In this document: positions 1 through 64,000 of the stretch, piece by piece
Layout: each line of letters starts with the position of its first letter
Position numbering within the stretch: the first letter of the stretch is position 1
Made by a program: the position numbers and the translations under genes
Assembly (NCBI RefSeq): GCF_900114655.1
Contig: NZ_FOTT01000004.1
Coordinates: 62,001 to 126,000, forward strand
Direction of reading: 5' to 3'
DNA from: Candidatus Frackibacter sp. WG13
Lineage (GTDB): Bacteria > Bacillota > Halanaerobiia > Halobacteroidales > Acetohalobiaceae
Length of the DNA stretch: 64,000 nt
Notes under the pieces: model-generated
The model's database searches: none
What the model was told of the DNA's origin: nothing
The model's input: the letters and a program-made list of their open reading frames with translations, nothing else

Positions 1-521
1 CCATTAGCTAAGACCACTTCTAGTTCTAAGACATAATCAATAGTACTACCGTATTTAACTGAATGGCCTCCGGAAGCATTGTTCCCCAACATTCCTCCTA
101 ATGTACAATATTCACCACTAGAAGGGTCCGGCGGTAAGAATTTATTATCTTCTGCTAATCTTCTATTTAGAACACCCAAAGTAATTCCTGGTTCTATTTT
201 AACATATGACTCATCAGTATTAACCTCAACAATCTTGTCCATATACTTAGTAAAATCCAAGATAATCCCTTCCCCCAAAGATTGTCCGGCTAAACCAGAA
301 CCGGCACCCCGAGGAAAGATAGCTAAACTATTTTCATAAGCATATTTGATTACTGCTTTTACATCCTCTTTATCCTTTGGAAAGACTACTCCTAAAGGTT
401 CGATTTGATAGATACTTGCATCAGTACTATAAAGAGTTCTTGTTACTTTGTCCACCAATACTTCGCCCTTATTAACTTTCCTAAGATCAGCAGCAATCTG
501 CTCTATTCTTAACTCTCCCAA
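1..521 (-). CDS. FAD-linked oxidase, GlcD family (C-terminal part beyond window edge)
   Basis: Only the first 173 codons are inside the window. The reading frame begins at a TTG (521-519) preceded 8 nt upstream by AAGGAGG, and shows the N-terminal half of a PCMH-type FAD-binding domain: a PRGAGSGLAG loop and the glycine-rich GGMLGNNASGGHSVKYG segment that binds the FAD pyrophosphate. This pattern is typical of glycolate oxidase subunit GlcD, D-lactate dehydrogenases and related 2-hydroxyacid oxidases, which pass electrons from a hydroxyacid to a partner protein. The substrate cannot be told because the C-terminal half is missing. It is divergent from the membrane protein at 702 and has its own promoter. 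Confidence 0.85.
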   Translation of the reverse strand, partial: MGELRIEQIAADLRKVNKGEVLVDKVTRTLYSTDASIYQIEPLGVVFPKDKEDVKAVIKYAYENSLAIFPRGAGSGLAGQSLGEGIILDFTKYMDKIVEVNTDESYVKIEPGITLGVLNRRLAEDNKFLPPDPSSGEYCTLGGMLGNNASGGHSVKYGSTIDYVLELEVVLAN

Positions 522-573
522 ATAAAATACCTCCTTACTACTCACTTCTAACTTCGATTTCTAGTTTTAAATA

Positions 574-602
574 ATTATAACACACCACTTTTATTTATAC
601 AA
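574..602 (-). promoter_or_regulatory. Promoter of the GlcD-type oxidase gene
   Basis: On the minus strand a -35 TTGTAT (602-597) and a -10 TATAAT (579-574) are separated by 17 nt. It lies about 55 nt upstream of the TTG start. The rest of the 522-701 divergent region is AT-rich and holds the AAGGGG ribosome-binding site of the plus-strand gene; I see no clear plus-strand promoter. Confidence 0.65.
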
Positions 603-701
603 GCACTTAAACCAGGGATGATTTTCAAATTATTTCCAGTCGCTTGCAGGATATTTCCTCTCTCAATTAGAATTTAATAAAAAAGAAATAAGGGGATTAA
701 T

Positions 702-1445
702 ATGAAGAATAAACAGCTCAAAAAACTAATTAAAGGCAAAAAAAAGAAGTATACTTGGAAGACTAAAGAGATAATAATGCTTCAACTACTTTGGTATCTA
801 GGACCATTGCTTATCTCCTTAGCTAAAGATTATAATCTTCCAAATATACCTGAATTTGAATCTTTCTTTTACTATTCATTCTTATTAGTTATTAAATTAT
901 TAATAATTACCTACCTGGTATATACTTTATTATTTAAACATAATCTTTCTTTGAGCAAGATAGGTCTTGCTTTAGATAATTATACTAAAGATTTAAAATT
1001 AGGACTTAAAGTTAGTTATCCTTTACCAATTTTAACGATCTTACTTATTAATCTTCAACATCAACATCTTACTTTTGATACTACATTTCAACCTTTAGTA
1101 AGAATTACTTCAATAGATGAATTAACAAGTAGTATCCTTTACTTTATTATTCTAAGTCTATTATCGATAATTCCTGCTTTAGCAACTGAGCTATTCTACC
1201 GTATTATTATTTATAATTACTTTAAAGAAAGAATCGGCATTATCTTTGGTACTTTAGCTAGCAGTCTCTATTATGCATTAAGCCTGTTAGAATTTAACTT
1301 TGGCTTCTTACTACATTATTTCATAATTGGAATTATTGCTGTCTACCTTTATGAGCGAAATAATAGCCTAATCTCATCAATCATTTGGCAAAGTTTCTAT
1401 CAAGCTACTAGCATCCTATACATTTTTGGTTTCCAGATCTTTTAG
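702..1445 (+). CDS. CPBP (CAAX/Abi)-like integral membrane protein with degenerate active site
   Basis: A 247-residue hydrophobic protein with a lysine-rich N-terminus (residues 1-22) and about six to seven membrane segments. The C-terminal half resembles the CPBP intramembrane glutamic protease fold: ATELFYR near residue 163 sits where EExxxR is expected, and YLYERNNSLISSIIWQ resembles the third motif region. Key residues look lost: the first Glu is Thr, no FxxxH motif is visible after it, and the final His position is Gln. It may be a non-catalytic membrane chaperone or scaffold. This is the only plus-strand gene in the window, and its last 38 nt overlap the convergent aminotransferase. The start is ATG with AAGGGG upstream. 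Function unknown. Confidence 0.7.
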   Translation: MKNKQLKKLIKGKKKKYTWKTKEIIMLQLLWYLGPLLISLAKDYNLPNIPEFESFFYYSFLLVIKLLIITYLVYTLLFKHNLSLSKIGLALDNYTKDLKLGLKVSYPLPILTILLINLQHQHLTFDTTFQPLVRITSIDELTSSILYFIILSLLSIIPALATELFYRIIIYNYFKERIGIIFGTLASSLYYALSLLEFNFGFLLHYFIIGIIAVYLYERNNSLISSIIWQSFYQATSILYIFGFQIF

Positions 1446-2640
1446 CTATTTCACCTTTAATAATCTTACCTAATCTATAGATTCCTTCTTCTATTTCATC
1501 TATATCTGGTTGGCTAAATGATAATCTGAAGGCATTATGCCCTTTACCATTAACTTGAAATGCACTCCCGACTACAAAGGCTACATTCTCTTCAATCGCC
1601 TTTAATAAGATCTCTTTAGTATTTAAAAATCCGGGTAATTCGACCCAAGTATAGAAGCCTCCTTCTGGCTCCGTCCAGGTTGCTTCTTGAGGAAAATATT
1701 TAGTTAAAGATTCTAATGTCACATCCCTCTTCTTACGATAAAAGTCTCTTAACTTATTAATCTGTTGATCAATGATACCTGCTTCTCCACAAGCAGTAAT
1801 CAACCGTTGTCCAATTGAATTAGTACATAAGTCTGTTGCTTGCTTAGCTAAAATCATCTTCTGAATTATCTCTTCGTGCGCTACTATCCAGCCAATTCTA
1901 ACCCCTGGAATAAATATTTTAGAAAATGACCCTAAATAGATTACTCTTCCCTCCCGGTCAAAGTTTTTAATAGCAGGCTGTTCGATACCCTCATATCTTA
2001 ATTTGCTATACGGATCATCCTCAAGAATTAAAAATTCATATTCCTCAGCCAATTTCACTAACTTCTTTCGCCGTTCAGTAGCTATCGTCAAACCAGTAGG
2101 ATTATTAAAGTCAGCAACTAAATAGATAAATTTTGGAGTCTCACCTTCACAAGCTAATCTTTCTAACTCTTCCTCTAAAAGATCTATTCTAATCCCTTCT
2201 TCATCTACCCCAACACTAATTATATCTCCTTGATAATTATTAATCGCTCCCAACCCTCCTACATAACTAGGAGCTTCTGTTAATACTTTATCTCTTGGGT
2301 CAACAAAGACTTTACTTACTAAGTCTAAACCTTGCTGTGAACCACTAGTAACTAATATATTCTCAATGCCAACTTTGATTCCTCTCTGAGCCATAAATTT
2401 GACTATATACTTCCTTAAATCTTCTTGTCCTTCTGTCGGGCTATACTGCAGCATTCCTTCTTCTGACTCTGCTAATAATCTACTACTCATCTTCTCTACT
2501 GCTGCAGTCGGCAAGCATTCCTTATTAGGAAAACCACCGGCAAATGAAATCACCTCCGGTCGCTCTGTTAGTTCGAAGAACTCTCTAATTTCTGAACCTT
2601 TCATCTTCTGTGCATTCTTAGAAAAATAGTTTTCAAACAT
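1408..2640 (-). CDS. PLP-dependent aminotransferase, class I/II (LysN/MocR-catalytic-domain type)
   Basis: A 410-residue fold-type I aminotransferase. Visible motifs are NNPTG (about 179-183), the cofactor Asp in LEDDPYS (about 207-212), the Schiff-base lysine in SFSK (Lys241) and the substrate-carboxylate arginine in GVRIGW (Arg248). The N-terminal EVISFAGGFPN segment is typical of 2-aminoadipate/aromatic/multi-substrate aminotransferases. There is no GntR DNA-binding domain, so it is an enzyme and not a MocR regulator. The ATG at 2640 has GGAGG 8 nt upstream; the ATG seven codons earlier has no good site. The gene is expressed through a T-box leader (2683-2967), so it probably serves amino acid synthesis or salvage. 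The amino acid is not determined. Confidence 0.88.
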   Translation of the reverse strand: MFENYFSKNAQKMKGSEIREFFELTERPEVISFAGGFPNKECLPTAAVEKMSSRLLAESEEGMLQYSPTEGQEDLRKYIVKFMAQRGIKVGIENILVTSGSQQGLDLVSKVFVDPRDKVLTEAPSYVGGLGAINNYQGDIISVGVDEEGIRIDLLEEELERLACEGETPKFIYLVADFNNPTGLTIATERRKKLVKLAEEYEFLILEDDPYSKLRYEGIEQPAIKNFDREGRVIYLGSFSKIFIPGVRIGWIVAHEEIIQKMILAKQATDLCTNSIGQRLITACGEAGIIDQQINKLRDFYRKKRDVTLESLTKYFPQEATWTEPEGGFYTWVELPGFLNTKEILLKAIEENVAFVVGSAFQVNGKGHNAFRLSFSQPDIDEIEEGIYRLGKIIKGEIAKRSGNQKCIGC

Positions 2641-2682
2641 ACTAAACTCCTCCCTTCTCAATTTTTATTTAATCATTTTTAA

Positions 2683-2967
2683 AATAAAAAAAGCCCTCGT
2701 CTCTAAAATATAGAGACGAGAGCATAGATTACCCGCGGTACCACTCTAGTTATCAAGAATTATAAAAAAGTAATTCTTAACCCCTTATAACTATAACGTA
2801 GTTATAACGTCAAGGTCTACTACTATTTCGACCTCACCACTCCCGGGTGGCAGAATGAATTATTCCTAACTAGAGTTCCTTTCAGCCTATCGAGAACCCC
2901 TCTCTAAAAGTTAGCCCTAACTCTTAGCCCGTTCTTTGTGTTTAAATTATTAACTTTTTCTTGCTTT
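2683..2967 (-). promoter_or_regulatory. T-box leader upstream of the aminotransferase gene
   Basis: The minus strand contains the canonical T-box core GAGTGGTACCGCGGGT (about 2730-2746), followed by a 13-bp hairpin (2692-2723) and a U-run (2683-2691), an intrinsic terminator. The competing antiterminator would form around the T-box core. A long stem I region lies at 2800-2950, with an apical GGCTGAAAGG element. The T-box bulge reads UGGU, which pairs with a tRNA ending A-CCA, so tRNA-Cys and tRNA-Gly (U73) are unlikely. I cannot place the specifier triplet with confidence: GCC (Ala) or a triplet after GAAT are both possible by position. Confidence 0.9.
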
Positions 2968-2973
2968 GATAAT

Positions 2974-3002
2974 ATTATATGCAAATTTTTAAAGAATGTC
3001 AA
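2974..3002 (-). promoter_or_regulatory. Consensus sigma-A promoter of the T-box/aminotransferase transcript
   Basis: TTGACA (3002-2997), a 17-nt spacer and TATAAT (2979-2974): a perfect vegetative consensus on both hexamers. It starts only 13 nt beyond the stop codon of the radical SAM gene, so the aminotransferase is a separate transcription unit. Such a strong promoter suits a gene whose output is set by T-box attenuation. Confidence 0.9.
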
Positions 3003-3014
3003 GAATTTTTATTT

Positions 3015-4013
3015 TTAATTCCAAATATTAATCTTCACTCCACATTCAGGACATAAATCTTCATCTAAATTTAATTTAACTTTTGACCAATCTCTTTCTA
3101 TTAATAATTCCCCACATTGATAACAATATGTATTCCTATATTTACTATCCTGTACATTACCTAAGTAAACAAAGTTCAACTTCTCTTCAGCTAGCTCTTT
3201 AGCTTTAAGCAAAGTTTCTATCGGAGTTATTTCTATCTCTAATTCATATTTGGGAAAGTAACGGGAAAAATGCAATGGAATATTAGGCTCAATTTCTGCT
3301 AACCATCTTACTAAATCTTCTATTTCTTCTTTCGAGTCATTCAAACCTGGAATTAATAAGGTTGTTACTTCTACTAAAGCTTCTTTATTAGCTAATCTAA
3401 TTGTTTTTTTAACCGGTTCTAAATATCCTTGACATATATTACGGTAAAATTTTTCAGTAAAAGCTTTTAAGTCTATATTGAAACCATCAATATAAGGTAG
3501 CAGCTCATTAAAAGGCTTAGAATTAATTACTCCATTAGTTACTAACACATTCTTCATTCCTGCTTCCTTTACTAATTTAGCTGTCTCCAATAAATATTCA
3601 AACCAAATAATCGGTTCTGAATAAGTATATGCAACTCCAATTACGTCATGTTTTTTAGCCGCTGCTACTATCTGTTCAGGAGTTAGAAAGTTAGTTTTAG
3701 CCTGATGATCATGAGCAATATGATGATTCTGGCAGAATTTGCAACTTAAATTACAACCTACTGTACCTATAGATAATATATCAGTATCTGGATAAAAATG
3801 AAAGAGTGGTTTCTTTTCAATAGGATCAATCGCCATCGCACTAGCCTGACCATAGATTTTAGTAATCAATTTACCATTCAGATTTTCTCTCGCTCCACAT
3901 ACTCCCGTCTGCTCTTCATTCAATTTGCAGTTATGAGGACACAAGTTACACTCTACTCTACCTTCAGATATCTTTTCGTACCATTTAGCCTCTTTAATTT
4001 TAGCCTCACTCAT
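3015..4013 (-). CDS. amrS: AmmeMemoRadiSam system radical SAM enzyme
   Basis: A 332-residue radical SAM protein. The [4Fe-4S]-SAM motif CNLSCKFC gives Cys87, Cys91 and Cys94. An N-terminal four-Cys cluster (CNLCPHNC plus Cys39) and a C-terminal CxxC...CxxC ribbon (final 40 residues) probably bind metal. The N-terminus and the HFYPDTDILSIGTVGCN context are those of the radical SAM partner of the AMMECR1/Memo gene triad, long of unknown substrate, related to PflA-type activases. Its start overlaps the end of the LigB-AMMECR1 gene by 8 nt, so the two are translationally coupled and likely act together. It is the last gene of an operon with arginase and ornithine racemase. Confidence 0.9.
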   Translation of the reverse strand: MSEAKIKEAKWYEKISEGRVECNLCPHNCKLNEEQTGVCGARENLNGKLITKIYGQASAMAIDPIEKKPLFHFYPDTDILSIGTVGCNLSCKFCQNHHIAHDHQAKTNFLTPEQIVAAAKKHDVIGVAYTYSEPIIWFEYLLETAKLVKEAGMKNVLVTNGVINSKPFNELLPYIDGFNIDLKAFTEKFYRNICQGYLEPVKKTIRLANKEALVEVTTLLIPGLNDSKEEIEDLVRWLAEIEPNIPLHFSRYFPKYELEIEITPIETLLKAKELAEEKLNFVYLGNVQDSKYRNTYCYQCGELLIERDWSKVKLNLDEDLCPECGVKINIWN

Positions 4014-5418
4014 ACCGCGTAACCCTAAACCTCATCAACTCTACATCCTCTTCATCTATCGGTATTCCTGCTTTTCTTTTAGCAATCTCTAGCTGCTTAT
4101 CAACAGTATCTACTCCATCGAGTCTAGGTAGTAATAATCCGCTTTTCTGTCCTTTGCGAACTATCACCCCATACTTGCGAGGGTCTAATTCTTTTGGTGA
4201 CTCAATCGACTCTGGTTCTTCTAAAATATCGACTGAATAAGTTAATTCTTCTAATTCATTTAAGTTAACAGCTGGAAAACGAGGATCTTTAAATCCAGCA
4301 CTATAGGCATTTCTAATTATCTCTGCAGCTACATTCTCTTCGACTGGCTCAATAGTTCCAATACAGCCTCTTAGCTGTCCATACTTCTTTATTGAGACAA
4401 AGACGCCGGCTTCCTTCTTCATTTCATCTGTTAATTCATCTGGCACTGAAATTAACTCTTTATTTAATGCATACTGCTCTACCGCCTTGCGAGCTAATCG
4501 AACCAAATCACTTTCTTCTTTACGCTGTTCCGCTAATTTCTCCTGACGGTCAGCTAGCAACCCATCTAATTTCTTCCGTTCTTCGTCAGAACCATCGATC
4601 TCATAAGTAATTACACCATAACCTACCCCAAACGGTCCTTCATAAGATAATAACTCTGGTTTAACAGCTAATCCATCAATAGCCCCTAACATAATCATAA
4701 TTGGTCTTAATCCACATTCTCCAGCCTTTTCAATCAAATTTCTGTCTAATGCAAAAATATCTTCTATTCTATCTTCTGCTAATGCCTGTACTAACTTCTG
4801 ATCAAACTCCTTAGCTTGTGGGTTAAATCCAGCTGGAGCCTCAGGAGTTAAACGATGTGAAAGATCACCACTAGCAATAATTGCTACACGATAGCCTAAT
4901 TTCATAGCTGCTAATTGGACTATCTTTCCAAACTTATATAGATCCTCATATGGTAGCATCCCCATGGTAACTGGTACTAAAGGTAGATCAGTAATGCCCG
5001 CTTCTTCTAAGTAATAGAGAGGAACTAAAACACCATGGTCTAACTTCGGATTAATCTCAAGTTTATGAGCACTACTTTGATCAATTCTGGCTACTGTTAT
5101 ATCTTCTGCTTTATTTACTCTAACCAATTCTTTAATAATATCTTCCTGCAAGTCATAGCTTAATTCTATCTCAGGAAATCCAAACTGACCAAAATCACCA
5201 TGTAATTTAGGAGTATTCAATATGCTAATCGCATCAGAAAATACCGGACCATGTGGACTAATAGTAATAATTAGATCAGGTTCTGCCTTCTTGACTCTTT
5301 TAGCAAACTCCCTCATGCTCTTTTGTGTCTCTTCAACTTGCCTTAAATCATCTCTCCCTATTTCTGGTATCAACATCGGTGGATGAGGACTTAATCCTGC
5401 AAAAACAATTCCACTCAT
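4006..5418 (-). CDS. amrA: LigB-like (class III extradiol dioxygenase fold) - AMMECR1 fusion, AmmeMemoRadiSam protein A
   Basis: A 470-residue two-domain protein. Residues 1-270 are a LigB/Memo-like domain with histidines in SPHPPML, ISPHGPVF, LDHGVLVP and GDLSHRL, likely metal ligands. Residues 290-470 are an AMMECR1 domain with its hallmark LRGCIGT. A charged helix (DEERKKLDGLLADRQEKL) joins them. In many genomes Memo and AMMECR1 are separate proteins next to the radical SAM enzyme; here one chain supplies both. The ATG at 5418 has AAGGAG 9 nt upstream; the TTG three codons earlier touches the ribosome-binding site and is rejected. It lies 32 nt after the arginase gene and overlaps the radical SAM gene. 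Confidence 0.9.
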   Translation of the reverse strand: MSGIVFAGLSPHPPMLIPEIGRDDLRQVEETQKSMREFAKRVKKAEPDLIITISPHGPVFSDAISILNTPKLHGDFGQFGFPEIELSYDLQEDIIKELVRVNKAEDITVARIDQSSAHKLEINPKLDHGVLVPLYYLEEAGITDLPLVPVTMGMLPYEDLYKFGKIVQLAAMKLGYRVAIIASGDLSHRLTPEAPAGFNPQAKEFDQKLVQALAEDRIEDIFALDRNLIEKAGECGLRPIMIMLGAIDGLAVKPELLSYEGPFGVGYGVITYEIDGSDEERKKLDGLLADRQEKLAEQRKEESDLVRLARKAVEQYALNKELISVPDELTDEMKKEAGVFVSIKKYGQLRGCIGTIEPVEENVAAEIIRNAYSAGFKDPRFPAVNLNELEELTYSVDILEEPESIESPKELDPRKYGVIVRKGQKSGLLLPRLDGVDTVDKQLEIAKRKAGIPIDEEDVELMRFRVTRYE

Positions 5419-5450
5419 GAAATCCAACTCCTTTCATCGTTATATTTATC

Positions 5451-6335
5451 TTATAGTATTTGCTTTCCTAAAGCTGATAGGATTAAATCAACTCCTACTT
5501 TAGCAGTTCGATTCCGTTCATCTAAGATAGGATTTACTTCTACTAAATCCATAGAAATCAAAGTCCCAGCATCAGCTATCATCTCCATAGCTAAATGGGC
5601 CTCGCGATAATTTAGACCCCCAGGCACTGCCGTTCCTACTCCAGGTGCCGTTAAAGGATCTAACACATCAATATCAAAACTAACATGTACCCCCTCCTTA
5701 TCACAAGAAGCTATCTCTATCGCTTCCTTCATTACCTGCTCTATTCCTAATCTATCTATATCACTTATTGTATATATATTTATATCTGTCTCTTTTAATC
5801 TCCTACTCTCACTAGCATCTAAATCTCTAACTCCAATTAAAGCAATATTTTCTTCATCTATTCCGTAATCATCCTCTAAAATAGATATTAATTCATCAGG
5901 ACCTTCGCCATTAATTACTGCTAAAGACATGCCATGAATATTTCCGGTCTGACTTGTACCAGGAGTATTAAAATCAGCATGAGCATCGAACCAAATTAAT
6001 CCTACATCTTGATTAACACTTTTTAAGCCTTTAAAAGTCCCAATAGTAATGCTATGATCCCCGCCTAGAATTAATGGTAAGTAATCCAGATCTAAACTTC
6101 TTTTTACTTTCTTAGCTAAAATACTGCAAGTATCTCTAATTGCTAAGATATAATTCTCTCTTTCTTTATTATGTCTAATAATTGGAACTTCCACATCACC
6201 ATAATCCTTAACTCCAATTTTTAACTCCTTAATTTGTGGTATTAAGTCGGCATATCTAATAGCACTTGGTCCCATATCAACACCGCGACGATTTGCTCCT
6301 AAATCCATCGGCACACCAATAACTGCTACTTTCAA
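5451..6335 (-). CDS. rocF: Arginase
   Basis: A 294-residue ureohydrolase that would cleave L-arginine to L-ornithine and urea in the cytoplasm. The binuclear Mn site is complete: His94 in GGDHSIT, Asp117, His119 and Asp121 in DAHAD, and the aspartates of SFDIDVLDP. TGNIHGMSLA and VDMGPSAIR match the arginase branch more than agmatinase. The gene begins 12 nt after the ornithine racemase stop, so the enzymes form a probable arginine to L-ornithine to D-ornithine route. Formiminoglutamase or another ureohydrolase activity is possible but less likely. Confidence 0.9.
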   Translation of the reverse strand: MKVAVIGVPMDLGANRRGVDMGPSAIRYADLIPQIKELKIGVKDYGDVEVPIIRHNKERENYILAIRDTCSILAKKVKRSLDLDYLPLILGGDHSITIGTFKGLKSVNQDVGLIWFDAHADFNTPGTSQTGNIHGMSLAVINGEGPDELISILEDDYGIDEENIALIGVRDLDASESRRLKETDINIYTISDIDRLGIEQVMKEAIEIASCDKEGVHVSFDIDVLDPLTAPGVGTAVPGGLNYREAHLAMEMIADAGTLISMDLVEVNPILDERNRTAKVGVDLILSALGKQIL

Positions 6336-6347
6336 ATAGTCCCCTCC

Positions 6348-7424
6348 TTACACAAGCGAATAACTATTATCCACATATGGCGAAGTTGTTGCTCTCAATA
6401 AAGAACTATAATCAACTTTAAACTCTAGTATATCTCCTACCTTTAATTTCTCTTTTACATCTGTAATATCAATGATTAAATGATCACTGCTGCCCCCTTC
6501 AATTTCAACTCCAGTTAGACAAGGAGTTAAACCATTCGGAGAGATATCTTGTCTACCAATAGCTAGAATAGCTCTTTCTCGTATTCCATCTTTCTTTAAC
6601 TTTAATTCTTCTCCAAATGCATTAGGACCTTGAGGCACATCTGGTAGTGCTCCCTTCTCATTTAACTCTACTATCTCTGCCCCTAAAATGAAAGTATCAC
6701 TATGTAAACTAGGTAGGGTACCTCCCTCAACCAAATTACTTCCTAATAATATACTTTCCCCAATTCTAAGTTGATTTACTCTTTGTGGCACTCCAGAAGT
6801 ATGTAATAATGGTAAAGAGCTGCTATTCCCTGCTGAAATAATCTGTAAGTTGTTCTCTAGAACTGATTCGGCTTCTTCTACTAATCTTATAAAGTGATTC
6901 ATATTCTCTGCTGTTGGCAAAACCCCTCCGAAACATGCTAAATTAGTACCTAATCCTACTATTTTTATATTTGAACAATTTGCTTTAATCCTTCCAACTA
7001 CTTTTTTGACCTCTTTAGGTAAGATTCCTTCTCTTCTATCACCTAAATCAACCATTAGAATAATTTTATGGGTCTTTCCTCTTGACCTTGCCTCTTTATT
7101 TAAAGCTTCAATTACTTCTAATTGAGAATTTAAACTAATGTCTACATAGTTAATGACTCTTTCTATTTCACTTAACATGGGAATCCTCAATAGAACCAAT
7201 GGTAGCTTAAAGCCATAACTGTTTAACTTTTTAATATTTTCTATTCTTGAATCCGCTAAACCTTTTACCCCTCCACGTACCATAGCTTGGGCTATCTGTG
7301 GGTCACCACAAACCCCCTTAGTCACTCCAAAAATTTTAATGCCATGCTTTGCTGCTAAACTAACAATTTTTCTAGTGTTTTTAACTATTTTATCTAGTTT
7401 TATCTCTAAATATGGTGTCTTCAT
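6348..7424 (-). CDS. orr: Ornithine racemase-type PLP enzyme (alanine racemase-like fold III)
   Basis: A fold-type III racemase of 358 residues. The PLP lysine is in GVTKGVCGDP near the N-terminus and the barrel continues to about residue 240. The sequence (GVCGDPQIAQAM, GGVKGLADSRI, GNSSSLPLL, LRIGESILLG) matches the alanine/ornithine racemase family exemplified by Orr of ornithine-fermenting clostridia. Its position directly ahead of arginase supports an ornithine substrate, feeding the oxidative branch of ornithine fermentation. The tandem ATGs at 7427 and 7424 both follow GGGGAG; the second has better spacing (8 nt). It heads the four-gene unit. Confidence 0.82.
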   Translation of the reverse strand: MKTPYLEIKLDKIVKNTRKIVSLAAKHGIKIFGVTKGVCGDPQIAQAMVRGGVKGLADSRIENIKKLNSYGFKLPLVLLRIPMLSEIERVINYVDISLNSQLEVIEALNKEARSRGKTHKIILMVDLGDRREGILPKEVKKVVGRIKANCSNIKIVGLGTNLACFGGVLPTAENMNHFIRLVEEAESVLENNLQIISAGNSSSLPLLHTSGVPQRVNQLRIGESILLGSNLVEGGTLPSLHSDTFILGAEIVELNEKGALPDVPQGPNAFGEELKLKKDGIRERAILAIGRQDISPNGLTPCLTGVEIEGGSSDHLIIDITDVKEKLKVGDILEFKVDYSSLLRATTSPYVDNSYSLV

Positions 7425-7466
7425 CATTTATTCTCCCCAATACATCTTTCTTCTAAAAAATATAAC

Positions 7467-7486
7467 AATATTTCCGCGGAAATATT
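7467..7486. promoter_or_regulatory. Perfect 20-bp palindrome, candidate operator of the orr-rocF operon
   Basis: AATATTTCCGCGGAAATATT is a perfect palindrome about 43 nt before the orr start. It overlaps the proposed -10 element, as expected for a repressor site. The GC core in an otherwise AT-only region makes it stand out. The regulator is unknown. Confidence 0.5.
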
Positions 7487-7511
7487 TATTAAATTCTATT
7501 ATTAGCGTCAA
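7483..7511 (-). promoter_or_regulatory. Putative promoter of the orr-rocF-amr operon
   Basis: TTGACG (7511-7506) is followed 17 nt later by a weak -10, TAAATA (7488-7483), which overlaps the palindrome at 7467-7486. The -35 is good and the -10 is poor. The remainder of the 7512-7712 gap is AT-rich with no gene that I can support. Confidence 0.4.
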
Positions 7512-7715
7512 TATTCTAATATATTCTTATGCAAGTAAATTTTATAATTAGATTTCATGTACGCTAACTTAATACATGTTTTCTTAGTTAACTATTATTG
7601 ATATGATTTTTAAGGATTTGAACTTTCTCAACCTTATCCTTAACCTCAGCCTGAAATTACGTTTTTTATTAATAAAGATATATTTTCAGACTCTAACCTG
7701 TCAGAATTTAATTTA

Positions 7716-7750
7716 AACAAAAGAAAGAGGAAGAGTATATATACCCTTCC
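7716..7750 (-). terminator. Intrinsic terminator after rpsI
   Basis: On the minus strand GGAAGGGTA and TACTCTTCC form a 9-bp stem with a TATA loop (7750-7729), followed by the T-rich TCTTTCTTTTG. It ends the rplM-rpsI transcript 17 nt beyond the rpsI stop. Confidence 0.85.
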
Positions 7751-7767
7751 TTGCCATGAAAAATTGA

Positions 7768-8160
7768 TTATCTTTTTGAGAATTGACCAGACTTTCTTGC
7801 TTTCTTACGTCCATACTTCTTACGTTCTTTCATTCTTGGGTCTCGAGTTAAAAGACCTGCTTTCTTTAATGGAGTTCGATAGTTCTGTTCAACATCTAAT
7901 AGAGCACGAGCAATACCATGAGAAATTGCTCCGGCCTGACCTGACACTCCACCACCTTCTACAGTAACTACTATATTGAATTCTCCAACAGTCTCAGTTA
8001 CGTCTAAAGGCTGTAAAGCTTCTTTTTCTAAAGTTTTACGACCAAAATAATCATCTATAGGTCGGTCATTAACAATAACCTGTCCGTTACCCGGTTGTAA
8101 TCTTACTCTAGCTATTGCATGCTTTCTTCTTCCAGTTCCTAAATACTCAACTTCTGCCAT
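7768..8160 (-). CDS. rpsI: Ribosomal protein S9
   Basis: A 130-residue small-subunit protein of the 30S head. [12 protein letters not shown] near the start and the basic tail ending SGQFSKR are family hallmarks; the tail reaches the anticodon region of P-site tRNA. Full length. It lies 31 nt after rplM, the usual rplM-rpsI pair, and is followed by a terminator. Confidence 0.98.
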
Positions 8161-8191
8161 AATAATCCTCCTCCCATTAATATATTTCCGC

Positions 8192-8620
8192 TTAAATGTC
8201 TAATTCTTCTGGTTGTTGAGCAGCATGAGGATGCTCTGCACCAGCATAGACTTTTAATTTCTTAAAAATCTTACGTCCTAATTTATTCTTAGGTAACATT
8301 CCTTTAACCGCTAATTCAATTACTTTCTCTGGCTTTTTAGCTAATAATTCATTATAGCTAATAGAATTTAGTCCACCTGGATATTCAGAATGCTTATGAT
8401 ACATCTTCTGCTCTAACTTTTTACCTGTTAGCTTAACTTTTTCAGCATTGATGACTATTACATAATCTCCTGTATCCACATTTGGAGTATAAATTGGCTT
8501 ATGCTTTCCACGTAGCACTGTTGCAATTTCAGTAGCCATTCTACCTAGAGTTTTACCTTCAGCATCAACTACAAACCAATTTCTTTCTATATCTTCTGGT
8601 TTTGCCATATAAGTACTCAT
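8192..8620 (-). CDS. rplM: Ribosomal protein L13
   Basis: A 142-residue large-subunit assembly protein. The start ([20 protein letters not shown]) and the conserved [10 protein letters not shown] segment near residue 107 identify it. The ATG at 8620 has AAGGAGGG upstream. It is first in the rplM-rpsI operon, with its own promoter (8724-8752) and a leader of about 100 nt that could carry an autoregulatory site; I could not identify a known fold in it. Confidence 0.98.
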
Positions 8621-8723
8621 CTAATTTCCCTCCTTATAACAAAATCATATCGTCACAATAAAATAATATATATAAAGTAGGTCCGGGGCAATTTTGAATA
8701 AAATTAATAAGTCTCACGAATTA

Positions 8724-8752
8724 ATTTTATTATAATAATTGTAAACTGTCAA
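8724..8752 (-). promoter_or_regulatory. Promoter of rplM-rpsI
   Basis: TTGACA (8752-8747), a 17-nt spacer and TAAAAT (8729-8724). The -35 begins 7 nt past the truA stop codon. The sequence around the -35, AATTCCTTGACAGTT, is identical to that of the rpsL promoter. Confidence 0.85.
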
Positions 8753-8758
8753 GGAATT

Positions 8759-9493
8759 TTAATATTTAACTCTAATTAATCTTAACCCACAACCAGGAGC
8801 CGTCGAACCAGCTTGAGTTCTATCCTTAAGTTTTAATATTTTAGGGACTTCTTTTATATCTAATTTACCAAGTCCTACTTCGATTAAAGTTCCCGCCATA
8901 ATTCTAACCATATTATATAAAAAAGCAGTTCCCTCTACGCTAAGTATGATCTTATTACCTAACTGCTTAACTGTAAAACTCTCTATCTTTCTAACTGGTG
9001 TCTTAGCACTACAACCAGAAGCACGAAAGGAAGTAAAATCATGTTCTCCCACCAAATATTCTGCAGCTTTCTGCATAGCAGTGAAGTCTAATTCTTTTTT
9101 AATATGGTAACTATAATTTCTTTCAAAGGCTGAGGGCGTCTCTTGATTCAATATATGATATTCATAGACCTTCCCTTTGGCAGAATGACGAGCATGAAAT
9201 TCAGCATCAGTCTTGCTTACTTCTTTGATTACAATATCATCAGGTAATGAGTTATTCCAAGCATAACTAAATCTTTCAATTGGAATCGGTGATTTAGTTT
9301 GAAAATTAACAACTTGTCCTTCCGCATGTACACCACTATCAGTTCTACTAGCACCAATTACTTTTATCTGCGTCTTTGTTAATTTCAATAAACTTTCTTC
9401 TAATACTTCTTGAACTGCTAGTGCATTATTCTGCCGTTGAAAACCATGATAATTAGTCCCATCATATTCAACAATCGCTTTTAAGTAACGCAT
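8759..9493 (-). CDS. truA: tRNA pseudouridine(38-40) synthase TruA
   Basis: A 244-residue pseudouridine synthase acting on tRNA anticodon-arm positions 38-40. The catalytic aspartate is Asp52 in GASRTDSGVHA, and the C-terminal FLYNMVRIMAGTLIEVG motif is present. Normal length. GAGGTG lies 7 nt before the ATG. It is the last gene of the ecfA1-ecfA2-ecfT-truA run, an order widespread in Firmicutes. Confidence 0.97.
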   Translation of the reverse strand: MRYLKAIVEYDGTNYHGFQRQNNALAVQEVLEESLLKLTKTQIKVIGASRTDSGVHAEGQVVNFQTKSPIPIERFSYAWNNSLPDDIVIKEVSKTDAEFHARHSAKGKVYEYHILNQETPSAFERNYSYHIKKELDFTAMQKAAEYLVGEHDFTSFRASGCSAKTPVRKIESFTVKQLGNKIILSVEGTAFLYNMVRIMAGTLIEVGLGKLDIKEVPKILKLKDRTQAGSTAPGCGLRLIRVKY

Positions 9494-9523
9494 TTACTAC
9501 ACCTCAAAACATTTCTTCCAAAA

Positions 9524-10318
9524 TCAAATCAATATCGCAACAAATATTAAGAAAATAGCAGTTGCTCCTCCTATTAGATAGTCTGCTCTAGATAAATGCA
9601 ATTCATTCATTCTAGTTCGACCTTCTCCACCACGATAGCACCTAGCTTCCATTGCTAAAGCTAAATCATCAGCACGACGAAAAGCACTGACAAAGAGCGG
9701 TACTAATAAAGGAATCAAACTTTTAGCCTTTTGAATCAAATTCCCGCTTTCAAAGTCTGCCCCTCGTGCTTTCTGCGCTTTTAAGATCTTTTCGGACTCT
9801 TCTAATAGAGTAGGGATAAACCTTAATGCAATCGTCATCATCATTGCTAATTCATGAGCCGGAACGCCAAATCTTTTAAATGGATTCAGTAGCTTTTCTA
9901 ACCCATCAGTTAACTCTAAAGGCGAAGTAGTTAAGGTTAATAACGAAGTAAAAGTAATTAAAAAGATCAATCTTGCAGCCATAAAGAGACCTAAGTTTAG
10001 ACCTTTCTCTTCAATACTTAAAAATTTCCATTCCCAAATTACTTCTCCACCCTTAGTTAAAAACAAGTGAATAATTAAGGTTAAACTAATAATGAATAGT
10101 AAGGGTTTCAAACTCTTTAGAATATACTTGAACTCAATTTTTGCTATAAGAGTACTAATTATGATAAAACCACCTAATACTGCATAACCTAAGAGAGTCT
10201 TACTAATAAATAGAACAATAATAAATAGAATCACTAATAAGATCTTAATCCGGGGGTCTAAACTATGAACTATAGAATCTCGGTCAAGATATTGACCTAG
10301 CATAATATCATTTAACAT
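9524..10318 (-). CDS. ecfT: Energy-coupling factor transporter transmembrane protein EcfT
   Basis: A 264-residue membrane protein with about five transmembrane segments. It couples the two EcfA ATPases to exchangeable S components for vitamin uptake. The MLGQY...DPRIKI start is typical. The two coupling-helix signatures are seen as KAQKARGADF (about 180-189) and EARCYRGG (about 223-230); the second departs slightly from the ARG consensus. It starts 4 nt after the ecfA2 stop, with AAGGAG inside the ecfA2 end. No S-component gene is adjacent, as expected for a shared group II module. Confidence 0.96.
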   Translation of the reverse strand: MLNDIMLGQYLDRDSIVHSLDPRIKILLVILFIIVLFISKTLLGYAVLGGFIIISTLIAKIEFKYILKSLKPLLFIISLTLIIHLFLTKGGEVIWEWKFLSIEEKGLNLGLFMAARLIFLITFTSLLTLTTSPLELTDGLEKLLNPFKRFGVPAHELAMMMTIALRFIPTLLEESEKILKAQKARGADFESGNLIQKAKSLIPLLVPLFVSAFRRADDLALAMEARCYRGGEGRTRMNELHLSRADYLIGGATAIFLIFVAILI

Positions 10319-10322
10319 AACC

Positions 10323-11165
10323 CTAACTCCTTAATACTTTAATAATTTCATCTTTTGCTGATAAAATATCAAATATATTTGTATTTAAATCATAACCTTT
10401 TTCTTTCAAATTGACTAATACTTCAGTTATTTCTGGAACACCTAGACCTAATTGCTGCAATTGATGATACTTAGATGTTAATTCAGTAGGAGATTCATTG
10501 AAAACCAACTGCCCCTCACTCAAAACTAAAATTCTATCAGCTAATTGAAAGACTTCTTCCATTCGATGGGATACTAAGATAATAGTTAAATTAAATTCTT
10601 CTTTAAACTTAATTATCTCTTCCATCAATTCAATCCTAGTTCTAGGGTCTAAGCCAGCAGTAGGTTCATCTAAAATCAAGACCTTAGGTCGCATAGCTAA
10701 GACACCAGCAATTGCCACTCGCCGTTGCTGCCCACCACTTAACTTAAATGGTGAACGATCTTTAAACTCTTCATATTCAAGATTTACAGATTTTAAAGAG
10801 TCCTTAACTCGGTCTTCTATAGTCTCTTCTGATAAACCTAAATTTTTAGGCCCAAAAGCCACATCCTGGTAAACCGTTTCTTCAAATAACTGATGTTCTG
10901 GGTATTGAAAAACTAAACCTACTTGTTGTCTAACCTTCTTCAAATCAACATCTTTCCCAGTAATATCTTCTCCAGACAGAAAGACTTGTCCTGAAATCGG
11001 TTTAATTAAACCATTCAAAATCTGTACTAAAGTTGACTTTCCAGAGCCAGTATGGCCAATTAAACTAATAAATTCATTCTTATTAATCGAAAAATTTATG
11101 TCGTTTAGGACTGACTCTCCCATATCATCATATTGATGCGTAACACTCTCTACTTTAATGAGCAT
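10323..11165 (-). CDS. ecfA2: Energy-coupling factor ATPase EcfA2
   Basis: A 280-residue ABC ATPase. Walker A is GHTGSGKST (residues 37-45), the Q-loop is FQYPEHQLFE, the signature is LSGGQQRR and Walker B is VLILDEPTAGLDP. The Q-loop and C-terminal region fit the A2 subunit rather than A1. It overlaps ecfA1 by 16 nt, which implies coupled translation of the heterodimer. Confidence 0.95.
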   Translation of the reverse strand: MLIKVESVTHQYDDMGESVLNDINFSINKNEFISLIGHTGSGKSTLVQILNGLIKPISGQVFLSGEDITGKDVDLKKVRQQVGLVFQYPEHQLFEETVYQDVAFGPKNLGLSEETIEDRVKDSLKSVNLEYEEFKDRSPFKLSGGQQRRVAIAGVLAMRPKVLILDEPTAGLDPRTRIELMEEIIKFKEEFNLTIILVSHRMEEVFQLADRILVLSEGQLVFNESPTELTSKYHQLQQLGLGVPEITEVLVNLKEKGYDLNTNIFDILSAKDEIIKVLRS

Positions 11166-11980
11166 ATTGCTTCCACCAACCTATTTACCGTAAAAATATC
11201 AGAATCTATATCTAGACCAGAATTTTGAAGATGATAAGCTAATTCAGTCACCTGGGGAACATCTAAAGACAGTTCTTTAATCTCATCAACCTTTGTAAAG
11301 ACATCCTTAGGACTACCTGATAAGACTATTTCTCCCTCTTCAAAGACTAAGATTCGGTCTGCATTAACTACTTCATTCATAAAATGAGTAATATAAACTA
11401 CACTTAATCCTTCATTTTTATTAAGGTCTTCAACAGTCTTAATAACTTCTTTTCTACCGACTGGATCTAACATAGCAGTAGGCTCATCAAAGACTAAACA
11501 GTCCGGACGCATAGCAATAATTCCAGCAATAGCTACCCGCTGCTTCTGCCCACCAGATAACTTATGAGGGGCATGACGAGCAAAATCTTTCATCCCAACC
11601 AAAGCTAAAGCTTCTTTAACTCTAGCTTTGATCTCTTCCGAAGGTAAACCTAAATTTTCTGGTCCAAAAGCTACATCTTCTTCTACAATATTAGCTACTA
11701 ATTGATTATCAGGACTCTGAAAAACCATACCAACTTGCTGCCTAATCTGCCATAATTCTTCTTGACTAGTAGTAGAGAGTCCTCCTACCTTAACTTCGCC
11801 TTTAGATGGTAATAAAAGACCGTTTAGTAGTTTAGCTAAAGTCGACTTTCCCGAGCCATTATGACCAACGATAGCTACGAATTCACCAGGTTCTATATTT
11901 AAATCAATATCTTTTAGAACAAAATCTTCTTCTCCATTATAGCTATAGCTAACATCATTTAATTCAATTAATGGTTTCAT
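11150..11980 (-). CDS. ecfA1: Energy-coupling factor ATPase EcfA1
   Basis: A 276-residue ABC ATPase with Walker A VGHNGSGKST (about 38-47), Q-loop FQSPDNQLVANIVEEDVAFG, signature LSGGQKQR and Walker B CLVFDEPTAMLDP, the A1 pattern. The ATG at 11980 has AAAGGTGG 8 nt upstream; the in-frame ATG at 12007 has none and would lie in the run of A/T beside the nested inverted repeat. It is the first ECF gene after the alpha operon, 157 nt beyond rplQ. Confidence 0.95.
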   Translation of the reverse strand: MKPLIELNDVSYSYNGEEDFVLKDIDLNIEPGEFVAIVGHNGSGKSTLAKLLNGLLLPSKGEVKVGGLSTTSQEELWQIRQQVGMVFQSPDNQLVANIVEEDVAFGPENLGLPSEEIKARVKEALALVGMKDFARHAPHKLSGGQKQRVAIAGIIAMRPDCLVFDEPTAMLDPVGRKEVIKTVEDLNKNEGLSVVYITHFMNEVVNADRILVFEEGEIVLSGSPKDVFTKVDEIKELSLDVPQVTELAYHLQNSGLDIDSDIFTVNRLVEAICSLK

Positions 11981-12008
11981 CTGCTTATCCACCTTTATTT
12001 CATACAAA

Positions 12009-12111
12009 AAACAGCCATACAGAAGAGAAATATATTACGGCCGAAATATGTAGGGCTTCGGCCGTAGTTAATGTAGACTCCAATTGAAAATTTTATATAT
12101 TATGGCTGTTT
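12009..12111. repeat. Nested inverted repeats between rplQ and ecfA1
   Basis: Outer arms AAACAGCCATA (12009-12019) and TATGGCTGTTT (12101-12111) enclose inner arms ACGGCCGAA (12037-12045) and TTCGGCCGT (12057-12065), all perfect. On the minus strand the outer right-hand stem ends in a T-run, GGCTGTTTTTTG, so it could act as a terminator or leader element for the ecf genes. Alternatively it is a small mobile-type inverted-repeat element. No known riboswitch recognised. Confidence 0.6.
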
Positions 12112-12137
12112 ATCGTCCGCAATATTAAATTATCTAT

Positions 12138-12479
12138 TTACTCTACTAATTCTAAAATTGCCATTGGTGCTCCATCACCACGACGCGCTCCTAACTTTAA
12201 TATTCTAGTATAACCACCTTGGCGTTCAGCAAAACGCGGAGCAATCTCTGTAAATAATTTAGTTACTGCTTCTTTATCGTTTAATTTCTGCATCACCTTT
12301 TTACGCGCATTACGATTATCATTCTTAGCAGTAGTAATCAGTTTTTCAGAAAAACGTTGAGCTTCTTTAGCTTTAGGCTCTGTAGTCTCGATTCGTTCGT
12401 TCTTAAAAAGAGAAATGGCTAAACTATTCATTAAAGACTTACGACTAGAGCTATTTCTACTTAATTTTCTCTGGGCCAC
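12138..12479 (-). CDS. rplQ: Ribosomal protein L17
   Basis: A 113-residue large-subunit protein near the exit tunnel. It has the family start (MAQRKLSRNSSSRKSLMNSL) and the C-terminal GGYTRILKLGARRGDGAPMA motif. Last gene of the alpha operon, 38 nt after rpoA. Confidence 0.98.
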   Translation of the reverse strand: MAQRKLSRNSSSRKSLMNSLAISLFKNERIETTEPKAKEAQRFSEKLITTAKNDNRNARKKVMQKLNDKEAVTKLFTEIAPRFAERQGGYTRILKLGARRGDGAPMAILELVE

Positions 12480-12517
12480 AGTTTCATCCCTCCCTCATTT
12501 ACTTATATCTCAAATAC

Positions 12518-13459
12518 CTACAGTTCAGGCTTGTTTAAGGAAAGTTCTAATTCATCTAATTTATCTCTAATTTCCTGTAAAGATTTCTTTCCTAAATTTC
12601 TAACCTTCATTAAATCATCTTCAGTCTTCTCCGTTAACTCTTCAACTGTATTAATTCCTGCTCTTTTTAAACAGTTAGAAGAACGTACTGATAAGTCTAA
12701 CTCTTCAATTGTTGTCTCTAAAATCTTATCTTTTTCTTCTTCTTCTTTTTCTACCATGATATCAACTTCAGTAATCTCTTCGGTTAAATTAATAAATAAA
12801 TCAAGATGCTCTGCTAATACCTTAGCGGCCAAACTAATAGCTTCTTCAGGGGTTAAACTTCCATCAGTATTAACCTCTAAAATCAATTTATCGAAATCAG
12901 TTACTTGACCTACTCTTGTATCCTCCGCTTCAAAGTTTACTCGCTTAATAGGTGAGAATGCAGAATCTATAGGAATAACTCCAATAACATTCTCTTCACC
13001 TTCATTTTCCTCAGCAGAAACATAACCTCTACCTTTCTCAATAGTTACTTCCATACTTAATTCTGCTTCATCATTTAAAGTCGCAATATGGAGATCTGGA
13101 TTCAATATTTCTACGTTGCCACTAACGGTAAATTGCTCAGCAGTAACCTTACCTTCACCCTCTGCTTCAATTCTTAATACTTCAGGTTCTTCAGAATCCA
13201 TATTAACCACTAATTCTTTTAAATTCAAAATAATATCAGTCACATCTTCTACTACTCCAGGAATAGTAGAAAATTCATGCTTAACACCTTCTATTTTAAC
13301 TGAAGTAACTGCTACTCCAGGTAATGAAGATAACATAATCCTACGTAATGCATTACCTAAAGTAATACCATATCCTCTCTCTAATGGAGTAATAGTAAAC
13401 TTACCATAAGTATCATCTGACTCTACTCTTTCAATTTTAGGCTTTTCAAATTCAATCAT
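12518..13459 (-). CDS. rpoA: RNA polymerase alpha subunit
   Basis: A 313-residue subunit. The N-terminal assembly domain (1-230) contains [18 protein letters not shown], and an acidic linker (EKEEEEKDK) leads to the C-terminal domain with two helix-hairpin-helix elements ([14 protein letters not shown] and [12 protein letters not shown]) that bind UP elements and activators. Usual length. A 131-nt gap with a hairpin separates it from rpsD. Confidence 0.98.
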
Positions 13460-13553
13460 TATTTATTAAACCCTCCCTTTGCAGTGCAAGAAAATTTTCT
13501 CAACTTTACTTGAGGGTACTTACTTAAAAGTCTCCTTAAAATAAAAGTAGCTA

Positions 13554-13573
13554 GTGGTTCATCGAAGAACCAC
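13554..13573. promoter_or_regulatory. Hairpin between rpsD and rpoA
   Basis: GTGGTTC and GAACCAC are 7-bp perfect arms with a 6-nt loop, in the 131-nt rpsD-rpoA gap (13460-13590), which holds no gene. No strong U-run follows on the minus strand, so it is more likely a processing, attenuation or S4-binding element than a full terminator. Confidence 0.5.
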
Positions 13574-13590
13574 AAACTAATTTATTTTAT

Positions 13591-14217
13591 TTATCTAGAA
13601 TAGAATTCAACAATTAATTGCTCGCGAACCGGAGTATCAATATCTTCTCTTTCCGGCATACTTAATACTTTACCTGTCTTCTGCTCTAAACTAACCTCTA
13701 ACCATTCTGGAACAGCTTTTTGAGCAGTAACTTCAACAACCTCTTTCATTCTAGTCATATCTTTACTAGAATCTTTAACCTCAATTTCATCTCCTTCTTC
13801 TACCAAATAAGAAGGAATGTCAACTCTCTTTCCATTAACTAAAAAATGTCCATGACGAACTAGTTGTCTAGCTTCATTACGAGAAACAGCAAATCCTAAC
13901 CTATAAACTACGTTATCTAATCTTCTCTCTAAAATTCTTAAGAAGTTTTCACCAGTAATTCCTGGTTCATTATCTGCCATTCCAAAATACTTTCTAAACT
14001 GCTTCTCTAACACACCATAAATCCTTCTAACTTTCTGCTTTTCTCTTAACTGTACACCAAACTCTGATAATTTCTGTCTTCCCTGTCCGTGTTCGCCAGG
14101 AGCATATGAACGACGTTCAACAGCACATTTATCTGAATAACATCTTTCACCTTTAAGGAATAATTTTTCACCTTCTCGGCGACACTGACGACAAACAGCT
14201 CCAGTATATCTTGCCAT
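13591..14217 (-). CDS. rpsD: Ribosomal protein S4, zinc-binding (C+) form
   Basis: A 208-residue primary 16S rRNA binding protein. Cys9, Cys12, Cys26 and Cys31 form the N-terminal zinc site of the C+ paralogue. The S4 RNA-binding domain is at about 98-160 ([25 protein letters not shown] region). It is a candidate autoregulator of the alpha operon. Confidence 0.98.
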
Positions 14218-14253
14218 TTTATAATCACACCTCCAAATTACTTTATTATTTAA

Positions 14254-14634
14254 TTATACTCGACGACGTTTAGGTGGTCGACAACCATTATGCGGAATAG
14301 GAGTTACATCCTGAATAGAAGTAATCTCTAATCCAGCAGCCTGTAATGACCTAATTGCCGCTTCTCTACCAGCACCTGGTCCCTTAACATAGACTTCAAT
14401 CTCTTTTAAACCATGTTCCATAGCTTCTTTAGCAGCTGAATCCGCCGCCATCTGTGCAGCATATGGAGTACTCTTTCTTGTTCCTTCAAAACCTAAATTA
14501 CCAGCACTAGACCAAGCAATAACATTACCCTGCTGGTCAGCCAAAGTAACAATTGTATTATTAAAAGTAGAGCGAATATGCGCTTGCCCTTTTGTTACAT
14601 GCTTCTTCTTCTTCTTTCTCTTTCTCCGTGCCAT
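14254..14634 (-). CDS. rpsK: Ribosomal protein S11
   Basis: A 126-residue platform protein with a strongly basic N-terminus, [13 protein letters not shown] and the C-terminal [13 protein letters not shown]. The ATG at 14634 has AAGGAGG 7 nt upstream; the TTG just before it is too close. Second gene of the rpsM-rpsK-rpsD-rpoA-rplQ block. Confidence 0.98.
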
Positions 14635-14678
14635 CAATTTCCCTCCTTATAATTATAGTGCTTTCTCTCCGATTAAGA

Positions 14679-15047
14679 TTATCCTCTATTAACACCAACC
14701 GTCTTCTTAGGTCCTTTACGAGTTCGGGCATTAGTCTTAGTTCTTTGTCCTCTAACCGGTAATCCTCTTCTATGTCTTAATCCTCGGTAAGAACCGATAT
14801 CTTTCAAACGCTTAATATCACCACGAACTTCCCGACGTAGTTCACCTTCAACTGTATAATTTTCATCAATAGCATTTCTTAACTTAGCAACTTCTTCCTC
14901 AGTTAAATCCCTAACCTTAGTATCAGGATCAACCCCTGTCATTTCTAAGATCTCTTGAGAAGTAGAACGACCAATACCAAGTATATAAGTTAAACCAACC
15001 TCAACTCTCTTATCTCTTGGCAAGTCAACACCTTCAATTCGAGCCAT
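14679..15047 (-). CDS. rpsM: Ribosomal protein S13
   Basis: A 122-residue head protein contacting the large subunit and P-site tRNA. The start ([21 protein letters not shown]), the helix-two-turn-helix region and the basic tail with [18 protein letters not shown] are typical. It follows rpmJ by 41 nt. Confidence 0.98.
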
Positions 15048-15088
15048 GCTTTACACCTCCATTTTTTCATAATAATATAAGTCTATAA

Positions 15089-15202
15089 TTAACCTTGTCT
15101 TTGCTTATGCTTAGGGTTTTCACAAATTACAAATACTTTACCTTTTCTCCGAACCACCTTACATTTATCACAAATAGGCTTTACTGACGGCCGAACTTTC
15201 AT
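15089..15202 (-). CDS. rpmJ: Ribosomal protein L36 (small gene, 37 residues)
   Basis: The ATG at 15202 opens a 37-codon frame beginning [14 protein letters not shown] and ending KHKQRQG. The three cysteines and one histidine (CDKC, C, H) form the zinc ribbon of the C+ form. GAGGAGGG lies 7-8 nt upstream. It sits between infA and rpsM, its normal place. Confidence 0.97.
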
Positions 15203-15264
15203 TATCTTACCCTCCTCTTTTCAACCTATTACAATGACTATCTAATGGCTAATAACCATAATTA

Positions 15265-15483
15265 CTATTTATGTCGATAAGTAATCCGACCTCTACTCAA
15301 ATCATATGGCGATAACTCCACTGTAACTTTATCACCTGGCAGAATTCGAATATAATTCATTCTCATTTTACCAGACACATGCGCTAAAACCTTATGACCA
15401 TTCTCTAACTCCACACGAAACTTAGCATTCGGTAACGGTTCAACCACAGTACCTTCTACTTCAATCGGGTCTTCCTTTCCCAT
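15265..15483 (-). CDS. infA: Translation initiation factor IF-1
   Basis: A 72-residue OB-fold protein binding the 30S A site. It begins [20 protein letters not shown] and ends [11 protein letters not shown], both family signatures. A promoter lies about 55 nt upstream, so the alpha operon can be transcribed apart from the spc operon. Confidence 0.98.
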
Positions 15484-15538
15484 TAGGTGATTTCAACCTC
15501 CTTAAAGAATTTAATATCTATTCAAACCTCAATTTAAC

Positions 15539-15568
15539 ATTATATCATAAATGCCAATTAATATGCAA
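15539..15568 (-). promoter_or_regulatory. Internal promoter ahead of infA-rpmJ-rpsM
   Basis: TTGCAT (15568-15563), an 18-nt spacer and TATAAT (15544-15539), located directly after the map stop codon. The perfect -10 supports it; the -35 matches four of six positions. Confidence 0.65.
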
Positions 15569-15569
15569 T

Positions 15570-16316
15570 TTAAATCTTAGTCAAAATTTGTGGGCCTGAC
15601 TCTGTGATAGCAACTGTATGCTCAAAGTGAGCCGACAACTCACGGTCTTTAGTTACAACAGTCCAACCATCATCTAAAGTTTCAACTCGATAATCACCAA
15701 CATTAACCATTGGTTCTATAGCTAGGGTCATCCCCGATTTTAAAATCGGTCCATTCCCTGGAGCACCAAAGTTAGGAAGTTGTGGGGCTTCGTGCATCTT
15801 ACTTCCAATCCCGTGCCCTACAAAGTTTCTAACTACAGAAAACCCTGCTGCCTCTACATGACTTTGTACAGCATGTGAAATATCTGATAACCTGTTCCCC
15901 TCCACTGCTGCTTCAATGCCTGCAAGCAAAGATTCTTTAGTTACTCTCATTAATCTTTGAGCTTCATCAGAGACTTCACCTACAGCTAAAGTCTGAGCAG
16001 CATCTCCGTAGTAACCACTCTTTATTGCTCCGATATCTAAACCAATGATCTCACCAGATTTCAATCGTCTTGAATCAGGAATCCCATGTACAACCTGTTC
16101 ATTAATAGCCACACAGACTGTACTAGGGAATCCTTGGTATCCTTTAAAAGCAGGCTTAGCATCATGCTTCAAAATGAACTCTTCGGCCATTCTATCTATC
16201 TCTTCAGTAGTAATCCCTGGTGTAACCTCTTCAGCTAAATAAGCATGAGTTTCAGCAACTATTCGTCCCGCATCACGCATTAAAGCTAATTCTCGTTCTG
16301 ACTTGCGAATAATCAT
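15570..16316 (-). CDS. map: Methionine aminopeptidase type I
   Basis: A 248-residue metalloprotease removing the N-terminal methionine. The pita-bread fold motifs are present: VVHGIPD, the metal aspartates in GLDIGAI and GYYGDAAQT, HGIGSKMHEAP, and the glutamates of AIEPMVN and FEHTVAI. No N-terminal zinc-finger extension. Its ATG overlaps the adk stop by 1 nt (TAATG), so they are translationally coupled. Confidence 0.97.
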   Translation of the reverse strand: MIIRKSERELALMRDAGRIVAETHAYLAEEVTPGITTEEIDRMAEEFILKHDAKPAFKGYQGFPSTVCVAINEQVVHGIPDSRRLKSGEIIGLDIGAIKSGYYGDAAQTLAVGEVSDEAQRLMRVTKESLLAGIEAAVEGNRLSDISHAVQSHVEAAGFSVVRNFVGHGIGSKMHEAPQLPNFGAPGNGPILKSGMTLAIEPMVNVGDYRVETLDDGWTVVTKDRELSAHFEHTVAITESGPQILTKI

Positions 16317-16957
16317 TATCCCACCGCCTGCTTAATATTCCCGAATACCTCATCTAACCCAGCTTCCCCATTAACATTCTTTAATAGTCCTGCTTCTTGA
16401 TAATAATTAATTAATGGTTCCGTCTTTTCTTTATATACTTTTAATCTTTCTTTAATCGTTTCTGGTTGATCATCTTCTCGTTGATAAAGGTCACCTTCAC
16501 ATTTATCACAAACTCCATCCTCTTGCGGAGGATTAAAGTCAACATGATAACTTGCTCCACAATCACTACAAATTCTTCGCCCTGATAACCTTTTAATAAC
16601 TTCTTCATCACTAACTTTAATATTTAAAACAGCATTTAATTCAATATTTAATTCTTTCAGGATCTCTGCTAAGGCATCTGCTTGAGCAATAGTTCTTGGA
16701 AATCCATCTAAAATAAAACCTTCTTGACAATCACCCTTAGATAATCTTTCTCTAACTATTCCAATTGTTACTTCATCGGGAACTAATTTTCCTTGGTCAA
16801 TATATTCTTTTGCTTTTTTACCTAAAGGAGTTTTATTCTTAATTGCACTTCTAAATATATCTCCGGTAGCAATATGTGGTACTCCATACTCTTCAACTAA
16901 ATTAGCAGCTTGTGTACCTTTACCTGCTCCCGGTGGTCCTACTAAAATCAAATGCAC
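16316..16957 (-). CDS. adk: Adenylate kinase, zinc-containing lid
   Basis: A 213-residue enzyme interconverting ATP+AMP and 2 ADP. P-loop [10 protein letters not shown] is at residues 7-16 and DGFPRT near 84. The lid carries Cys130, Cys133, Cys150 and Cys153, a Gram-positive type structural zinc site. It follows secY in the classical secY-adk-map order. Confidence 0.98.
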
Positions 16958-16992
16958 CTAAATCACTCCTCTAAAAATAATCGCCTAATCTA

Positions 16993-18252
16993 TTAATCCA
17001 TAAAACCTTGGTAATGACGTTGTAGTAAGTGAGTCTCTATCTGTTTCATCGTCTCTAAAGCTACACCAACTACAATCAGTAGTGCCGTTCCTCCAAATCT
17101 AACTTGAATACCGGTTAAAGGCATTACAAAATTAGGTAGAACAGCAATTGCCGCTAAGAATAATGCTCCGGCTAAAGTAATTCTTGTTAAAATTCTATCT
17201 AAATATTCTGCTGTTGGCTTACCTGGTCTTCTACCTGGAACGAAACCACCATGCTTCTTAATATTATCAGCAACTTCTCGTGGATTAAATGTAATTGCTG
17301 TATAAAAATATGTGAAAAAGATGATGGCTAAAGCATAAATAGTTGTATATAAGACAGATCCAGGACTTAACATATCTGCTAATGTCTGTGCCCAACCGTA
17401 AGGCAGAATCTTAGCAATCGTAGCTGGAAATAATAATACTGATGAAGCAAAGATAACTGGAATTACACCGGCTTGATTAATCTTCATCGGAATATGAGTA
17501 CTTTGACCGCCATATACCTTACGCCCAACCACTCGCTTCGAATACTGCACAGGAATCTTTCGCTGTCCCTGCTGAATATAAATTATCCCTGCCACAATAA
17601 CTACAGCAATTATTAGGAAGAATAATACTTGGAAGACATTAATCGTTCCTACTTGTACTTTACGGATAATACCTAAAGTAGCTGCTGGCATTCGAGACAT
17701 AATTGAAGCAAAAATGATGATTGATATTCCATTACCGATTCCTTTATCCGTAATCTGCTCACCTAACCACATTAAGAAAGCTGTTCCAGCAGTCAAAGTA
17801 ATAACAATTGTAAAGAGGTTAAAAAAGTTAGGATTAGCAATAGCTCCTAAATTTTTAATCCAAAGCGTTATTCCAAAACCCTGAATTAAACCCAAGACTA
17901 CTGTTCCATATCTAGTATACTGAGCAATAATCTTCTGCCCTTCTTGACCTTGTTTAGATAACTCCTCTAACTTAGGAATAACTACAGTCAATAATTGCAT
18001 AATAATTGAGGAAGTAATATAAGGGTTAATACTCATAGCAAAGATTGTAAACCTACTTAATGCTCCACCAGAAAACATATCTAAAAACCCTAATAGACCT
18101 CCACCTTGAAAAATTTCACTTAATTTCGCTGGGTCAACCCCAGGAACTGGAATATGTGCCCCAATTCGATATACAGCAATCATGCCTAAAATAAAGAATA
18201 TCTTTTGACGTAACTCCTTAACCTTTAAAGAGTTACTTAAAGCCGATAACAT
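16993..18252 (-). CDS. secY: Protein translocase subunit SecY
   Basis: A 419-residue, ten-transmembrane channel subunit of the Sec translocon. Typical segments are GAHIPVPGVDP (loop 1), FAMSINPYITSSIIMQL, the cytoplasmic basic KHGGFVPGRRPGKPTAEYLD loop and the C-terminal QRHYQGFMD-like tail. It begins at the rplO stop with a 1-nt overlap. Normal length. Confidence 0.98.
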   Translation of the reverse strand: MLSALSNSLKVKELRQKIFFILGMIAVYRIGAHIPVPGVDPAKLSEIFQGGGLLGFLDMFSGGALSRFTIFAMSINPYITSSIIMQLLTVVIPKLEELSKQGQEGQKIIAQYTRYGTVVLGLIQGFGITLWIKNLGAIANPNFFNLFTIVITLTAGTAFLMWLGEQITDKGIGNGISIIIFASIMSRMPAATLGIIRKVQVGTINVFQVLFFLIIAVVIVAGIIYIQQGQRKIPVQYSKRVVGRKVYGGQSTHIPMKINQAGVIPVIFASSVLLFPATIAKILPYGWAQTLADMLSPGSVLYTTIYALAIIFFTYFYTAITFNPREVADNIKKHGGFVPGRRPGKPTAEYLDRILTRITLAGALFLAAIAVLPNFVMPLTGIQVRFGGTALLIVVGVALETMKQIETHLLQRHYQGFMD

Positions 18253-18695
18253 TATTCAATCACCTCTGCTTTTCCGCCAGCATCTTCAATCTTCTCTACT
18301 GCGGACTTAGTAAAACCATCTGCTTTCACCGTTAATGATACATCTAAGTCACCATCACCAAGAATTTTAACACCGTCTTTTACCTGCTTTACCAATCCAG
18401 CTTCAGCTAATAATTCAGGAGTAACTTCCGTTCCTTCATCAAACTTATTTAAACTCTTAACATTAACCTCTGCATACTCTTTCTTAAACTTATTCGTAAA
18501 TCCTCGTTTAGGAAAACGTCTAAATAAAGGAGTTTGACCACCTTCGAACCCTGGTCTTACGCCACCACCGCTACGAGCATTTTGTCCTTTGTGACCTCGT
18601 CCAGAAGTTTTGCCATGACCAGAACCTATACCACGTCCTACTCGCTTACGTTTCTTTTTTGCTCCTTCAGCTGGCTGCAAATCATGAAGTTTCAT
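18252..18695 (-). CDS. rplO: Ribosomal protein L15
   Basis: A 147-residue protein with the family start [11 protein letters not shown] and the glycine/basic [19 protein letters not shown] tail that enters the 50S core. The ATG at 18695 has AGGAGG 8 nt upstream; the in-frame GTG three codons before lies in the ribosome-binding site. L30 (rpmD), normally just upstream, is absent: only 59 nt separate rpsE and this start. Confidence 0.98.
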
Positions 18696-18754
18696 CAACT
18701 TCACCTCCTTTGATTTTTTAAATATTCTTATTAATATTTATGATAACTAAGAAT

Positions 18755-19258
18755 CTATCCTAATAGTTCTTCCACAGTTTTACCTCTTAATTTAGCAACT
18801 TCTTCAACGTCTTTTAGCTCTTTTAAACCTTGCATAGTAGCATTAACCATATTTAATGGATTATCACTACCTAAAGATTTAGTTAAAATGTCTTTAATTC
18901 CCGCTAACTCTAATACCGCACGTACAGGACCACCAGCAATTACTCCAGTACCTTCAGAAGCTGGCTTTAATAGTACTCTTCCCGCACAGAACACTCCAGT
19001 AACTTCATGAGGAATAGTTGTATCCTTTAAAGGTATTTTAATTAGCTCTTTCTTAGCAGCATCTATCCCTTTACGAATAGAAGCAGGTACTTCGTTAGCT
19101 TTACCGATTCCAGCTCCAACATGGCCATTCCCGTCACCTACAACTACTAAAGAACTAAAACTAAAACGTCTACCACCTTTAACAACCTTAGAAACACGGT
19201 TAATATTAACAACTCTTTCATCTAGTTCTAACTCATTTGGATCAATGTTGTTATTCAC
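18755..19258 (-). CDS. rpsE: Ribosomal protein S5
   Basis: A 167-residue protein with the N-terminal double-stranded RNA-binding-like domain ([20 protein letters not shown] region) and C-terminal S5 domain ([30 protein letters not shown]). It is important for decoding accuracy. Usual length and position after rplR. Confidence 0.98.
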
Positions 19259-19276
19259 TATTTTCCCTCCTTCTCT

Positions 19277-19627
19277 TTAAAATTCTAAACCATTCTCTCT
19301 AGCTGCTTCTGCTAAAGCTTTAATTCTACCGTGATATTTATCCCCACCACGATCGAAAACAACCTTCTCTATACCTTTATCAATTGCTCGTTTAGCAACT
19401 AATTTTCCTACTTCTTGCGCTGCATCTACATTGCCACCGTTATCAATTTTATCTTTAATTTCAGCATCAAGAGTAGAAGCGGCAACTAATGTCTCACTAG
19501 TTAAATCATCAATAACTTGCGCATAAATATGCTTTAAGCTACGATAAACATTTAAGCGTGGTCGATCTGGAGTTCCACTAATCTTATTTCGAATTCTTTG
19601 ATGACGCTTCTTTCTTGCTTTACTCAT
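19277..19627 (-). CDS. rplR: Ribosomal protein L18
   Basis: A 116-residue 5S rRNA-binding protein. It has a basic N-terminus, [18 protein letters not shown] and the C-terminal [26 protein letters not shown] signature. The ATG at 19627 is preferred (AAGGAG 10 nt upstream) over the adjacent GTG. Confidence 0.97.
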
Positions 19628-19674
19628 CACAAAGTCACTCCTTCCTCTAACTATAGTCCATAGCCTTAATGCTA

Positions 19675-20208
19675 TTAACCAGTCTTACCTTCTTTTCGTC
19701 TAATATATTCATCAACGTATTTAATTCCTTTACCATTATACGGTTCTGGTTCACGAACAGATCTAATATTAGCAGCAACCTCTCCTACTTTCTGTTTATC
19801 TGTACCACTAACTATAATCTTATCGTTACCTTCTACATCTAATTCAATACCTTCACCAGGTTCAATTACTACTGGATGTGAGTAACCTACCTGTAGTTCT
19901 AGGTTATTACCTTGTTTTTTTGCTCTATATCCAACACCATTTAATTCTAATTCCTTCTTAAACCCTTTAGTTACACCTTCAATCATATTAATAATTAAAC
20001 TCCTGCTTAAACCGTGAGTAGCTTTATCATCACGAGAATCTGTAGATCTAGTAATCACAAGAGTATTATCTTCAATTTTAATATCTAAACGGTCATTAAC
20101 CTTATGAGATAATTCTCCTTTAGGACCTTTAACCTTTACTACGCTATCTTTAACTGTAACTTCTACCTTTTCAGGAATTTCAACTGGTAAATGTCCAACT
20201 CGAGACAT
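19675..20208 (-). CDS. rplF: Ribosomal protein L6
   Basis: A 177-residue protein made of two L6 domains. The start ([17 protein letters not shown]) and the C-terminal [19 protein letters not shown] motif are diagnostic. It binds 23S rRNA near the sarcin-ricin loop. Normal spc-operon position. Confidence 0.98.
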
Positions 20209-20236
20209 TATATAACACCTCCTATTCTAATTCAAA

Positions 20237-20632
20237 CTACCATACATAACAAACAACTTCGCCACCGATTCCTTTTTCACGAGCTACTTTATCAGTTACT
20301 ACTCCTTGTGAAGTTGAAATAATAGCAACACCTAAACCACCTAATACCTTTGGAACTTCATCTTTAGAAGCATATACTCTCAATCCTGGCTTGCTAATTC
20401 GCTTTAAACCAGTAATAACTTTTTCACCATTACTATACTTCAAGTATAACCTCAATTTTCCTTGCGCATTATCGTCAATACGCTTATACTCTTTAATAAA
20501 CCCCTCATCTTGTAAAATTCGTGCTATCTCTTCTTTAATGTTAGATGCTGGGATATCAACTTTATCCTTATTAGCTAAATTTGCATTTCTAGTACGAGTT
20601 AACATATCTGCAACCGGATCAGTCATAGACAT
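20237..20632 (-). CDS. rpsH: Ribosomal protein S8
   Basis: A 131-residue 16S-binding protein. The start [17 protein letters not shown] and the end [11 protein letters not shown] are typical. The ATG at 20632 has AAAGGAGG 9 nt upstream; the TTG three codons earlier overlaps that site and was rejected. Confidence 0.98.
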
Positions 20633-20665
20633 AAAAACCAACCTCCTTTCTTAATTTCACATCAA

Positions 20666-20851
20666 TTACCAACTAGACTTCTTAACTCCTGGCAAAACGC
20701 CCTCATGAGCTAATTCTCTGAAACAGATTCGGCATAATTCAAACTTACGAAGAACTCCCCGAGGTCGACCACATCGACGACATCTAATAACTCCACGAGT
20801 AGAATGGTCTTTTTCTTTTTTAGCTTTCTCTATTTTAGATTTTCGAGCCAC
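20666..20851 (-). CDS. rpsZ: Ribosomal protein S14, type Z (zinc-binding)
   Basis: A 61-residue short S14. The CRRC...CRIC pair forms the zinc site and [11 protein letters not shown] ends the protein. The zinc-containing form is usual in the spc operon of Firmicutes. Confidence 0.98.
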
Positions 20852-20886
20852 ATTTTTCCCTCCTTTAAACTCTAAAGTTATTAAGC

Positions 20887-21426
20887 TTATCTCTTAAACG
20901 GCATACCCATTAATGCTAATAACTCTTTAGCCTCTTCATCAGTTTCAGCATCAGTCACAATTGTAATATCCATTCCTCGTGTTTTATCTACTTCATCTAC
21001 ATCAATCTCTGGAAAGACTATCTGGTTATCAAGACCTAAAGAATAGTTTCCTCTTCCATCAAACGATCTAGTGGAAAGTCCTCTAAAATCACGAACTCTA
21101 GGTAAAGCAACATTAATCAACTTGTATAAGAACTCATACATCTGACCTCCACGTAATGTAACTTTACAACCAACCGGCATTCCTTTTCTGATTTTAAAGT
21201 TAGCAATAGATTTCTTTGCTCGCGTCACTACTGGTTCCTGTCCAGTAATAACTCTTAATTCTTCTACCGCATTATCTAATAACTTAGCATCTTCAGCAGC
21301 TTCACCGATTCCCATATTAAGAATAACTTTCTTTACTTTTGGAACTTGCATTACATTATCATAATCGAATTTCTCCATTAATGCTTCAACAATATCTTCT
21401 TGAAATTTTTCCTTTAATATTGCCAT
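20887..21426 (-). CDS. rplE: Ribosomal protein L5
   Basis: A 179-residue 5S rRNA-binding protein. Motifs seen are [11 protein letters not shown]-like [34 protein letters not shown] and [17 protein letters not shown]. The ATG at 21426 has GGAGG 9 nt upstream. A frame open 15 codons further upstream would run into the intergenic ribosome-binding site and does not look like L5. Confidence 0.98.
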
Positions 21427-21482
21427 TAGCTTAGCCCTCCTTCCATAACAAACCGATAATTTAATAATCAACGATCAATCTA

Positions 21483-21809
21483 TTAATCTACAAACTCGCC
21501 ACACTTTTTACAAGTTCGAACTTTTTCACCAGAATCTAATTTTTCTTTTCCAGTTCTAGTAGGCTGATCACAATGTTTACAAATCAACTTAACATTAGAA
21601 ACAGCAATTGGTGCTTCACGCTCTACAATTCCACCTTGTGGCATATCCTGAGTAGGTCGTTGATGCTTCTTTCTGATATTAATTCCTTCTACGATCACTC
21701 TATTTTCACGAGGCAAAGCTCTTAATACTTCACCACTTTTACCTTTATCATTACCAGCGATAACTTTTACTTTATCGCCTTGCTTAATACTTAGCTTAGG
21801 AATAGTCAA
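21483..21809 (-). CDS. rplX: Ribosomal protein L24
   Basis: A 108-residue KOW-domain assembly initiator (GDKVKVIAGNDKGKSGEVL). The C-terminal half has CKHC and CKKC, a zinc-binding ribbon found in many Firmicute L24 proteins. The start codon is TTG (21809), with GGGAGG 8 nt upstream; no ATG fits. Confidence 0.96.
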   Translation of the reverse strand: MTIPKLSIKQGDKVKVIAGNDKGKSGEVLRALPRENRVIVEGINIRKKHQRPTQDMPQGGIVEREAPIAVSNVKLICKHCDQPTRTGKEKLDSGEKVRTCKKCGEFVD

Positions 21810-21862
21810 TCGAACTACCTCCCTTCAACTCTTAGAAAATTAACCATTCTCTTAATAATAAT

Positions 21863-22231
21863 TTATAATACCTCTGGCGCTAATGAAATAATTCGGGTAA
21901 ACCTTTTATCTCTTAATTCTCGTGCTATTGGTCCAAAAACTCTTGTTCCGCGAGGATTACTATTCTTATCCACAATCACCGCTGAATTTTCATCAAAACT
22001 AATATATGATCCATCTGAACGTCTGTACTCTTTCTGAGTTCTAACAATTACTGCTTTTACTACTTCACCTTTTTTAACCATTCCATCAGGAATTGCTTCT
22101 TTAACTGTAGCAATAATTGTGTCACCAATAGTGGCATACTTTTTCTTGGAACCGCCTAATACTTTAATACACAATAACTTTCGAGCTCCAGAGTTATCAG
22201 CTACATTTAATTTAGATTCTACTTGAATCAT
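21863..22231 (-). CDS. rplN: Ribosomal protein L14
   Basis: A 122-residue protein at the subunit interface. The start ([19 protein letters not shown]) and [29 protein letters not shown] end match the family exactly in layout. Confidence 0.98.
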
Positions 22232-22269
22232 TACTAATAACCTCCTTTCCTAAACCTCCATCGAACTAT

Positions 22270-22521
22270 CTATTTAGCTTTACGAAGAATTTCATCTACT
22301 ATCCATCTCTTTTGCTTACTAATAGGACGTGTCTCTTTAATCTTTACTTTATCTCCAACTTTACACTCATTCTTTTCATCATGAGCCTTAAAGCGAGAAG
22401 TACGATTAATAACTCGTTTATATAATGGGTGTTGCGTCTTACGTTCAACTGCAACTACAACCGTCTTATCCATCTTATCACTAACAACGGTTCCTGTTCT
22501 AACCTTTTTCTTCTCAGACAT
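22270..22521 (-). CDS. rpsQ: Ribosomal protein S17
   Basis: An 83-residue OB-fold 16S-binding protein with [18 protein letters not shown] and [14 protein letters not shown]. Normal position between L29 and L14. Confidence 0.98.
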
Positions 22522-22580
22522 TAGGTAACCTCCTTTATCAAATAAATATTAGCTAATTTTAAGTCAGCCCAAATCAAGTA

Positions 22581-22781
22581 TTAATGACTGATTCCTAATT
22601 TACGTTCGTGTAAGATTGTCTTAACTCGAGCAATAGCCTTCTTAACTTCACGAATTCTCGTCGGATTATCTAATTGAGCAGTCGCTTTTTGAAACCTTAA
22701 ATTAAATAATTCCTCTTTCAGTTCATCTAACTTATATCCTAATTCTTCGGAAGTTAATTCTCGTAACTCATTAGCTTTCAT
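22581..22781 (-). CDS. rpmC: Ribosomal protein L29
   Basis: A 66-residue two-helix protein near the tunnel exit, beginning [14 protein letters not shown]. The start at 22781 overlaps the rplP end by 11 nt and has only a weak ribosome-binding site, suggesting coupling to L16 translation. An ATG four codons upstream (22793) has AAGGA close by, but L29 proteins rarely have such an extension. Confidence 0.95.
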
Positions 22782-23205
22782 CGCTGTCACCATCCATTCC
22801 TTCTCGTTTTACAAATTTAGTCTTAATCGGCAACTTATGAGCTGCTAAACGCATTGCTTCTCTAGCCACCTCTTCATTAATACCAGCGATTTCGAACATG
22901 ACTCGACCAGGTTTTACTACAGCAACCCAATGTTCTGGAGCACCTTTCCCAGAACCCATTCTTGTTTCAGCTGGCTTTGCTGTTACTGGCTTATCAGGGA
23001 AGATATTAACCCAAATCTTACCGCCCCTTTTGATATAACGAGTCATAGCGATTCGAGCAGCTTCTATCTGTCGATTAGTGATCCAAGCTGGTTCTAAAGC
23101 TTGTAATCCAAATTCTCCAAAGTTAACTGTATTTCCACGATGTGCTTTACCTTTTAATCTTCCGCGATGCTGCTTTCTATGTTTAACCCGCTTTGGTAAT
23201 AACAT
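22771..23205 (-). CDS. rplP: Ribosomal protein L16
   Basis: A 144-residue protein with the [19 protein letters not shown] start, [19 protein letters not shown] and a family C-terminus. It helps form the A-site tRNA pocket. A short acidic tail (GMDGDSDES) follows the usual end. Confidence 0.98.
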
Positions 23206-23235
23206 ATTGTTTGCCTCCTTTCTAACCGATAATCT

Positions 23236-23883
23236 TTATTCGTCATCAACTTCCGGTAAAATTTCTCCTTTGTTAATCCAAACTTTAACTCCGATCTTAC
23301 CATAAGTCGTGTAGGCTTCTGCAAAGCCGTAATCAATATCAGCTCTTAAAGTATGAAGTGGTACATTACCTTCATGGTAACCTTCAGTACGAGCCATTTC
23401 AGCACCGCCTAAACGACCACCACATTCAATCTTAAATCCTTCTACACCACTCTGTCTTAGAGCACGATTCATTGCTTGCCTCATAGCTCTTCGGAAAGAG
23501 ACTCTTCCTTCTAACTGTCCTGCTACGCTTTCAGCAACTAATTGTGCATTCTTCTCTGGATTCTTAACTTCAACAACATTAATCTGGACTTTCTTACCAG
23601 TCATCTCCTGTAACCCTTTACGTAAGGCATCAACTTCTGATCCACCTTTTCCAATTACCATTCCTGGTCGAGCTGTATGAATATCAACCTTAATCCGATC
23701 AGCAGCACGCTCAATAACCATTCGGGAGATTCCTGAATTATACATCTTTTCTTTAATATGATTTCGAATATCTAAGTCTTCATGCAAAAAATCAGCATAG
23801 TCATCTTTATCAGCATACCATTTGGCATCCCAATCTTTAATAACCCCAACTCTTAAACCGTGTGGATTAATTTTCTGTCCCAC
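23236..23883 (-). CDS. rpsC: Ribosomal protein S3
   Basis: A 215-residue protein with an N-terminal KH domain ([18 protein letters not shown], about 75-92) and a C-terminal S3 domain ([22 protein letters not shown]-type region). It binds mRNA at the entry channel. Normal length. Confidence 0.98.
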
Positions 23884-23886
23884 TAA

Positions 23887-24228
23887 TTATCCCTCCTTCT
23901 TTTCCTTAACTTTAACAGTAATATGACTCGTTCTTTTATTAATAGGACTTGCTTGACCCATAGCCCGTGGTTTATATCTCTTCATTGTTGGTCCTTCGTC
24001 AACATAAGCTTCCGATATATATAATTCATCTGCAATCATATCGTGATTATTCTCCGCATTAGCTACAGCAGATGTAAGCACTTTTTCAATAATCTTAGAT
24101 GCTTTTTTAGGAGTATGCCGAAGAATTCCAATTGCTTCAGCAACTTCTTTGCCTCTAATTAAATCGATTACCTGTCTAGCTTTTCGCGAAGAAATGCGAA
24201 CTTGTTTAGCGATAGCTTTTGCCTCCAT
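23887..24228 (-). CDS. rplV: Ribosomal protein L22
   Basis: A 113-residue exit-tunnel protein with [18 protein letters not shown] and the beta-hairpin region [20 protein letters not shown]. Only 3 nt separate it from rpsC. Wild-type-looking macrolide-loop sequence. Confidence 0.98.
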
Positions 24229-24241
24229 CGTTTAACCCCCT

Positions 24242-24526
24242 TTACTTAAGTGCTGTCGATCTCTCTGTACGAGAACCGTGCTGTCTAAATAATCTAGTAG
24301 GCGCAAATTCACCTAATTTATGCCCTACCATCTCTTCTGTAATATAAATTGGAACATGCTTCCGTCCATCATAAACCGCTATCGTATGACCAACCATCTG
24401 CGGAAAGACAGTAGAACTTCTTGACCAAGTTTTAATAACTCTTTTCTCTCCAGACTCATTCATCTCTTCGATCTTAGCTAACAATTTCTCTTCAACGAAT
24501 GGCCCCTTTTTCACTGAACGACCCAA
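24242..24526 (-). CDS. rpsS: Ribosomal protein S19
   Basis: A 94-residue head protein with [36 protein letters not shown] and [11 protein letters not shown]. Standard length and position after rplB. Confidence 0.98.
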
Positions 24527-24553
24527 ATTAGTTACCTCCTCTCAATATCCACT

Positions 24554-25390
24554 TTAGTCTTTCTTTTTGTCATTACGACGACGAATAATTAACTTATCAG
24601 ACTTCTTAGGTTTTCGCGTCTTCTTACCGATTGTTGACTGTCCCCAAGGTGTAACTGGATGTCTACCAGCTGCTTTTCGACCTTCTCCACCACCATGTGG
24701 ATGGTCATGAGGGTTCATAGCTACACCTCTTACACTTGGTCTTCGACCTAACCAACGACTACGTCCGGCTTTACCGATAGTAATATTCTCATGTTCAATA
24801 TTACCTACTTGACCGATAGTAGCTTTGCATTCTGCTTGCACTAGTCTAACCTCTCCTGAAGGCAACTTAATATGAGCATACTTTCCTTCTTTAGCCATTA
24901 ACTGTGCTTGTGCTCCAGCAGAACGAACTAACTGTGCACCTTTCCCTGGCTTCAATTCAACATTATGAATGATAGTACCTACAGGAATATCTTTTAATTT
25001 CAATGCATTCCCTGGTTTAATATCAGCTTCTTCTCCTGAACGAACTGTATCTCCAACTTCAATCCCTTTAGGAGATAAAATATACCTCTTCTCCCCATCA
25101 GCATAATGTAACAATGCAATCCGTGCAGAACGATTTGGATCATATTCAATAGTAGCTACCTTAGCCGGTACTCCATCTTTGTCTCGCTTAAAATCAATAA
25201 TCCTATACTTTCTTTTATGTCCTCCACCCCGATGTCTCACTGTAATACGACCATTAGCATTACGACCACCAGACTTTTTAAGTGGAGCTAATAATGATTT
25301 TTCTGGCTTATCAGTCGTAATTTCTTCAAAAGACTCTACAGTCATATATCGTTTAGCCGGTGATGTCGGCTTAAATTTTTTAATCGACAT
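24554..25390 (-). CDS. rplB: Ribosomal protein L2
   Basis: A 278-residue protein near the peptidyl transferase centre. It has [41 protein letters not shown]-type region and [13 protein letters not shown] with the conserved histidine. The ATG at 25390 has AAAGGAGG 9 nt upstream; the TTG three codons before was rejected. Confidence 0.98.
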
Positions 25391-25416
25391 AGTAGTCAAC
25401 CTCCTTTTCTCCTTGA

Positions 25417-25707
25417 TTACATTCCTTCAAATATCTCTATTCGGTCTCCCTCAGCTAACTTAACTCGTGCTTTCTTCCAGTCAGCTCTTCTACCTTCATG
25501 AACACCCATTCTTCGTTTCTTACCAGACATGCGATTAGTAGTTACTTTCTCTACTTTTACATCAAAGATTTCTTCAATCGCCTTCTTAATTTCTGGTTTA
25601 TTGGCATCTAGGACAACTTTAAATGTGTACCAGTTCTTTGTCTCAATATCAAACATAGCCTTTTCAGATATATGTGGCTGGATAATAATATCCCGTGGCT
25701 TTCTCAT
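25417..25707 (-). CDS. rplW: Ribosomal protein L23
   Basis: A 96-residue tunnel-exit protein and docking site for trigger factor and SRP. Seen are [11 protein letters not shown] and [19 protein letters not shown]. Its ATG overlaps the rplD stop by 1 nt. Confidence 0.97.
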
Positions 25708-26333
25708 TAGTCCAGCACCTCCTCTACTTTCTCAATAGCATCTTTAGTAGCAATCAATTTATTACAATTTAAAATGTCATATACATTGAGAGCCGATGCA
25801 ATTAAAACATTTACTCCTGGGATGTTTCTTGCAGATTTATATAAATTTGCATCTTTTTCAGATGTTACGATTAAAACTTTCTGGTCACTACTATTTAATG
25901 CCTCTAAGACCTTAACCATCTCTTTAGTCTTTGGTTGAGCAAAATCTAATTTGTCTACAACGATTAATTCATCTTCGTTTACTTTAGCTGTTAAAGCTGA
26001 CTTTACAGCTAATTTCTTTACCTTCTTAGGTAGTTTCTTGCTATAATCTCTTGGCTGAGGACCAAAAGTCGTTCCACCGCCTACCCAAATTGGAGAACGA
26101 ATACTTCCATGACGTGCACGACCTGTTCCTTTCTGTCGCCAAGGCTTACGACCTCCGCCACTAACTTTACCTCGCGTCTTAGTAGCAGCAGTTCCGCTAC
26201 GCTTAGCAGCTAACTGTGCAGTTACTGCCTCATGAACGACATGCTCATTAATCTCTACATCAAATATATTTTGATTAAGTTCAATTTCGCCTACTTGGCT
26301 ACCTTCTCTATTATATAATGCTAATTCAGGCAT
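25707..26333 (-). CDS. rplD: Ribosomal protein L4
   Basis: A 208-residue protein whose loop ([20 protein letters not shown]) reaches the exit tunnel. In proteobacteria L4 autoregulates the S10 operon; no such leader is evident here. Normal length. Confidence 0.98.
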
Positions 26334-26357
26334 TCTTTATCCTCCTTTCGTACCAAC

Positions 26358-26990
26358 TTATCCTTTAACAGAATCTTTAATTAGTAATAATCCTTTTTTC
26401 GGACCAGGAACAGCACCTTTTACTGCTAAGATATTCTTTTCTGGATCTACTTTAACTACTTCCAGATTTTGAATAGTTACTTTCTCTCTACCCATGTGGC
26501 CTGGCATCTTCTGACCCTTGAATACTCGTGCTGGGTCTGACCCGGCTCCAATAGCTCCTGGTAATCTATAGTTTCTAGAACCATGAGTCTTAGGTCCTGT
26601 GTTAAAGTTCCAACGCTTAACTGTACCTGCAAACCCTTTACCTTTAGATGTTCCTGTAACATCTACTCGATCTCCTGTTGCAAAGATATCAGCTTTAATC
26701 ATCTCTCCCACTTGATATTGCTCATCATCTTCGTCAACCCTAATCTCTTTAATATATTTTTTGGGTTCAATACCATATTTATCAAAATGACCTTTTAATG
26801 GCTTATTAACTCTATGCTCTTTAACTTCACCAAATCCAAGCTGCACACCGTTATAGCCATCTACTTCTTCAGTCTTCTTTTGAACTACAGAACATGGTCC
26901 TGCTTCAATAATTGTTACTGGCATAACTTCTCCTTCATCATTAAAGATCTGTGTCATACCAACTTTCTTTCCTAAAATTCCTTTTCTCAT
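26358..26990 (-). CDS. rplC: Ribosomal protein L3
   Basis: A 210-residue protein with [31 protein letters not shown] and [18 protein letters not shown]. It acts in early 50S assembly near the peptidyl transferase centre. AAGGAGG precedes the ATG. Confidence 0.98.
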
Positions 26991-27048
26991 CTTTCTTGCA
27001 CCTCCTCAAATCCAATAACTAATATTCGATTTTAACTACACATTATTT

Positions 27049-27366
27049 TTATAATTTGATTTCGATATCTACACCTGCAGGTAAATCTAAACGCATTAAA
27101 GAATCAACTGTCTTAGATGTTGGTTCTAAAATATCAATTAATCTTTTATGAGTTCGCATTTCAAACTGCTCTCGCGACTTCTTATGGACATGAGGTGAAC
27201 GCAAAACAGTAAACACCTCTTTTTTAGTCGGTAATGGAACTGGACCGGAAACTTGTGCTCCTGTCCTCTTTGCAGTTTCAACAATCTTTGTTGCTGATTT
27301 ATCTAAAAGCTGATGCTCATATGCTTTCAAACGAATTCTAATCTTCTCTTTAGCTTTATTCGCCAT
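27049..27366 (-). CDS. rpsJ: Ribosomal protein S10
   Basis: A 105-residue protein, first gene of the S10 operon, also the NusE antitermination partner of NusB/Nus[21 protein letters not shown] and [21 protein letters not shown]-type regions are present. A hairpin terminator lies between tuf and this gene, so expression depends on read-through or on a weak promoter in the 33-nt space after it. Confidence 0.98.
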
Positions 27367-27399
27367 CTTTACACCTCCATTACAGAAAATATTACACAG

Positions 27400-27442
27400 A
27401 AAAAAGAAGAGGAGAGAAGTAAAAATCTCCTCATTCTTTTTT
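27400..27442 (-). terminator. Intrinsic terminator between tuf (copy 1) and rpsJ
   Basis: On the minus strand about 16 paired bases (AAAAAAGAATGAGGAGA and TCTCCTCTTCTTTTTT) with a short loop end in a long U-run. It separates the str operon from the S10 operon; the arms are AT-rich at the base so it works on either strand. Confidence 0.8.
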
Positions 27443-27450
27443 ACTCCAAT

Positions 27451-28647
27451 TTATTCAATAATTCCAGTAATAACTCCAGCTCCTACAGTCTTACCGCCTT
27501 CTCGAATTGCAAATCTTAATCCTTCTTCCATGGCGATTGGAGTAATTAATTCTACTTCCATCTCGATATTATCTCCTGGCATTACCATCTCTACTCCTTC
27601 TGGTAAGTTGATATCGCCAGTTACGTCTGTAGTTCTAAAATAAAACTGTGGTCTATATCCATCGAAGAATGGAGTATGTCTTCCACCCTCATCTTTACCT
27701 AGTACATAAACTTCAGCATTAAACTTAGTATGTGGAGTAATTGATCCTGGTGCTGCTAATACCTGACCTCTTTCGATATCTTCTCTATTAAGTCCTCTTA
27801 ATAATGCTCCAATATTATCTCCTGCTACTGCTTCATCTAATAGCTTACGGAACATCTCTACTCCTGTTACTACTGTTTCTTGTGTATCTTTAATTCCGAT
27901 AACTTCAATCTCATCACCTGGGTGTAACTTACCTCTCTCTACTCTACCAGTGGCTACTGTACCTCGACCTTTAATTGTAAATACATCTTCTACAGGCATT
28001 AAGAACGGCTTGTCTGTATCTCTTTCTGGTTCTGGTAGATACTCATCTACAGCATCCATTAGTTCCATAATCTGTCCACACCATTCACAGTCTCTATCTC
28101 CACAGGCACATTCTAGAGCCTTTAGAGCAGACCCAACTACGATTGGAGCTTCGTCTCCTGCAAATTCATATTCGTTTAATAATTCTCTTACTTCCATCTC
28201 TACTAATTCTATTAACTCTTCGTCATCTACCATATCTGCTTTATTTAAGAATACTACTATGTTCGGTACGCCTACCTGACGAGCTAATAATAAGTGCTCT
28301 CTTGTCTGTGGCATTGGCCCGTCTGCAGCAGATACTACTAATAACGCTCCGTCCATCTGTGCTGCACCAGTAATCATATTCTTTACATAGTCAGCGTGTC
28401 CTGGACAGTCTACGTGAGCATAGTGTCGATTTGCTGTCTCATACTCTACGTGAGAAGTCGCAATTGTAATTCCTCTTTCCTTCTCTTCTGGAGCATTATC
28501 GATATCTTCAAAGTTAGAAGATCCTTCTCCTCCTTTTGCTAATACCTTTGTAATTGCTGCTGTTGTTGTTGTCTTACCATGGTCTACGTGACCGATAGTA
28601 CCAATGTTAACATGTGGTTTGTTTCTTTCAAACTTTTCTTTTGACAT
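27451..28647 (-). CDS. tuf: Elongation factor Tu, copy 1
   Basis: A 398-residue GTPase delivering aminoacyl-tRNA. G1 GHVDHGKT (19-26), DCPGH (80-84) and NKADM (135-139) are intact. An insertion at 180-190 ([11 protein letters not shown]) adds four cysteines, Cys180, Cys182, Cys187 and Cys190, a probable metal site seen in a subset of clostridial EF-Tu proteins. It differs from copy 2 (42705) only at Ala299/Glu and Ser302/Thr. The ATG at 28647 has AAGGAGG 9 nt upstream; an ATG three codons earlier abuts the ribosome-binding site. Last gene of the str operon. Confidence 0.99.
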
Positions 28648-28696
28648 TCTTTTCATCCTCCTTGAAAAAATTATAAACTAGTTTTAAAATTTTTAA

Positions 28697-30766
28697 TTAG
28701 TCGTTGTCGACAAGCTCTTTAGCAATATTACCAGGAACTTCACCATAATGACTAAACTGCATCACATAGTTAGCACGACCTTGAGTATTAGAGCGAAGGT
28801 CCGTTGCATAACCGAACATTTCAGATAAAGGCACATCAGCTTTGATGACCTTAGCATTACCTCTCTGTTCCATACCTTCTACTTTTGCACGACGACCGTT
28901 TAAGTCACCAATTACATCGCCCATATACTCTTCTGGAGTAACAACTTCAACCTCCATAATCGGTTCTAAAAGCACTGGCTTAGCTTGTTTAGCTCCATTC
29001 TTAAAGGCCATCGATCCAGCAACTTTAAATGCCATCTCAGAAGAGTCAACTTCGTGGTAAGAACCATCATTCAAGCTAACTTTGATATCTACAACTGGAT
29101 ATCCAGCTAAAATTCCATTTTCCATTGCTTCTTCAATTCCATCTTCAACAGATGAAATATAATCTCTAGGTACAACTCCACCGACAATGTTATCTTCAAA
29201 TTCAAAACCTTCACCTGCTGGTAATGGTTCCATCTCAATAATAACATGACCATACTGTCCACGGCCACCAGACTGTCGAATGAACTTGCCTTCAGCTTCT
29301 GTCTTCTTCTTAATAGTCTCTCGATAAGCCACTTGTGGCTGCCCAACATTAGCTTCTACACTAAACTCTCTCATTAAACGATCAACAATTACTTCTAAGT
29401 GTAACTCTCCCATACCAGAAATAACTGTCTGTCCCGTCTCATCATCAGTTCGAACCTTAAAAGTTGGATCCTCTTCAGCTAAACTCTGTAAAGCTTGCCC
29501 TAGCTTATCCTGATCCTTTTGTGTCTTCGGTTCAATAGCAACATCAATTACAGTATCAGGGAATTCCATAGATTCTAAAATAATTGGATCATCTGCATCA
29601 CAAAGTGTATCCCCAGTAGTTGTGTTCTTAAGACCTACAGCAGCTGCTAAATCTCCAGCATAAACTTGGTCTCTTTCTTCTCGGTGATTAGCATGCATCT
29701 GTAAGATTCGTCCAACTCTTTCTTTCTCCTCTTTAATAGAGTTGTAAACATATGAACCTGCTTCTAAAACTCCAGAATAAGCTCTAAAGAAAGCAAGTTT
29801 ACCTACATAAGGATCAGTCATAATCTTAAATGCTAGTGCAGAGAAAGGTGCATCATCGTCTGCTGGACGAGTAGCTTTTTCTTCAGTTCTCGGAATTATT
29901 CCTTCTACCGGCGGAATATCCACAGGAGATGGTAAATAATCGACAACCGCATCTAAAATCGGCTGAACTCCTTTGTTCTTTAAAGCAGTTCCACACAATA
30001 CTGGAGTGAATTCAATATCAAGAACCCCTTTACGGATCCCATCTTTGATTTCATCCTCAGTAATCTCTTCACCCTCTAAATACTTCATCATAAACTCTTC
30101 GTCTACATCAGCAATAGCTTCTAATAATAACTCTCTATATTCTTCAGCTTCTTCTACTAAATCTTCAGGAATCTCTTGTTCTTCATACTCAATTCCTAAT
30201 TCATCATCATAAACTATAGCCTTCATTCCTACCAAATCTACTACTCCAGCAAAGTTATCTTCTTTACCGATTGGTAATTGAATCGGTACCGGATTAGCAT
30301 CAATTCTTTCATCCATCATATCTACAACATTATAAAAATCTGCCCCTGTTCTATCCATCTTATTAATAAATGCAATTCTAGGAACATTATATCTATCTGC
30401 CTGGCGCCAAACTGTTTCAGATTGTGGTTCTACTCCACCTACTGAACAGAATACACCAATCGCTCCATCTAATACTCTTAAAGATCTTTCTACCTCTACA
30501 GTAAAGTCCACGTGCCCTGGCGTGTCTATAATGTTAATTCTATAATCTTGCCACTGACATGTAGTAGCCGCAGATGTAATTGTAATACCTCTTTCTTGTT
30601 CCTGTTCCATCCAATCCATTTGGGAAGCACCATCATGAGTTTCACCCATTTTATGCACTCTTCCAGTATAGAAGAGAATACGTTCAGTAGCTGTCGTCTT
30701 ACCAGCATCAATATGTGCCATAATCCCAATATTCCTTGTTCGCTTTAGCGGAAATTGTCTGGCCAC
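28697..30766 (-). CDS. fusA: Elongation factor G
   Basis: A 689-residue translocation GTPase. G-domain motifs [18 protein letters not shown] and NKMDRTGAD are followed by domains II-V. The start is a GTG (30766) with AAGGAGG 8 nt upstream, giving the usual [15 protein letters not shown]-type N-terminus. The in-frame TTG six codons upstream lies within the ribosome-binding site. Confidence 0.98.
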
Positions 30767-30801
30767 TATTTTACCCTCCTTCAAACATTTAACCTATTTT
30801 T

Positions 30802-31272
30802 TTACCATTTATAGTGAGCAAATGCTTTATTTGCTTCAGCCATACGATGAACTTCCTCTTTTTTACGTACAGCTCCTCCTTCACCATTATAAGCATCAAT
30901 AATTTCATTAGCTAATTTACTTACCATTCCTCTTTCACCACGTTCACGACTTGACTCAATAATCCAACGTAAGCCTAATGTTAATCGCCGATCATTACTT
31001 ACCTCGACTGGAACCTGATAGTTAGCGCCACCAACTCGACGTGACTTAATCTCTAAAACAGGCATTATATTATTAAGTGCTTCTTTATAAACTTCCAAAG
31101 GACTTTCTCCAGTCTGATCCTCAATCACATCCATAGCACTATAAAAGATATTTTCAGCTAAACTTTTCTTGCCATCATACATAATCTTATTAATAGTCTT
31201 AGTAACTAGCTTACTATTATAAATTGGATCTGCTGCAACTCTTCTTTTTTCTGCTGTGCCTTTTCTTGACAT
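30802..31272 (-). CDS. rpsG: Ribosomal protein S7
   Basis: A 156-residue 16S 3'-major-domain nucleator. [15 protein letters not shown] and the C-terminal [15 protein letters not shown] are diagnostic. It stands between rpsL and fusA in the str operon. Confidence 0.98.
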
Positions 31273-31313
31273 CCATATCCCCCCTTTTACTATTGATTTA
31301 GAAATTTAATCTA

Positions 31314-31685
31314 TTATTGTGGTCTCTTAACTCCATATTTAGAACGTCCTTGTCTTCTATCTTCAACACCGGCAGTATCTAATGCGCCACGAACAATTGT
31401 ATATCTAACACCTGGTAGGTCCTTAACTCTTCCTCCTCTGACTAAAACTACAGAGTGTTCCTGTAAGTTATGACCTATTCCAGGAATATAAGCTGTAATT
31501 TCCTTTCCGTTAGTTAAACGAACACGAGCTATCTTTCTTAAAGCTGAGTTAGGCTTTTTAGGTGTTGCTGTATAAACTCTAGTACAGACACCTCTCTTTT
31601 GTGGTGCTCCCTCTAAAGCTGGAGCTGTCTTCTTCTTCTCAACTTTATCCCTACCTTTACGAATTAATTGATTAATAGTAGGCAT
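31314..31685 (-). CDS. rpsL: Ribosomal protein S12
   Basis: A 123-residue decoding-centre protein. [11 protein letters not shown] and [11 protein letters not shown] keep the lysines at which streptomycin-resistance changes usually occur, so it looks wild type. It follows its own promoter. The L7Ae-like gene (rplGB) often found between rpoC and rpsL in bacilli is absent here. Confidence 0.98.
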
Positions 31686-31824
31686 TACTACACCTCCTTC
31701 CAGATTTAAGCGGCTAATTCTTTAAATGAGGGGTGCATTAATACACCCCTTTTATAATTACCATTTAAAACCTTAACATTTAATTAAAGTTAAATGTTTA
31801 TATCTTTATTCCACACACTTGCAT

Positions 31825-31853
31825 ATTTTAACACTTTAATCTCTAACTGTCAA
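31825..31853 (-). promoter_or_regulatory. Promoter of the str operon (rpsL-rpsG-fusA-tuf)
   Basis: TTGACA (31853-31848), a 17-nt spacer and TAAAAT (31830-31825), 20 nt beyond the rpoC stop. The leader contains an 8-bp hairpin with GGGGTGT and GCACCCC arms (about 31728-31752) that has no U-run in the minus direction. Confidence 0.85.
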
Positions 31854-31873
31854 GGAATTAATTGATTTTTTAT

Positions 31874-34800
31874 TTAATTAGCTTCGGCTTCTAATTCAGA
31901 CTCTTCTTTTTGTGGTACTAAATCTAAATCAATCTCTCTATACTTTCTCATTCCCGTACCAGCAGGAATAAGTTGACCTATAATCACATTCTCTTTTAGA
32001 CCAATTAATTGGTCGTTCTTACCTTCTAATGAAGCTTCAGTTAAAACCCTAGTCGTCTCCTGGAAAGAAGCTGCTGACAAAAAGCTATCTGTAGCTAAAG
32101 AAGCTTTTGTAATTCCTAACAATTCTGGCTCAGCAGTTGCTGGTTCTTTTTCATTAGCAATCGCTTCTTCATTAACTTCTCTAAATTCAAAGGTGTCAAC
32201 TAATTCACCAGGCAACAATTCAGTATCGCCTGCTTCTTTAATCTTTACTTTGCCCATCATCTGCCTAACTACTACTTCTATATGCTTATCGTTTATCTCT
32301 ACTCCCTGTGAACGATAGACATCTTGTACTTCACGAAGTAAGTATTTTTGGACATCTCTAGGTCCCTGAATATTAAGGATGTCCTCCGGATCTAATGGAC
32401 CTTTAGTCAATCTAGTTCCTGATTCTACATACTCACCATCTTCAACTCTAATTTCAGAACCGTAAGGTAGCTGATATGTCTTCTGTCTTCCTTCTTCAGT
32501 CTTGATGACTGCTTTAAAGGAGTTAGACTTTTCTACTAAATTAACTTTTCCACTTAACTCAGTAACAATAGCTTGCCCTTTTGGTGTGCGAGCTTCAAAT
32601 AACTCCTCAACACGTGGCAGACCCTGTGTAATGTCATCACCAGCAACTCCACCAGTGTGGAACGTACGCATCGTTAACTGAGTTCCTGGTTCACCGATAG
32701 ATTGAGCAGCGATAATTCCAACTGCCTCTCCTACATTCACCAATCTTCCTGTAGCTAAGTTGCGACCATAACATTTACGACAAACACCGTGTTTAGTCCT
32801 ACATGTCAATGCAGATCTAATTTCAACTTCTTCAATCCCAGCTTTTACAACCTCTTTCCCAGTTGCTTCATCAATTAGTTCATTCTTTTCAACAATTATT
32901 TCACCGGTTTCAGGATCTTCAATATCCTTAAGAGCAACTCTACCAGTTATTCTTTCTAATAATGGTTCAATTACTTCATTAGATTCTTTAATATCCTCAA
33001 CTAATATGCCTTCATCAGTTCCACAATCATGCTCTCTAACTATTACATCCTGTGAAACATCGACTAATCTCCTTGTTAGATAACCAGAGTCAGCAGTTCT
33101 TAACGCAGTATCCGCTAATCCCTTCCGAGCACCGTGAGTAGAAATAAAGTATTCTAATACAGTTAAACCTTCACGGAAGTTAGCTTTGATAGGTAAGTCA
33201 ATAATCTGACCTGATGGATCAGCCATCAATCCTCTCATTCCACCTAACTGCGTAATCTGTGAGGTATTACCTCGCGCACCGGAAGTAGCCATCATATAGA
33301 TCGGATTAGTTTCAGATAGATTAGCTATCATCTCTTCCGTTACATTTTCTTTAGCCTTATCCCAAACGTCAATTACTTTCTGGTACCGTTCTTTATCAGT
33401 AATCAAACCTCTTCTATATTGTTGTTCAATCTGGCTTACCTTTTCTTCCGAATCCTTAAGAATCTTAGGTTTTGCTTCTGGAATCTCTACATCGGTTACT
33501 CCAATTGTCACTCCAGCTTTAGTTGAATATTTAAAAGTAATATTTTTAAGTTCATCTAAAATATCTGCTGTCTTATTTGGACCAAATTTCTGATGACATT
33601 CTCCTACTAAATTAGATAGTTCACCTTTATCGAATTCTCTATTATAAAATTCAAATTCATCAGGGAAAATATCATTAAATAGGACTCGACCTACACTAGT
33701 ATCGAGCCATTCTCCATCAAGTCGATACTTAATCTCAGCATGAATAGAGACGACATCATTCTCATAAGCCATCAGCACTTCATCAGCACTACCAAATATC
33801 TTTCCTTCTCCTTTTGCTCCTTCACGAATTATAGTCATATAATAAGCACCTAAAACCATATCCTGTGAAGGTACAGCAATCGCTTCCCCATCAGCAGGTG
33901 ATAATATATTATAAGTAGATAACATCAAAAGTCTAGCCTCAGCTTGTGCTTCCGCAGATAACGGAAGGTGAACTGCCATTTGGTCACCATCAAAGTCCGC
34001 ATTATAAGCAGGACAGACTAATGGATGAATCTTAATCGCTTTTCCTTCTACTAAGATTGGCTCGAAGGCCTGAATACCTAATCGGTGTAATGTTGGAGCT
34101 CGGTTTAATAAGACCGGATGCTCTTTAATTACATCTTCAAGAATATCCCAAACCTCTTCATTTAATTTCTCGACTTTCCCCTTAGCACTTTTAATGTTAT
34201 GTGCTAAGTCCTCATCAACTAACTTCTTCATAACAAATGGCTTAAAGAGTTCTAATGCCATCTTCTTAGGCAGACCGCATTGGTGCATCTTTAAATCAGG
34301 TCCTACTACAATTACTGAACGACCAGAGTAGTCAACCCGTTTTCCAAGCAAGTTCTGTCTGAAACGACCTTGCTTCCCTTTTAACATATCACTTAAAGAT
34401 TTCAGTGGTCTATTTCCTGCCCCTGTCACTGGACGACCGCGACGACCATTATCAATTAAAGCATCAACTGCCTCCTGTAACATTCTCTTTTCATTTCTAA
34501 TAATGATATCCGGCGCACCTAAGTCTAATAATCGCTTCAATCTATTATTTCTATTAATTACTCTACGGTATAAATCATTTAAATCAGAAGTTGCAAAACG
34601 GCCACCATCTAACTGTACCATCGGTCGTAATTCAGGTGGAATTACTGGAATTACCTCTAAAATCATCCATTCCGGACGATTACCTGAAAGACGCAATCCT
34701 TCTAAAACCTTTAACCTTCTGACTGCTCGTTTACGGCGCTGTCCTGAAATTTCTTTAATTTCAGCTTTTAATTCTTTAACTTCTTTATCTAAATCCATAT

Positions 34801-35341
34801 TTCTTAATATCTCTTTTACAGCTTCTGCACCCATACCAGCCTTAAACTCATTACCGTGCTTAATACGTGCCTCTCTATATTCACTCTCACTTAATAACTG
34901 CTTATTACTTAATGGCGTCTCCCCAGGTTCAATTACAATATAAGAAACAAAATATAGAACTTTCTCTAATGAACGCGGAGACATATCCATAATTAAACCT
35001 AACCTACTAGGAATCCCTTTAAAGTACCAGATATGTGAAACAGGCGCTGCTAATTCGATATGACCCATTCGTTCTCTCCGTACTTTAGAACGAGTAACCT
35101 CTACACCACATCGGTCGCAGACAACCCCTTTATATCTAACTCGTTTATACTTTCCACAATGACATTCCCAATCTTTTGTTGGTCCAAAGATTTTTTCACA
35201 GAAGAGGCCTTCTTTTTCTGGTTTCAAAGTTCTATAATTAATAGTTTCTGGCTTTTTAACTTCTCCACTAGACCAGTTACGAATTTTTTCCGGTGAAGCC
35301 AAACCAATTCTCATAGAATCAAAATTATTTACATTCAGCAA
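31874..35341 (-). CDS. rpoC: RNA polymerase beta-prime subunit
   Basis: A 1155-residue catalytic subunit. The N-terminal zinc site (CHCGKY...CDRCGVEV, about 60-80), the Mg-binding NADFDGD motif, the bridge-helix/trigger-loop region ([23 protein letters not shown]-type) and the second zinc cluster ([15 protein letters not shown]) are all present. The start is a TTG at 35341 with GGGGAG 6-7 nt upstream; no ATG fits. It lacks the large proteobacterial lineage insertion. It follows rpoB by 48 nt. Confidence 0.98.
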
Positions 35342-35389
35342 GGGCCACTCCCCCTTTTTTAGTTTCGATAATTTAAAACTAAAATTCTT

Positions 35390-38300
35390 CTATTCGTCAT
35401 CTTCCTCACCATCACTATCATCTATATCTAAACCTAATTTTTTAGTTGTATCACTAACAGCTTCCTCATCTTCACCAATCTCTAACTCTTCATCATCTTC
35501 AGAATAGACTCTAGCATCAAGTCCAATACTCTGCATCTCTTTAATCAATACTTTAAAGGATTCAGGAATACCAGGCTCCGGTATATTCTCACCTTTAACT
35601 ATTGATTCATAAGTCTGCACTCTACCTACAACGTCGTCAGACTTAACTGTAAGCATTTCTTGTAATGAATAGGAAGCACCATATGCTTCTAATGCCCAAA
35701 CCTCCATTTCACCAAAACGCTGACCACCAAACTGCGCCTTACCTCCTAGTGGTTGTTGAGTTACTAAAGAGTATGGTCCTGTAGACCGAGCATGAATCTT
35801 AGAGTCAACTAAATGATGTAGCTTTAAGATATACATATAACCTACTGTTACTCTTTCTTCGAACTTTTCTCCGGTTCTTCCATCATATAGTTCAGTCTTA
35901 CCATCTCTGGCTAACCCTGCTTCCTCTAACGCATCTTCAACATCTTGCTCTGTAGCACCGTTAAAGACCGGTGTCTCTACATGAACCCCTAATGCTTTAG
36001 CTGCCATTCCTAAATGAGTTTCTAATACCTGACCTAAGTTCATTCTAGATGGTACCCCTAATGGATTAAGCACTACTTCTACTGGCTCTCCATTTGGTAA
36101 GTAAGGCATGTCTTCCTCAGGTAAAATTCTAGAGATAACTCCTTTATTACCATGGCGACCAGCTAGCTTATCACCGACAGAAATCTTACGCTTATTAGCA
36201 ATATAGACTCTGACTAACTTATTAACTCCTGGTTTTAAATCGTCACCATCTTCTCTAGTGAAGACTTTAACATCAACTACAATTCCAGTCTCTCCATGTG
36301 GTACCTTTAGAGATGTATCTCTTACTTCACGTGCTTTTTCTCCAAATATAGCTCTTAACAGACGTTCTTCAGCAGATAGTTCGGTCTCACCCTTTGGTGT
36401 TACCTTTCCTACTAGAATATCGCCAGGAACTACCTCAGCACCAGGACGAATAATCCCTCGTTCATCTAAATCTTTAAGAGCATCCTCGCCAACATTAGGT
36501 ATATCTCTAGTTATCTCTTCTGGACCTAATTTAGTATCCCGAGCTTCAGCTTCATGTTCTTCAATATGAATTGAAGTTAGTCCATCCTCTTTAACTAACT
36601 TTTCACTAATTAAAATTGCATCCTCATAGTTATAACCTTCCCAAGGCATAAACGCAATCATACAATTACGCCCTAATGCTAACTCACCTTTATCAGTAGC
36701 AGGGCCATCCGCAATAATATCTCCTTCATTTACCCTATCTCCTTTACGCACAATAGGCTTTTGATTAATACATGTACCTTGGTTAGAACGAACAAACTTA
36801 TCTAATTTATATTTATCTACCTTACCGTCATCTGTCTTAATTAAAATCTTATCTGCACTTACCTTCATAGCTTCGCCACTATTCTTAGCAACTACCGTTG
36901 CTCCAGAATCTTTGGCAGCTTCATATTCAATTCCTGTTCCTACGTAAGGAGCATCAGTTCTTAATAAAGGTACCGCTTGTCGTTGCATATTAGCCCCCAT
37001 TAAGGCTCGGTTAGCATCATCATTCTCTAAGAACGGAATTAAGGCCGCAGAAACACTAACAATCTGTTTTGGCGAAACGTCCATATAGTCTACTTTCTCT
37101 TTATTAACCTTTAGAATGTCCTCACGATACCTAACATTCACTCTATCATTAACTAAATTACCATCTTCATCGATAGGTTCATTAGCCTGAGTAATGATAT
37201 AACCTTCTTCTTCATCAGCTGTTATGTACTCTACTTCATCGGTAACCTTACCGTCTACTACTTTACGATATGGCGTCTTAATAAATCCAAATTCATTTGT
37301 CTTTCCATAGATACAGAGCGAACCAATCAGACCGATATTTGGTCCCTCAGGAGTCTCAATCGGACATATTCTTCCATAATGAGTATGATGAACATCTCGA
37401 ACATCGAATCCAGCCCGTTCTCTACTCAAACCTCCTGGTCCTAACGCACTCATCCTTCTTTTATGAGTTAACTCAGACATTGGGTTCGTCTGGTCCATAA
37501 ATTGTGACAGCTGACTACTGCCAAAGAACTCCTTAATAGCAGCCACTACTGGTCTCGTATTGATTAAAGCTTGAGGAGTAATTACATCAATATCTTGAAT
37601 AGTCATCCTCTCTCTAATTACCCTCTCCATACGAGAAAGTCCAATTCTAAACTGATTCTGTAATAGTTCTCCTACAGTCTTCAAACGTCGATTACCTAAA
37701 TGGTCAATATCATCAACATAAGCATCATCATCATCATTAACTAATTTAACTAAATATTTTACGGTCTCTACAATATCTTCTTTAGTTAATGTTCTCTTAT
37801 CTGGGTCTACATCTAAGCCTAATTTTTTATTAATTTTATATCTACCTACGCGAGCTAAATCATATCGCTTAGGGTCAAAGAAGAAAGACTCCAATAGATT
37901 TTCTGCACTCTCTACTGTTGGTGGTTCTCCAGGTCTTAACTTCTTATAAAGCTCAATCAAAGCTTCTTCCCTATTCTCTGTGCTATCACGTTCAAGTGTA
38001 TCGTGGATTACTTCATGATCACCAAATAAATCAATCAATTCAGCATCTGTACCATAACCTAAGGCTCTAAATAATACAGTAGATGGCATCTTCCGAGTTC
38101 GGTCAACTCTAACAGCAATGATTCGCTTCTTATCATATTCGAACTCAATCCATGCTCCACGATTAGGAATAATACTACCAGTATAGAGTTGACGACCATC
38201 TTTTGTCATCTCTCCTCCGTAGTATACTCCAGAAGATCTAATAAGCTGATTAACAATAACTCTTTCAGCACCGTTAATAATAAAAGTTCCTTTGTCGGTC

Positions 38301-38650
38301 ATTAGAGGGAAATCACCCATAAAGACTTCCTGCTCTTTTACTTCACCAGTCTCCTGGTTAATTAATCTAACCTTAACTTGGAGGGGTGCAGCATAAGTCA
38401 CATCACGATTCTTACTTTCAATCTCATCATACTTAGGTTCTCCTAAAGAGTAATCAATAAACTCTAAGACTAAGTTCTCTGAAAAATCGTGAATAGGTGA
38501 AATCTCATTAAACATCTCTAAAAGCCCAATCTTTAAGAACCAATCATATGATTCTTTCTGTGTCTCAAGTAAATACGGTACTTCCATTGCTTCTTCAATT
38601 TTAGCAAAGCTTCTCCTTTGGCGCCTAAGAGAGCTTTCCGGTTTGGCCAT
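35390..38650 (-). CDS. rpoB: RNA polymerase beta subunit
   Basis: A 1086-residue subunit. The rifampicin pocket ([21 protein letters not shown] and [14 protein letters not shown]) looks wild type. Also present are the GYNYEDAI and [10 protein letters not shown] segments and an acidic C-terminal tail ([12 protein letters not shown]). The ATG at 38650 has CGGAGG 9-10 nt upstream; a GTG four codons earlier lies in that site. A leader of about 250 nt precedes the gene. Confidence 0.98.
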
Positions 38651-38729
38651 AAAACAATTCACCTCCGCTAGTTTTCTCAGACTAAAGCCAACAACACTTA
38701 CATAATCTAAAACATCATATATAGAAATT

Positions 38730-38798
38730 TATAAATAAAAATAAAGCCATTAGATACTAAGTTGATTCTCAGTTATAACAACAATAATATTCTTGGCT
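38730..38798 (-). promoter_or_regulatory. Structured element in the rpoB leader, attenuator-like
   Basis: On the minus strand AGCCA (38798-38794) and TGGCT (38749-38745) can close a stem around an internal ACTGAG/CTTAGT hairpin, followed by TTATTTTTATTT. This resembles a weak terminator inside the untranslated region of rpoBC. The 38651-38960 stretch has no gene. Confidence 0.4.
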
Positions 38799-38906
38799 AT
38801 TTTAATTACAAATATACGTTTTTATTTGACTATAACTTAAAAATTTATAATCAAGACTGATAAATGGTATATTCCCCACATTTTATCATTCCCATAACAA
38901 TTAATA

Positions 38907-38935
38907 ATGGTAACATAATATTCAAATAATGTCAA
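38907..38935 (-). promoter_or_regulatory. Promoter of rpoB-rpoC
   Basis: TTGACA (38935-38930), a 17-nt spacer and TACCAT (38912-38907). It lies just past the rplL terminator, so rpoBC can be transcribed independently of the rplKAJL genes. Confidence 0.75.
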
Positions 38936-38962
38936 GAGATTATTTGTCTTTTTCTGATAAGG

Positions 38963-39000
38963 TAAAAAAGCACCCTGCTATACCTTAACAGAGTGCTTTT
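38963..39000 (-). terminator. Intrinsic terminator after rplL
   Basis: AAGCACTCTG and CAGGGTGCTT pair with one mismatch-type wobble around an 11-nt loop and run into TTTTTT on the minus strand. It separates rplJL from rpoBC. Confidence 0.85.
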
Positions 39001-39044
39001 ATTATCTATTTCTATATCTTTAATTTATAATCACAAACTTAGAA

Positions 39045-39419
39045 CTACTTAAGTTCTACTGTAGCACCAGCTTCTTCAAGCTTCTCTTTAACCTCTTCTG
39101 CTTCTTCTTTCTCAACACCTTCTTTAACAGCACTAGGTGCATCATCAACAAGTCCCTTAGCATCTTTAAGACCTAAATCAGTTACCTCTCTTACGGCCTT
39201 AATTACTTTGATTTTCTTATCACCAGCAGAAGTAATAACTACATCAAATTCAGTTTGCTCTTCTTCGCCACCTGCAGCACCGCCAGCAGCAGGAACACCT
39301 GCCATAGCAACTGGAGCAGCAGCAGAAACATCAAACTTCTCTTCTAACTCTTCAACTAATTCAGCTAGTTCAAGAACAGACATGTCCTCAATAGCTTCAA
39401 TAATTTCTTCTTTAGTCAT
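39045..39419 (-). CDS. rplL: Ribosomal protein L7/L12
   Basis: A 124-residue stalk protein: N-terminal dimerisation domain, Ala/Gly-rich hinge ([15 protein letters not shown]) and C-terminal factor-binding domain ([19 protein letters not shown]). The ATG at 39419 has AAGGAGG 9 nt upstream; the GTG three codons earlier is part of that site. Confidence 0.98.
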
Positions 39420-39514
39420 TATCTTCACCTCCTTACCAAAATTTCTTGCAAAATAAGATCTAAATTTAAGTTAAAACTTAAACCTATCTTTATTTGAAAA
39501 TTTATTAAAAGAAC

Positions 39515-40033
39515 TTACTCTGCTTTTTCTTCCTTAATAGCATTTAAAATGCGAGCTATACTTCTAATTGGATCGTTTAAAGCATTCACCAAACCATTGA
39601 TTGGTGCCTTCATATTAGCTAATGCTTGAGCAAGTAATGTTTCACGTGGTGGTATGTCAGCTAATGCTTCAATCTGTTCTAAACTTATTACATCTCCGTC
39701 TAAAATTCCAGCTTTAATCTCTAACGCTTCATGATCTTCAGCAAATTCAGATAAAACTTTAGCTGGAGCTACCGGATCCTCTTCAGAAAACGCAATAGCT
39801 GTTGGACCAGTTAAGTACTCATGAACAGCTTCTTGTTCAGCATTCTTAGCAGCCATGCGAGCCAATGTATTCTTAGCTACCTTATAGTCAACACCCGCTT
39901 CTCTCAATTTAGCTCGTAATTCAGTAATTTCTGCTACATTTAAACCACAATAATCTGTTAAGACTGCAGCTTTAGATTTATTAAATTTATCTGTCAACTC
40001 TTCAACAACCAATTCTTTTTCACGACTAGGCAT
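39515..40033 (-). CDS. rplJ: Ribosomal protein L10
   Basis: A 172-residue stalk base protein that holds the L7/L12 dimers. [21 protein letters not shown] and [17 protein letters not shown] are typical. It is preceded by an L10-type leader RNA, so autoregulation by L10-L12 is expected. Confidence 0.98.
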
Positions 40034-40055
40034 ATCTCCACCTCCCCTTTCAAAC

Positions 40056-40205
40056 TAAAAAAAGCCTCCGCAGACAACTGGAGACCTAAGAACAATTCTA
40101 TCATAAGAGAATTAATGCAGCAAACTAGAACAGCATATTCTCTATCCCCGCCTCGGTGGGTTAATTTAAGCTTTTGCAAGCACCCACTGTCTACAGCTGT
40201 CAATT
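40056..40205 (-). promoter_or_regulatory. L10 leader RNA (ribosomal autoregulatory leader)
   Basis: The minus strand carries the features of the bacterial L10 leader: GACAGTGGGTGC, AAGCTTAA, AACCCACCGAGGC, and a final hairpin GTCTCC/GGAGGC followed by seven U residues just before rplJ. The 3' hairpin acts as an attenuator; L10 binding to the kink-containing upstream part represses its own synthesis in studied species. Confidence 0.85.
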
Positions 40206-40238
40206 TCAGTATTCAATTATTTTTGACTCACAAATGGA

Positions 40239-40267
40239 ATTATAACATAGGAATCTTATTAAGTCAA
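40239..40267 (-). promoter_or_regulatory. Promoter of rplJ-rplL
   Basis: TTGACT (40267-40262), a 17-nt spacer and TATAAT (40244-40239), with expected start about 25 nt before the L10 leader core. It gives rplJL a transcript separate from rplKA. Confidence 0.88.
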
Positions 40268-40339
40268 ATATTATTTAAAATAAATTAACTTATTCTTCAA
40301 AGTTATAAATTTAATTTAAAATCAAGTTCAATTCAAATA

Positions 40340-41035
40340 TTAAACAAACATATTACGAACAACTTGCGGATCAACCTTCACTCCTGGACCCATAGTTGCC
40401 GAAACAGTAATAGTTAACAAATAACGCCCTTTAGCACCACTTGGTCTTGATCTAATAATTTCATCAAATATAGCTTTGAAATTTTCAAATAATGCTTCTG
40501 TAGCAAATGAAGCTTTCCCTAGCGGCAAATGAACATTCCCATCTTTATCAGCACGATATTCAATTTTACCAGCCTTAAGCTCCTTGATTGCCTTCTCTAA
40601 GTCAAAAGTCACAGTACCCACTTTAGGATTTGGCATTAATCCCTGCGGTCCTAGAATTCTTCCTAACTTTCCAACAACGCTCATCATATCTGGAGTAGCT
40701 ACCGCAACATCGAAGTCTAACCAACCATCTTCAATCTTTTCAGCTAAATCTTCAGCACCAACTACGTCAGCACCTGCTTCTTCAGCTTCTTTTGCTTTTT
40801 CTCCTTGGGCAAATACTACTACTTTTACATCTTGTCCAGTTCCTTCTGGTAATACCAGAGCACCTCTTAGTTGTTGGTCATTCTTATTCGGATCAATCCC
40901 TAACTTAATTGCTACTTCAATAGTCTCATCAAAGTTTGCTGTTGCTGTTTCTTGTGCTAATTTTAAAGCTTCTTCTGGCTGATATACTTTTTCTCTATCA
41001 ACTTTATCAAAAGCTTCTGTATATCTTTTTGACAT
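40340..41035 (-). CDS. rplA: Ribosomal protein L1
   Basis: A 231-residue two-domain L1-stalk protein with [12 protein letters not shown] and the C-terminal [22 protein letters not shown]. It is involved in E-site tRNA release and often represses the L11 operon. Normal length. Confidence 0.98.
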
Positions 41036-41088
41036 TTAAATTCTCCTCCTTTGTGGTAATCGGATTATCCTCCCACAGCGTAAAATCA

Positions 41089-41514
41089 TTAATCTTCTAC
41101 TACAAGTCCCATACTCCGAGCAGTACCTGCAATCATACTCATTGCTGCTTCTAAACTAGCAGCATTTAAGTCTTCTTTCTTGGTTTCTGCGATCTCTTTT
41201 AAATCATCTTTAGTAACAGTACCCACTTTATTGATATTTGGCTCACCAGATGCTGTTTCAAGTCCAGCTGCCTTCTTAAGTAAATCAGCAGCAGGCGGTG
41301 ACTTAGTAATAAAATCAAAAGAACGGTCAGCATAAACAGTAATTTCAACCGGTATAATATTACCAGCCTGGTCAGCAGTCTTAGCATTGAATGCTTTACA
41401 AAACTCCATAATATTAACTCCATGCTGTCCTAAAGCTGGACCAACTGGTGGAGCCGGATTAGCTTTACCTGCAGGAATCTGTAAACTAATATTACCTACA
41501 ACTTTTTTAGCCAT
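41089..41514 (-). CDS. rplK: Ribosomal protein L11
   Basis: A 141-residue protein of the GTPase-associated centre. The proline-rich [20 protein letters not shown] and the C-terminal [15 protein letters not shown] are signatures. It begins 16 nt after nusG. Confidence 0.98.
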
Positions 41515-41530
41515 ATCTACTTACACCTCC

Positions 41531-42061
41531 TTAAACTTCTTCCACTTGATGAAAGTCTAGTTCCACTGGGGTCTGACGACCAAACATTGAAACTAGAACA
41601 GTCAATTTGCTTTTATCTAAATCTATTTCTTGAATATCTCCTACAAAGTTCTCAAAAGGACCATCAATAACTCTTACTTCGTCGCCAACCTCTAAATCTA
41701 TTTCAACCTGAGGCCTTTCAACCCCCATCTGTTTTAAGATAGAGTTAACCTCAGCGTCAGTCACAGGAACCGGTTTAGTTCCTGAACTGGCAAACCCAAT
41801 TACACCTGGTGTATTCCTCACTACATACCAGGAATCATCATCCATGATCATTTCAATTAAGACATAACCCGGAAAGAACTTTTCTTTAGACATAGTTTTT
41901 TTACCATCTTTTACCTTAACTTTGTCTTTAGACGGAATTAAAATATCAAATATCTTTTCATCCATCCCTGTAGTTGTAACTCTCTTTTCCAGGTTAGATT
42001 TAACCTTGTTTTCATGACCTGAATAAGTGTGTATAGCATACCATTCTCGCTCATCACTCAT
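41531..42061 (-). CDS. nusG: Transcription termination/antitermination factor NusG
   Basis: A 176-residue protein with NGN domain (WYAIHTYSGHENKVKSNLEKR, FPGYVLIEM, VIGFASSGTKPVPV) and a C-terminal KOW domain (GDEVRVIDGPFENFVGDIQEI). It binds RNA polymerase and S10, coupling transcription with translation. Confidence 0.98.
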   Translation of the reverse strand: MSDEREWYAIHTYSGHENKVKSNLEKRVTTTGMDEKIFDILIPSKDKVKVKDGKKTMSKEKFFPGYVLIEMIMDDDSWYVVRNTPGVIGFASSGTKPVPVTDAEVNSILKQMGVERPQVEIDLEVGDEVRVIDGPFENFVGDIQEIDLDKSKLTVLVSMFGRQTPVELDFHQVEEV

Positions 42062-42128
42062 AATAAAGGTAGTCCTGTATGGACCTGCACCCCCTTATTT
42101 AAATAAAGATCGATGGATCAATTAATTC

Positions 42129-42332
42129 TTAGTTAAGTACTAATGGAGTAATTATTTTAGAAAAGATAAGGTCTACTCCTCCAATAAAAATAGCTACAAT
42201 TAAGACGGTTGCAATTACAACCGTTGTATACGAGATCAAGACTTCTTGGTTGGGCCAATTTACCTTTTTAAGTTCAGCCTTAACTTCACGAAAGAATCTC
42301 TTGATTTTGCCTAATGTGCTTTCTTCAGCCAT
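42129..42332 (-). CDS. secE: Preprotein translocase subunit SecE
   Basis: A 67-residue protein with a cytoplasmic amphipathic segment (FFREVKAELKKVNWPNQEVL) and one transmembrane helix (about 33-55). It clamps the two halves of SecY. Short single-span form, typical of Gram-positives. Confidence 0.97.
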   Translation of the reverse strand: MAEESTLGKIKRFFREVKAELKKVNWPNQEVLISYTTVVIATVLIVAIFIGGVDLIFSKIITPLVLN

Positions 42333-42358
42333 TATCTCACATCCTTACTTCAAAAACA

Positions 42359-42508
42359 TTATTTAGTCTCTTTGTGAACAGTATGATCTCCGCAAAATCT
42401 ACAATACTTCTTCAGTTCTAATCTGTCACGAGTATTAGACTTATTCTTTGTAGTTGAATAATTACGCTGGCCACATTCTTCGCAAGCTAGAGTAATTGTT
42501 TCACGCAT
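42359..42508 (-). CDS. rpmG: Ribosomal protein L33 (small gene, 49 residues)
   Basis: The ATG at 42508 opens 49 codons: [12 protein letters not shown]... ending HTVHKETK. Two CxxC pairs (CEEC and CRFC) make it the zinc-binding C+ form. GAGGGGG lies about 9 nt upstream. It is the first gene of rpmG-secE-nusG-rplK-rplA. Confidence 0.97.
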
Positions 42509-42576
42509 TAAAATGCCACCCCCTCAAACAAACACAAGGTCAATCTTAATTTAGTTCCTTAGTCAACACCTTATTT

Positions 42577-42605
42577 ACTGTATCACATTTTAAACTAAAA
42601 GTCAA
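42577..42605 (-). promoter_or_regulatory. Promoter of rpmG-secE-nusG-rplKA
   Basis: TTGACT (42605-42600), a 17-nt spacer and TACAGT (42582-42577), located after the tuf copy 2 terminator. Confidence 0.75.
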
Positions 42606-42637
42606 CATACTTATTAAATTCAAAACTTTAAAACGAA

Positions 42638-42671
42638 ATAAAAAGCAGGTATTAGTCTACCCGCTTTTTAT
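42638..42671 (-). terminator. Intrinsic terminator after tuf copy 2
   Basis: AAAAGCGGGTA and TACCTGCTTTT form an 11-bp stem (one G-U) with a 6-nt loop, then TATTT. It isolates tuf copy 2 from rpmG. Confidence 0.88.
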
Positions 42672-42704
42672 AGTATAAAGCATTTATCTAATTTTTATCC
42701 TAAT

Positions 42705-43901
42705 TTATTCAATAATTCCAGTAATAACTCCAGCTCCTACAGTCTTACCGCCTTCACGAATTGCAAATCTTAATCCTTCTTCCATGGCGATTGGAGTAAT
42801 TAATTCTACTTCCATCTCGATATTATCTCCTGGCATTACCATCTCTACCCCTTCTGGTAAGTTGATATCACCAGTTACGTCTGTAGTTCTAAAATAAAAC
42901 TGTGGTCTATATCCATCGAAGAATGGAGTATGTCTTCCTCCTTCATCTTTACCTAATACATAAACCTCTGCATTAAACTTAGTATGAGGAGTAATCGTTC
43001 CTGGCTCTGCTAATACCTGACCTCTTTCGATATCTTCTCTATTAAGTCCTCTTAATAATGCTCCAATGTTATCTCCTGCTACTGCTTCATCTAATAGCTT
43101 ACGGAACATCTCTACTCCTGTAACAACTGTTTCTTGTGTATCTTTAATTCCGATAACTTCAATCTCATCACCTGGGTGTAACTTACCTCTCTCTACTCTA
43201 CCAGTAGCTACTGTACCTCGACCTTTAATTGTAAATACATCTTCTACCGGCATTAAGAACGGCTTGTCTGTATCTCTTTCTGGTTCTGGTAGATACTCAT
43301 CTACAGCATCCATTAGTTCCATAATCTGTCCACACCATTCACAGTCTCTATCTCCACAGGCACATTCTAGAGCCTTTAGAGCAGACCCAACTACGATTGG
43401 AGCTTCGTCTCCTGCAAATTCATATTCGTTTAATAATTCTCTTACTTCCATCTCTACTAATTCGATTAACTCTTCGTCATCTACCATATCTGCTTTATTT
43501 AAGAATACTACTATGTTCGGTACACCTACCTGACGAGCTAATAATAAGTGCTCTCTTGTCTGTGGCATTGGTCCGTCTGCAGCAGATACTACTAATAACG
43601 CTCCGTCCATCTGTGCTGCACCAGTAATCATATTCTTTACATAGTCAGCGTGTCCTGGACAGTCTACGTGAGCATAGTGTCGATTTGCTGTCTCATACTC
43701 TACGTGAGAAGTCGCAATTGTAATTCCTCTTTCCTTCTCTTCTGGAGCATTATCGATATCTTCAAAGTTAGAAGACCCTTCTCCTCCTTTTGCTAATACC
43801 TTTGTAATCGCTGCTGTTGTTGTTGTCTTACCATGGTCTACGTGACCGATAGTACCAATGTTAACATGTGGTTTGTTTCTTTCAAACTTTTCTTTTGACA
43901 T
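42705..43901 (-). CDS. tuf: Elongation factor Tu, copy 2
   Basis: A 398-residue near-identical copy of the gene at 27451. Only residues 299 (Glu here) and 302 (Thr here) differ in the protein, while scattered silent changes remain in the DNA. It has the same four-cysteine insertion at 180-190. The identical ribosome-binding region GGAGGATGAAAAGA precedes the ATG at 43901. It stands alone between tRNA-Thr and rpmG, with its own terminator; it is probably transcribed together with the tRNA as in the thrT-tufB arrangement of enterobacteria. Confidence 0.99.
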
Positions 43902-43918
43902 TCTTTTCATCCTCCTTA

Positions 43919-44128
43919 ATTTTCCCTTAATATTGAATTAGATTATGTATTATATTTATTAATTGAAACCGTGAACCTAATATTAGAATCTATAATTAAC
44001 AGGTGACTACTAAACTAGCCACCTGTTGTTAACTATATAATAAAACTTCAAAGCTGGTCGCAAGCCTATGGTATACTCTGCTTTTAATTCGAAGGCTTTT
44101 TATTGGGCTTCACTGTCAACTATTAAAG
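43919..44128 (-). other. Leader between tRNA-Thr and tuf copy 2 (no gene)
   Basis: The interval contains a hairpin with AACAGGTG and CACCTGTT arms (about 44000-44030) and further GC-containing possible stems (AAGCCT...AGGCTT). A TTGACA at about 44114-44119 has no fitting -10. I see no coding region. Confidence 0.4.
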
Positions 44129-44204
44129 TGGAGCCCACGACCGGATTTGAACCGGTGACCTCATCCTTACCATGGATGTGCTCTACCGACTGAGCTACGT
44201 GGGC
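44129..44204 (-). tRNA. tRNA-Thr (anticodon GGT)
   Basis: The minus strand folds as a full cloverleaf: 7-bp acceptor GCCCACG/CGTGGGC, D arm GCTC...GAGC, anticodon stem CATCC/GGATG with loop ATGGTAA (anticodon GGT, decoding ACC/ACU), T arm ACCGG TTCAAAT CCGGT. The discriminator is T and CCA is encoded (44131-44129). It stands 230 nt ahead of tuf copy 2. Confidence 0.97.
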
Positions 44205-44221
44205 GGACACACACAATAATC

Positions 44222-44250
44222 ATTATATGTCTTTTATTGTTAGAAATCAA
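44222..44250 (-). promoter_or_regulatory. Promoter of tRNA-Thr (and probably tuf copy 2)
   Basis: TTGATT (44250-44245), a 17-nt spacer and TATAAT (44227-44222); transcription would begin about 10 nt before the mature tRNA. Confidence 0.8.
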
Positions 44251-44342
44251 GATTAATTTTATTCTTTTTAAAAATTTCATTAATTAATATTATCTAATAT
44301 TTCATTTTATATTACTTATCCTTATTCTTTATCCAATTTACT

Positions 44343-44987
44343 CTAAATATCATGCTTTTCTAAGAATTCTTCTAACTTTCTTTTTACTCTTTGAAGAGCA
44401 TTATCTACAGACTTAACATGTCTATCTAAAGCCTTCGCAATTTCTTCGTATGTCTTTCCTTTTAAATATTCTAATAAGACATTCTTTTCTAAATCACTTA
44501 ACATCTCTTTAATACTAGTTTCTAATAATTCATAGGCTTCCTGACTAATAAATAGATCCTCAGGATTAGTTAACTTTTCACCTTGTAATACATCTAATAA
44601 TGTCCTAGTCGATTCTTGATTATAGATAGGCTTGTTCAAAGAAACATAAGAGTTCAGAGGTTGGTGTTTCTGACGAGTGGCAGCCTTAATAGCAGTAATT
44701 ATCTGTCTTGTGATACATAATTCTGCAAATGCACGAAATGAAGCAAGTCTATCAATCCTATAGTCTCGAATGGCTTTATATAACCCAATCATACCTTCTT
44801 GTACTATATCATCCCGGTCAGCTCCTACTAAAAAGTATGAACGCGCCTTATTTTGTACAAAGTTCTTGTACTTTTTAAGTAAGTACTCTATAGCCAGTTG
44901 ACTACCCTTCTGAGCACATTTTACAATTTCATCATCTGTCATATCTTTATAGGTCTTATACTTCTTTCTCTTTAAATGTGCGTTCAC
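44343..44987 (-). CDS. sigH: RNA polymerase sigma factor SigH (sporulation/stationary phase)
   Basis: A 214-residue sigma-70-family factor. Region 2 is clear (RSYFLVGADRDDIVQEGMIGLYKAIRDY) and region 4 has the helix-turn-helix LKGKTYEEIAKALDRHVKSVDNALQR. The sequence and its place between rlmB and secE match sigH of Bacillus and Clostridium, which starts sporulation. The start is GTG (44987) with AGGGGG 6 nt upstream. It has its own sigma-A-like promoter. The nearby yacP/NYN gene, usual before sigH, is absent; a vanW-type gene takes that place. Confidence 0.95.
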   Translation of the reverse strand: MNAHLKRKKYKTYKDMTDDEIVKCAQKGSQLAIEYLLKKYKNFVQNKARSYFLVGADRDDIVQEGMIGLYKAIRDYRIDRLASFRAFAELCITRQIITAIKAATRQKHQPLNSYVSLNKPIYNQESTRTLLDVLQGEKLTNPEDLFISQEAYELLETSIKEMLSDLEKNVLLEYLKGKTYEEIAKALDRHVKSVDNALQRVKRKLEEFLEKHDI

Positions 44988-45068
44988 CCAAATCCCCCCT
45001 GGTATTATGGTAGATAGATACTGCAGTATACTTTAAAGTCAATTCTTCGTTTCGCAATCACATTGTTA

Positions 45069-45098
45069 ATTATAACTTATGTTATTCTTTGAAGTCAA
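45069..45098 (-). promoter_or_regulatory. Promoter of sigH
   Basis: TTGACT (45098-45093), an 18-nt spacer and TATAAT (45074-45069). The transcript has a leader of about 75 nt. No SpoIIID- or AbrB-type site could be recognised. Confidence 0.8.
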
Positions 45099-45179
45099 GA
45101 AATTTATGGGTTGTAACTTATTCCTTTCTTTCTACTTCCCGGTAACCTTAATAATTTGATCTACCGGTTGATATCTATC

Positions 45180-46466
45180 TTATGACACTATTACCTCTTT
45201 TAAAACTTGATTATTACTGATAATACGTTTTTTAACTGTAACTCGATAACCATTCTTACCTCTTCGAACTAGCTTTTGTTCGTCATTTTGGAGGGATGGA
45301 TCTACTTTTTTAACTTCTTCATATTCTATGACTTCAGGCTCACTAGTAAAAATCTCTACCTGGTAGTCTCTTTCTTGCCCCATAATACTCATTCTTAAGC
45401 GATTTCCCTTTACTTTTGATAAGATCATAATCGGAGCCGAAGTATTATTCTTAAACTCAAAATCTAAGTAATCATAATAGACAGTAGCTCCTCTTCCTAA
45501 CGGAACGTAACTTACTGGGCGAGAATGATTCTGACGTACTAAAACTTTAAAATCCCCTAATAGAACTGCATTATAAAGAGTACTGGACACCTGACAAACC
45601 CCGCCTCCAATACCTGTAACAAACTCCTGATTAACTATTTCTATCGCTTCTTTAAATCCTGTTGTTAAGGTTCTAGGCCCGACTCGATCATTAAAAGAGA
45701 AAGATTCACCAGGTTTTAATAAAGTGCCATTAATCTTTTGACTAGCTAGCTTAATATTCTCTACTCGACCTTTCTTAGTAGTATTAAATTCAGTCAAATA
45801 AGTGCTTATTTGATTAGTCAGTCCTAACTCTTTTAAATCTTCTTCATTTACTTCCGGTTTTATCTCTTCGATTACTAACCTAATCGGGAGGTCTTCTAGA
45901 TTAGATAATCTTTTAACAATCTTCATCTTTGATTTTTCTATATTTAACTTTCTCCCATGCTTAGCTTTAATCACTTGCTTAGTTTCTAGATCCATATAAG
46001 CATTTTTCATGCTACTATTAATTTCTTTACCAATTGCCATCAATTCTTCTTCTAATATTTTGTCACTATAAGACATCCTTAAATCTATTTCTTCACCATA
46101 TTTATCAGTTTGCCAGACTTCTATACTTCTCTGGACTAAGTTACCCTTTCTACCTATAGCAAATGCTTTATTCACTGCTTCTTCTATTTTGAATTTAAGT
46201 TTAATGCTCCCTGGGTCCAATAACCAACTATCTTCTTCCCCTTCTAGAATAATATCTTTATTTAAAATAGGTTTAGTAATCTTCTTTAAACGTTCTTTAG
46301 CTTCAGCTCTATTTAAACCACTAAAGTTATATCCTTCTATTGTAACACCAGAAAAGATTATATTCTGGTTCTGTTTAAAGAAGATATGCATTCCTAATAT
46401 TGTGCCCACCCCGATAGAAAAGAGTAATAATAAGATAATTAATGAAATTTGCCATACTTTTTTCAT
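45180..46466 (-). CDS. VanW-family protein with peptidoglycan-binding-like and G5 domains
   Basis: A 428-residue secreted or membrane-anchored protein. A single N-terminal hydrophobic helix (about 7-28) is followed by a YoaR-like putative peptidoglycan-binding region (about 40-220), the VanW core (GESFSFNDRVGPRT, GIGGGVCQVSSTLYNA, NHSRPVSYVPLGRGATVYYDYLDF) and a C-terminal G5-like segment (about 360-428). The biochemical role of VanW is unknown; the name comes from vancomycin clusters, but such proteins are common in clostridia without resistance genes. It follows rlmB by 22 nt. Confidence 0.88.
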   Translation of the reverse strand: MKKVWQISLIILLLLFSIGVGTILGMHIFFKQNQNIIFSGVTIEGYNFSGLNRAEAKERLKKITKPILNKDIILEGEEDSWLLDPGSIKLKFKIEEAVNKAFAIGRKGNLVQRSIEVWQTDKYGEEIDLRMSYSDKILEEELMAIGKEINSSMKNAYMDLETKQVIKAKHGRKLNIEKSKMKIVKRLSNLEDLPIRLVIEEIKPEVNEEDLKELGLTNQISTYLTEFNTTKKGRVENIKLASQKINGTLLKPGESFSFNDRVGPRTLTTGFKEAIEIVNQEFVTGIGGGVCQVSSTLYNAVLLGDFKVLVRQNHSRPVSYVPLGRGATVYYDYLDFEFKNNTSAPIMILSKVKGNRLRMSIMGQERDYQVEIFTSEPEVIEYEEVKKVDPSLQNDEQKLVRRGKNGYRVTVKKRIISNNQVLKEVIVS

Positions 46467-46488
46467 ATATATACTCCCTAATCAAATA

Positions 46489-47220
46489 TTAATTCTGATA
46501 TTCTCGCTGGCGTAATGCCTCATACATTAATAATGCTCCTGCTACAGAAGCATTCAAAGAGCTAACGCTGCCCCCCATTGGTAGTTTAATTATAAAGTCA
46601 CAAGTCTCTTTAACCAAACGACGCATTCCCGAACCTTCACTACCGATTACAATACCTAAAGGCCCAGTCAAATTAGCTTGATAGCAGACTTGGTCACCAT
46701 CCATATCAGCCCCAGCAATCCAAAACTTATTATCCTTCAACTTTTTCATAGCTCTGACCAAATTAGTAACTTGTGCTACTGGTACATATTCAATTGCACC
46801 TGCTGAAGCTTTTGCTACGGCCGGCGTTAGACCAGCACTCCTTCGTTCTGGAATAATTACTCCTTGAGCCCCTACTGCATCAGCAGTTCTCAAAATTGAC
46901 CCCAAATTATGAGGATCCTGGACTTCATCTAACAGAATAAATAATGGATCATCAACATTTCGATAGGCTTGACTTATCAAATTTTCTAACGAAAGATAAT
47001 CGATTGGCTCACCAAAAGCTATTATCCCTTGATGAGAATAAGATTCAGCTAAACTATCTAACTCTTCTTTAGAAACTTCCCTAACCTTAATACCTTCTTT
47101 CTTTGCTCTATCTATTAGCTCCCCCATTCCCTTCGCATTGCGGTAGACTAAAATTTCATCTAACCTTCTACCAGCCTTCAGCGCTTCTGAAACAGGATTT
47201 CTACCTTCAATTTTATTCAT
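46489..47220 (-). CDS. rlmB: 23S rRNA (guanosine(2251)-2'-O)-methyltransferase RlmB
   Basis: A 243-residue SPOUT methyltransferase. The N-terminal L30e-like substrate-binding domain is short. The knot motifs are LDEVQDPHNLGSILRTADA, GIVIGSEGSGMRRL and IKLPMGGSVSSLNASVA, which bind SAM. It overlaps thyX by 8 nt. Confidence 0.95.
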   Translation of the reverse strand: MNKIEGRNPVSEALKAGRRLDEILVYRNAKGMGELIDRAKKEGIKVREVSKEELDSLAESYSHQGIIAFGEPIDYLSLENLISQAYRNVDDPLFILLDEVQDPHNLGSILRTADAVGAQGVIIPERRSAGLTPAVAKASAGAIEYVPVAQVTNLVRAMKKLKDNKFWIAGADMDGDQVCYQANLTGPLGIVIGSEGSGMRRLVKETCDFIIKLPMGGSVSSLNASVAGALLMYEALRQREYQN

Positions 47221-47953
47221 TAGTATTATCTACTCCTTTAGATGTTATTTTATTTAAACGTCCACAACTCATTTTACCTTCTTTACATCGTCTTTCAGTT
47301 TCACAAAGAGGTCCAGCACTATTAAAGATGATCGGCGCTATATCTTTTACCTGCCTTAACATCTCTCTTGCCATCTTTCTAATCTCTTTTTGTGCTCGTT
47401 CACAGCACCTCACTTCAAAAAAATGGAGTAAGCTTCTGGCATTCATGCTTACAACTATCTTAGTCTCTGTAGCATTAGGCAAGAGATACCGTGCCGCTTC
47501 AATCGCTTCTTTTTCTTGGTATCCATTTTCCATTAATTTTTTCGTTAATTCATCATATTTTTGCTGTTGCTGCCACATATTCTCTTCAAAGATTTCAACT
47601 AATTCTTTATCTCCCTTAATTTTATCTGGTATAATATAGTCAAATTGTTCTTTTTCACGCACGTACCTTTGACTCTGCTGACTATAACTAGCTAATCTAT
47701 GTCTTACTAACTGATGGCTGGTAACTCTTGAAATCCCTTCAATAGCAAAAGTAAAACTAACATGTTCTAGGGTAGAATAGTGTCTATTACCAAGAATAAT
47801 CGCTAACAAATCTTCTATCTCTTTATCCGTCATCTCTTCTACTAACTTATTAGCCCCTACTGGAGAATAACATAATCTCGCAGCAGCAGCTACTGTTCTT
47901 TCTGGATTCGGTGTATAATTAATTAATTTGATATTTAAATTTGTTTCCTGCAT
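47213..47953 (-). CDS. thyX: FAD-dependent thymidylate synthase ThyX
   Basis: A 246-residue flavin enzyme making dTMP from dUMP with methylene-tetrahydrofolate. The ThyX signature RHRLASYSQQSQR is intact. The ATG at 47953 has GGGAG 10 nt upstream; the TTG ten codons before is inside the mrnC end and was not chosen. Its presence between mrnC and rlmB is seen in several clostridial genomes. A classic ThyA is not in this window. Confidence 0.96.
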   Translation of the reverse strand: MQETNLNIKLINYTPNPERTVAAAARLCYSPVGANKLVEEMTDKEIEDLLAIILGNRHYSTLEHVSFTFAIEGISRVTSHQLVRHRLASYSQQSQRYVREKEQFDYIIPDKIKGDKELVEIFEENMWQQQQKYDELTKKLMENGYQEKEAIEAARYLLPNATETKIVVSMNARSLLHFFEVRCCERAQKEIRKMAREMLRQVKDIAPIIFNSAGPLCETERRCKEGKMSCGRLNKITSKGVDNTNE

Positions 47954-47969
47954 TATTTGCCAACTCCCT

Positions 47970-48377
47970 CTATAATTCCTCAATTTTAGCCTTTATTTCA
48001 GTTAATATTTCTTGTAAGCGTTCTTCTTCACCTTCTAAATATAGATAACCAATTAATGCTTCAAAAGCAGTACTATGCCTATAATCAACTACATCAGTAT
48101 TTTTAGGTACTTGCCCTGAACTTGAATTGCGTCCACGACGAACTATTATCTTCTCTTCTTCTGTTAAAGAAGACTTTATTTCCTTTAATAAAGATGCTTG
48201 TGCTTCAGCATTCACATATTTAATTGCGGTTTTATGCAGTTCATTATTCTTCCGAATTCCTTTTTCTATTAAGTAAGAACGTATAAAAACTTCATAGATA
48301 CTATCACCAATATAAGCCATAATCCCTGATGACAACAATTGAGGTCTATCTGGTAAATCTAGTAAGTCACGAAACAT
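47970..48377 (-). CDS. mrnC: Mini-ribonuclease III
   Basis: A 135-residue RNase III catalytic domain without a double-stranded RNA-binding domain. The motifs AYIGDSIYEVFIR and DYRHSTAFEALIGYLYL hold the metal-binding acidic residues. It matures the 23S rRNA ends in Bacillus. AGGAGG precedes the tandem ATGs at 48380 and 48377; I chose the second for spacing. It follows cysS directly. Confidence 0.94.
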   Translation of the reverse strand: MFRDLLDLPDRPQLLSSGIMAYIGDSIYEVFIRSYLIEKGIRKNNELHKTAIKYVNAEAQASLLKEIKSSLTEEEKIIVRRGRNSSSGQVPKNTDVVDYRHSTAFEALIGYLYLEGEEERLQEILTEIKAKIEEL

Positions 48378-48388
48378 CATTTCGCCTC

Positions 48389-49834
48389 CTATTCGATCTC
48401 CCATTCTGTTCCTTGTGGTCTATCTTTTATTGTAATTCCTAACTCTTTTAATTCATCCCTAATCTTGTCAGCTAAATCCCAATTCTGTTCTTCTCTGGCC
48501 TCTTCTCTTATCTCTAATAATAGTTCTATTAAAGGAGGAATCAATTTATTCCCTTCTTCTTTTAACTCTGGCCTTAACTCAATACCTAGAATACTCCCTA
48601 ATTCTTCAAAAGTATTATAAGCCTTCTCTAAAACCATAACTGTTGCCTTATTGATTTCAAATTCAGAATCATTAACAAAGATATTTATCTTCTTTGCCAA
48701 TTCATGAAGGCTAGCAATTGCCAATGCAGTATTTAAATCATCATCCATGGCCTCTTCAAATTTTACTCTCTTATCATCAATTGCTCTTTCGATTGCTTCA
48801 ACTTCTTTTTGATTACCAGCATCTATTTCGACCTTATTATCTGGAATTAATTTATGAATTCTAGCAACTGTATTTCTAAGTCGCCGTAGGCTCTTTTTAG
48901 CATCATTTAATTCAACATCACTAAAGTTAATTGGACTACGATAGTGATTAGAGATTAAGAAGAACCGAACTACATCTGGACTATAATCTTTAAGAATATC
49001 TCTAGTCGTAAAGAAGTTCCCTAATGACTTTGACATCTTCTCTCCATCTACATTAACATAGCCATTATGCACCCAATAATTAATTACCTGTTCTCCATTG
49101 ACTGCTTCACTTTGAGCTATCTCATTTTCATGATGTGGAAAGGCTAAATCAATTCCTCCAGTATGGAAGTCAAATTTATCACCCAAATAATGCCTAGACA
49201 TCACTGAACATTCTGTATGCCAACCAGGACGTCCTGGCCCCCATGGGCTGTCCCATGCTGGTTCACCCTCTTTGCTTCTTTTCCATAGGACAAAGTCCAA
49301 GGGATCTTTTTTTTGCTCATTAACTTCTATTCTAGCCCCTGAAGCAAGTTCTTCTAAGTTTTGGTTAGATAGTTTTCCATAATCAGCAAACTTTTTAACC
49401 TCAAAAAAGATATCACCATCAACTTCATAAGCATAACCTTCTTCTTCTAATCTTTTAAGTAGTTTTATGATATCTTCAATATAATCAGTTGCTCGTGGAT
49501 ATACGTCTGCTTCTTTTATATTCAGTTTCTTAGTATCTTCAAAATAGGCATCTATAAACCTATCTGCCAATTCTTTAATACTTACCCCCTCTTTATTAGC
49601 TCGCTTTATCATCTTATCATCTATATCAGTAAAATTCATAACATGAAATACATTATAGCCTTTATACTCAAGGTATCTCTTAAGAATATCAGGAACTACA
49701 AAAGCCCTAGCATTGCCAATATGAAAGTAGTCATATACCGTTGGTCCACATGAATAGATCTTAACTTTTTCTGGGTCAACTGGTTTGAACTCTTCTTTCT
49801 GTTTAGTTAATGTATTATATATCTGTAATGCCAT
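48389..49834 (-). CDS. cysS: Cysteinyl-tRNA synthetase
   Basis: A 481-residue class I synthetase. HIGH-type motif is YFHIGNARAF, the zinc ligands include Cys29 (SCGPTVYD), WHTECSVMSRHYLG and HHENEIAQSEA, and KMSKS is KMSKSLGNF. It is downstream of cysE in the Cys T-box operon, so cysteine synthesis and charging are co-regulated by the level of uncharged tRNA-Cys. Confidence 0.98.
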   Translation of the reverse strand: MALQIYNTLTKQKEEFKPVDPEKVKIYSCGPTVYDYFHIGNARAFVVPDILKRYLEYKGYNVFHVMNFTDIDDKMIKRANKEGVSIKELADRFIDAYFEDTKKLNIKEADVYPRATDYIEDIIKLLKRLEEEGYAYEVDGDIFFEVKKFADYGKLSNQNLEELASGARIEVNEQKKDPLDFVLWKRSKEGEPAWDSPWGPGRPGWHTECSVMSRHYLGDKFDFHTGGIDLAFPHHENEIAQSEAVNGEQVINYWVHNGYVNVDGEKMSKSLGNFFTTRDILKDYSPDVVRFFLISNHYRSPINFSDVELNDAKKSLRRLRNTVARIHKLIPDNKVEIDAGNQKEVEAIERAIDDKRVKFEEAMDDDLNTALAIASLHELAKKINIFVNDSEFEINKATVMVLEKAYNTFEELGSILGIELRPELKEEGNKLIPPLIELLLEIREEAREEQNWDLADKIRDELKELGITIKDRPQGTEWEIE

Positions 49835-49904
49835 AATTACAACACTCCTTAAATTATTACTTTCCTTTTAATTCTATTATTCATTTAAAGCCTAATTCCC
49901 TTCT

Positions 49905-50546
49905 TTAATCTGCACTTAAGTTATTATACTTTTTCTCTAACTTTTCTATTCTGCGATTCATACATTTCAACATCTCTTCTACTGGATCTGGGAGGTCACC
50001 ATGCTCTAAATCTATCTCACCTCTCACTCGCTTTCCATTACGAATTATTACTCTTCCTGGAACTCCAACGACTGTAGCATTATCTGGTATTGGATCTAGT
50101 ACAACTGCCCCGGCTCCAATCTTAACGTTATCCCCAATTTCAATCGAACCTAAGACTTTAGCGCCTGCACTTACCATGACATTATCTCCTAAAGTCGGGT
50201 GCCGTTTGCCATCTTCTTTTCCAGTCCCTCCTAAGGTTACACCTTGATAGAGAGTTACATTATCCCCAACTTCTGTAGTCTCACCGATAACCACTCCCAT
50301 TCCGTGGTCAATAAAGAAACCGTTACCTATCTGAGCCCCAGGGTGAATTTCGATACCAGTAAAAAACCTACTAACTTGGGAAATCACCCGTGATAGAAAT
50401 GAAAAACCCTTATTATATAGCCAATGAGCAAGCCGATGCATCAGAATAGCATGTAAACCTGCATAAGTCATAACTTCTAATATCCCTTTAGCCGCCGGAT
50501 CTCTTTCAAAGACAGCATCAATATCTGACTTAATTATCTTAAACAT
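49905..50546 (-). CDS. cysE: Serine O-acetyltransferase
   Basis: A 213-residue enzyme forming O-acetylserine from serine and acetyl-CoA. The N-terminal helical part is short (about 1-60); the left-handed beta helix of hexapeptide repeats starts at [18 protein letters not shown] and carries [22 protein letters not shown]. The C-terminal tail is charged. It is the first gene after the Cys T-box. Confidence 0.96.
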
Positions 50547-50569
50547 ATAAACTCCTCCTTTTTTAGTTT

Positions 50570-50621
50570 TCAGTGTCAGTAGTCAGTGTCAGTAGTCAGT
50601 GTCAGTTGTCAGTGTCAGTTT
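50570..50621. repeat. Four tandem 13-bp repeats upstream of cysE
   Basis: TCAGTGTCAGTAG occurs twice, followed by TCAGTGTCAGTTG and TCAGTGTCAGTTT, directly between the T-box terminator and the cysE ribosome-binding site. A shorter CAGTGT/CAGTAGT alternation lies inside each unit. It may be a slippage tract that can change length. Confidence 0.9.
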
Positions 50622-50645
50622 AAAGTTCAAAACTCCTTACAGCAA

Positions 50646-50915
50646 ATAAAAAGACCTCCCCCCCACTGTAGATAAACTACAGAGGCGAAAGGTCCGCGGT
50701 TCCACTCTGATTTTAACCAGACTGACTTACTAAAGTCAACCTGATTCCCTCAATAGTCTTTTAACGGTTCACTAACCGTCATACCCTACTAATTATCAGG
50801 CATGAAGCTCACAGATGCACTTCAACCAATCCTTTCTTAGAGACACTTCCAGCCAATGATGTCTCCTCTCTGTAAAGAAAGCTGTTGGTTTACTTTTCTG
50901 GTCATAGCATTTGGA
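50646..50915 (-). promoter_or_regulatory. Cysteine-specific T-box leader of cysE-cysS
   Basis: The T-box core AGAGTGGAACCGCGGACC (about 50689-50707) is followed by a strong hairpin (50652-50693) and U-run (50646-50651). Stem I has AAAGTAAACCAA, apical GGCTGGAAG and then GGTTGAAG-TGC-A, so the specifier is TGC (Cys, 50819-50817). The bulge UGGA pairs with U73 of tRNA-Cys, an independent match. The leader therefore raises transcription when tRNA-Cys is uncharged. Confidence 0.95.
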
Positions 50916-51019
50916 TTTCCGCATAATTAATTGCTGACACGCTCAATGCGCTAGTGCTGAGCCATCTATTCGTATTTAAAAGAAGGCTCAGTGCATTTTA
51001 AATGACTAACACCAATTAA

Positions 51020-52489
51020 TTATGAAATCAAATCTAAAGATTGTTCAATTCTTTTTACTGTTTCTTCTTTACCTAAGATTGATACCACATGATATAATTC
51101 AGGGCCGGAACCTTTTCCGGTTATGGCATATCTAGCTGGATGGAAGAATAACCTTCCTCCTACTGGCAAATCTTTTAAGATAGCTCGCATTTCTTCTAGG
51201 ACTGATTCTGGACTATAATCTTCTAAGGCTCTTAATCTATCACGTAGTGTTTCTAATACTAGATCAACATCTTCTTGCTGAAAGCATTCTATTACTTCTT
51301 CTTTGTCTTCATACTCCATTTCACCAAAGAAAATATCAACGTGATCAACGATCTGAGCCACATAATCTAACGAATCACGTACTAAATCTACTATTTTAGC
51401 AATCCATTCTCTCTTTTCGGAAATTAATTCATCGTCAACATATCCTCCATCTTTTAAATATGGAATAGCTAAATCAATGATTCTATCTAAGTCGGCTTCT
51501 TTGATGTAGTGGCTATTCATCCAATTTAACTTCTCTACATCGAAGACAGCAGAGCTCTTCGTTACTCTATCCATAGAAAATCTATTAACTATCTCATCAA
51601 TAGTAAATATCTCTTCATCATTCTCCGGCGACCAGCCTAATAAGGATAAAAAGTTAATCAAAGCCTCTGGAAGATAACCTCGTTTCCGATACTGGCTGAC
51701 ATAGACATATGCTTCACCGCTTCTTTTACTTAATTTCGACTTATCTGAACCTAAAATCATTGATAAATGAGCAAATTTAGGCGTATCCCAATTTAAAGCT
51801 TCATATATCAAGATCTGCTTTGGCGTATTAGATAGATGATCTTCACCACGAATAACATGACTAATTTCCATCAAATGATCATCAATTACTACTGCAAAAT
51901 TATATGTTGGAATACCATCAGACTTAACAATTACAAAGTCATCTAAAACTTCGCTACTAAACTCTACATCACCTTTGATTATATCTTTCACTACAACTGT
52001 CTCTTCTTTTTCTGGTAACTTAAATCTAACTACTGGTTCACGACCTGCTGCCTCTAACTCTTCCTTCTCTGATATGGACAGTTCGCGACATTTGCCATTA
52101 TACTTAGGAGCCTCGCCTTGCGCCTTAGCCCTTTCTCGCATCTCATCTAACTCGTCTTCGGTGCAATAACAATAGTATGCTTTATCTTCTTCAAGTAACT
52201 TCTCTACATATTCCTCATAAGTATCTAACCTTTCACTTTGACGATATGGACCATAGTCACCACCAACTTTAACTCCTTCATCCCAATCTAGACCTAACCA
52301 CTCCATCTCACGATGAATAATTTCTTCAAATTCAGTAGTAGAACGTTCTTTATCAGTATCTTCAATACGTAAAATGAAGCTCCCATCTTCTTTTTTTGCA
52401 TATAACCAATTGAATAAAGCTGTACGGATATTACCAATATGGATCTGCCCGGTAGGACTTGGTGCAAATCTTACTCTAATATTACTCAT
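51020..52489 (-). CDS. gltX: Glutamyl-tRNA synthetase
   Basis: A 489-residue class I synthetase with SPTGQIHIGNIRTALFNW (HIGH motif) and KLSKR in DKSKLSKRSGE (KMSKS motif). It may also charge tRNA-Gln, as is usual in lineages with GatCAB; this cannot be shown from here. The ATG at 52489 has AAGGAG 6 nt upstream; ten codons of extension in front are not conserved-looking. Confidence 0.97.
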   Translation of the reverse strand: MSNIRVRFAPSPTGQIHIGNIRTALFNWLYAKKEDGSFILRIEDTDKERSTTEFEEIIHREMEWLGLDWDEGVKVGGDYGPYRQSERLDTYEEYVEKLLEEDKAYYCYCTEDELDEMRERAKAQGEAPKYNGKCRELSISEKEELEAAGREPVVRFKLPEKEETVVVKDIIKGDVEFSSEVLDDFVIVKSDGIPTYNFAVVIDDHLMEISHVIRGEDHLSNTPKQILIYEALNWDTPKFAHLSMILGSDKSKLSKRSGEAYVYVSQYRKRGYLPEALINFLSLLGWSPENDEEIFTIDEIVNRFSMDRVTKSSAVFDVEKLNWMNSHYIKEADLDRIIDLAIPYLKDGGYVDDELISEKREWIAKIVDLVRDSLDYVAQIVDHVDIFFGEMEYEDKEEVIECFQQEDVDLVLETLRDRLRALEDYSPESVLEEMRAILKDLPVGGRLFFHPARYAITGKGSGPELYHVVSILGKEETVKRIEQSLDLIS

Positions 52490-52529
52490 TGTCTTCTCCT
52501 TCCTATACTTCAGATTCATATTTACAAAT

Positions 52530-52558
52530 ATTATAAACTAATTATTATTTTATTTCAA
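52530..52558 (-). promoter_or_regulatory. Promoter of gltX
   Basis: TTGAAA (52558-52553), a 17-nt spacer and TATAAT (52535-52530), 22 nt past the stop of the CBS-HutP gene. Confidence 0.75.
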
Positions 52559-52579
52559 GATTAATAATACTAATTTCTG

Positions 52580-53353
52580 TTAAATTACACTCATTCCCAC
52601 TGCTACCTGTTCCGGTCCATCGACTAAAGCATGACCGAATTTACCAAAAATAGCAACTGCTACTCTACCTTCTCCACGAACGATAGCTACCTTAAATCCT
52701 CCACCTAGCCCTGGATTGATTAGGTCAAGTTGAGTATAAGCATCTTTAACCGCACTAGAAATAGCTAACTTATCTCTCATCCTTTCTCTAACAACACCAC
52801 GAGCAATGGCTGCTACTGTAGCACTTTCACGTAATTTGATCGGTAAATTCTCAGCATTAGCTCCAGTTTGCGTAATTGCTGGCTTATAACCATAACCTTT
52901 AATCTTGTCTAACCAGTAATTTTCATAATCTCTACTTCTCGTCATAGCTAAGTAGATAGCTGAACTTTCTGGACTTAACTTTGCTTCTCGTTCTTCTTGT
53001 ACATAACCAGAAACGATATCATCAGTAGTTATGATTCCAACTAATTTGTCATCTTTATTGAAGACCGGCACTCCACCCAGTTGATTATCTGACAAGATTT
53101 GGGCAACCTGTTGGATTGTATATTCTTGAGTAACCCCAATTATCTCGGTAGTCATAACCTCTTTAACTTCTAATTCAAAATCACGCTGTTTAACTAAATC
53201 TCCATCCGTTATAATCCCTACTACTTCTCCCAGATTATCTTCTACTACTAATCGACCAATATTATGTACAGACATAATTCTTTCAGCTTCAGCAATAGTT
53301 GCATTTTCGTTTACTGTGATCACATCTTTAACCATTAGGTCTTTAACTAACAT
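52580..53353 (-). CDS. CBS-domain pair fused to a HutP-like domain
   Basis: A 257-residue protein. Residues 1-58 and 61-117 are two CBS domains (VKDLMVKDVITVNENATI, VVGIITDGDLV; VKEVMTTEIIGV, LVGIITTDDIV), a Bateman module that commonly binds adenine nucleotides. Residues 130-257 resemble HutP, the RNA-binding antiterminator: FKVAIVRGEGRVAVAIFGKFG and a GxExVAVGxxxI ending. The histidines that bind metal in Bacillus HutP appear replaced (Gln at the last one), so its ligand may differ. It lies 2 nt after ispF and before gltX, an insertion relative to the Bacillus order. The ATG at 53353 has AAAGGG upstream. An adenylate-sensing RNA-binding regulator is my inference. Confidence 0.75.
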   Translation of the reverse strand: MLVKDLMVKDVITVNENATIAEAERIMSVHNIGRLVVEDNLGEVVGIITDGDLVKQRDFELEVKEVMTTEIIGVTQEYTIQQVAQILSDNQLGGVPVFNKDDKLVGIITTDDIVSGYVQEEREAKLSPESSAIYLAMTRSRDYENYWLDKIKGYGYKPAITQTGANAENLPIKLRESATVAAIARGVVRERMRDKLAISSAVKDAYTQLDLINPGLGGGFKVAIVRGEGRVAVAIFGKFGHALVDGPEQVAVGMSVI

Positions 53354-53355
53354 AT

Positions 53356-53835
53356 TTAACACCCTTTCTTTATTATACTGGCAATCGATTGAGCTGCAAT
53401 CCCTTCTCTTCTACCAACAAAACCTAGCTGCTCTGTTGTAGTTGCTTTAATATTAATTTGACTTAGCGGAATAGCTATTATTTTCGCTATATTATTCTTC
53501 ATCTGGGAAAGATAAGGAGCCATCTTAGGCTCCTGAGCAATAATTATAGTATCTAAATTATTAACTTGATAATTATCTTTAGTTAATAAATCATTAACTT
53601 TTTCTAAAAGTTTTAGGCTTGAGATTCCTTTATAATCAGAATTAGAATCTGGGAAATGCTTGCCAATATCACCAGCACCAATAGCTCCTAATATAGAATC
53701 CATAATAGCATGTAAGAGAACATCAGCATCCGAATGTCCTTTTAAACCTAAATCATAATCTATCTTAACTCCACCTAAAATTAATTCTTCATCACCAACC
53801 AGTCTATGAACATCATATCCAATTCCGACTTTCAT
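53356..53835 (-). CDS. ispF: 2-C-methyl-D-erythritol 2,4-cyclodiphosphate synthase
   Basis: A 159-residue MEP-pathway enzyme. The metal ligands Asp8 and His10 are in GYDVHRL, and His42 in [27 protein letters not shown] and [17 protein letters not shown] are typical. It starts within the ispD stop (1-nt overlap). Confidence 0.97.
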
Positions 53836-54524
53836 TATGTCCTCCTTTTAAGAATTGCCTCTGCAATTACTAAATCTTCTGGAGTCGTCACCTTCAAATT
53901 CTCATAACTCCCTTTAGCTAGCTTCACTCTCTCTCCTAATCGCTCTACTAGCATCGAACTATCAGTTCCTTTAAACCCATCAGCCATAGCTTCTTTGTAA
54001 GCTTTTAGAACTAAAGCATAATTAAAAGCTTGTGGCGTCTGAATAGCCCATAATTCATTACGGTCAGGCGTCTTTTTTACAAACCCTTCATCATCTATCC
54101 TCTTAATAGTATCCTTAACCGGGACAGCTACTCCTGCTGCTTGATACTCCTTCACCTGATTAATAACCTTCCGTAAAGTATCTGCTGTAAGCAACGGCCT
54201 TGCTCCATCATGGATCAAAGCATATTCAGCCGAGTCAACTGCTTGTAATCCATTATAGACTGATTCTTGCCTAGTAGCGCCTCCAATTACAACTTTACTT
54301 ACTTTATTAAAGTTATATTTTTGAACTACTTCTTCCTTACAATAATCTAGCTCATCTCCTCTAGTAACTACTATTATCTCTGTAATTAAATCTGAGTCTT
54401 GAAAAGCAGCAATCGTATGAGCTAATACAGGTTTGTTCAATAAAGAAAGATACTGTTTATTCAACTTACTCTTCATTCTTCTTCCTTGCCCGGCAGCAGG
54501 AATAACAGCTACTATTTGTCCCAT
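53835..54524 (-). CDS. ispD: 2-C-methyl-D-erythritol 4-phosphate cytidylyltransferase
   Basis: A 229-residue enzyme forming CDP-methylerythritol. The nucleotide-binding [28 protein letters not shown] and [11 protein letters not shown] motifs are complete. The ATG at 54524 follows AAAGGA at 10 nt; sixteen further codons upstream lack a ribosome-binding site. Confidence 0.96.
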
Positions 54525-54662
54525 TCTTATCCAATCCTTTATCTTAATATTATCTACTTTAAGGTCTCGCATAATTAATTATTAATGTTAAAATTCGGTG
54601 CGAATTATGCTCAAAATTTAATTATAAAATTTAATTATAAAATATTATTTAAAGTATAATTC

Positions 54663-55796
54663 CTATAACGCCTTTTCAGCTACTTTAGGTTTAGCAAAGA
54701 TCATCCTCCCAGCAGCTGTCTGTAATACACTAGTTACTAATACATCTATCTTATCACCAATATAGTTTTTGCCTTCATCAACTACAACCATCGTACCATC
54801 ATCTAAATAACCTACTCCCTGGCCAGGCTCTTTACCATTCTTAATAATCTTAACTGTCATCTCTTCTCCTGGTAGAACAACAGGCTTCACTGCATTTGCT
54901 AATTCATTAATATTTAGTACAGAGACCCCTTGTAATTCAGCTACTTTATTAAGATTATAGTCATTAGTTACTACTTTTCCATTGAGTAGCTTGGCTAATT
55001 TTACTAACTTACTGTCTACCTCATCAATTTCTTCAAAATCACCTTCATAAATTTCAACCGGCACATCTAACTCTTTCTGTATTTTATTTAAAATATCAAG
55101 CCCGCGTCGACCTCTATTCCTTTTTAGTACATCAGCAGAATCTGCTATATGCTGCAGTTCCTCTAAAACAAATTCAGGAATTACCAATACGCCATCTATA
55201 AAATGTATTTGACAAATATCTGCTATTCTGCCATCAATAATTACACTAGTATCTAATATTTTACATGGGGTTTTACCATTATCATCCTCAAGTTGCTCTT
55301 CGTCATCATTACCCCCTAAAATACTCTTTTTATTTAATGTACCAGAGATATTATTAAATAATTCAAAAAGTTCCTCTCGTTTCTTAATAGCTAAATTAAG
55401 ACCTAAATATCCCAAAGTTAAATTAACTAAGACTTGTAAGGAAAGTCCAAACTTGGGGATAGAAGATAGAGGAAAAGTAAATATTAATAAAATTCCTAAT
55501 ATAAGACCAATTATCAAACCAAAAGTTCCAGCAATAATATCCGGAAAAGGAATCTTCTCCATCTTAGTTTCAAAACTCAAAACAAGTTGAAAAATATTAT
55601 CTATTATTACTGGCAAAACTAAATAACCAATTAAACCACCGATTACTATACCATAAGTTTGATTACTAGTTATTGACTGAACGATATTATTCAAACTAAA
55701 GTTAATCTCTTCAGCTAACCCTAATACATCTACCATCTGATAACCAATAACTGCTCCTACAATGGTAAATACAGTCTTTAACATCTTTGTTAGCAT
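54663..55796 (-). CDS. yacL: PIN/TRAM-domain membrane protein (YacL)
   Basis: A 377-residue protein with four N-terminal transmembrane segments (about 1-145), a PIN nuclease-like domain ([13 protein letters not shown], about 181-290, with acidic residues retained) and a C-terminal TRAM domain (about 305-370). The family is conserved near disA and radA; its RNA target is unclear. AGGAGG is 9 nt before the ATG. The 138-nt gap downstream to ispD has two 13-bp AT-rich repeats (54613-54638) and no gene. Confidence 0.93.
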
Positions 55797-55822
55797 CCTA
55801 TTTCACCTCCTCTCAAGTAATA

Positions 55823-55844
55823 AACGTCAGGCTAGCCTGACGTT
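55823..55844. promoter_or_regulatory. Perfect 22-bp palindrome between carD-type gene and yacL
   Basis: AACGTCAGGCTAGCCTGACGTT straddles the stop of the CarD-type gene. As RNA it gives a 9-bp stem with a CTAG loop followed by TTATTACTT, a possible partial terminator that would lower yacL expression relative to the upstream gene. Confidence 0.5.
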
Positions 55845-56340
55845 ATTCTTCTTCAACATCTCTATCAGCAAAAAGTTCATCAAGCTGTTCTTGAACTTCT
55901 TCCTCACTTTCGTCTTTAGCTAGAACTAATTCACTAATCAAAATCTGCCTACAATTACTTAACATCTTCTTTTCTCCAGTTGATAAACCTTTCTCCATAT
56001 CTCTTAGAGTCAAATTTCTTACTACCTCTGCTACTTCAAAGATATCTCCAGTTTTAATCTTTTCCGTGTTACTTCGATATCTACGATTCCAATTCTGTGA
56101 CATTTCACTCTTTTCCTGCTCTAATACTTTAATTACATCTTCTACACGTTCAGAATCTATAATCTCTCTAATACCGATATCCTCCACATTATCTAAGGGA
56201 ATCATAACCTTCATTTCACCAATAGGAAGCTTCATAATATAGTACTTTTTAGTCTCTCCTAAGACTTCCTTCTCTTCAATACCAACAATCGTTCCTGCTC
56301 CATGATTAGGATAAACTATTTTATCACCGACTTCAAACAT
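55843..56340 (-). CDS. CarD/CdnL-family transcriptional regulator
   Basis: A 165-residue protein. The N-terminal RNA-polymerase-interacting Tudor-like domain begins MFEVGDKIVYPNHGAGTIVGI, and the rest is helical (SEMSQNWNRRYRSN, MEKGLSTGEKKMLSNCRQIL), the CarD/CdnL layout that binds the beta subunit and stabilises open promoter complexes, often at rRNA and growth genes. The ATG at 56340 has GGAGGG at 6-8 nt; an open frame of 11 codons upstream would cross the spacer after the promoter and is rejected. Confidence 0.93.
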   Translation of the reverse strand: MFEVGDKIVYPNHGAGTIVGIEEKEVLGETKKYYIMKLPIGEMKVMIPLDNVEDIGIREIIDSERVEDVIKVLEQEKSEMSQNWNRRYRSNTEKIKTGDIFEVAEVVRNLTLRDMEKGLSTGEKKMLSNCRQILISELVLAKDESEEEVQEQLDELFADRDVEEE

Positions 56341-56376
56341 TAATAACCCTCCATTCAATACATAATAACCCATTAA

Positions 56377-56405
56377 ATTATATCATTTTTGAACGCAAAA
56401 GTCAA
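56377..56405 (-). promoter_or_regulatory. Promoter of the carD-yacL transcript
   Basis: TTGACT (56405-56400), a 17-nt spacer and TATAAT (56382-56377). The -35 ends at the disA stop codon. Confidence 0.88.
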
Positions 56406-57536
56406 TTAAAGATATATTCTCTGCTCTAATAACGCTTGGTCCCGTAATCTCTTTAAGCCTTCTTTGATAGCTTGGGCTCTTACTTCCCCTACTCCATCTA
56501 CATCATCTAACTCATCTATTGATGCATTTAGGACTTCTTGGAAGTTATCAAAAGCCTTAATCAGATTCTCAATAACAGGCATTGGAAGTCTAGGAATCTT
56601 ACGTAAGAGACGATAACCTCTTGGTGAAACAGAAAGGTCTAAAACGCTCATATTACCTCCATAACCTAACTTTTTGCTAATCGTTGTTAGACTAACTAAA
56701 TCATCTGATGCAAAGTCAGATATGTTATCCAAAATTTCTTCTGGAGATACTATTGAGTCTTCAATTTCTTCTTTAGCCTCTTCTTCAACATCTTCCTCTA
56801 AATCTAATTGTGATTGAGTGATATAATCTTTAATTAAAAGAATTCCTTCATCTTTCACATTAGCTAATAGTTCTTCTAGTTGCATATTAATTAGACGACC
56901 TTCGGTTCCTAATTCATTAATATACCTCTCTATCTCTTTCCCAATTCGCAAAACCATCTCGGTTCTCTGCAAAACTGTTGTTACATCAGAAATTGTAACT
57001 AAATCTTGAAATTCCAAAGCACTTAATTTATTTAAAGTCTGGTCTAATACACTACGGTACTTTTCTAGAGTTTGAATGGCTTGATTAGCTTTAGCTAGAA
57101 TCACTCTAATATCTTCTAAGACATACTTCTGTTCATCTTTATATAAGGATATTATATCTCTTCGTTGTGAAATAGAAATTACTAACTCTCCTGTCTGCTT
57201 AGCTACTCTCTCGGCTGTTCTATGTCGTGTTCCGGTCTCCATAGAAGAGATTGACGGGTCAGGAACCAACTGAGCATTAGCGCATAAAATTCTCTTGCAA
57301 TCACTACTTAAAACTATCGCTCCATCCATCTTTGCTAATTCATATAAACGAGCAGAAGTTAACTCACTATTAATATTAAAACCACCATCTACTATCCCTA
57401 GTACCTCTTCACTATCACCAACTACTATTAATCCTCCTGTTTTAGCTCTTAATATATTCTCTAAACCTTCGCGAAAAGGAGTTCCTGGAGCTAAAAATTT
57501 AAGCACTTCTCTAAATCCCTCTTGTTCAGGCTGCAC
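56406..57536 (-). CDS. disA: DNA integrity scanning protein DisA, diadenylate cyclase
   Basis: A 376-residue enzyme producing c-di-AMP. The DAC domain has MDGAIVLS and GTRHRTAER, the catalytic DGA and RHR motifs. A coiled region with an acidic stretch leads to a C-terminal helix-hairpin-helix DNA-binding domain (SIDELDDVDGVGEVRAQAIKEGL-type, about 340-365). The GTG start (57536) is placed 13 nt after GGAGG, which lies in the radA end, so coupling with radA is likely. Confidence 0.96.
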   Translation of the reverse strand: MQPEQEGFREVLKFLAPGTPFREGLENILRAKTGGLIVVGDSEEVLGIVDGGFNINSELTSARLYELAKMDGAIVLSSDCKRILCANAQLVPDPSISSMETGTRHRTAERVAKQTGELVISISQRRDIISLYKDEQKYVLEDIRVILAKANQAIQTLEKYRSVLDQTLNKLSALEFQDLVTISDVTTVLQRTEMVLRIGKEIERYINELGTEGRLINMQLEELLANVKDEGILLIKDYITQSQLDLEEDVEEEAKEEIEDSIVSPEEILDNISDFASDDLVSLTTISKKLGYGGNMSVLDLSVSPRGYRLLRKIPRLPMPVIENLIKAFDNFQEVLNASIDELDDVDGVGEVRAQAIKEGLKRLRDQALLEQRIYL

Positions 57537-57542
57537 TTTAAC

Positions 57543-58931
57543 CTACTCACCTCCTAAAATCAAGTCTAACACTTCGTTAATTTGCTTAACACCCAAAATT
57601 TCTATATCTAACTCTTCAGGGTCTAAATCTAAAGAAGATAGATTATTAGCAGGAATTACAAACTGGTCAAATCCTAATTTTCTAGCTTCATTAATTCTTC
57701 GTTCAACCTGATTAACAGCTCTTATTTCACCCGAAAGACCTATTTCACCAACCACTAGCAGATTACTAGGTATCGCCAAATCACGAAAACTAGAAATGAT
57801 GGCCACTGCAAGCCCTAAATCAAGACCTGGTTCTTCTACTTGCACTCCACCTGCGATATTAATATGAACATCTTCTCCTTGAATATGTAAACCTAATCTC
57901 TTTTCTAAAACAGCTAAAATTAATGAAACTCTCTTATGATCCACGCCAGAAGTTACCCTTGTCGGGGTTCCAAAATTGGCTAAACTCACCAAAGATTGAA
58001 CTTCTACTAAGATAGGTCTAGTTCCTTCTAAACAAGCAACAATTACTGATCCAGAAACATCCTTAGGTCTTTCTGCAATAAATCGCTCTGAAGGATTCAA
58101 CACTTCACTTAATCCTGTCTGTTTCATTTCAAAGATTCCAATCTCATTAGTAGAACCAAAACGATTCTTGACTGCACGTAGGATACGATAGAAATGATGC
58201 TGATCCCCATCAAAATAGAGAACAGTATCTACCATATGCTCTAATACCCTTGGTCCGGCAATAGAACCTTCTTTAGTAACATGCCCTACTAAAAAGACCG
58301 GTATATTCTCAACTTTAGCTAAACGCATCAATTTACTAGTGCATTCACGAACTTGACTAACACTCCCTGGTGCTGAACTATAATCTGGATTATAGATAGT
58401 CTGGATAGAATCTATAATTACTAATTCTGGTTCCATTTCTTTAATCTTTTCTTCAATTGAAAAATAGTTAGTTTCGGCTAAAACATATAAGTTAGAACTA
58501 GCAATATTTAATCTGTCAGCTCGTAACTTTACTTGATGCTCTGACTCTTCAGCAGATATGTATAGTACCTGACCGTAATCAAGACTGATCTGATTGGCGA
58601 CCTGTAATAAAAGAGTAGACTTACCTACTCCAGGTGCCCCCCCAATCAAAGTTAAAGAGCCAGGAACTATTCCCCCGCCTAAGACGCGATTCAATTCCCC
58701 AATCTTTGTCTTAAAACGTTCTGTTTCAGCCGCTTTAATCTCTTTAATCTTTTGTGGTTGATTATTACTTAAAAACTCTTTCTTTCTCTTTTCTTTCTCC
58801 TTTTCTTCCTTAGGATCAATAATCTTTTCTACTAAGGTATTCCAACTTCCACACCCTTCGCATTTTCCGTTCCATCTTAATGCTTCATGTCCACACTCTT
58901 GACATACATATCTTTTCTTCTTTTTCGCCAC
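57543..58931 (-). CDS. radA: DNA repair protein RadA
   Basis: A 462-residue RecA-like branch-migration helicase with an N-terminal C4 zinc finger (CQECGHEALRWNGKCEGC), Walker A GGAPGVGKST, the KNRFG motif (VKNRFGSTNEIG) and a C-terminal Lon-like domain (about 290-462). It processes recombination intermediates and in Bacillus works with DisA, its downstream neighbour. It has a separate promoter after clpC. Confidence 0.97.
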   Translation of the reverse strand: MAKKKKRYVCQECGHEALRWNGKCEGCGSWNTLVEKIIDPKEEKEKEKRKKEFLSNNQPQKIKEIKAAETERFKTKIGELNRVLGGGIVPGSLTLIGGAPGVGKSTLLLQVANQISLDYGQVLYISAEESEHQVKLRADRLNIASSNLYVLAETNYFSIEEKIKEMEPELVIIDSIQTIYNPDYSSAPGSVSQVRECTSKLMRLAKVENIPVFLVGHVTKEGSIAGPRVLEHMVDTVLYFDGDQHHFYRILRAVKNRFGSTNEIGIFEMKQTGLSEVLNPSERFIAERPKDVSGSVIVACLEGTRPILVEVQSLVSLANFGTPTRVTSGVDHKRVSLILAVLEKRLGLHIQGEDVHINIAGGVQVEEPGLDLGLAVAIISSFRDLAIPSNLLVVGEIGLSGEIRAVNQVERRINEARKLGFDQFVIPANNLSSLDLDPEELDIEILGVKQINEVLDLILGGE

Positions 58932-58987
58932 TATTAATCACCTAGAATCAATTTTTAAACTTCATTATGTATTGTAAACTAACTTTT

Positions 58988-59016
58988 ATTATAACATTTT
59001 TGAGCCCAATTAACAA
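58988..59016 (-). promoter_or_regulatory. Promoter of radA-disA
   Basis: TTGTTA (59016-59011), a 17-nt spacer and TATAAT (58993-58988), with a TGn extended -10. It follows the hairpin at the end of clpC. Confidence 0.7.
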
Positions 59017-59021
59017 GGTAG

Positions 59022-59068
59022 AATAAGCAGATTAAGCAGAGGGAATCCCTCTGCTTAATCTGCTTATT
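59022..59068. terminator. Very long perfect hairpin after clpC
   Basis: AATAAGCAGATTAAGCAGAGGG pairs perfectly with its complement across a 3-nt AAT loop (centre 59045), 22 bp, starting 3 nt past the clpC stop. Each arm has an internal TAAGCAGA-like repeat. The U-run after it is poor, so it may stabilise the 3' end or act as a bidirectional terminator. Confidence 0.65.
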
Positions 59069-59071
59069 TAA

Positions 59072-61492
59072 TTATGCTTTATTAAATGTCAATCCTCCAT
59101 CTTCTACATCTATTATGACCTTATCACCATCAACAAAATTACCAGATAACAGCTTTTCTGAGAAAGGATTTTCGATTAAACGTCTAATAGCCCGGCGTAG
59201 TGGTCTTGCTCCAAACTCTTTATCAAATCCTTCATCAGCAATCACTTCTTTAGCTTCTTCGGTTACTTCAATCTTAATATCTTTTTCTAATAACCGCTCA
59301 GAGACCTCATCTAACATTAAATCAACAATCTTCTTAATATGCTCCAAGTCTAACGCATGGAAGACAATTATTTCATCTAATCTATTTAAAAACTCAGGTC
59401 TAAATTGCTTCTTTAGCTCTGAAGTCACCTTATTCTTCATGCGTTGATAGGAGTCTGACTCATCTTCTTCAGTTTTAAAGCCTAATCCACCTTGGCTCTC
59501 GATTAGATTAGCTCCTACATTAGAAGTCATGATGATAATCGTATTCTTAAAGTCTACAGTTCTTCCTTGTGAGTCAGTCAATTGTCCATCTTCTAAAACC
59601 TGTAATAAAGCGTTAAAGACCTCTGGATGAGCCTTCTCAATTTCGTCTAATAAGACTACTGAATAAGGCTTTCTTCTTACCTTCTCAGTTAATTGCCCTC
59701 CTTCTTCATGACCAACATATCCTGGAGGAGCTCCTATCAAACGAGAAACAGCATGCTTTTCCATATATTCAGACATATCAATCCTAATCATCGCTTCTTC
59801 ATCATCAAACATTACCTCTGCTAAAGTCCTAGCTAACTCAGTCTTTCCAACCCCTGTTGGACCTAAGAAGATAAAGGAACCAATCGGTCGCTTCGGATCC
59901 TTTAACCCTGCTCTAGCACGTCGTACTGCTTGAGCTACCGCATCTATAGCTTCATTCTGTCCGACAATTCTTTCGTGTAACTCTTCTTCTAAGCGAAGTA
60001 GCTTTTCAGTCTCATCTTCTGTTAGTTTAGTCACTGGAACTCCGGTCCAATTAGAAACGATAGCTGCAATATCTTCCTTAGTAATTACTGCCTCATCTCT
60101 ACCTTTATTATCCTTCCATTCTTGTTTAACCGCTTCTAATTTATCTTCTAATTGCCTCTCTTTATCTCTTAGTTGAGCAGCCTTTTCAAATTCTTGCGCT
60201 TTAACTGCTGCTTCTTTCTCCTGCTCTACTCTTTCTAACTCTTTATTTAAATTTTTAATTTCTGGAGGAGCTGTATTCTCTTTTAATCTAACTTTAGAAC
60301 CAGCTTCATCAATTAAATCTATTGCTTTATCAGGCAAGAAGCGGTCTGTAATATAACGTCGTGATAAATTAGCAGCTGCCTTAATTGCTTCATTTGTAAT
60401 TTTTACTCTATGATGCGCCTCATAAATATCTCGCAGACCTTTTAAAACTGAAACTGTCTCTTCAATTGATGGCTCTTCAACAATAATAGACTGGAATCTT
60501 CTCTCTAATGCTGCATCCTTTTCGATATGCTTACGATACTCATCTAAGGTAGTCGCTCCGATACATTGTAATTCACCTCTAGCCAAAGCAGGCTTTAAGA
60601 TATTAGCTGCATCAATAGCACCTTCCGCTGCTCCCGCTCCAACAAGATTGTGTAACTCATCAATAAAGAGAATTATATTGCCAGCCTCATCGATTTCTTT
60701 CATGACCGCCTTTAATCTTTTTTCAAACTCACCACGATACTTAGAACCAGCTAATAAAGAGCTCAAGTCTAAAGCTACAACTCTTTTGTCAATAAGTGTT
60801 TCTGGCACATCATCATTAGCGATTAACTGTGCTAACCCTTCAGCAATAGCCGTCTTACCTACTCCAGGTTCACCAATTAAGCAAGGGTTATTCTTCTTTC
60901 TTCTACTTAAGACTTGGATAACTCTTTCAATCTCCTTATCTCGACCGATTACTGGGTCTAACTTCTCTTCAGCAGCCAATTCAGTTAAATCACGGCTAAA
61001 TTCATCTATTGTCGGTGTCTTAGTATCCTTCTTCTTTCTCTGCTTAATCTTACTACCACCTAACTGATCAGCAATCTTTTTACGTAACTTATCTAACTCT
61101 ATATCTGAATTCTTCAAAACACGAGATGCTACCCCTTCACCTTCTTTGACTAAACCAAGTAATAAGTGCTCTGTTCCTACATAATTGTGACCAAGTCGTC
61201 TTGCTTCTTCCATTGCTAAATTTAATACCTTCTTAGTCCGCGGTGTAAAGTTTAATTTCTGAGCCTCAACCGATTCATCACTTTCACCAATTAATTTTTT
61301 AACCTCTTTTCTCAACTTCTCTAAATTCAAACCAAAACCTTGTAAAGTCTTGGATGCTATACTTTCACCTTCATTCAATATTCCCAATAATAGATGCTCT
61401 GTCCCTACATAACCATGCCCTAACTGTTTTGCTTCGTCTTGAGCCAAAACTAATACTTTTCTTGCTCTCTCCGTAAAACGACCAAAAATCAT
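59072..61492 (-). CDS. clpC: ATP-dependent Clp protease ATP-binding subunit ClpC
   Basis: An 806-residue HSP100 unfoldase. Two Clp N repeats (about 1-145), AAA-1 with GEPGVGKT, a coiled-coil M domain with a UVR-like segment ([25 protein letters not shown] region), and AAA-2 with GPTGVGKT. It feeds substrates, including arginine-phosphorylated proteins, to ClpP. The ATG at 61492 has GGAGG 8 nt upstream; a GTG three codons before is discarded. Fourth gene of the CtsR operon. Confidence 0.98.
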
Positions 61493-61584
61493 AATTAGCA
61501 CCTCCGATTCTCTATTTAAATGAATTCCATAATAAAATTTCTAGCATAATTAATTGATGTAAGCTACTTAAAAATGCAAAAGCC

Positions 61585-62637
61585 TCATTTATTATTAACC
61601 CTCATTCTAATCAATTCTGCTCGCTTTTCATCACTTTCTTCTGGACTTAACTCTCTTCCTTCTAACCTCTGCAATGCTGGTGCACTAATTAAGACCATCA
61701 ATTCATTGAATAGATTAGCTGGTATATCTTCTATTATCCCCAAATTTATACCTAATCTTACATCTGATAACAGCTTCATCGCTTCTTTACTTGATATTTT
61801 ATAAGCATTCTTTAAGATTCCATAGGCTCGGAATACTGTATCGGTTAAATCTAGCTTACTTCTCTTCATTAACATCTTTTGAGCACTTCGTTCTTGCTCA
61901 ATAACCTGTTTAATAACTCCTTGTAAATTCTCGATAATCTCTTCCTCAGTAGGACCTAACGTTACTTGATTAGAAATTTGATAAATATTACCTAACGCCT
62001 CTGTCCCTTCACCATAGAGACCCCGTACTGCTAAACCTAACTGTGAAGTTGCCCTTAAGACCTCATTAATTCTCCTAGTTAGACTTAAAGCTGGCAAATG
62101 CAGCATCACCGATGCTCTCATCCCAGTTCCGGCATTTGTAGGACAAGCCGTCAAGTAACCATACTTCTCATTAAAAGCAAAGTTTAATTCTGACTCCAAA
62201 AAGTCATCAACTCGATTGGCTAACTCCCATGCATCTTCTAACTGTAGACCAGGAACTAAGACCTGCATTCTTAAATGATCTTCTTCATTAACCATAACAC
62301 TAATACTTTCATCATCAGTTAAAGATAAAGCCTTATAAGCACCAGGTTTAGCATGTTGAGGGCTAATCAAATGCTTCTCAACCATCACTTCTCTTTCTAA
62401 GGTTGGAATAGATTCAAGCTCTAACAACTTTAAACCAAATTCATCATCCTTATTTAGAACCTTCTCTACTCTTTTTACTACTTTTTGCGCATCCTCCTCA
62501 GAAGCATTATTAGGAAAAGGTAAGTTATCTAAGTTTCTAGCTAACCTAATTCGACTACTAATTACTGCATCAGAATCAGGCCCCGCTCCCTTCATCCATT
62601 TATTAAGAGTATTATTAATCTTATTTGTCCAAGACAT
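61585..62637 (-). CDS. mcsB: Protein arginine kinase McsB
   Basis: A 350-residue phosphagen-kinase-fold enzyme that phosphorylates arginines to mark proteins for ClpCP. SSRIRLARNLDNLPFP and the catalytic loop CPTNAGTGMRASVMLHLPAL are clear. GGAGG lies before tandem ATGs (62640, 62637); I favour the second. It follows mcsA closely. Confidence 0.96.
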   Translation of the reverse strand: MSWTNKINNTLNKWMKGAGPDSDAVISSRIRLARNLDNLPFPNNASEEDAQKVVKRVEKVLNKDDEFGLKLLELESIPTLEREVMVEKHLISPQHAKPGAYKALSLTDDESISVMVNEEDHLRMQVLVPGLQLEDAWELANRVDDFLESELNFAFNEKYGYLTACPTNAGTGMRASVMLHLPALSLTRRINEVLRATSQLGLAVRGLYGEGTEALGNIYQISNQVTLGPTEEEIIENLQGVIKQVIEQERSAQKMLMKRSKLDLTDTVFRAYGILKNAYKISSKEAMKLLSDVRLGINLGIIEDIPANLFNELMVLISAPALQRLEGRELSPEESDEKRAELIRMRVNNK

Positions 62638-62651
62638 CATTCCACCTCCAC

Positions 62652-63173
62652 TTATTCAATCTCTGCCTCTAATTCTTTAATCTTATCCCTTAACTTTGCA
62701 GCTTCTTCAAACTCTTCCTTCTCCACAGCCTCCTGCATCTCGTCCCGCAAGCCTTGAATCTCTTTCTTCATTCTAATAACTTCCCCGGTTCTGCGAGGTA
62801 CCTTTCCAGTATGTCTATTACTACCATGAATTCGCTTTAATAATTTATCAGTTCGTTCTTCAAAGTTTAAATAGCAATCACTACAACCTAGCTTACCACT
62901 CTTACTGAACTCACTATAACTTAAATCACAGCTTGCACATTCACTCTGTCCTTGATAGCCTAAATCTATCTTAGATTTAGCCGATTTAGTACTGAAATCA
63001 TGATTTAACAATCCACTTAATAGATTATTAAAAGAGAACGACTCTCCCCCAAAGTTCAACTCTCCTTTTTCTTGTGCACACTTTTCACAAAGATAGATCT
63101 CTTTCTTCTTATTATTAATTATCTTCGTTACATGTACCGTTGCCTGTCGTTCTTGACACTCTTGACAAATCAT
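62652..63173 (-). CDS. mcsA: McsB activator McsA (UVR-domain, zinc-binding)
   Basis: A 173-residue protein with two N-terminal zinc pairs (CQEC, CEKC), another set (CASC, CSDC) and a C-terminal UVR domain (about 138-173, EEFEEAAKLRDKIKELE). It activates McsB and helps CtsR control. It begins 3 nt after ctsR. Confidence 0.96.
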   Translation of the reverse strand: MICQECQERQATVHVTKIINNKKKEIYLCEKCAQEKGELNFGGESFSFNNLLSGLLNHDFSTKSAKSKIDLGYQGQSECASCDLSYSEFSKSGKLGCSDCYLNFEERTDKLLKRIHGSNRHTGKVPRRTGEVIRMKKEIQGLRDEMQEAVEKEEFEEAAKLRDKIKELEAEIE

Positions 63174-63176
63174 ACG

Positions 63177-63665
63177 CTACCCCTCCTGACCATGTTGGTT
63201 ATTCTTCGCTAATACCTTTAGAGCTGAACGAAGCATCTTTGCTCGTAAGATATCTCTTCCTGGTAAATCTACACTTAAATTTCTACGATCAAAGACTGTT
63301 TGTAACAGATCTCGCTCTTGTTTAGTTATAATCTCTTCTTCGTATAAACGCTGCAAGATATTATTTGTCTTCCTTTGTGAAATCTGACGACCAATCTTAT
63401 CTATTAATCGCTTTATAGTCTCTAGGTCTGAATCATGCTTAACCTTAATAATCTTGACATAACCGCCTCCACCACGTTGACTCTCAACTACATAACCATT
63501 CTCTATATTAAACCTTGTCTTTAATACATAATTAATCTGGGAAGGGACACAGTTAAATTTCTTAGCTATCTTATTCCTTTGGATCTTAATAATACTGTTA
63601 GAACTCTTACCATTAGTTAACTGTTGCTTCAGATAATATTCTATCTTATCTGATAAGCTACTCAC
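63177..63665 (-). CDS. ctsR: Transcriptional repressor CtsR
   Basis: A 162-residue heat-shock repressor. The winged helix is in the N-terminal half (IIKIQRNKIAKKFNCVPSQINYVLKTRF), with the glycine-rich wing ESQRGGGGYVKI that senses temperature. The C-terminal part mediates dimer contacts. Start GTG (63665) with GGGAGGG 9-10 nt upstream. It would repress its own operon through the site at 63691-63707. Confidence 0.97.
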   Translation of the reverse strand: MSSLSDKIEYYLKQQLTNGKSSNSIIKIQRNKIAKKFNCVPSQINYVLKTRFNIENGYVVESQRGGGGYVKIIKVKHDSDLETIKRLIDKIGRQISQRKTNNILQRLYEEEIITKQERDLLQTVFDRRNLSVDLPGRDILRAKMLRSALKVLAKNNQHGQEG

Positions 63666-63690
63666 CTTTTATCAACCCTCCCTCTTTAAC

Positions 63691-63707
63691 TTTGACTATC
63701 TTTGACC
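63691..63707 (-). promoter_or_regulatory. CtsR operator
   Basis: GGTCAAAGATAGTCAAA on the minus strand matches the CtsR tandem heptad (A/GGTCAAA, 3-nt spacer, A/GGTCAAA). It sits downstream of the -10 of the ctsR promoter, where binding blocks transcription. Confidence 0.92.
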
Positions 63708-63719
63708 TTCTTGTTTTTA

Positions 63720-63747
63720 ATTATACACATTTTTAGTATATTTGCAA
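63720..63747 (-). promoter_or_regulatory. Promoter of ctsR-mcsA-mcsB-clpC
   Basis: TTGCAA (63747-63742), a 16-nt spacer and TATAAT (63725-63720), with the CtsR box beginning 12 nt later. Confidence 0.75.
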
Positions 63748-63855
63748 GTTTAAATTTTTGTTATTATTATTCATTATTTCTTATTCACAGTAAATATATA
63801 GCTCTAACTTACAATTATATATCATAACTATTTTTTACGCCTTTTTGCTAATAGA

Positions 63856-64000
63856 TCAATTATAAAACTGTGAAAAATTAAAGCCCATCATGCCCGCTAT
63901 ACTTAATACTAAACCAATAAATAATAAGAGTGAAAAGACAGTCAACTCTTTCCACTCTTCATTTTTAACCAAACTAGGCACTTCAAATAAGATAATCATA
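63856..64000 (-). CDS. Small membrane protein, C-terminal part only
   Basis: The frame runs in from beyond the right edge and ends at TGA (63858-63856). The 47 visible residues are MIILFEVPSLVKNEEWKEL, then a transmembrane helix (FSLLLFIGLVLSIAGMMGF) and NFSQFYN. The pattern of a short hydrophobic protein with an FEVPxLVK motif resembles small uncharacterised clostridial membrane proteins. I do not recognise a function; the true start is outside the window. Confidence 0.65.
   Translation of the reverse strand, partial: MIILFEVPSLVKNEEWKELTVFSLLLFIGLVLSIAGMMGFNFSQFYN

Follow-up and report, generated by a model that had tools for sequence, protein, structure and literature searches.

The window examined here, a stretch of 64,000 nucleotides from Candidatus Frackibacter sp. 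WG13, carries a T-box leader upstream of an aminotransferase gene, which raises the question of which amino acid the T-box answers to and what the enzyme produces. An initial annotation of this DNA had proposed that the T-box governs a lone LysN/MocR-type aminotransferase and had considered the specifier to be open, with alanine as a tentative reading.

The leader and the gene it precedes

The presence of a T-box upstream of the aminotransferase is borne out by a covariance match to the Rfam T-box model (RF00230) at window positions 2709-2945 (-), with a score of 96.1 bits (E 7.7e-20) that exceeds the gathering score of 93; the T-box is predicted to be of the transcriptional class. The extent originally assigned to the leader is also correct, as a promoter is located just upstream and a terminator hairpin with its U run (2693-2723) closes the leader (Table 1). 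Promoter-like sites in the region 2600-3100 number 3, compared to 1.5 +/- 1.3 in shuffled sequences. Stem I possesses a K-turn, a specifier side loop, and two T-loops that follow the AGAGA/UGxRA consensus given in the available text of a 2020 review (PMC7583486). The pseudoknot pairing of the Stem IIA/B region was assigned by eye only. As had been noted initially, the specifier loop does not have the usual AGUA/GAA pair; in its place are CUAA (2924-2927) on its 5' side and AUUCU (2852-2856), then GCC, on its 3' side. This motif is common but not universal among T-boxes. The specifier loops of T-boxes before ilvE (L149, G053:C124) and cysS (L150, G049:C239) also seem to be without AGUA/GAA, indicating that its loss is not peculiar to alanine, and the T-box L015 has no GAA before the specifier.

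Table 1. Features of the T-box leader and the aminotransferase gene, in window positions
Feature	Position	Strand	Basis or remark
LysN / multiple-substrate-type aminotransferase, 410 aa	1408-2640	(-)	ATG 2640; Shine-Dalgarno 2647-2654
T-box leader RNA	2683-2967	(-)	RF00230 match
Promoter TTGACA-17-TATAAT	2974-3002	(-)	12/12 consensus positions, sigma-70-type, immediately 5' of leader
Stem I	2838-2940	(-)	pairs counted on five leaders
Stem I, K-turn stem	CAC 2938-2940 / GUG 2838-2840	(-)	
Stem I, basal helix	CGGG 2928-2931 / CCCG 2844-2847	(-)	
Stem I, upper helix	GAGUUA 2918-2923 / UAAUUC 2857-2862	(-)	
Stem I, T-loop motifs	AGAGA 2901-2905, UGAAA 2880-2884	(-)	consensus from PMC7583486 (available text)
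Specifier GCC (alanine), then purine A2848	2849-2851	(-)	invariance in leaders and register test
Stem II with GAA / AGUA (S-turn)	2812-2835	(-)	6 pairs: 4/6 changed on both sides, 100% of cells paired
Stem IIA/B region with CGUUA	2785-2810	(-)	3 nested pairs, invariant and hence uninformative
Stem III	2753-2780	(-)	Rfam alignment
Antiterminator with T-box bulge UGGUACC	2712-2747	(-)	UGGU at 2740-2743
Intrinsic terminator, 13-bp hairpin, then U run	2681-2723	(-)	end of leader

The gene that follows the aminotransferase (702-1445) is convergent, so the aminotransferase is alone in its transcript, as the initial annotation had described it. The designation LysN/MocR-type holds in its first part, since the best solved relatives of the protein are multiple-substrate aminotransferases and LysN. 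The similarity to 1wst (multiple-substrate aminotransferase), 3aov (PH0207), 2egy (LysN), and 2zc0 (alanine-glyoxylate transaminase) is full-length, with E values of 6e-71 to 1.6e-112, a kinship by sequence alone. LysN works in lysine synthesis. MocR proteins are defined by a DNA-binding domain, and the second part of the designation does not hold, as this N-terminal domain is absent: residues 23-390 correspond to positions 90-447 of the PdxR profile, below its cut-off, and the NCBIfam matches to MocR-like regulators, likewise below cut-offs, cover only the aminotransferase part of the profiles.

Two other regulatory RNAs were observed in the window. A second, ordinary T-box at 50678-50914 (-) (121.7 bits) precedes cysE-cysS, reads UGC (Cys) in the standard register, and has the bulge UGGA, while a ribosomal protein L10 leader is located at 40047-40214 (-) (59.5 bits).

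Identity of the specifier

Four orthologues from the same family (68-77% identity) also have an upstream T-box, with scores of 81.5 to 97.9 bits, and together with the window leader these form a set of five long leaders. In their alignment all five retain GCC, the purine next to it, and the CCC paired to GGG, and the bases directly 5' of GCC are mostly variable; after the basal helix the five read CUAA, UUAA, UUAA, UCAA, and UUAA. The structure was drawn on the window leader, itself one of the sequences counted, which favors the fraction of paired cells (97.6% of 165) and does not affect the double changes in the same manner. Of 33 pairs, 13 changed on both sides compared to a shuffled mean of 3.9, a count that none of 500 shuffles reached. 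All slid registers of the drawn structure fare far worse. The antiterminator helices are paired in 45/45 cells with no pair changed on both sides, showing no covariation beyond shuffles, and the terminator helix is paired in 100% of cells with one pair changed on both sides, which is not above shuffles. The terminator and antiterminator pairings are mutually exclusive, and both can form in all five leaders.

The reading of the specifier has also been probed with a fixed register, defined as a triplet followed by one free base and four helix bases before NGAGY. When two anchors were listed, the choice was decided by pairing of the four bases with the 5' strand, and the controlled genes were named by eye. 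Applied to the other T-boxes of the window genome, this register gives Met, Val, Cys, Phe, Thr, Ile, and Gly for metG, valS, cysE-cysS, pheST, thrS, ileS, and glyQS, respectively (7/7 right), and with the frame moved by one base in either direction 0/7 are right. The T-boxes of relatives yielded 35 decoded rows at 34 distinct places, two of them without a nameable gene, and 31 of the other 32 give the right or a compatible amino acid. The single miss (L154, before cysE) results from a wrongly chosen anchor and by eye reads UGC, Cys. A proB leader of the same class (L151) reads CCC (Pro) in the standard register. Read in the same way, the window leader gives GCC (Ala).

The window genome encodes a tRNA-Ala(GGC) that ends in A-CCA (A73) and matches the UGGU of the bulge, so that an alanine codon in the specifier register is accompanied by a bulge base complementary to base 73 of tRNA-Ala. 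The initial claim that UGGU excludes Cys and Gly stands, and a Cys reading (UGC) of the window leader was rejected because tRNA-Cys has U73 where UGGU needs A73. The discriminators of Thr (U73), His (C73), and Asn, Asp, Gln, Glu, Ser, and Trp (G73) in this genome are also incompatible with UGGU. A search with ARAGORN of the loci around 58 RF00005 matches in the draft assembly found no tRNA-Ala(UGC) and no tRNA-Ile(GAU).

On the comparison of orthologous leaders, the specifier is GCC, alanine. This settles what the initial annotation had left open and confirms, along with the register test, its tentative reading of GCC followed by A and CCC. According to the available text of PMC7583486, C is generally preferred in the third position of specifiers, to which GCC conforms. 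The published alaS T-boxes use GCU, as stated in the available text of PMC4695836, PMC2494555, and PMC7778990, a point against the alanine reading of the window leader. As described in accessible parts of PMC4695836, the alaS T-boxes of Clostridium acetobutylicum and Bacillus subtilis are similar to the window leader in that they are transcriptional, respond to tRNA-Ala with A73, and have a UGGU bulge. In contrast, they control alanyl-tRNA synthetase with GCU, while the window leader places GCC before an aminotransferase. In addition, the Stem II of the B. subtilis alaS leader is described there as being without the loop E motif and having a non-canonical GA motif, whereas the window leader has the motif in Stem II and is without it in the specifier loop.

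Predicted role of the aminotransferase

The comparisons described above make it probable that the leader is a T-box that acts by transcription attenuation and senses tRNA-Ala(GGC) via GCC, and that the enzyme produces alanine by transamination of pyruvate. Under alanine shortage, uncharged tRNA-Ala would pair its anticodon with GCC and its ACCA end with UGGU, and the bound tRNA would stabilize the antiterminator, allowing RNA polymerase to read into the aminotransferase gene. Charged tRNA-Ala would leave the 13-bp terminator to form. The aminotransferase would be made in alanine starvation and would then supply alanine from pyruvate, with glutamate and/or branched-chain amino acids as the predicted donors. 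This reading assigns a likely product to the aminotransferase in ten genomes, where sequence alone gives no substrate, and makes a direct test of the enzyme possible.

The descent of the gene has been examined with a tree of 24 aminotransferase homologues, in which the midpoint root serves for drawing only. The ten genes with a GCC T-box are all on one side of a branch of 15 rows (100/99). Within this branch the five holders of long leaders form one set (100/99), and five holders of the ultrashort leaders described below share the other, ten-gene set (100/99) with five genes without a T-box match at E 0.01, one of which (L032) has only about 290 bases of upstream DNA. These five of 15 members count against the alanine reading. 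The nine homologues outside the branch, including second copies in G001 and G030, have no T-box match, indicating that the T-box tracks orthology, not the fold.

The surroundings of the gene are rich in leu and ilv genes; names were checked against families for G016 and part of the G041 genes and assigned by eye for the rest. An FAD-linked oxidase and ilvD lie near the aminotransferase in the window genome (G000), G001, and G004, and the aminotransferase comes after leuC-leuD-leuB and citramalate synthase in G016, G028, and G030. In G041 it lies behind leuB and has no T-box there. These neighbors suggest that branched-chain compounds are partners of the enzyme, and the gene context is as much in favor of branched-chain amino acids as of alanine. 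The window genome and all five genomes with ultrashort alanine leaders encode alanine dehydrogenase, and consequently the aminotransferase is not the sole possible source of alanine; G004, alone among the same-family genomes, gave no match to this enzyme.

The adjoining leu, citramalate synthase, and ilvD genes are also what favors a different assignment, in which alanine is sensed but the main task of the enzyme is in branched-chain metabolism, with alanine serving as donor for valine, leucine, or isoleucine or with excess alanine being removed. We regard this as unlikely, as a T-box that is on when charged tRNA is short fits the making of alanine and not its spending, and as ilvE is present in the window genome and, of the five genomes with ultrashort alanine leaders, in all but G030, where it was not found. 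The kinship of the protein to LysN (2egy) and to kynurenine/aminoadipate aminotransferases could point instead to a 2-aminoadipate or aromatic aminotransferase whose T-box answers Lys, Phe, Tyr, or Trp. However, none of the ten leaders has a codon for any of these amino acids in the specifier register, the Trp tRNA has G73, and with multiple-substrate enzymes as the best solved relatives the kinship says little about the product, making such a role highly improbable.

Proline would be read if the specifier were shifted by one base in the 3' direction, which would place the enzyme in a proline response. All ten leaders have CCA or CCG at that place, and tRNA-Pro(UGG) has A73. The shifted triplet is nevertheless one base off the register that decodes 7/7 known genes and in which the proB leader reads CCC, and it would leave no purine between specifier and helix. 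The proline reading (CCR) was rejected on register, and there is very little chance that it applies.

If the enzyme forms alanine, as preferred here, its metabolic place may be like that of AvtA, the E. coli valine-pyruvate transaminase that converts pyruvate to alanine at the expense of valine (PMC7066862, available text). By analogy, the window enzyme would form alanine from pyruvate in connection with branched-chain metabolism, with branched-chain amino acids or glutamate as donors, and would be switched on at alanine shortage. In contrast, the closest solved relatives of the window protein are in the LysN/multiple-substrate group, and the accessible portion of PMC7066862 does not mention T-box control of AvtA.

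Several observations concern other genes near these loci or other T-boxes of the window genome. In G016, G030, and G049, three of the five genomes with ultrashort alanine leaders, a BtuC-like permease is encoded after the aminotransferase in the same orientation (L158 2073-5603, L161 1845-5392, L159 5145-7499), and in two of these a BtuD-like ATPase is also present; the permease in L159 (G049) and the ATPase in L161 were assigned by eye. These genes may form an operon, one that has no evident connection to alanine. Tandem T-boxes that read CUC (Leu) and then AUC (Ile) precede ilvB some 4.2 to 4.7 kb ahead of the start of the window (G000:C34:57315-57791 (-)), with no terminator seen between the two. 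A further tandem pair (L001 and L003, G000:C14:39147-39680 (+)), both with CUC (Leu), lies before an acyl-CoA-synthetase-like gene (L176 3278-4900, by eye), perhaps, as a guess, part of an isovalerate-to-leucine route. A T-box with UCC and the bulge UGGC (Ser) (L004, G000:C16:12149-12362 (+)) is located before a second, unrelated aminotransferase that by eye is serine/glyoxylate-like.

Ultrashort Stem I leaders in related genomes

Five remoter orthologues (G016, G049, G028, G030, G053; 43-48% identity) have an upstream T-box of 48.2 to 66.0 bits in which Stem I is ultrashort. It is made up of a K-turn, a four-pair helix, and a nine-base loop, A[UC]UAAGCC[AG] (AYUAAGCCR; n=5), and is followed by Stem II, a IIA/B element, and a UGGUACC bulge. 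All five share GCC as the specifier, and the short helix shows changes on both sides in three of its four pairs, with one of 20 cells unpaired. That the ultrashort form is an artefact of alignment was rejected, as the helix covaries and the K-turn, Stem II, IIA/B element, and T-box bulge are in the expected places. The form also occurs before ileS in another family (L078 1501-1579 (-) in G034; L090 1501-1606 (-) in G036), where the loops, by our own pairing, are AAUAUCA and AAGAUCA, respectively, with the specifier AUC and a terminator hairpin.

In all seven ultrashort leaders (L023, L024, L025, L027, L028, L078, L090) the specifier is in the apical loop of a short hairpin and there is no distal Stem I. 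Each also has a hairpin with a U-rich tail before the gene, identified with a script limited to hairpins followed by 5 or more U within 7 bases, and not the arrangement of a translational switch acting on Shine-Dalgarno access. The seven score 48.2 to 84.2 bits compared to the RF00230 gathering score of 93, and annotation at this cut-off would consequently miss them; three of the five long alanine leaders are also just under the cut-off. Long and short leaders share (Y)YAA on the 5' side of the break and GCC on its 3' side, which suggests that the short form may have arisen by loss of everything between this tetranucleotide and the specifier.

According to the available text of the 2020 review (PMC7583486), a long Stem I is generally needed by transcriptional T-boxes, and most translational T-boxes have an intermediate or ultrashort one. 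The ultrashort T-boxes of Actinobacteria (Sherwood et al. 2015, as described in that text) are mostly translational. They resemble the seven leaders in that Stem II is present and the very short Stem I carries the specifier in its apical loop. In contrast, the seven have intrinsic terminators and come from the class of the window, whose own leader has a long Stem I. The short leaders thus oppose the generalization, at least as worded in the portion of the review at hand. One alanine-regulated orthologue has a long leader in one family and ultrashort leaders in three others, ileS has ultrashort leaders in a fifth, and all have intrinsic terminators, which makes it reasonably likely that transcription-attenuating T-boxes can work without a distal Stem I that contacts the tRNA elbow. 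If so, these leaders would offer a natural long/ultrashort pair for probing the purpose of the elbow contact. The ultrashort, terminator-bearing leaders of the orthologues are the novel part of this analysis. The switch in the window belongs to an established type, and its specifier loop is without the usual motif. Among the titles and abstract openings retrieved on ultrashort or truncated T-boxes and on alanine T-boxes with aminotransferases or in Halanaerobi-, none treats this case, and novelty in print is not claimed.

Surveys were carried out with models of the five ultrashort alanine leaders (R1), all seven ultrashort leaders (R2), and the long alanine Stem I (R3). With R3, the class yielded only the five founders (121.8 to 137.8 bits), the next places being at most 67.9 bits; 34 of these weaker places were decoded, and none reads Ala. 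With R1, the class yielded 23 places, namely the five founders (at least 82.8 bits) and 18 weak ones, all inspected by eye: the two ultrashort ileS leaders, an intermediate form (L082), a coding sequence (L077), and 14 ordinary long T-boxes that matched mainly via Stem II. R2 gave 35 places in the 59 genomes of the class, of which the seven ultrashort leaders (5 Ala, 2 Ile) scored at least 59.8 bits and the remaining 28 at most 42.5 bits; none of these 28 is ultrashort by eye (G043:C4 and G057:C73 inspected in part), and they include two intermediate Stem I forms (L082, L112) and two coding sequences (L077, L113). In a sample of 398 genomes from the phylum, R2 gave 22 places, two of them founders and none of the other 20 ultrashort, with the ilvB leaders of G003 and G004 among the places. 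Large searches with these models apply stricter filters and lose weak matches, so absence from them is soft. The two intermediate leaders have the AGUA/GAA pair and a distal arm that is just a short hairpin. L082 (1501-1608 (-) in G044) precedes thrS and reads ACC, and L112 (from about 1508 (+) in G052) precedes an NhaC-family-like transporter and reads UAC (Tyr), both genes having been named by eye.

Follow-up and report, generated by a model that had tools for sequence, protein, structure and literature searches.

A CBS-fused HutP protein conserved behind ispF in the Halanaerobiia: a candidate ligand-controlled regulator

The gene lying directly behind ispF in Candidatus Frackibacter sp. WG13 encodes two CBS domains, of the nucleotide-sensor kind, joined to a HutP-fold domain, an architecture confirmed by Pfam models and a predicted structure, and as judged by sequence comparison it is an old and strongly conserved gene of the whole class Halanaerobiia, not a one-off fusion. 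It was found in a stretch of 64,000 nucleotides (the window; positions 62,001 to 126,000 of contig NZ_FOTT01000004.1), and its product, here called CBS-HutP, is probably an unstudied ligand-controlled regulator. To our knowledge HutP, an RNA-binding antiterminator familiar from textbooks, has a single known role. The CBS-fused form described here is kept in a class and beyond it, beside ispF; the Frackibacter genome has no hut pathway, and the HutP half of the protein is more conserved than the neighbouring enzymes. No paper on a CBS-HutP protein was found in a literature search that had most subscription papers outside its reach, and the architecture may already be listed in domain databases.

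Results

The CBS-HutP gene and its neighbours

The features of the locus are collected in Table 1. The start of CBS-HutP was placed at the ATG that has a ribosome binding site-like sequence at Shine-Dalgarno distance, with GTG 53362 as the alternative. For gltX the likely true start is ATG 52489, 90 nt past the CBS-HutP stop. The neighbours are those named in the initial annotation, in the order ispD-ispF-CBSHutP-gltX-cysE-cysS.

Table 1. Features of the CBS-HutP locus, in coordinates of the window.
Feature	Position	Strand	Basis or remark
CBS-CBS-HutP gene, 257 aa	52580..53353	minus	Open reading frame; Shine-Dalgarno-like AAAGGGTG before ATG 53353
CBS domain 1, residues 1-57	53183..53353	minus	Pfam PF00571; motif GIITDGD, Asp52 invariant in orthologues
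CBS domain 2, residues about 60-118	53000..53176	minus	Pfam; motif GIITTDD, Thr109 and Asp112 invariant
HutP domain, residues 131-257	52583..52963	minus	Pfam (131-256) and fold; conserved NPGLGGGFK and GKFGHALVDGPEQ
ispF, directly upstream, abuts CBS-HutP start	53356..53835	minus	
ispD	53835..54572	minus	
gltX, next gene downstream of CBS-HutP	51020..52519	minus	
T-box leader RF00230, between gltX and cysE	50678-50914	minus	Rfam, 121.7 bits
disA (c-di-AMP synthase), in same conserved cluster	56406..57536	minus	Named by eye from sequence and gene order

The C-terminal domain belongs to the HutP family and has its fold

The initial annotation had read the protein as two CBS domains followed by a HutP-like C-terminal domain, and both the Pfam scores and the fold match bore this out. 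The Pfam CBS model (PF00571) matched two stretches above its cut-off (97.6 bits, E 5.2e-28), and the HutP model (PF09021) matched residues 131-256 at 108.5 bits (E 3.7e-31; cut-off 25), spanning positions 4-127 of the 128 in the model. As the same model scores Bacillus subtilis HutP, the founding member of the family, at 112.3 bits, the HutP domain of the fusion is a match of nearly equal quality. The initial annotation had singled out the absence of a significant HutP match in this half as the outcome that would overturn the reading, and such a match was found. An AlphaFold2 model of residues 126-257, computed from 18 aligned orthologues and of moderate confidence (mean pLDDT 66.5, pTM 0.67), matched the B. 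subtilis HutP structures 1wmq, 1vea and 1wpv with a probability of 1.00 and E values of 3e-5 to 9e-5, the TM scores of 0.54-0.61 being subject to the moderate confidence of the model. These entries were the sole fold matches at E<1e-3 among 350,542 PDB chains. HutP was missed when PDB sequences were searched by phmmer with the HutP domain, or with profile A3 (built from the HutP domain of CBS-HutP) and profile A4, and the link to HutP comes only from the Pfam HutP model and the structural comparison. The arrangement of the domains relative to each other was poorly defined in the predicted structure (pTM 0.52).

CBS-HutP is conserved throughout the class and occurs beyond it

A survey of CBS+HutP architectures in relatives, proposed in the initial annotation, found orthologues in 49 of the 59 genomes of the class with profile A3, and the frame was open over at least 256 aa in 48 of the 49 members that have the gene. 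In an even sample of the phylum the CBS type was present in 36/398 genomes, 22 of them outside the class and belonging to eight families. A3 scores of the CBS type (at least 199 bits) were separated by a clean gap from those of other HutPs (at most 52 bits); the single match at 61 bits lay on a second contig fragment in one genome (G231). The fusion is obligate, in that all orthologous HutP domains reside in CBS fusions. In a FastTree tree of 107 HutP domains of three types, the 60 rows of the CBS type formed one clade (support 0.995), while the 41 rows of standalone clostridial HutPs (support 0.998) and the 6 rows of an hprK-adjoining type (support 0.991) each formed another. The carriers that could be named by sequence were all Halanaerobiales: Halonatronum, Halanaerobacter, a Halothermothrix bin and Halanaerobium.

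Conservation is uneven along the protein. Within the order the mean pairwise identity was 84% for the HutP half, which is near-frozen along its entire length, as against 55% for CBS1, 53% for CBS2 and 44% for the linker. In the orthologue from Halanaerobium the HutP half was 78% identical to that of the window, which is more than any neighbouring protein of the same locus reached (45-66%). Protein comparison thus shows the HutP half to be under strong purifying selection, and the difference between it and the CBS domains would fit a fixed output coupled to a tunable input.

HutP domains in general are widespread in the phylum: PF09021 matched in 257/398 genomes, well past the hut operons. The Frackibacter genome itself has a second, standalone HutP of 138 aa (L001:1474-1890), and in most of the loci sampled across the phylum (L027-L038, L055-L083) the standalone type immediately precedes a gene for an aroH-type chorismate mutase. 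The third type, of about 155 aa and occurring in the sister family, adjoins hprK (HPr kinase, read by eye; L039, L040, L041 and L050).

The gene is coupled to ispF and is cleanly absent from a few genomes

CBS-HutP lies behind ispF in all 19 Halanaerobiales loci (L003-L021), and where the contig was long enough the order was radA-disA-carD-yacL/pilT-ispD-ispF-CBSHutP, usually followed by gltX-(cysE)-cysS-(mrnC). The coupling to ispF is tight: with starts taken from the longest open reading frame, 38 of 43 distinct loci had no more than 30 nt between the ispF stop and the CBS-HutP start, and the median distance was 3 nt. Downstream, gltX was the next gene in the class loci sampled, with the exceptions of L005 and L113. 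The gene is likewise behind ispD/ispF in the distant carriers, where, in other classes, a murA-like gene (read by eye) often replaces gltX. This conservation of place across the class and beyond indicates that the gene tracks ispF and not gltX, and that it belongs to the old order. The earlier suggestion that it interrupts an ancient gene order therefore did not hold; CBS-HutP is itself part of that order in the class and outside it, and is missing from a few genomes.

Those few genomes differ in what occupies the site. In family f142 (L154, L155 and L156) a fused ispDF of 383-393 aa is followed directly by gltX, and in G436 a 250-nt gap separates ispF from gltX. In G003 the slot is filled by an inverted-repeat, MITE-like element (L152:1997-2395) that has 139 partial or full matches in the same genome. 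Searching with tblastn gave no remnant of CBS-HutP in G003, and no full-length relative of the protein query P0001 was found in G003 or G436. The absence of the gene from some near-complete genomes means that it is dispensable in some lineages and is not essential. Such clean absence might be expected of a functionless fusion that arose by chance or is decaying, but that explanation is ruled out by conservation, the gene being open and conserved in nearly every carrier of the class with a HutP half of the high identity given above.

The CBS pair resembles adenosine-ligand sensors

The fold matches of the CBS half were the CBS pairs of adenylate-sensing AcuB, of MJ0100 and of CcpN (3fv6), and the best full-length matches were AcuB proteins, in a match that is carried by the CBS half. 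Asp52 and Asp112, which lie in the GhxTxxD motifs of CBS-HutP, were invariant in 17/17 orthologues. In AcuB, Asp52 and Asp122 bind ribose (PMC13121692), and by motif position, without superposition, they correspond to Asp52 and Asp112 of CBS-HutP. On the same basis the phosphate-binding residues R33/H34/R51/K120 of AcuB become G33/R34/G51/T110. The proposal in the initial annotation that RNA is controlled by energy charge is thus plausible as far as the residues go, since both ribose-binding aspartates are kept as in AcuB-type adenylate sites. The ligand is, however, not narrowed to adenylates by this comparison, because MJ0100, which binds S-adenosylmethionine (SAM) or MTA, was among the best PDB sequence matches of the CBS pair (E 2.2e-17).

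The presence of disA in the same conserved cluster raised a different candidate, that the CBS pair senses the c-di-AMP made by DisA in the manner of DarB and CbpB, which are c-di-AMP-binding CBS proteins; most of the named carriers are halophiles, to which osmoregulation by c-di-AMP could be useful. The residues that contact c-di-AMP in DarB (Y45, T46, R131 and R132; PMC9848473) are nevertheless not kept, corresponding by motif position, again without superposition, to I32, G33, T110 and D111, and CBS-HutP scored 25.8 bits on the NCBIfam CbpB model, whose cut-off is 125. The presence of disA in the cluster also has reasons unrelated to CBS-HutP, and we consider c-di-AMP sensing unlikely. By these residue mappings the ligand is more likely to be of the adenosine type but distinct from c-di-AMP, the candidates being AMP/ADP/ATP, SAM and MTA.

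The B. subtilis metal histidines are missing and NAG triplets are not enriched in the cluster

The 107 HutP domains were aligned with B. subtilis HutP by L-INS-i, an alignment that is uncertain in the region of helix 2 and at the shortened loops. In the 59 CBS-type domains, the histidines at positions 73, 77 and 138 of B. subtilis HutP, which we take to coordinate Mg2+, are aligned with I/M/L/V, N and Q. The corresponding residues are G, G and E in standalone HutPs of the clostridial type (the histidines are absent in the 42 canonical-type rows) and R, R and E in HutPs linked to hprK. The initial annotation had noted that these histidines are missing, with which the alignment agrees, and had concluded that the effector is different. 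That conclusion is weak: ordinary clostridial HutPs lack the histidines too, so their absence is the general condition in HutPs not of the Bacillus type and no mark of the fusion. Of E55, T99, T128 and E137, presumably the RNA-contact residues of B. subtilis HutP, only E137 is kept in the CBS type, where the four align to T/I, G, K/R and E. To judge from the alignment, these replacements count against an RNA-binding role.

A search of the Frackibacter genome for histidase (PF00221) gave no match, while a control found the B. subtilis enzyme; neither of its two HutPs therefore regulates a hut pathway. NAG triplets, which the initial annotation had expected as repeats near gltX or cysE, were not enriched in the intergenic regions of the cluster (14 seen against 24.3 expected, in a scan that is rough for some distant loci owing to imperfect orientation and open reading frame masking), and this idea was not supported. 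The gap between CBS-HutP and gltX varied from 10 to 305 nt, and a conserved leader before gltX was rejected as a candidate on account of this variability. A search of 20 kb with Rfam gave only a T-box and a tRNA. Both the lack of NAG enrichment in the cluster and the variable gltX gap count against the protein being an RNA regulator. They tell in particular against attenuation by CBS-HutP of its own operon, through NAG repeats in a leader before gltX or cysE, as a means of controlling the aminoacyl-tRNA and cysteine genes. That idea draws on the neighbourhood only, with gltX as the usual next gene in the class; in other classes the murA-like gene often stands there instead, and the long cysE leader is a T-box of the ordinary kind, making own-operon attenuation very improbable.

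The failure to find an RNA motif in the NAG scan or the gltX gap comparison is also what would be seen if the protein were an AcuB-like adaptor, the main rival reading, in which the HutP-fold domain would bind a protein or small molecule and regulate a housekeeping enzyme according to the level of adenylate or SAM. AcuB, which gave the best full-length fold match, works by binding AcuC, other HutP paralogues adjoin single metabolic genes (the aroH-type chorismate mutase and hprK), and a near-frozen HutP half is what a conserved protein interface would be expected to produce. The AcuB match, however, is due to the CBS half, whereas the solved relatives of the HutP domain all bind RNA, and strong conservation fits RNA binding too. 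We regard the adaptor as a serious possibility, though not a probable one.

Discussion

The reading that we tentatively prefer, while rating it somewhat short of probable, is that CBS-HutP is a HutP-fold regulator that is gated by an adenosine-type ligand and alters RNA termination or expression. The protein would be made within the ispD-ispF transcript as a two-part regulator. Its N-terminal Bateman module, formed by the two CBS domains, would bind an adenosine-containing ligand of the AMP/ADP/ATP or S-adenosylmethionine type, a ligand class suggested by the kept aspartates, and binding would rearrange the C-terminal HutP-fold domains. These may form the same kind of assembly as HutP and bind an RNA target that is short and probably single-stranded, oligomerisation and RNA binding both being suggested by the HutP fold. 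CBS-HutP would in this way act in trans on a housekeeping gene and alter its termination or expression. The CBS pair would thereby take the sensing role held by histidine and Mg2+ in B. subtilis HutP. A wider generalisation seems to us rather doubtful: that HutP, instead of being chiefly a histidine regulator, is a family of ligand-gated RNA regulators that serves central metabolism broadly in the Bacillota, with CBS-HutP as its directly adenylate- or SAM-gated, RNA-binding antiterminator.

If CBS-HutP does bind RNA, an adenosine-type signal would be tied directly to transcript control. Either way, the role of HutPs outside the hut pathway becomes testable, with a defined gene, defined neighbours and natural loss strains.

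Among known systems, B. subtilis HutP (1vea, 1wmq, 1wpv) shares both Pfam family and fold with CBS-HutP, which differs from it in having the N-terminal Bateman module and two shorter loops, in lacking His 73/77/138, and in being tied to ispF in a genome without hut genes. The standalone clostridial HutPs, represented by the second copy in the same genome, are of the same family and likewise lack the B. subtilis metal histidines, but they have no CBS domains, form a separate clade, fall below the gap in A3 score and have conserved histidines of their own. AcuB (CBS-CBS-ACT) is like CBS-HutP in joining a Bateman sensor with a ribose-binding Asp pair to a small C-terminal output domain; that domain is ACT in place of HutP, and the phosphate-binding residues of AcuB are not kept in CBS-HutP. 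MJ0100 has a CBS pair that is similar in sequence, but it is archaeal and without HutP. CcpN, finally, also joins a CBS pair to a nucleic-acid regulator domain, in its case a DNA-binding helix-turn-helix at the N-terminus, whereas the HutP domain of CBS-HutP is at the C-terminus.
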